From positions 1 to 20,348 of IMG/VR virus record IMGVR_UViG_3300049216_000076: 20,348 nucleotides of DNA. One strand, given 5' to 3'. A program made the position numbers and the translations under genes. The notes under the pieces were generated by a model. It saw nothing but the letters and a program-made list of their open reading frames with translations. It made no database searches and was not told the origin of the DNA. Origin of the DNA: a virus. The first letter of the stretch is position 1. Each line of letters opens with the position of its first letter. Shown here piece by piece: positions 1 through 20,348 of this stretch.

Positions 1-2
1 GC

Positions 3-683
3 AAGGCGTTTCCGCAGGTGGCCAACGTAGCGGTGATCGAGGTCGACGGCACGCTGGTGAACAAGAACGGCGCGCTGGGCCCTGATTGCGGGATGACGGG
101 CTACGACGGCATCCGCACGCAGTTCACCGCGGCATTGCAGGACCCAGCCGTGGCCGGCATCGCGTTCTACATCGAATCGCCTGGCGGCGAAGTGGCTGGC
201 TGCTTCGACCTGGCCGAGTTCGTCCTCGAGGCACGCGGCACCAAGCCGGTGCTTGCTCTGGTCGACGGCATGGCCGCCTCGGCCGCCTATGCACTGGCTT
301 CGGCCTGCGATCGCATCGCCTGCTCGTCGGTCGGCCTGGTCGGCTCGATCGGCGTGATCGTGGCGCACGCCGACTTCTCGAAAATGCTCGAGAAGGACGG
401 TGTCAACGTCAGCCTGATCTTCGCCGGCGCGCGCAAGGCGGACGGAAATCCCTTCAACCCGCTGCCGGCGGCGGTGCGCGCGTCCATCCAGGCCGAGATC
501 GACGCGGTGTGGGAGCAGTTCGCCGAGCTCGTCGCCCGCGGCCGCGGCCTGACCCCTCAGGCGGTGAAGAAGCTCGAGGCCGATTCCTTCCTCGCCGCCG
601 AAGGGGCGAAGAAAGGCCTGGTCGACGTCGTCATGTCGCCGGCCGACGCACTGGCTCAGTTCATCAAAAACCTCTCGTCGTGA
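3..683 (+). CDS. Capsid maturation protease, S49/SppA family (lambda gpC-like), 5'-truncated
   Basis: This is a serine protease of the S49 (signal peptide peptidase A) family that phages use to process the prohead. The frame is open to the left edge, with residues KAFPQ before the GTG at 18, so that GTG is probably internal and the true start lies outside the window. Numbering from the GTG, the ESPGGEV motif at 53-59 matches the oxyanion region. Ser88 in MAASAAY is the expected nucleophile. Lys140 in FAGARKADG lies 52 residues later, the spacing known for the Ser/Lys dyad of Bacillus SppA. A GSIGV motif sits between them. The protein stops at about 226 visible residues without the scaffold-like tail that many phage S49 proteases carry; that part appears to be the next gene, 14 bases downstream. 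Family assignment is firm; the role rests on its place before decoration and capsid genes. Confidence 0.92.
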   Translation, partial: KAFPQVANVAVIEVDGTLVNKNGALGPDCGMTGYDGIRTQFTAALQDPAVAGIAFYIESPGGEVAGCFDLAEFVLEARGTKPVLALVDGMAASAAYALASACDRIACSSVGLVGSIGVIVAHADFSKMLEKDGVNVSLIFAGARKADGNPFNPLPAAVRASIQAEIDAVWEQFAELVARGRGLTPQAVKKLEADSFLAAEGAKKGLVDVVMSPADALAQFIKNLSS

Positions 684-697
684 ATTGGAGGATTTCA

Positions 698-1324
698 ATG
701 TCAAAAGCGACACTTCTGGGGACGACTGCTCTCGCTTTCCTCGGGCTCGGCAAGGCCGACAAGCAGGACGGTGACGGTGGCAAGCCCGGCCAGACCAACG
801 TCAAGAACAAGGACAAGAAGCCCGGCAAATCGGATGGCGAGGACGAAGGCGAGAACGTCACCGGTGCCGAGGCGGCGCGCGCCGATTCCTACGAGGACGG
901 CGACGAGCCCGACGAGGACGACGAGCCCGAGGACGAGGACGACGACGACGACGAAACGGACGAGACGAAGCGCAAGAGCAAGGCGGCCGCCGCCCGCGCC
1001 CGCAACGCGCTGCGCCGTGCCGGCCATCGCCGCGGCGTCAAGGCCGAGCGCGCGCGCCTGGCGGCCGTCATGAACGGCCTCGAGCCCGGCAAGGTCGAGT
1101 TGGCGCTGCACCTGGCGCTCAACACCAACCTTCCGGTCGACCAGATCGCCGCGACCCTCAAGGCCGCGCCGGCCGGCAAGTCCGGCGGCCTCGCCGCTGC
1201 CATGGCGCGTGTCGAGGGCTCGACCAAGCCCGGCTTTGCCGGCGCCGGCGGGAGCAAGGGCCCGACGCTCAGCAGCCTCATGGCGGCCACGGTCGAGAAG
1301 ATGGCGGGCAAGAAGAAGGGCTGA
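698..1324 (+). CDS. Probable capsid scaffolding protein (Nu3-like), 208 aa
   Basis: The ATG at 698 follows a good ribosome binding site (TTGGAGG at 685-691), which favours it over upstream starts in the same frame that overlap the protease. The protein has a short hydrophobic N-terminus, a Lys/Gly-rich segment, then a very acidic Asp/Glu stretch at about residues 47-91, a basic Ala/Arg-rich helix at about 92-120, and a C-terminal region with ERARLAAVM and NLPVDQIAATLKAAP. The last region resembles the C-terminal part of many phage S49 and ClpP-type protease-scaffold fusions. In lambda the scaffold Nu3 is made from an internal start inside the protease gene C; here it appears as an independent gene directly after it. 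A charged, largely helical protein between protease and capsid fits a scaffold that is later degraded. The function is inferred from position and composition; no catalytic motif is visible. Confidence 0.7.
   Translation: MSKATLLGTTALAFLGLGKADKQDGDGGKPGQTNVKNKDKKPGKSDGEDEGENVTGAEAARADSYEDGDEPDEDDEPEDEDDDDDETDETKRKSKAAAARARNALRRAGHRRGVKAERARLAAVMNGLEPGKVELALHLALNTNLPVDQIAATLKAAPAGKSGGLAAAMARVEGSTKPGFAGAGGSKGPTLSSLMAATVEKMAGKKKG
891..969 (+). repeat. GAC/GAG low-complexity tract inside the scaffold gene
   Basis: A run of near-tandem GAC and GAG codons encodes the Asp/Glu-rich part of the scaffold-like protein. It includes five GAC codons in a row at about 937-952. Such tracts are prone to length change by slippage in multiples of three. 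Confidence 0.7.
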
Positions 1325-1341
1325 CGCTTCGGCCCTTCCTT

Positions 1342-1356
1342 CGCGGCTTCCCCGCG
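1342..1356 (+). terminator. Small GC hairpin between scaffold and decoration genes
   Basis: CGCGG at 1342-1346 pairs with CCGCG at 1352-1356 around a 5-base loop, followed by TAATTCGTTTT. The stem is short and the T-run interrupted, so this is at best a weak terminator or an mRNA-processing structure. Confidence 0.25.
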
Positions 1357-1389
1357 TAATTCGTTTTCAACCCCTAGTCGGAGAATCCG

Positions 1390-1785
1390 ATGACGACCCT
1401 CACCGAAAAAAACTACGTTGCCGATCTCGTCAAGCGCGAGCCCGAGCAACTGATCTCGCGCAAGCTCGTGACGTTGGCGGCCGGCAGCGGCGTTCTGGCA
1501 CGCGGCACGGTGCTTGGCACCATCACCGCCTCCGGCAAATTCAAGCCCTATGACCCGACGGCGGTTGACGGCAGCCAGCTCACCGCCGCCGGCGATCTCG
1601 CCATCCTGCTCGACGACGCCGTCGACACGACGGCCGACGTTGCCAATGCGCGGGTGATCTGGGCGCTCGGCGTTGTCGACTCTGCGTTCCTGCAATGGAG
1701 CGCGGGCGTCACGACGCAGAACCACAAGAACGCCGCCTACGCGGGCCTGGCGCTCACGCTGTTGTCGGTCCTCACGCCGGCCTAG
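1390..1785 (+). CDS. Head decoration protein, lambda gpD family (HDPD), 131 aa
   Basis: This protein is expected to bind the outside of the expanded capsid at its three-fold axes and stabilise it against internal DNA pressure. The sequence shows the features of the bacteriophage lambda head decoration protein D family: an N-terminal VKREPEQLISRKLVTL segment, a ...GTVLGTI... strand, the SGKFKPYDP motif, then a GDLAILLDDAVDTTA segment and a final hydrophobic strand. The length, 131 residues, is slightly more than lambda gpD (110). It lies between the scaffold-like and major capsid genes, the same order as lambda C-Nu3-D-E. The ATG at 1390 is preceded by GGAGA. A strong hairpin with a T-rich tail follows the gene, suggesting its transcript level is set separately from that of the capsid gene. 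Confidence 0.9.
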   Translation: MTTLTEKNYVADLVKREPEQLISRKLVTLAAGSGVLARGTVLGTITASGKFKPYDPTAVDGSQLTAAGDLAILLDDAVDTTADVANARVIWALGVVDSAFLQWSAGVTTQNHKNAAYAGLALTLLSVLTPA

Positions 1786-1813
1786 TCGCCGGCCTGGCCG
1801 TCGGCATCCACCC

Positions 1814-1847
1814 CGCCGCGCCGATGCAATGGCGCGGCGTTCTTTTT
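1814..1847 (+). terminator. Intrinsic terminator/attenuator-like hairpin between decoration and capsid genes
   Basis: CGCCGCGCC at 1814-1822 pairs perfectly with GGCGCGGCG at 1831-1839 (9 bp, all G:C) around the 8-base loop GATGCAAT. TTCTTTTT follows at 1840-1847. This has the form of a Rho-independent terminator on the + strand. It lies inside the late gene cluster, so it would act as a partial terminator, an antiterminated site or a 3'-end stabiliser for the decoration-gene mRNA. Confidence 0.6.
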
Positions 1848-1870
1848 CCTCTCAAACCCGGAGCCACGCG

Positions 1871-2932
1871 ATGGAATCGGTTCTCAATGTCTTCAACCAG
1901 GACGCCTTCTCGGTCCTGGAGCTCTCGAAAGCAATCGACCTGGTCCCCATCAAGTGGGGCCGCATCGGCGAGCTCGACGTGTTCCCCGAACAGGGCGTCG
2001 AGACGACCGCGGTCATGGTCGAGTATCGCAACAACCAGCTGAACCTGCTGCCGACCAAACCGCGCGGGTCGCCCTCGAGCCTGGGCGGCGTCGGCCGGCG
2101 CTACGTCAAGAGCTTCACCATCCCGCACATCCCGCACGAGGACGTGGTGCGCGGCGACGAGATCCAGAACGTGCGCGCCTTCGGCCTGCCGGTCCGGATG
2201 GAGACGGTGATGAACGTGGTGAACCGCAAGCTGCTCACCATGGCGAACAAGCACGACATCACGCTCGAGCACCTGCGCGCCGGTGCCCTGCAGGGCATCA
2301 TCTACGACGCCGACAACGCGACCGTGATCCTGAACCTCTTCACCGAGTTCGGCATCACTGCGCCGCTGGTGAATTTCAATTTCGCCGGTCCGCCGACGGA
2401 CCTGCAGATGATCCAGAATTGCAACAAGATCAAGCGCTGGACCCAGGACCATCTGCTCGGCGACACCTTCGACCACGTCCACGCGCTCTGCTCGCCGTCC
2501 TTCTTCGACAACCTGATCGCCAACCCGACGGTGCTCGAGGCCTACAAGCTGTTCACGTCGCTGCAGGCGGTCAATCCGCTGCGCGACGACGTGCGCCGCA
2601 AGTTCGTCTGGCAGGACATCGTCTGGGAAGAGTATCGCGCCTATGCCGGTTACGAGGCGGCCGACGGCACGGTGACGACCGAGAATTTCATCGCCGACGG
2701 CGACTGCCGCTTCTTCCCGGTGGGCACGACCTTCTCGTTCGCGACCTACTTCGGGCCGCCGACCTTCCTCGAGGCCGTCAACGTGCCTGGCATGAAGCGC
2801 TATGCCAAGCAGGCGCCTGAGAAGTTCAACCGCTGGATCGACATCTACACCGAGTCGAACCCGTTGCCGATCTGCATGAAGCCGGCGCTGCTCATCCGCG
2901 GCACGGTGGGCACCGGCGCCACCAACATCTGA
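1871..2932 (+). CDS. Major capsid protein, lambda gpE family, 353 aa
   Basis: This is the main shell subunit of the head. The 353 residues match the usual length of the phage major capsid protein E family (lambda gpE has 341). Characteristic stretches include LVPIKWGRIGELDVF near residues 24-38, the VEYRNNQLNLLPTKPRG segment, KSFTIPHIPHEDVV, and the DDVRRKFVWQDIVWEEYRAY segment, followed by a C-terminal part in which FFPVGTTFSFATYFGPP and ESNPLPICMKPALLI are typical of this family. The ATG at 1871 is chosen because CGGAG lies a suitable distance upstream and because the protein then begins like other gpE proteins; the same open frame extends upstream only through the hairpin and decoration gene. 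A gene-specific hairpin lies on each side. Family assignment is confident. Confidence 0.93.
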   Translation: MESVLNVFNQDAFSVLELSKAIDLVPIKWGRIGELDVFPEQGVETTAVMVEYRNNQLNLLPTKPRGSPSSLGGVGRRYVKSFTIPHIPHEDVVRGDEIQNVRAFGLPVRMETVMNVVNRKLLTMANKHDITLEHLRAGALQGIIYDADNATVILNLFTEFGITAPLVNFNFAGPPTDLQMIQNCNKIKRWTQDHLLGDTFDHVHALCSPSFFDNLIANPTVLEAYKLFTSLQAVNPLRDDVRRKFVWQDIVWEEYRAYAGYEAADGTVTTENFIADGDCRFFPVGTTFSFATYFGPPTFLEAVNVPGMKRYAKQAPEKFNRWIDIYTESNPLPICMKPALLIRGTVGTGATNI

Positions 2933-2958
2933 GCGCTTCTTCGCTCACCTTTCCGGCA

Positions 2959-2989
2959 GGGGCCCGGCGGCGAACGCCGTTCGGGTCCC
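2959..2989 (+). terminator. Stem-loop downstream of the capsid gene
   Basis: GGGGCCCG at 2959-2966 pairs with CGGGTCCC at 2982-2989 (8 bp with one G:U), with an inner CGGC/GCCG stem and GAAC loop at 2968-2979. No clear T-run follows, so termination is doubtful; it could protect the 3' end of the abundant capsid mRNA. The inner part contains one copy of the CGAACGNCGTTCG palindrome (2971-2983). Confidence 0.4.
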
Positions 2990-3055
2990 TCCCGATTCCC
3001 CATGCGGCGCGCCCGTTGCCGTATCGGCAATCGTTCCACCTTAAGGAGAACCATC

Positions 3056-3238
3056 ATGCTGGTCCGTTTCAATCGCGAGTTCACCAAGCGCCTCGACGTC
3101 AACAAGGCGAAGACCTGGCCGCAGGGCTGGTCGGGCGAGCTCGACGACAAGATCGCCGCCGAGGCGGTGAAGGCCGGCGTTGCGATCGACATGACACCGA
3201 AGCCCGAACCGAAGGTCGACGCCAAGCCCAAGGAGTAG
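3056..3238 (+). CDS. Small protein of unknown function in the lambda FI position, 60 aa
   Basis: The ATG at 3056 follows AAGGAG at 3043-3048, an excellent ribosome binding site that rules out the upstream in-frame ATG at 3002. The product begins MLVRFNREFTKRL, continues with a WPQGWSGELDDKIAAEAVKAGVAI core, and ends in a Pro/Lys-rich charged tail. Small proteins of this pattern, with a basic beta-strand start and an AAxxAVxAGxA helix, often sit directly after phage capsid genes, but I know no established function. Its place corresponds to lambda FI, with no recognisable similarity to it. The stop lies three bases before the GTG of the next gene, whose ribosome binding site it contains, so the two are probably translationally coupled. 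Confidence 0.75.
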   Translation: MLVRFNREFTKRLDVNKAKTWPQGWSGELDDKIAAEAVKAGVAIDMTPKPEPKVDAKPKE

Positions 3239-3241
3239 CGC

Positions 3242-3616
3242 GTGGCCGACACCACCTGGCGCGACCTGGCCAACCTGGTCGACGGCGAGGTCGTGTCGGC
3301 CTTCGACGAGACGGGTGTCGAGCTGCAAAAGATGGCGAACGGCGTCGCGCAGGGGGCGCCGATTCCCTTGCCGTGCGAGTTCGAGCCCGCCTATGTCGAC
3401 GAGCGCCTGGTGGACGGCCAGGTGGTGAGCACGACCCGGCCGGCGGCCTGGTTGCACAATGACGACCTCGCCAAGGCGGCCACGACGGTCGCGGTCAATG
3501 ATCGGCTGATCCTGACGATCGGCCCGAGCGCCGGAACCTATACCGTCGACTCGCTCGAGCCGAACAACGACCGCACCGGCGTCATGCTGCGGCTCAAGGT
3601 GTCCAAGACGTCGTAA
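3242..3616 (+). CDS. Probable head-tail joining protein (lambda FII-like / Gifsy-2-like), 124 aa
   Basis: The GTG at 3242 follows AAGGAG at 3229-3234 with good spacing. The C-terminal half shows the pattern of head-tail connector proteins of the FII/Gifsy-2 group: a segment with RPAAWLHNDDLAKA, a strand DRLILTI, then GTYTVDSLEPNNDRTGVMLRLKV, which matches the usual 'low-complexity domain, Y-x-V, Asp-x-x-G, L-x-L' ending. In lambda, FII attaches to the portal-completed head and forms the docking site for the tail. The gene lies between the capsid module and the tail-terminator candidate, exactly where such a joiner is expected. Sequence resemblance is modest, so the call depends on both pattern and position. 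Confidence 0.65.
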   Translation: MADTTWRDLANLVDGEVVSAFDETGVELQKMANGVAQGAPIPLPCEFEPAYVDERLVDGQVVSTTRPAAWLHNDDLAKAATTVAVNDRLILTIGPSAGTYTVDSLEPNNDRTGVMLRLKVSKTS

Positions 3617-3637
3617 TCGCCGGACCAGGAGCGACCG

Positions 3638-4240
3638 ATGCCGCCACCGCCGCCCCTCTTTTACGGCGAGACGCTGGCGCAGGAGGCGATCACGCGAGTC
3701 CAGGCCGCGATCGCGGCCGCCCCGGCCGGGAGCGCCTTCGTCGGCCTCTATTTCATGCAGAACCGCTGGCAGGAAGTGCCCGACGGCACCCTGAAAGCGC
3801 TCTCCATTCACTTCGCCGGCGAGCGCGGCGCCGGCATGAACCGGCACATCCCGCAGTTCGAGCTCACCAGCTCGCTGCACATCAACGCCTACGCCGCGGT
3901 CGGCCGCGAGGACGGCGTCAATCCCGACGTCCTGTCGTCGCAAATCGCGCGCGCGGTGCTCGAGCTCTTGCTCGAGGACACGACCTACCTGCAGCTCTTC
4001 GCCTGGGTCGAGGATTACGACTTCGAGAAGGCGGACGCCACGATCGGCAAGGACGCCACGCGCTACGACTCGGTGGTCTTCACCATCAAGCTCGAGCTCA
4101 AGGGCGGCCAGACGATCTACGCGCCGGCCGTGCCGGCCGCGGCGACGCCGCTGCAGGTCGTCGACACGCAACTGACGCCGACCATCGACGGCGAGGCGGC
4201 CGATATCATGGTCGAGCAGGAAATCGAGCTGCCGCAATAG
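3638..4240 (+). CDS. Probable tail terminator/completion protein (Mu gp37 position), 200 aa
   Basis: Located between the head-tail joiner and the DUF2635-sheath pair, this is the position of Mu gp37 (DUF1834) or the lambda gpU/Z group. Those proteins cap the tail tube and provide the head-binding face. The protein has an alpha/beta appearance: an N-terminal helix with ITRVQAAIAAA, strands with ELTSSLHINAYAAV, a long helix DVLSSQIARAVLELLLED, and strands ending VVFTIKLEL, consistent with the tail terminator fold. The ATG at 3638 has AGGAG at 3627-3631, six bases upstream, so the start is well supported. This makes residues 2-6 five consecutive prolines, an unusual feature that would stall ribosomes without EF-P. 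Function is inferred mainly from context. Confidence 0.6.
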   Translation: MPPPPPLFYGETLAQEAITRVQAAIAAAPAGSAFVGLYFMQNRWQEVPDGTLKALSIHFAGERGAGMNRHIPQFELTSSLHINAYAAVGREDGVNPDVLSSQIARAVLELLLEDTTYLQLFAWVEDYDFEKADATIGKDATRYDSVVFTIKLELKGGQTIYAPAVPAAATPLQVVDTQLTPTIDGEAADIMVEQEIELPQ

Positions 4241-4250
4241 ACGAGGTCCC

Positions 4251-4484
4251 ATGCTCAAGAAGTATTTCACGCCCGGTACGACGACGATCGACGGCAAGGT
4301 CGTGCCGCTGAAAATCCCGCACCCGCAAACCCGCAATATCGTGCCGGAAGAGGGCATGTGGGTCGCGGACAATCCGTACTGGCATCGCCTGGTGGCGAGC
4401 GGCGACGGCACCCTGGCCGACACAGCGCCGTCAGGCAGCGATGGCGCGATGGCGCCGGCGCCGGAAGGGCCCACCACCACCTGA
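4251..4484 (+). CDS. DUF2635 protein (Mu gp38-like), 77 aa
   Basis: The central part, with KIPHPQTRNIVPEEGMWV followed by DNPYWHRLVASGD, matches the DUF2635 signature (Pro-rich start, 'LPeeGxxV', 'YWxRRLxxGD'). This family almost always lies directly before the contractile tail sheath gene, as Mu gp38 lies before L. Its role is not established; a small structural or assembly factor of the tail is likely. The C-terminal 20 residues are a low-complexity Ser/Gly/Pro/Thr extension beyond the conserved domain. The ATG at 4251 is 10 bases after the preceding stop, with GAGG at 4243-4246. Confidence 0.8.
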   Translation: MLKKYFTPGTTTIDGKVVPLKIPHPQTRNIVPEEGMWVADNPYWHRLVASGDGTLADTAPSGSDGAMAPAPEGPTTT

Positions 4485-4531
4485 CGAGCGTGCCCGGCGC
4501 GCGCGGTTCAACCCCTTGAGAGGATTTCGCC

Positions 4532-6049
4532 ATGTTGGACATTCCCTTCAACCAGATCCCGAGCGCGCTGCGTCTGCCGGGGGCCTTCATCGAAATCGAC
4601 GCCTCCAGGGCCGGCCGCTCGTTCGACCCGGGGCGGTGCCTCCTGATCGGCCAGGCCTCGGCGATCGCCTTGCCGGCGGTGGCGAACACGCCGCTGCCGA
4701 TCGGCTCGAAGAACGACGCCGACGCCGCCTTCGGCGCGGGTTCGATCCTCTCGAACATGGTGGCCGCCTGGCGCGCGGCCGACCCGTTCGGCCTCATCAA
4801 TTGCCTGCCGATCGCCGACGCCGGCGGCGGCGTGGCCGCGACCGGCACCATCACCGTGACCGCCGCGGCGACCGGTCCGGGCTCCATCCCGATCTATGTC
4901 GGCGACACCAAGGTGCTGGTGGCGGTGGCCGGCACCGAGACGATCAACCAGACGGCGACGGCGATCGCGGCGGCGATCAACGCCAACCCCGACCTGCCGG
5001 TGACGGCGGCCGCGGTCAACGCGGTGGTGACGCTCACGGCGCGGAACAAGGGCACGCTGGGCAACGATATCCAGCTCGCGCTCGCCTATCTCGGCGCGCC
5101 GGCAGGCGAGGTCCTGCCGCCGACCTTCGCCGCGGCAATCGTCGCCATGGGCGGCGCCGTCGCCGGCGTCAACGACCCGGATATCACGGCCGCGCTCGCC
5201 AACCTGGGCGACACCACCTACGACTACATCGTCATGGCGTTCACCGACGCCACGAACATGACGGCCGCGGCCAACTTCATGAACGCCGCGACCGAGGGGC
5301 GCTGGGCCTACGACAAGATGCTGTGGGGTCATGTCTTCACCGTCAAGCGCGCGACCTACGCCAACCTGGTGACCTACGGCCTCGGCCGCAACGATCCGCA
5401 CATTTCGGTGCTCGGCGTCTACCAGACGCAGACCACGATTTGGAAATGGATCGCCGCCGCAGTCGGCGTCTCGGCCATCGCGCTGCGCAACGATCCGGCG
5501 CGCCCGGTCCAGGGCATCCAGATCCCCGGCGTCATGGCGCCGCCGATCGGCTCGGCGGGCCTGTTCACCAAGACCGAGCGGCAGGCGCTTCTCTGGTCCG
5601 GCATCTCGACCTACACGGTCGACCAGTACGGCAACTGCTACGTCGAGCGCCTGATTTCGACCTACCAGCTCAACCAGAACGACATCCCGGACGACGCCTG
5701 GCTGTCGGTCGAGAAGAACTTCACGCTGATGGCGGTCAACCGCCGCCTGCGCGCCAACCTGCTGGCCGACTTCCCGCGCTACAAGCTGGCGGCTGACGGC
5801 ACGCGCATCGCGCCCGGCGCGGCCGTCACCACGCCCGGCAAGCTGCGCGGCTGGCTCGTCGCGCAACTGCGCATCATGGAAGAGCGTGACGGCTGGCTGC
5901 AGAACGTCGACGCCTTCAAGGACCAGGTGCTCGTCCAGATCAACGGCAATAACCCGGACCGGGTCGACATGCTGTTCCCTCCCTCGCTCATCGGCCAGCT
6001 CCGCACCTTCGCGGTGCTCAACCAGTTCCATATCTACCCGACACCGTAG
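4532..6049 (+). CDS. Contractile tail sheath protein (Mu gpL family), 505 aa
   Basis: This protein polymerises around the tail tube and contracts on infection. The N-terminus (IPFNQIPSALRLPGAFIEID) is the classic Mu-like sheath start, with a Pro-Gly before the first beta strand. Residues about 108-190 form a small inserted domain rich in Ala/Thr/Val that includes IPIYVGDTKVLVAVAGTET. The conserved core follows, with the C-terminal stretch VQINGNNPDRVDMLFPPS, then QLRTFAVLNQFHIYP, which forms the strand-exchange end typical of gpL. The length is normal for the family (Mu L, 495). The ATG at 4532 follows AGAGGA. A large hairpin follows before the tube gene. Confidence 0.95.
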   Translation: MLDIPFNQIPSALRLPGAFIEIDASRAGRSFDPGRCLLIGQASAIALPAVANTPLPIGSKNDADAAFGAGSILSNMVAAWRAADPFGLINCLPIADAGGGVAATGTITVTAAATGPGSIPIYVGDTKVLVAVAGTETINQTATAIAAAINANPDLPVTAAAVNAVVTLTARNKGTLGNDIQLALAYLGAPAGEVLPPTFAAAIVAMGGAVAGVNDPDITAALANLGDTTYDYIVMAFTDATNMTAAANFMNAATEGRWAYDKMLWGHVFTVKRATYANLVTYGLGRNDPHISVLGVYQTQTTIWKWIAAAVGVSAIALRNDPARPVQGIQIPGVMAPPIGSAGLFTKTERQALLWSGISTYTVDQYGNCYVERLISTYQLNQNDIPDDAWLSVEKNFTLMAVNRRLRANLLADFPRYKLAADGTRIAPGAAVTTPGKLRGWLVAQLRIMEERDGWLQNVDAFKDQVLVQINGNNPDRVDMLFPPSLIGQLRTFAVLNQFHIYPTP

Positions 6050-6087
6050 CCGCCGCCGGCGGCGGCCGAGGCGCAATCGGCCGCCTC

Positions 6088-6136
6088 CCCCGAACGCCGT
6101 TCGCCCGCCCTTACCCCCGGGCGGCGGCGTTCGGGG
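6088..6136 (+). terminator. Long hairpin between sheath and tube genes
   Basis: CCCCGAACGCCG (6088-6099) pairs perfectly over 12 bp with CGGCGTTCGGGG (6125-6136). An inner 6-bp stem, CGCCCG (6102-6107) with CGGGCG (6118-6123), extends it. The sequence TTTCCATTCGTCTTTCC follows. It resembles an intrinsic terminator with an imperfect T-tract and would make sheath and tube expression separable. It contains one CGAACGNCGTTCG palindrome at 6091-6103. Confidence 0.5.
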
Positions 6137-6167
6137 TTTCCATTCGTCTTTCCCAGGAGAGTGAACG

Positions 6168-6545
6168 ATGTCCACCACCAAGCCCATCGGCGGCTATGGC
6201 GACGTGAGCTACAACGGCAACGTGCTGCCGTTTCTCGGGTCGCTGACCTGGAATTTCCAGCAATTCAAGAGCACGGCCGTGGCGGGCCGCGACGGCCGCA
6301 TTCACGGCAGCCGGCTCGAGCCCAGCGTGCCCTATATCGAGGGCGAGTTTTCCTTCGACGGCAGCTACACCACCGCCGCCCTCGAGGCGATCGCCGACGC
6401 CACCATCTCGGTGACGCTCGCCACCAAAATGCAGCTGGTGCTGCGCGGCGCCAAGGTCGCCGGCGAAATCGCCCCCGAGGGCGACGACGGCAAGGTCAAG
6501 CTGCGCTTCGAGGGCACCGGCGGCGACGAGCTCCAGCCCGCTTGA
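6168..6545 (+). CDS. Tail tube protein (Mu gpM family), 125 aa
   Basis: This is the subunit of the inner tube through which DNA passes. The sequence matches the Mu M/tail-tube family: an N-terminal GGYGDVSYNGNVLPFLGSL segment with the expected 'G-x-x-x-V-x-x-x-G' start, a Thr/Gly-rich middle with RDGRIHGSRLEPSVPYIEGEF, then the GSYTTAALEAIADATISVTLATK stretch, and a final beta sheet in which KVKLRFEGTGGDE forms the end. The length of 125 residues agrees with Mu M (118). The start at 6168 has AGGAG at 6155-6159, eight bases upstream. It lies directly after the sheath gene, as in Mu L-M. Confidence 0.93.
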   Translation: MSTTKPIGGYGDVSYNGNVLPFLGSLTWNFQQFKSTAVAGRDGRIHGSRLEPSVPYIEGEFSFDGSYTTAALEAIADATISVTLATKMQLVLRGAKVAGEIAPEGDDGKVKLRFEGTGGDELQPA

Positions 6546-6574
6546 TCGCCTGAAACCCGCAAGAGAGAAGACGC

Positions 6575-6934
6575 ATGACCGACTCGACGTCCGACAGGCC
6601 CGACGACCAGCGCGCCGCGGCCTTTGTCATTCCGCCGGAAATCACCGTGCCGCTGAAAGTGACGGTGAAGAAGGCCGGCGCCAATGGCGAGGAATACAGC
6701 GAGCTGCACTTCACGGCGCCGACCATCGGCCAGCTCAAACAGGTCGAGGCGCGCTCCAAGAGCCAGGGCGACGCTGCCGCCAACATCCTGCTGTTGTCGC
6801 TTTGCAACGCCAGGACCGAGAAGCTCTCGCCCGTCGAGGTCGAGGCGATGAACGCCATCGACTTCCAGATTTGCATCGAGGCGCTGTCCCCTTTTTTGCT
6901 GCTCAAGCGGCGTTCGGCGGAGTCCAACGACTGA
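6575..6934 (+). CDS. Tail assembly chaperone, Mu gp41 family, 119 aa
   Basis: This is the short product of the tail assembly chaperone pair that coats the tape measure protein before tube polymerisation. The segment VPLKVTVKKAG...YSELHFTAPTIGQLKQVEA is typical of the Mu gp41 / E-like chaperone family, with the 'L-x-F-x-x-P-T-x-G-x-L' motif. After it a helical part contains SLCNARTEKLSPVEVEAM and ends at SPFLLLKRRSAESND. The gene sits between the tube and tape measure, the fixed place of such chaperones. Near its end lies a run that gives two overlapping slippery heptamers (6889-6898), so this is the zero-frame product of a frameshift pair. The ATG at 6575 is preceded by AGAGAGAAG. Confidence 0.85.
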   Translation: MTDSTSDRPDDQRAAAFVIPPEITVPLKVTVKKAGANGEEYSELHFTAPTIGQLKQVEARSKSQGDAAANILLLSLCNARTEKLSPVEVEAMNAIDFQICIEALSPFLLLKRRSAESND

Positions 6935-7068
6935 CCGAGCTCGTCCACGAGCTCGCCTATGTCTGGCGCCAGCCAGTGCAGGTCGTCTGGGAGTGTCCCG
7001 TCGATCAATTCCAGGGCTGGTACGCCGACCTCGATCGCGTGATCGAGAAATACAAGCCCGGGGGCTGA
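6575..7068 (+). CDS. Frameshifted long form of the tail assembly chaperone (gp41-gp41' fusion), about 164 aa
   Basis: A -1 slip at 6892-6898 joins the first 108 residues of gp41 to 56 residues read in the -1 frame from 6898, ending at the TGA at 7066-7068. The added part starts AAQAAFGGVQRLTELV and includes LAYVWRQPVQVVWECP, then DQFQGWYADLDRVIEKYKP, which looks like a real protein segment with Trp/Tyr and charged helices rather than a chance shadow frame. There is no well-placed start codon or ribosome binding site for it as a separate gene. In lambda (G/GT), P2 (E/E') and many Mu-like phages the long form contacts the tape measure and the short form the tube. The stop lies 4 bases before the tape measure ATG, whose own ribosome binding site is weak, so this product may couple translation to the tape measure. 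Confidence 0.75.
6889..6898 (+). promoter_or_regulatory. Predicted -1 ribosomal frameshift site, tandem slippery heptamers
   Basis: In the gp41 frame the codons are CCT TTT TTG (6890-6898). C CCT TTT at 6889-6895 and T TTT TTG at 6892-6898 both fit the X XXY YYZ rule. T TTT TTG is a classic -1 site; I recall it as the site of the P2 E/E' chaperone pair. A 9-bp inverted repeat (6936-6944 with 6947-6955) lies about 38 bases downstream, farther than a standard stimulatory hairpin. Confidence 0.75.
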
Positions 7069-7072
7069 GCCA

Positions 7073-8782
7073 ATGGCCGGTTATTCCGTCTTCACCAAGA
7101 TCGTGGGCGAAGACGGCCTGTCCGAAGTCTTTCGCAAGGTGTCGAACGCGGCGACCACTGCATTCAAGCCGGTGCAGGCCTTCAACAAGGCCGTCGGCGA
7201 GCCCAGGACGACGGCCTTGGGCAAGGTCGGCAGTGCGGTCGATTGGGTGTCCGGCAGGTTCCGCGCCGGCCTCGCATCGATCTCGACATGGCTGCCGGCG
7301 TTGGGCGCGCTCGGTTCGGCCGCGACCTTGGGCGGCCTCATCGCCATGACGCACAGCTCGGCCGAGGCCTTCGAGGGCCTCACGCTCTCGGCCGAGAAGC
7401 TCGGCGTCTCAGTGAAGGACCTCGCCGCCTGGCGCTATGGCGCCAAGATGATGGGCGTCGAGGGAGAGGCGCTCGACAAGGGACTGGTGCGCCTGAAAAA
7501 GAACCTCTACGACGCCGCCACCGGCAAGAACAAGGACGTCGCGGCCCTCTTCGTGGCCATGAAAATGCCGATGCGCGACGCCACCGGGCATGTGCGCGCC
7601 CTCGATTCCTCACTCGAGGACATTGCCGAGGCGTTCAAGAACACGACGGACGAGGAAGTGAAGAATCGCGCCGCCCTTGCCCTGTTCGGCAAGGCAGGCG
7701 CCGATCTCATTCCGTTTCTGAACAAGGGCCGCGACGGGATTCGGCAGTGGCGCGAAGAGCAGGAGCGGTATTTCGGACTCACGAAAGAAGATGCTGAGAA
7801 CCTCGACAAGCTCGGCGGCGCCTACAAACACCTGGATCTCGCGGGCGCCGGCCTGTCGCGCAAGCTGTCGGCGGTGTTCGCGCCGGCGCTTCTCAAGGTC
7901 GTCGCCGGGACGACCGACTGGATTGTCGCCAATCGTGACCTGATCGCGCAGTCGCTCGACCACCGGCTTGAGAAGATCGGTCGCATGTTCTCGGTCGTGG
8001 GCGAAGCCGCCGGCAAGGTGGCCTCCGCACTTGGCATCGACAGCTGGTGGCGGAGTGCCGATGCCGCGACGGTCGTCGACCTCGCCTTCGGCGCGCTTGG
8101 CATCACCATGGCGGGGCCGCTGTTTTCGGCGCTGCAACTCGTGACCGCGCAAATGTTGCGCATGAATCTTGCGATGTTGCGGAACCCATTGGTCGCCGGC
8201 GCCGTCGTCGCGGTCGGCGCCGCTGTCGAAATCGTGCAGCATTGGAATGAGGTCAAACAGGTCTTTGCCGACGCCTGGAAGAGCGCGGGCCTGCTCGGCG
8301 TTGCCTTCGAGGCGATCAATGTGCCGGTGAACGCCCTCTATATGGCGATCAATGGCCTGACGAAGGCGCTCTTTAGCATCGACCTTGATAAATGGGGCGA
8401 CTGGTTCGAGGGCGTGTTCAATCGTGTCTTCGATGCAGCGATCGGTAAACTGGAGCGATTCCGCGCCTGGATCCGCGACGTCTTCAGCCCGGTCGTCAGT
8501 GCGCTCGAGTGGGTCGACCGGCACACCGCGCCGGCTCTGTCGACGGCGCCGGCGGGCTACGACGGCACGGTCGACAACTATCGCGCGAGCTTCGCCAACC
8601 GGCTGCCGTCGAACGATCCGCTGGCCGCGGCTGTAAACGCCGCAGCGCCGCCGCAGAGGCTCGATGTCGTGCTGTCGGGTGAGGTCAATGTGCCCCCGGG
8701 CAGCACGATCAAAGCGACGACCAAGGTCGGCGGCCAGCGCACCACGGCCGAGGTCGGCTATTCCATGCTGGACGGCATCTGA
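7073..8782 (+). CDS. Tail tape measure protein, 569 aa
   Basis: This protein sets tail length and is ejected ahead of DNA. It lies directly after the chaperone pair and has the usual layout: an amphipathic N-terminus (MAGYSVFTKIVGEDGLSEVF), a hydrophobic segment at about residues 70-97, a long helical region with SAEKLGVSVKDLAAWRYGA and a DEEVKNRAALALFGKAG segment seen in Mu-like tape measures, further hydrophobic helices at about 340-395, and a beta-rich C-terminus with LDVVLSGEVNVPPGS. At about 1.5 angstroms per residue it would specify a tail of roughly 85 nm. The ATG at 7073 has no strong ribosome binding site and probably depends on ribosomes ending at 7068. The next gene begins 2 bases after its stop. 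Confidence 0.88.
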   Translation: MAGYSVFTKIVGEDGLSEVFRKVSNAATTAFKPVQAFNKAVGEPRTTALGKVGSAVDWVSGRFRAGLASISTWLPALGALGSAATLGGLIAMTHSSAEAFEGLTLSAEKLGVSVKDLAAWRYGAKMMGVEGEALDKGLVRLKKNLYDAATGKNKDVAALFVAMKMPMRDATGHVRALDSSLEDIAEAFKNTTDEEVKNRAALALFGKAGADLIPFLNKGRDGIRQWREEQERYFGLTKEDAENLDKLGGAYKHLDLAGAGLSRKLSAVFAPALLKVVAGTTDWIVANRDLIAQSLDHRLEKIGRMFSVVGEAAGKVASALGIDSWWRSADAATVVDLAFGALGITMAGPLFSALQLVTAQMLRMNLAMLRNPLVAGAVVAVGAAVEIVQHWNEVKQVFADAWKSAGLLGVAFEAINVPVNALYMAINGLTKALFSIDLDKWGDWFEGVFNRVFDAAIGKLERFRAWIRDVFSPVVSALEWVDRHTAPALSTAPAGYDGTVDNYRASFANRLPSNDPLAAAVNAAAPPQRLDVVLSGEVNVPPGSTIKATTKVGGQRTTAEVGYSMLDGI

Positions 8783-8784
8783 CC

Positions 8785-10062
8785 ATGGCGCTTCGCTTCA
8801 ATCCGCTGACCGCGCTCGAGGGGAGCTTCCGCGGCTTCCCGTTCCTGATTTCGCGCGATCGCCGGCCCGGCGGCCAGCGCGGCCCGCTGCACGAGTATCC
8901 GCAGCGCGACGTGCCGTATTTCCAGGCGCTTGGCCGCAAGGGCAAGCGCTGGGAGCTCACGGTCTACTTTATCGGCGTGGCCGGCGACCGGACCGGCTCG
9001 ACCGCCGATATCCAGGCCGCGGGCTTCGAGGCGCTGCTCGACCAGGGCAAGCCCGGCACGCTGGTGCTGCCCGGCCTGCAACGGGTCCAGGCCTATGCCC
9101 AGTCCTGGGAGCCCGAGCGCTCGAGCGACAAGGCGGGCTGGGTCGGCGTCCACGTCGTCTTCGTCGAGGCCGGCCGCAACCAGTATCCGTCGTCGCAGAC
9201 GAGCTGGCCACATACCCTGCTCGCGGCGGCGCTGGCCGCCCGAACGGCGTTCGGGGCGGCCCTCGCCGGCGGCCTGGCGATCGACGGGTTGCCGCTCAGT
9301 GTGCAGGACGCCTTGAGCGGCTCGGCCGAAGCGCTGGCCTATACGCTCGACATCGCCGCGCAGCTCGCCAGCAGCGGCTCGGCGCCCTCGAGCGTGCTCG
9401 CCGCCGCCGGCGTGCTCACCGCCGGCTTCCTGGCGGCGCTGCCGACCGACGCGGCGCCTGTCCTCGACGTCGCCGCGCTCGCTGCGGCGACGGTGTCCCT
9501 GCTTTCGGGCTGGACCGACGCGCTCACCACCATCTCGCCCGACGACGCGAGCCGCGCGCAGGCGATCGACGCGCTGTTTACCGTCTATGGCGAGGCCTCG
9601 TCCGAGGCCTGGTACGCGCCGGCCGGACAGAGCCCGACCGAGGCCGCGGCGATCGCCAACCAGGCCGCCTTCTCGGCGGCGGTGCGCCGCCTCGCGCTCA
9701 CTGAGGCGGCGCGCGTCGCCGCGAGTCTCAACTTCTCGAGCTACGACGACGCGGTCGCCCTGCGCGCCCGCTTCGCCGATGCCTTCGACGAGGAGGTTAA
9801 CCAGGCGTCCGGCGTCGACGGTTCGCGCGAGGCGCTGGCCGACCTGCAGGCCAATACCCTGCTGGCAATCTCCGAGGCCGGCGCCGACAAGGCGCGGCTC
9901 ACGCCTTACACCGTGCCGCAACCGCGCAGCGCGATCGGCCTGGCGCAACTCTTCTATCCCGGTGACCCCGACGTCGCCTCGCGCGCCGCCGAGCTCGCGC
10001 AGCGCAACGGCGTTGTCCATCCCAGCTTCATGCCGGCCGCGGGCGAACGCCTGTCGGCCTGA
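8785..10062 (+). CDS. DNA circularisation / baseplate protein (Mu gpN family), 425 aa
   Basis: The N-terminal 130 residues match the 'DNA circularisation protein N-terminus' family: FNPLTALEGSFRGFPFLI, a GPLHEYPQRDVPYFQALG segment and TVYFIGVAGDR, followed by LLDQGKPGTLVLPGL and a VHVVFVEAG strand before a long Ala-rich helical remainder. The family name comes from Mu N, where the tail protein accompanies injected DNA; the protein is also a baseplate hub component that links to the tape measure. The helical part shows alternating Ala/Ser/Asp repeats and is less conserved. It overlaps nothing, but the ATG at 8785 begins 2 bases after the tape measure stop, so the genes are coupled. A CGAACGNCGTTCG palindrome lies in it at 9241-9253. 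Confidence 0.88.
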   Translation: MALRFNPLTALEGSFRGFPFLISRDRRPGGQRGPLHEYPQRDVPYFQALGRKGKRWELTVYFIGVAGDRTGSTADIQAAGFEALLDQGKPGTLVLPGLQRVQAYAQSWEPERSSDKAGWVGVHVVFVEAGRNQYPSSQTSWPHTLLAAALAARTAFGAALAGGLAIDGLPLSVQDALSGSAEALAYTLDIAAQLASSGSAPSSVLAAAGVLTAGFLAALPTDAAPVLDVAALAAATVSLLSGWTDALTTISPDDASRAQAIDALFTVYGEASSEAWYAPAGQSPTEAAAIANQAAFSAAVRRLALTEAARVAASLNFSSYDDAVALRARFADAFDEEVNQASGVDGSREALADLQANTLLAISEAGADKARLTPYTVPQPRSAIGLAQLFYPGDPDVASRAAELAQRNGVVHPSFMPAAGERLSA

Positions 10063-10076
10063 CCTCGAGGGCCGCC

Positions 10077-11207
10077 ATGATCGACCGCGACTCCACGTTG
10101 ACGATCGTGGTGGGCGGTCAAAGTTTCGGCGGCTGGAAGGAGGTCCGCGTGACGCGCGGCATAGAGCGCGCCGCCGGCGACTTCGATATCGGCTGCACTC
10201 AGCGCTGGCCGGGCCAGGACGCGCGCTTCGAGATCGCCGAGGGTTCGAGCTGCGAGGTCTGGATCGGCAGCGACAAGGTGTTGACCGGCTACGTTGACGC
10301 GATCGACACCGAGTACGACGCCGACAACGCCGCCTGCCGCATCGTTGGCCGCAGCAAGACGTGCGACCTGGTCGACTGCTCGCCGAATTTCGACCAGCTC
10401 GAATATGCTGGCCTCGACCTAGCGGCCGTCGCCCGCAAGATTTGCGCGCCCTTCGGCATCGACGTGGTCGCCTCCGATACCGGTCCGGTCTACGCCGTCG
10501 CCGCCGCGCACCATGGCGAGACGGCATGGAAGCTCATCGAGCGCCTGGCGCGGCAGCGCAAGATGCTGGTCATGGACGACGAGCAGGGTCGCCTCGTGCT
10601 GGCGCAGCTCGCCAACCAGCGGGCGGACGACGTCCTGGTCTTCCCCTCCGATGGCCTCAAGCGGCTGCAGACGAAGCGCGATTCCTCGAAGCGCTTCTCC
10701 GAGTATGTCGTCAAGGCGCAAGCCGGCGCACGCTGGCTCGGCGCCGGAACCTCGGACGGCACCGACCCGTCAATCCCCAGCACCCTGGCGCATGTCGAGG
10801 GCGCCTTCTACGACCGCGGCGTCACGCGCTACCGTCCCAAGACCGTCCTGAGCACCGGCGCCGCCAAGAAGGAAGGTGTGCTGGCCAGGGCGGAATGGGA
10901 GGCGCGGCGGGCGATCGGCAAGGCCCTGCGCGTCGGCGCGACCCGGCCGGAATGGCGCCAGGCCTCGAGTGGTGCGTTGTGGCGGCCGAACCTTCTTCTT
11001 CCGGTGACGGTGCCGCACGCCAATGTCGACGAGCAGCTCGCGATCGCCGAGGTGCATTACATCCTGAACGACCAGGCCGGCCTGGTGACCGAGCTCGAGC
11101 TCGCCCCGCCCGACGCCTTCACCCCCGAGCCGCCCGACGCGCCCGGCGGCGGCGACCAGACGGGGCGCTGGGCGGGTATGGGCAACACGATCGCGGAGAA
11201 TCCATGA
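10077..11207 (+). CDS. Baseplate hub protein (Mu gpP/gp44 family), 376 aa
   Basis: The protein is the central baseplate hub, equivalent to T4 gp27, on which the tube and spike assemble. The start (STLTIVVGGQSFGGWKEVRV), the RGIERAAGDFDIGC segment, VLTGYVDAIDTEYD and the CRIVGRSKTCDLVDCS motif are typical of the phage baseplate protein P/gp44 group. A KRFSEYVVKAQA region and a C-terminal domain that includes LLLPVTVPHANVDEQLAI, followed by TELELAPPDAF, complete the family pattern. The length agrees with Mu gp44 (379). The ATG at 10077 has GAGGG upstream. Its stop TGA overlaps the start of gp45 as ATGA, which shows translational coupling with the spike. Confidence 0.9.
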   Translation: MIDRDSTLTIVVGGQSFGGWKEVRVTRGIERAAGDFDIGCTQRWPGQDARFEIAEGSSCEVWIGSDKVLTGYVDAIDTEYDADNAACRIVGRSKTCDLVDCSPNFDQLEYAGLDLAAVARKICAPFGIDVVASDTGPVYAVAAAHHGETAWKLIERLARQRKMLVMDDEQGRLVLAQLANQRADDVLVFPSDGLKRLQTKRDSSKRFSEYVVKAQAGARWLGAGTSDGTDPSIPSTLAHVEGAFYDRGVTRYRPKTVLSTGAAKKEGVLARAEWEARRAIGKALRVGATRPEWRQASSGALWRPNLLLPVTVPHANVDEQLAIAEVHYILNDQAGLVTELELAPPDAFTPEPPDAPGGGDQTGRWAGMGNTIAENP

Positions 11208-11701
11208 GCGCCGACCTCGAGCGTCGCCTGGCTTCGCTGTTTTCGCGCGGCGTGGTGCGCCATGCCGACATAGCGGCCGGCCTTGCCGCGCCGCAGGCCG
11301 AGTTCTTCAAGAACGAGGTCCGCCGCGTCGAGCTCGCGCAGGGCTACGGCTTTGCCTCGGCGGTTTTGCCGGGCGCCGAGGTCTTCGCGGCATTCGCCGG
11401 CGGCGAGCGCGACGCCGGCGTGGCGCTGGCCTTCGACGATCGGCGATACCGGCCGCTCGACCTCGCGCCCGGCGAGACCGCGCTCTACGGCAAGGGCGTG
11501 CGCGCCGCGCCGAACCGGCATTGGGTGCTGACGACAGACCGGCCGAAGCCAGGCACGATCAAGGTGCAGGTCTCGCGGCTCGAGCTGCGCGCGGGGCAAT
11601 ACTACGTCCTGCTCGACAGCGAGCCGGCGATCGGCGCCCAGAAGGGAATCCACGACCCGGCCGCCGACCTGCCGCTCAATCCCGGCGGGGCGCCGCTATG
11701 A
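11204..11701 (+). CDS. Baseplate spike / assembly protein V (Mu gp45 family), 165 aa
   Basis: The ATG at 11204 overlaps the hub stop (ATGA at 11204-11207), which sets the start. The sequence shows the Mu gp45 pattern: an N-terminal helix LERRLASLFSRGVV, an OB-fold-like part with AQGYGFASAVLPGAEVFAAF and GGERDAGVALAFDDRRYRP, then LAPGETALYGKGVR, and a C-terminal beta region ending KGIHDPAADLP. gp45 trimers form the membrane-piercing tip of the tail. The usual C-terminal beta-helix is short here; the length (165) is somewhat below Mu gp45 (197). The stop TGA overlaps the gp46 start as ATGA. Confidence 0.85.
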   Translation: MSADLERRLASLFSRGVVRHADIAAGLAAPQAEFFKNEVRRVELAQGYGFASAVLPGAEVFAAFAGGERDAGVALAFDDRRYRPLDLAPGETALYGKGVRAAPNRHWVLTTDRPKPGTIKVQVSRLELRAGQYYVLLDSEPAIGAQKGIHDPAADLPLNPGGAPL

Positions 11702-12168
11702 ATTTCGTCTATGACCAGAACAGCGGGGAGTTCGACCTGGTGACCACCGCGCAAGGTGGCCTGGACTCGGGTATCGGCAACGGCGGCCGCCTCGGCTCGC
11801 TTATCTGGTGCGCGCTGTTCAGCGACGGCCTGGTCGACCCGGAAGAGGTCCCGGTCGAGCTCGGCACCGATCGCCGCGGCTGGTGGGGCGATTCCGGCCT
11901 GGTGCCGTCCGACCAGCTCGCCCGCAGCAAGCTGTGGATCTTCGCCCGCTCGAAGGCCAACGAGGCGACGCGGCTGGCGATCCAGAACACGGCCGAGGAT
12001 AGCCTGCAGCCGCTCATCGACGACGGCTTCTTCTCGAAGATCGACGTCGCGGTGACGTTCCTGCCGGCGCCGCTCGAGGGCGTCCGAATCCGGCTCAAGT
12101 CCTACGAGCCCGCCGGCGCGGTGCGCAACTGGCAGGCCGATATGTTGTGGGCCGGCGTGGCCGGTTGA
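11698..12168 (+). CDS. Baseplate protein, Mu gp46 family, 156 aa
   Basis: The ATG at 11698 overlaps the gp45 stop (ATGA). The sequence has the family hallmark DRRGWWGD at residues 59-66. Before it lies a LGSLIWCALFSDG segment; after it come SKLWIFARSKANEATR and a C-terminal strand with GVRIRLKSYEP, which together match the Mu gp46 family. The protein resembles T4 gp25 in role, a wedge component that links the hub to the sheath. Length is normal. The next gene starts 13 bases downstream, preceded by GGGGGAG. Confidence 0.9.
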   Translation: MNFVYDQNSGEFDLVTTAQGGLDSGIGNGGRLGSLIWCALFSDGLVDPEEVPVELGTDRRGWWGDSGLVPSDQLARSKLWIFARSKANEATRLAIQNTAEDSLQPLIDDGFFSKIDVAVTFLPAPLEGVRIRLKSYEPAGAVRNWQADMLWAGVAG

Positions 12169-12181
12169 TGGGGGAGACGTC

Positions 12182-13333
12182 ATGCCTTTCGCGCGGCCTT
12201 CCCTCGGCGATCTCTGGACCCGCATCGGCGCGCAGTGGCGCGCCAACTATCCCGGCGCCGATATCTCGTCGAAGAAGTCGCCCGACCGCGCCGTCATTGC
12301 CACGATCGCGCGCTCGACCGACGAGGACCTCACCTTCGTCGAGTGGCTGGCCAAACAGCTCTTTCCCTTCTCGGCCGCGACCGAGTATCTCGAGCGCTGG
12401 GCGGGCTTCAAAGGCCTCAAGCGCGGCCAGGCCCCGCAGGCGGCCGGGCAGATCTCGTTCGCCGGCGGCACGCCGGGCTACACCGCGGCGGCGGGCACCG
12501 TAATGCAGGACCCGAACGGCGTTCGGGTGTCCTTCGCGGCGGATTGCACGATCGCCGAGGACGGCACGGCCACGGCCAGCGCCGTGGCGGTGAACGGCGG
12601 CGCCGACGGCAATATCGGGCCGGGCGTCGTCATGACCTTCGTCGGCACGCCGGCGGGCTTCCCCGACACCGGCCTGGTGGTCGACAACGCGGGCGTGGGC
12701 TTCTCGGGCGGTGACGGGGCGGAAAGCGACGCGCAATTGATGCTGCGCACGCAGCGCCGCTTCGCGCAGCCCAGCTTCGGCGGCAACCAGCACGACTGGG
12801 AGAACGCCGCGCTCGCCGTGCCCGGCGTCACCCGCGTCTACAGCCTGGCCGCGACCCCGACTCCCGGCGCCGTGACGCTCTACCCGTTGTTCGACGCCTT
12901 GCGCGCCAACGGCATCCCGGTCGGCACCGACGCCTGGTTCCGGCCTGGCACGGCGCCGAGCTCGGGCAGCGGCGGGGACGGCGACCAGCTCACGGTGCTG
13001 AACACGCTGATCGGCGCGGGCAGCCTCACGCCGCGGCCGGTATGCGCCTCGCTCTTCGTCAAGGCCTTCACGCCGGTCGCCCTCAATTTCACGATTCACG
13101 GCCTGGCGGTCGCCAATGACGCGGTCAAGGCCGCGATCGCGACCGAGATCGCCAAGATGCTGGTGGCCAAGCCGCCCGAGACGGCGGCGCAAGGCTACAC
13201 GATCTACCAGGAATGGGTCGCCGCGGCGGTGGCGCAGGCCGCGGGCGTCAAGAACTTCGACCTGCCGGGCCTCGGCGATACGGCGGTGGCCGGCGGCACG
13301 CTCCTGGTGCCGGGCGTCATCACGTACACATAG
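12182..13333 (+). CDS. Baseplate J / gp47-like protein, 383 aa
   Basis: This is a baseplate wedge protein of the gp47/J group (Mu gp47, PBSX XkdT, P2 J). It shows the expected N-terminus MPFARPSLGDLWTRIGAQW, a helix STDEDLTFVEWLAKQLFPF, the beta domain with APQAAGQISFAGGTPG and GTVMQDPNGVRVSF, a GADGNIGPGVVMTFVG turn region, and the core signature GGDGAESDAQLMLRTQRRFAQPSFGGNQHDWENAAL in shortened form (GGDGAESD, FGGNQHDWE), which precedes VPGVTRVYSL. The ATG at 12182 follows GGGGGAG. A 9-bp-arm palindrome occurs inside it at 12510-12528. Confidence 0.93.
   Translation: MPFARPSLGDLWTRIGAQWRANYPGADISSKKSPDRAVIATIARSTDEDLTFVEWLAKQLFPFSAATEYLERWAGFKGLKRGQAPQAAGQISFAGGTPGYTAAAGTVMQDPNGVRVSFAADCTIAEDGTATASAVAVNGGADGNIGPGVVMTFVGTPAGFPDTGLVVDNAGVGFSGGDGAESDAQLMLRTQRRFAQPSFGGNQHDWENAALAVPGVTRVYSLAATPTPGAVTLYPLFDALRANGIPVGTDAWFRPGTAPSSGSGGDGDQLTVLNTLIGAGSLTPRPVCASLFVKAFTPVALNFTIHGLAVANDAVKAAIATEIAKMLVAKPPETAAQGYTIYQEWVAAAVAQAAGVKNFDLPGLGDTAVAGGTLLVPGVITYT
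12510..12528. repeat. Palindrome with 9-bp arms inside gp47; core CGAACGNCGTTCG found four times in the window
   Basis: ACCCGAACG and CGTTCGGGT flank a single G. The 13-base core recurs at 2971-2983 and 6091-6103 (intergenic hairpins) and at 9241-9253 (inside the gpN-like gene). Its function is unknown; it could be a hairpin seed, a protein-binding site or a chance enrichment in high-GC DNA. Confidence 0.6.
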
Positions 13334-13352
13334 CAACCGCGCGGGAAGTGCG

Positions 13353-13949
13353 ATGGCGCCTGCTCCTGACCCGAGTTTTGACCAATGGTGGCAGGCGACG
13401 GCCGACCTTCTGCCGCGTGGCCTTCTGTGGGCGCGCCGGCAGACCTCGAACCTCGGCAAGCTCGTCGGCGCGATCGCGCAGGAGCGGATGCTGCGCCATC
13501 AGCGCAAGCTCATCCTGCTCAGCACCGAGTCGGTGCCGACCAGCGCCGTCGAGCTCCTGCCGGAATGGGAGCAGGCGGCGGGCCGGCCGGATCCCTGTCT
13601 GGCGGCGCCGGTCGGCCTCGAGCAGCGCTGGGCGGCGCTGGCCGACGTCTATTTCGCCGATCATCCGCCGACGCCAGACAACATGGTGGCGTGGGCGCTT
13701 TCGGCCGGCTGGAACATCACCATCCGCGAGCAGCTCAGTTTCGTCGCCGGCGTGTCGATCGCGGGCGACCCGGCCGGCGAAGACGACAACGTCTGGGTCG
13801 TCACGGTCGGCGGCCAGGTTCGGCACTTCTTCAAGGCCGGCGAGAATGTCGGCGGCGATCCCCTCTGGGATTTCCCCGACCTCTCGACGCTCGAGTGCAT
13901 CCTGCGTCGCGCCAATCCCGGGCATTTGCTCGTCTTCTTCACGATCTAG
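13353..13949 (+). CDS. Mu gp48 / YmfQ-like baseplate protein (DUF2313), 198 aa
   Basis: The family DUF2313 is recognised from the N-terminal LLPRGLLWARRQTSNLGKLV segment, the ELLPEWEQAAGRPDPC motif at about residues 67-82, and a C-terminal beta part with FKAGENVGGDPLWDFPD, then LECILRRANPGH. Proteins of this group join the baseplate to the tail fibre (Mu gp48 before the fibre gene S). Here it also sits between gp47 and the first fibre gene. The ATG at 13353 is 19 bases after the gp47 stop, with GGGAAG upstream. The TAG stop is part of the ribosome binding site for the following gene (TAGGAG). Confidence 0.88.
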   Translation: MAPAPDPSFDQWWQATADLLPRGLLWARRQTSNLGKLVGAIAQERMLRHQRKLILLSTESVPTSAVELLPEWEQAAGRPDPCLAAPVGLEQRWAALADVYFADHPPTPDNMVAWALSAGWNITIREQLSFVAGVSIAGDPAGEDDNVWVVTVGGQVRHFFKAGENVGGDPLWDFPDLSTLECILRRANPGHLLVFFTI

Positions 13950-13958
13950 GAGTGCGCC

Positions 13959-15038
13959 GTGCATCGCATCGACTCTCAGAATAACGTCAATGCACTGCCT
14001 GCACCGCTCGCCGGCGTCAGCGCGCCCGGCTACTTCAACAATGTGGTCGGCGCCGGTGCGGGCACCGTCGTCGATCCCGACTGGTTGAACAGCACCCAGG
14101 AAGAGCTGGTCGCGATCGTCCTCGCCGCCGGCCTGGCACCCGACAAGGCGAACAACGCCCAGGTCCTCGCCGCGCTGCGGGCGCTGTTCTCTCCCGGCCA
14201 TGGCCAATGCCGGCTGGTCTATGTGAGCGGCGTCCAGCTCTCGTTGATGCCGTTCAACGGGAACGCCCTGCGGGTGAACGGCAAGATCTACGGCATCCCC
14301 GCCGGCGGCATCGCGATCGCCAACGCCGGAGTTGAAGTCGCCGGCGTCGCCGGCCAGAACCTGGCCGCGTCAACGGACTACCTGCTTTATGTGAAGGACG
14401 ACGGCGCCGGCAACCTGGTGCCGTCCTTCTGGCCGGTCGCGGGCGGCCACATGACGGACACCACCGTCGGCAATGCCGGCGTCGAGGTGCGCAACAATGG
14501 CGGCGTCGCGGATTCGACGCGCACCCTTGTGGGTCTGGTCGGCACCGCCGGCGGCAGCGCCTTTTCGGACACTGACAGCGCGCGCCTGTTGCTGTCGTGG
14601 TTCAACCCGCGGCCCGCGCGCTCGCGCAGCTTCTTCACACCGGGCTCAGTGTCGACGGCGAGCGCCACGGCGGTCGAGCTGTCGGCGACCATCCGAAACT
14701 ACTTCCTCGCCTGGTCGAATACGGAGGTTGCTTTCCAGGTCAACGGGTCGGTCAGCTCGAGCGCGGTCGGCGGAAGCCCGCAGACCGCGGTCGGCTTCGA
14801 TGGCAATGCCCCCGAGATCGAAAGCGGGTCGTTCAACGAGCCGAGCGGCGGCGGCATGACCGGCAACCTTGCCTTCGCCGGCCGCAAGACCGGTCTCACC
14901 GAGGGCCGCCACTACGCCACGCTGTTCGGTTCCAATTCCGGCGGCGCCGGCGGCACGGGGCAATGGCAGGGCGGCAACGCGGCGATCGGCGCCACCAACA
15001 ATGCGCCCTGCGAGATCACCCTCACGATCGGAGGATAG
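13959..15038 (+). CDS. Tail fibre protein, 359 aa
   Basis: The GTG at 13959 follows AGGAG at 13948-13952 by six bases. The N-terminus carries a pattern common in tail fibres, VDPDWLNSTQEELVAIVLAA followed by GLAPDKANNAQVLAALRALF (about residues 39-75), which is the baseplate-attachment side. A repeat-like pair of segments, IANAGVEVAG (about 114-124) and VGNAGVEVRN (about 168-177), lies in the shaft. The C-terminal domain, rich in Gly/Ser/Asn with TEGRHYATLFGSNSGGAGG, is probably the distal tip that binds the host surface. The gene follows gp48 as the fibre gene does in Mu. No intramolecular chaperone motif is apparent. The exact receptor cannot be read from sequence. Confidence 0.75.
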   Translation: MHRIDSQNNVNALPAPLAGVSAPGYFNNVVGAGAGTVVDPDWLNSTQEELVAIVLAAGLAPDKANNAQVLAALRALFSPGHGQCRLVYVSGVQLSLMPFNGNALRVNGKIYGIPAGGIAIANAGVEVAGVAGQNLAASTDYLLYVKDDGAGNLVPSFWPVAGGHMTDTTVGNAGVEVRNNGGVADSTRTLVGLVGTAGGSAFSDTDSARLLLSWFNPRPARSRSFFTPGSVSTASATAVELSATIRNYFLAWSNTEVAFQVNGSVSSSAVGGSPQTAVGFDGNAPEIESGSFNEPSGGGMTGNLAFAGRKTGLTEGRHYATLFGSNSGGAGGTGQWQGGNAAIGATNNAPCEITLTIGG

Positions 15039-15041
15039 GGT

Positions 15042-15536
15042 ATGGCACAGAAGGCAATCGGTCCGAACTTCGCCAACGAGGTCGAGGCCGCCGGCCTGAG
15101 CGGCCTGCCGTTCACCTGGTCGGTCGATGGCGAGATCCTGTACGGCGCGGCCATCACGGCGCCGCAGCGTGCCCAGATCGACGCGCTCTATGCCGCGCAC
15201 GACCCGGCACGCCCCGACCCGCGCGCCGAAGCGGCGAAACTTCTCGCAGGAGGCCTTGCGATCACGTCGGTCGGCACGCCGGTATTGAACGGAACCTACG
15301 GCACCGGGATGCAGGACGAGATCAACATCACCGGCCTGCAGGCCGCCGTGCAGGCCAACGTCTTTCCGGGCTGGTACCGGGACGTAACGGGCGTGCGCAA
15401 GGTCATGACCGGTGCGCAGTTCACGGCGATCGCAACGGCGGCCTTGAACTTCATCGCCGCCGTCGAGGACGCCATGCATGTCGCCCTCGAGGGTGGTGCC
15501 TGGGTCGCGCCGCCCGCTCAAGCCAACCTGCCGTGA
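15042..15536 (+). CDS. DUF4376-like fibre-associated protein, 164 aa
   Basis: The ATG at 15042 follows GGAGG at 15030-15034, which overlaps the fibre stop region. The C-terminal half has the layout of DUF4376 proteins: GTPVLNGTYGTGMQDEINIT, then a helix with AAVQANVF, a GWYRDVTGVRKVMTGAQFTA segment and a final helix with TAALNFIAAVED. DUF4376 is often found next to or fused with phage tail fibre and fibre assembly genes. The N-terminal part (FANEVEAAGLSGLPFTWSV, then APQRAQIDALYAAHDPA) I do not recognise. It lies between two fibre genes, so an adaptor or assembly role for fibres is likely but unproven. The next gene starts 10 bases after its stop. Confidence 0.65.
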   Translation: MAQKAIGPNFANEVEAAGLSGLPFTWSVDGEILYGAAITAPQRAQIDALYAAHDPARPDPRAEAAKLLAGGLAITSVGTPVLNGTYGTGMQDEINITGLQAAVQANVFPGWYRDVTGVRKVMTGAQFTAIATAALNFIAAVEDAMHVALEGGAWVAPPAQANLP

Positions 15537-15546
15537 GGCACAGCGC

Positions 15547-18500
15547 ATGCTGAAGCTCCTTCGCTCCCTCGCCACGCTCTTCCTGGTCGTGGCGCTGCCG
15601 GCCTTGGCCGATCCTCTCGGCAAGCCGACCGCGCTCACCGCGCAGATGATTTGCGATGCGCTGGGTTATTGCCCGGGCCAAGGCACATGGTACTCGCTCG
15701 GCCGCGCGCCGCTCTCGAGCGAAGGCAGGCCGGGCGATCTCTGGCTGCGCACCGATACGGGCGACATCTACAAGCGCGGAACATCCACCTGGTCCGTCAT
15801 CGTCAACGTCACCGGCGCGTCGCTGTTGAACGGCAGCGGCGCGCCCTCCGGTGGCACCGGCAAGGACGGCGATTTCTACGTCGATACCACGGCCCATCTT
15901 CTCTACGGGCCGCGCGCCGCGGGAACGTGGCCGGGCAGCTCGCTGCTGTTCGGTCAGCCGAGCGGAACATCGGTCGTCAATCCCGGCACCGGCGTGCTGG
16001 AGGCAGTGCTCCCGGTCCAGACCGTCAGCGGCGCGTCGAAGGTCTTCACGGCCGCCGACTTCTACAAGAAGACCCGCCGCACGAATGGCGGCTCGGGCAT
16101 GGCCGACACGTTGCCCGACTCCACTGCAACGGGTCTGGTCAACGGCACGCGCCTCAACATCGCGAATGTCGACACGACCGGCAATCTCACGCTCGCGCCC
16201 GGCGCCGGGACGTCGCTTTGCTCGAGCTGCGGCACGATCGTGCCGGGCCGCGTCCTCCTGCTGGTCTGGGACCAACCCAATGCCACCTGGCGCGCGGATG
16301 CCAACTCGTCGTCGGCGTGGAGCGCCGCACTCGACAGCCTCGCGGCGACCACGAACGTCGCCTACAGCTTCCTCGTACAGACGACGCTTGGCGCCTACGA
16401 ATGGGTTGCGGGCGTCACCGTCCAGACCAACATCGCGGCGCTCCGCGCCAACACCACACCGTGGCCGACGATCCATGTGCAGGGCTTCTATGCCCTGGCC
16501 GATGGCGGCGGCGGCGACTTCGAGTACGACCCGTCCGACACGACCTCGAGCGACGACGGATGCACGATCTACGTCGACGCATCGAGCCATCGCTACAAGC
16601 GCACCGACGCCAAGGCGATCGACATCCGCCAGTGCGGCGCCAAGGACGACTTCACGGCCATTCTGTCCAGCACCGTCACGATCTCGAACGGCTCGCACGC
16701 CCTCGCGGTTTCCGGCGCTTCCTTCGCCTCGAGCGACGTCGGCAAGTCCATTGCAGTGCAGGGTGCAGGCGCCGCCGGCGGCTTCCTGGCGACGACGATT
16801 TCGGCCTATACGAGCCCGACGCAAGTCACCCTGACCGCGGCGGCCTCGACCGGAGTCTCGGGCACGTCGAACGTCTGGTACGGCACGAACAATGCGACCG
16901 CGCTCAACAAAGCCACGGCTGCGGCCGGCAGCCGGTGCGTCCTTGTTCCGGCGGCCGCCCATGGCTTCCTGACCGACGATGCGGTCAGTCTGCCGCACAA
17001 TGGATGCTTCTCCGGCGTCAGCCGCATCACGTCGACGATCTGGGTCATGCCGACGTTCAACCTGTCGGCGCTCGGCGTGCTGGTCATGCCGACGACGCAG
17101 CCGGGGCCGGCGATCAAGAACATCGGCATCCAGGCGGTCCAGACCGATACCTCGACCTTCGCCAACCTGATCGCCTATCCGCCGGCCGTGCTCGGCCATG
17201 GCGCGTCGATGGCGACGGTCGACGGGTTCCGGTGCGTGGCGTACCTGACCTGCATCGACTGGCGCGGCAACATGGGCCGCACCTGGCTCAATCTGCTCGA
17301 ACTATCGCCGTTGCAATACGGCGTGCTCGTCGACGGTTCGCAAGATCTGGTGAAGATCGAGAACGTCAACTTCGTCGACTTCGGCCTCACCAGCAATCAG
17401 GCGTCGATCTTCTACGGCAATGCCATCGGGCTCGATTTTGGCCGCGCAGATTCGTGCTTCATCAGCAACGTGCAGTCGCTGGCGAACATCGCGATGGCCT
17501 TCCACTACTCATCGGCCTGGGATGGCACCGCCGCCTACTGCAACATCAAGAACGTTAACATCGATCAAGGCCTGGGCCTGCAGGTGTCGGCGGGCAACCA
17601 CACCATCAGCACCTTCAAGGATGGCGTCGGAAACAACCCGAACACCGACGGCGTGATCGCGCTGGCACAAGGCGGCACGTCGTTCGGTTCGATACTGGTC
17701 GGCCAAGGCGGAACCGCCGTCAATCCCATCATCAGGATGGGAGTCGTCCAGACGTGCTCGGCGTGCAAGATCGACAACGGCGCCGGCGGCTCGGGCAACA
17801 TCCTGACGGTCGGTGGGACCACCACCGGGTACTTCACCGCCTTCATGCAGGTGTTCGGCACCGGCGTGACCGCCAACACGAAAATCACCAAGCAACTGAC
17901 CGGGCCGTCCGGTTGCACGCTCTACTCGACGACGTACTGCCCGCCGGGTGGCGCGGGCACCTATCAGGTCGACCATAACCAGAACGTCGGCACGGAGGCG
18001 ATGACCGCAAGGTCGGACGGCAGCGCCTATCTGACGATCAGCTCGCTGCTCGACGACAACCACAACTCCATCGACAACACGCTGATCTCCATCGACGGCA
18101 GCACGACGTTCGCGACTTTCGCGATCGGCAATGTCGTCATCTCGCAGCCGAGCGGGACCTACAACAAGGATGTCATCTACATCGGCTCCGCTTCTGGCAG
18201 CTTGAGCGGCGTGACCTTCACGCCGGGCGGCAGCATCGGCACCGGCTATGGCATCCATGTCGGGACGGCGAATAATCAGCTCTCGTTCTCGAACCTCAAT
18301 CTCAACGGCTGGGCGACGAGCTTCCCGAGCGGGCAATTCGCGCAGAGCTTCCTTTCCTCGTTGAACGCCGCAACCTTGTCCGGCAACGGCAGCATGCAGT
18401 TCGGCGCCGGCGGCCCGGTCCTCAAATGGGGCACCGGCACCACGAGCGCCAGCGTCACCGCAACCGTCACCTTCGGCACGGCCTTCCCCAACAACCTTTG

Positions 18501-18651
18501 GTACGCGAGCGCGACATCGACCAACAGCGGCACGACGTTCGGTTGCTCGATGAACACCTACAGCTGGAGCACCGCAGGCTTCACGACGTCGGTCATGAGC
18601 CCGTGCGGCGCCGGCTCCAACACCTTCACCTGGTACGCCTTCGGGAATTGA
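15547..18651 (+). CDS. Large tailspike/tail fibre protein with N-terminal signal-peptide-like segment, 1034 aa
   Basis: The ATG at 15547 has GAGG at 15535-15538, eight bases upstream; an in-frame ATG at 15478 lies inside the previous gene and has no such site. Residues 1-21 (MLKLLRSLATLFLVVALPALA) have a basic n-region, hydrophobic core and A-L-A cleavage site, an apparent Sec signal. Residues about 70-122 carry two fibre-type motifs (GDLWLRTDTGDIYKRG and GDFYVDTTAHLLYGP). DGGGGDFEYDP at about 319 and IDIRQCGAKDD at 358-368 match the tailspike linker and the start of a pectate-lyase-like beta-helix that runs to about 940. Residues 959-1034 (from LKWGTG to the end FTWYAFGN) resemble the gp53-like C-terminal fibre domain. 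It has 18 cysteines, including CSSC (225-228) and CSAC (737-740). A receptor-binding or polysaccharide-degrading tailspike is most likely; the catalytic residues are not clear. Confidence 0.8.
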   Translation: MLKLLRSLATLFLVVALPALADPLGKPTALTAQMICDALGYCPGQGTWYSLGRAPLSSEGRPGDLWLRTDTGDIYKRGTSTWSVIVNVTGASLLNGSGAPSGGTGKDGDFYVDTTAHLLYGPRAAGTWPGSSLLFGQPSGTSVVNPGTGVLEAVLPVQTVSGASKVFTAADFYKKTRRTNGGSGMADTLPDSTATGLVNGTRLNIANVDTTGNLTLAPGAGTSLCSSCGTIVPGRVLLLVWDQPNATWRADANSSSAWSAALDSLAATTNVAYSFLVQTTLGAYEWVAGVTVQTNIAALRANTTPWPTIHVQGFYALADGGGGDFEYDPSDTTSSDDGCTIYVDASSHRYKRTDAKAIDIRQCGAKDDFTAILSSTVTISNGSHALAVSGASFASSDVGKSIAVQGAGAAGGFLATTISAYTSPTQVTLTAAASTGVSGTSNVWYGTNNATALNKATAAAGSRCVLVPAAAHGFLTDDAVSLPHNGCFSGVSRITSTIWVMPTFNLSALGVLVMPTTQPGPAIKNIGIQAVQTDTSTFANLIAYPPAVLGHGASMATVDGFRCVAYLTCIDWRGNMGRTWLNLLELSPLQYGVLVDGSQDLVKIENVNFVDFGLTSNQASIFYGNAIGLDFGRADSCFISNVQSLANIAMAFHYSSAWDGTAAYCNIKNVNIDQGLGLQVSAGNHTISTFKDGVGNNPNTDGVIALAQGGTSFGSILVGQGGTAVNPIIRMGVVQTCSACKIDNGAGGSGNILTVGGTTTGYFTAFMQVFGTGVTANTKITKQLTGPSGCTLYSTTYCPPGGAGTYQVDHNQNVGTEAMTARSDGSAYLTISSLLDDNHNSIDNTLISIDGSTTFATFAIGNVVISQPSGTYNKDVIYIGSASGSLSGVTFTPGGSIGTGYGIHVGTANNQLSFSNLNLNGWATSFPSGQFAQSFLSSLNAATLSGNGSMQFGAGGPVLKWGTGTTSASVTATVTFGTAFPNNLWYASATSTNSGTTFGCSMNTYSWSTAGFTTSVMSPCGAGSNTFTWYAFGN

Positions 18652-18654
18652 GCC

Positions 18655-18969
18655 ATGGCCGGAGAAAACGGGAACGGCGACGGCCGGATGCGCCAGCTCG
18701 CCCGCAGCGAGATCGTGACCGCCTGGGCGCGCCTCTCGATGCTGACCGGGCCGCCGATCATCGCCGCCCTCGTCGGCGCGGTCGCGTGGTTCCTGGCCGG
18801 CATGTCGGCCGACATCAAGGAAGCCGCCAGGGTGCTCGCCGAATACAAGACCGCCGCGACAGCGAAGGCCGACGTCGCGGCTTCCGAGCTGAAGGATCAC
18901 AACCGGCGAATCGGCAACCTTGAAAGCAAGGTGTTCGGCTTCTCGCCGGTTCCGACCAACACGCCATAG
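18655..18969 (+). CDS. Small membrane protein with one helix and charged C-terminus, lysis-associated candidate, 104 aa
   Basis: The ATG at 18655 begins three bases after the tailspike stop. The protein has a short charged N-terminus, a single hydrophobic segment at about residues 28-49 (containing GPPIIAALVGAVAWFLAG), and a heptad-like helical C-terminal part with ADIKEAARVLAEYKTAATAKADVAASELKDH shortened here to its ends (ADIKEAA, ASELKDH), then RRIGNLESKVFG. I do not recognise a named family. The layout, directly before an endolysin gene, suggests a holin-like, XhlA-like or inner-membrane spanin-like function; it lacks the two to three helices of typical class I or II holins. No outer-membrane spanin lipoprotein was found overlapping it, which weakens the spanin reading. 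Confidence 0.55.
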   Translation: MAGENGNGDGRMRQLARSEIVTAWARLSMLTGPPIIAALVGAVAWFLAGMSADIKEAARVLAEYKTAATAKADVAASELKDHNRRIGNLESKVFGFSPVPTNTP

Positions 18970-18977
18970 CACTTCCT

Positions 18978-18992
18978 CCACCACCACCACCA
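18978..18992 (+). repeat. (CCA)5 trinucleotide tract in the endolysin leader
   Basis: Five CCA triplets lie between the small membrane protein stop and the endolysin ribosome binding site (GAGG at 18994-18997). The tract is short and its effect, if any, on endolysin translation is unknown. Confidence 0.6.
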
Positions 18993-19003
18993 CGAGGCCG
19001 ACC

Positions 19004-19807
19004 ATGTGGAACTTCGGACTGTTCGATCCGGTGAGCTTTCGCGCGCCCGCGCGCAAGGTGACGCGGGTGTTCCTGCACTGCACCGACAGCGACAACGACG
19101 ATCTCAAGGGCGTCGGCCTCGTCGAGGAAGTCAACCGCTGGCACCTCGCCAACGGCTGGGCGGGCGTCGGCTATCACTTCCTCGTCGACAAGGCGGGGCA
19201 GGTGATGACCGGCCGGCCGCTCGAGCTGACGCCGGCGGCGCAGCTCGGCGAAGTGCCGCTCGTGCCACCTGACCAGGTCCATCTCGGCAACGTCGCGACG
19301 ATCGCCATCAGCACGCACGGCAGCAAGGCGTGGACGCCGGCCGGCATGGAGGCGACCCGCCGGCTCTGCAACGTGATCGACGGCGTCTACCTCGCTGCCG
19401 GCGCGCGCGTCACCTTCCACGGCCATTGCGAGATCGATCCCCGGCCGTGCCCGGTCTACCGCTACCGGGCGCTGCTCGGGCTCGATGCGGCGGGGCATTT
19501 CGATGCCGTCGAGTTCACGCCGGCCGACATGGTCGCTTCGCTCTCCACCGTCGTCAGCGATGCGCCGCACGCCATGCCGAAGCTCGGCATCGTCGATGAG
19601 GTGGAAGCGCGGGTCGGGCCGCGAAACCTCTCCGAGGGCTGCCGCGGATCGGACGTCGAGGATCTGCAGCGCCGCATCGGCATCGCGCCGGCGGATGGCT
19701 GGTTTGGCGCCCAAACCGCGCGCGCCGTCATGGACTGGCAGGCAGGCCACGGCCTTGAGGCCGACGGCGTCGTCGGTCCGAAGACGCGCTCCCTTCTGGC
19801 GCTGTAG
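19004..19807 (+). CDS. Endolysin: N-acetylmuramoyl-L-alanine amidase with C-terminal peptidoglycan-binding domain, 267 aa
   Basis: This zinc amidase of the Amidase_2/PGRP fold cuts the bond between N-acetylmuramic acid and L-Ala. The first domain (about residues 18-160) has FLHCTDS with zinc ligand His25, GYHFLV with Tyr57, and HGHCEIDPRPCP with His141 and Cys149, whose 8-residue spacing matches His122 and Cys130 of T7 lysozyme. The position of the catalytic Lys128 in T7 is Arg147 here. Residues about 206-267 form a PG_binding_1 domain (GSDVEDLQRRIGI, then ADGWFGAQTARAVMDWQ and LEADGVVGPKTRSLL). There is no signal peptide, so export needs a holin. The ATG at 19004 is chosen for GAGG six bases upstream and because longer in-frame starts give a Thr/Arg-rich non-protein-like lead that overlaps the upstream gene. 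Confidence 0.93.
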   Translation: MWNFGLFDPVSFRAPARKVTRVFLHCTDSDNDDLKGVGLVEEVNRWHLANGWAGVGYHFLVDKAGQVMTGRPLELTPAAQLGEVPLVPPDQVHLGNVATIAISTHGSKAWTPAGMEATRRLCNVIDGVYLAAGARVTFHGHCEIDPRPCPVYRYRALLGLDAAGHFDAVEFTPADMVASLSTVVSDAPHAMPKLGIVDEVEARVGPRNLSEGCRGSDVEDLQRRIGIAPADGWFGAQTARAVMDWQAGHGLEADGVVGPKTRSLLAL

Positions 19808-19889
19808 CGCCCGAGTTCGCGCCGCCAGACCGGCCACCCGGCGGAACTGCGAGTTAAACCGGCCAACCCCAAACCAAAGGACCATGACC

Positions 19890-20348
19890 ATGAAGATGCT
19901 TCGCCGTATCGGCGTCGCGTGCGCGGCCGCTTGCGCGGCCGCGTGCGCGCTCGCCCTCGCTGCCGTTCCCCTTGTGCCGGCCCTGGCCGACACCGCGGCG
20001 CCTTCGACCGTCGTCGACTTCGGCCCGTTCCTTCACGACGTCGTCATGCCGCTTGCCGTCGCCCTCGTCGGCGTCGGTGTGACCTGGCTCGGGGCCAGGG
20101 CGAACACCTGGCTCGGCCTGCAGTCCAACAGCCAGCTCGGCGGCGTCATCGAGGTCGCGCTTCAGAACGGGCTTGCCTTCGCGCAGTCCAGGCTCGCCGT
20201 GGCGCTTCCCGCCGGTCAGCCGATCCCGGTCGACGTCAAGAACCAGATCCTCGCTACGGCGGCGAACTATGCGCTGGCGCATGTGCCGGATGCCCTGAAG
20301 ATGCTCGGCGTCGACCAGGCCACGCTCCTGCAGAAGCTCGAGGCCAGG
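19890..20348 (+). CDS. Signal-peptide membrane protein, LLH-type holin-like, 3'-truncated by window edge
   Basis: The frame is open from 19884 or 19890 to the last base of the window. AAAGG ends at 19880, which gives a 9-base spacing to the ATG at 19890 but only 3 to the one at 19884, so 19890 is preferred. From 19890 the first 33 residues have a KMLRR n-region, an Ala/Cys-rich core and a PALA cleavage site. A further hydrophobic stretch (VVMPLAVALVGVGVTWLGA) is the likely membrane helix. The rest (LGGVIEVALQNGLAFAQ, then ATAANYALAHVPDALKMLG and DQATLLQKLEAR) resembles the soluble part of LLH-family phage holins (Phage_holin_6_1), with 'A-x-x-Y-A-x-x-H-x-P-D-x-L-x-x-x-G'. It follows the endolysin gene, so a lysis role, possibly as signal-arrest holin, is reasonable but not shown. 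Confidence 0.7.
   Translation, partial: MKMLRRIGVACAAACAAACALALAAVPLVPALADTAAPSTVVDFGPFLHDVVMPLAVALVGVGVTWLGARANTWLGLQSNSQLGGVIEVALQNGLAFAQSRLAVALPAGQPIPVDVKNQILATAANYALAHVPDALKMLGVDQATLLQKLEAR
19920..19949 (+). repeat. 12-bp tandem repeat in the holin-like signal peptide
   Basis: TGCGCGGCCGCT (19920-19931) and TGCGCGGCCGCG (19932-19943) are followed by a partial third unit TGCGCG. Each unit encodes Cys-Ala-Ala-Ala, giving C-AAA-C-AAA-C in the signal-peptide core. Unit number could vary by slippage. Confidence 0.7.

Follow-up and report, generated by a model that had tools for sequence, protein, structure and literature searches.

We identify, in the late region of a Mu-like phage, a gene that may encode a second spike, one that would mature in the periplasm and be added late to progeny particles; we put the probability of this reading at roughly 0.43. 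The gene product combines a predicted signal peptide, a predicted beta-helix body, a fibre-type C-terminus and nine apparent cysteine pairs, and its gene lies within the late block of tail and lysis genes. Tailed phages are thought to finish their particles in the cytoplasm, and export signals on tail spikes are hence unexpected. Export itself is nevertheless very probable, and the case for an exported spike is well supported, because a syntenic relative keeps the signal peptide, related fibres have the same AxA-type junction and the cysteines appear paired.

The window (the whole stretch of DNA analysed, a virus record of 20,348 bases) is a partial late region in which the genes, ordered by eye, run from protease-scaffold through capsid, sheath, tube, tape measure and baseplate to lysis genes (Table 1). 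The spike gene has a tail-gene setting, being preceded by genes for baseplate J and a baseplate wedge. The DUF4376-like gene ends 10 nt before it and a small membrane protein gene begins 3 nt after it, and it is therefore very likely a late, co-transcribed gene. A consensus scan for sigma-70-type sites found no promoter-like site upstream. The small membrane protein and its counterpart in L003, a phage with a related endolysin, end alike (VFGFxP) and may be a holin or spanin part; neither has a family match above the cut-off. The last gene in the window (19884-20348; counterpart L003:10277-10837) encodes a phrog_17576 protein, a family of unassigned function, that is holin-like by position; its N-terminus strongly resembles a signal peptide and leads into a hydrophobic span.

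Table 1. Features of the spike gene and its surroundings in the window.
Feature	Coordinates	Strand	Details
Baseplate J	12182..13333	+	PF04865; puts spike gene in tail module
Baseplate wedge gene	13332-13949		Family match
Ordinary cytosolic tail fibre of the phage	13959..15038	+	phrog_1858/1833
DUF4376-like gene, possible fibre accessory	15042..15536	+	PF14301, 21 bits, below the cut-off of 25
Spike ribosome-binding site, GAGG	15535..15538	+	8 nt ahead of ATG; read from sequence
Spike gene, complete, nine neighbouring cysteine pairs	15547..18651	+	1,034 aa
Predicted signal peptide, residues 1-21, cut between ALA and DP	15547..15609	+	Rule score 5.35; kept in L014
Mature N-terminus, DPLGKPTALTAQMICDALGYCP, first cysteine pair 36/42	15610..15675	+	Common to L014; alignments
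Fibre-stem module, residues 46-133	15682..15945	+	BLAST; as in collagen-like fibre L060 and Sinorhizobium phage Phosso
Tailspike neck, residues 291-373	16417..16665	+	Cysteine pair 339/363 common to L014
Right-handed beta-helix body, residues 357-770	16615..17856	+	phrog_32881 pectin lyase; AlphaFold; fold search
Gp53-like_C tail-fibre C-terminal domain, residues 955-1034	18409..18648	+	PF21882, 28 bits; cut-off 24.9
Single-membrane-span protein	18655..18969	+	Counterpart L003 8650-8982, compared by eye
Endolysin, amidase and peptidoglycan-binding domain	19004..19807	+	PF01510, PF01471

The N-terminus of the spike, MLKLLRSLATLFLVVALPALA followed by DP, has the canonical Sec/signal-peptidase-I form: a net positive n-region, a 12-residue hydrophobic core and small residues at -3 and -1, with ALA before the Asp at the cut site, all within the first 21 residues. 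Signal peptides were called with a rule-based Sec/SPI score, the looser cut-off of which (3.5) was passed by 11 of 117 annotated or called genes. None of 2,842 internal 60-mers of phage proteins matched the 5.35 of the spike. This value was reached by 33 of 3,000 shuffles (1.1%) of the first 44 residues of the spike itself, so composition accounts for part of the score. The first-pass annotation had described an open reading frame with this start and stop, a good ribosome-binding site in front of it and a basic-hydrophobic start ending in ALA-DP, and our re-reading of 15547-18651 agrees on each.

The syntenic relative, L014, is a prophage in a MAG labelled Enhydrobacter aerosaccus (Alphaproteobacteria). 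As in the window, the order is baseplate J, a Gp48-like gene, a fibre and then a spike, here of 930 residues. The two spikes share gene position, a signal peptide, the mature N-terminal motif with its cysteine pair and the neck cysteine pair, and they differ in body and C-terminus, the L014 protein having no PF21882 match. In alignments of the two, the best-conserved part is formed by the residues that follow the predicted cut (DxxGxPxxLTAxxICxALGxCP), whereas the signal-peptide segment drifts. The 12 mature cysteines of the L014 spike form six neighbouring pairs (P = 4 × 10−4). This post-cut pattern occurs in 1 of 385 genomes of the class of L014, namely its own, and the exact motif was found in a comparable setting in no other viral contig; a variant, ICxALGYTP, gave unrelated matches only. 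The viral and genome collections contained no near relatives of the whole spike or of baseplate J. A collagen-like fibre with a signal peptide (L060:1459-2814) is encoded in a genome from the family to which L014 belongs.

Signal peptides recur on tail-type fibres of other phages, and the premise of the first-pass annotation that virion-type proteins normally lack them is too strong. Cultured examples are gp49 of Burkholderia phage Bcep781, the database record of which reads ‘possible tail fiber; possible signal peptide domain’, BcepC6B gp19, PBR31 orf035 and BgManors32 UEW68612. Relatives of the beta-helix body occur at 26 viral loci; several have a signal peptide (L097/L098, L101, L106) and others do not. 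In a census of the motif PGQVLTAAxLN in IMG/VR, a signal peptide directly precedes the motif in 21 of 35 viral loci (20 by score, and L145, the Bcep43 fibre, after its start was extended as in Bcep781), with several duplicates among the 35 and two short 87-residue proteins that are not fibres (L125 and L136) among the 21. The other 14 proteins start close to the motif, for example MAPFVPGQVLTAAQLN. An identical fibre N-terminus thus exists with and without a predicted signal peptide, and cleavage would regenerate it; the mature form, QFxPGQVLTAAxLN, resembles the start of cytosolic fibres, and one phage (L150) has both forms. Signal-peptide fibres lie amid baseplate genes in Bcep781, L133, L144 and L149, and some have tips that match those of virion fibres from Klebsiella phages. 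The window phage, L014, Bcep781, BcepC6B and PBR31 each encode an ordinary cytosolic fibre or spike as well. The trait is not general, since the 385 genomes of the class of L014 gave eight PF21882 fibre matches, none with a signal peptide among the open reading frames that were inspected; KS10 gp48, in a similar position in a Mu-like phage, also lacks one. The class of signal-peptide fibres looks under-recognised.

Several related arrangements were seen along the way. Adjacent fibre or spike genes with one signal peptide each occur at L098:2077-3147 and L098:3440-5050, and L097 is arranged alike. In L003, a fibre-like gene (2240-4078) with a clear signal peptide is adjacent to a beta-helix-like gene (4082-5848) with a weaker one, and both proteins have even cysteine numbers. 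The 87-residue proteins (L125:3978-4010, L136:3660-3692) carry a signal peptide, PGQVLTAAQLN and then a charged coiled-coil-like tail, and in L106 a small signal-peptide protein (3264-3770) lies directly ahead of the exported spike gene. PBR31 gp40 (L119:5188-5835) is an esterase encoded close to the lysis genes, and its authors noted that it has a signal peptide (PMC10975493).

Two readings would deny that the N-terminal segment is a cleaved export signal. It is very improbable that the signal peptide is spurious, the product of a wrong start codon or of chance hydrophobic composition. An in-frame ATG lies 69 nt upstream and the shuffles show what composition can do, but the upstream start would overlap the preceding gene, the chosen start comes with a ribosome-binding site of its own, the corresponding start in L014 follows an independent AGGAG and the AxA-type junction recurs in many other fibres. 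It is improbable, if less so, that the segment stays uncleaved as a membrane anchor or as a hydrophobic plug attaching the fibre to the tail. Although the segment is short and hydrophobic, and tail proteins can have hydrophobic N-termini, a plug would not need the features of the junction: among 20 distinct signal-peptide fibres, Ala occupies -1 in all 20 and -3 in 17, and the next residue is Q, D, T or G (Gln in 17 of 20). The drift of the segment beside conserved post-cut residues, and the start of cytosolic counterparts near the post-cut motif, also stand against it. The first-pass annotation had offered three options, and two of them, an exported surface protein and a spike matured in the periplasm, survive with export well supported; its third, a membrane-anchoring segment, is disfavoured, because of the invariant Ala at -1 and because mature N-termini resemble ordinary cytosolic fibre starts.

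The count of 18 and the CxxC pairs given by the first-pass annotation are correct, and the cysteines fall into nine neighbouring pairs (36/42, 225/228, 339/363, 464/487, 563/569, 637/665, 737/740, 790/798 and 1000/1020), with gaps of 3 to 28 residues and two CxxC motifs, at 225 and 737. Their summed gap is 121, whereas random placement would give about 480 (P about 1 × 10−4 or less; by shuffling of the gaps, P = 1.5 × 10−4). In the AlphaFold model, 464/487, 563/569 and 637/665 lie on neighbouring strands. When the spike is aligned with 17 relatives (L014 and 16 body homologues from viral contigs), its cysteine columns are otherwise almost empty, the exceptions being Cys363 (L014, L091), Cys637 (L102) and Cys1000 (L101). 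Pairing is absent (P about 0.6) from ctn9Y15 and BcepMigl gp58, two body relatives that lack a signal peptide. Across 20 signal-peptide fibres, cysteines are paired more closely than chance (Fisher P = 1.9 × 10−10) and across 17 fibres without a signal peptide they are not (P = 0.077); both sets were put together by hand, the 20 include several that are interrelated, and weak and odd-numbered cases were kept in. The cysteine count is odd or very low in some signal-peptide fibres (L060, L143, L101), which counts against the periplasmic second-spike reading.

The body and C-terminus are those of a tail spike. AlphaFold confidence (pLDDT) is mostly 73-98 over residues 440-690, and the beta-helix-like body described in the first-pass annotation is a right-handed beta-helix with a structural Z of about 32 to the Sf6 tailspike and phi29 gp12 and similar values to polysaccharide-active enzymes, for example, K5A lyase, AlgE4 and RbmB. 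The fibre-type C-terminus it had proposed matches Gp53-like_C above the cut-off. Residues 22-290 gave no family match, and no virion-attachment domain was recognised at the mature N-terminus; attachment regions are variable, and the model has low confidence there. Pfam gave only PF21882 at the C-terminus, with no outer-membrane anchor of the autotransporter type, and no similarity was found between the spike and the ordinary fibre of the phage. The first-pass annotation had named homologues lacking the hydrophobic segment as evidence against its reading. BcepMigl gp58 and ctn9Y15 literally lack it, but this reflects domain swapping, and L014 keeps its signal peptide.

Under the periplasmic second-spike reading, the protein would be synthesised together with the other late proteins, exported through Sec and trimmed to Asp22 at a signal-peptidase-I site after Ala21. 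Oxidation of the cysteine pairs in the periplasm would then staple successive turns and loops of the beta-helix, and the spike would stay there, separate from the particles being built in the cytoplasm, up to the point at which the compartments were merged by holin, endolysin and outer-membrane disruption. In the most speculative step, it would join the progeny as a late-added receptor-binding or polysaccharide-binding spike, much as finished P22 heads can accept tailspikes in vitro.

The placement of relatives in baseplate clusters, the fibre stems and the virion-type tips argue for a tail-module protein. Attachment to the virion is opposed by the absence of a recognised attachment domain and by the ordinary fibre of the same phage, which makes the spike dispensable for giving the virion a fibre; body homologues in other phages, moreover, manage without signal peptide or cysteine pairs, which speaks against the second-spike reading. 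Weighing these points, we hold late addition only tentatively and consider it almost as probable that the exported spike never joins the particle and acts elsewhere, whether within the periplasm, at the outer surface or as a free protein in the lysate. It would bind or trim host surface polysaccharide, which would keep progeny from being trapped on debris or stop rival phages from adsorbing. Sec export would give the signal peptide a reason, the body resembles the polysaccharide-active enzymes, the gene adjoins lysis genes, no attachment domain was found and the fibre is an extra one in every phage in which this could be checked. Against such a role, fibre stem and tip domains are kept and relatives lie within baseplate gene clusters, Pfam found no outer-membrane anchor family, the sigma-70-type scan revealed no promoter of its own, and the spike and the main fibre have no common domain, although one might be expected if the spike masked the same receptor. 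Masking of the receptor of the main fibre was not supported, as the shared-domain comparison gave none.

If signal-peptide spikes recur, either certain phages complete their particles with oxidised spikes once lysis has occurred, or tail-derived proteins are deployed against the host envelope before lysis. The broader proposal is that in many phages of Gram-negative bacteria a second receptor-binding spike matures outside the cytoplasm, being exported by Sec, folded with disulfides in the periplasm and joined to progeny only at lysis. This is a conjecture to which we give rather less credence than to late addition here; were it true, tail assembly would not be confined to the cytoplasm. For annotation, such proteins may be mistaken for host secreted proteins or for ordinary virion fibres.

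A signal peptide on a tail fibre is not categorically new, because the Bcep781 database record already notes one. In the open-access literature, we found no paper on signal peptides of tail fibres as a class or tied to cysteine pairing; the signal peptides in the phage papers found there belong to lysins, spanins or an esterase only. PblA and PblB of Streptococcus mitis phage SM1 are tail-type proteins on the host surface; unlike the window spike, they are not known to carry a signal peptide, and lysis brings them to the surface. The Sec route of the host is also taken by other phage late proteins, among them secreted and signal-anchor-release endolysins such as Lys44 of fOg44 (PMC6116005), which are lysis enzymes and not tail-type spikes. 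The Sf6 tailspike, phi29 gp12 and BcepMigl gp58 share the right-handed beta-helix, and BcepMigl gp58 and ctn9Y15 are direct sequence relatives of the window spike that differ from it in lacking a signal peptide and cysteine pairs and in their N-terminal regions. Bcep781 gp49 (and Bcep43 gp48) is, like the window spike, encoded by a tail-fibre gene with a Sec signal peptide beside an ordinary fibre, and its 14 mature cysteines form seven neighbouring pairs; it differs in body sequence, adjoins an annotated baseplate wedge gene rather than lysis genes, and comes from a cultured phage.
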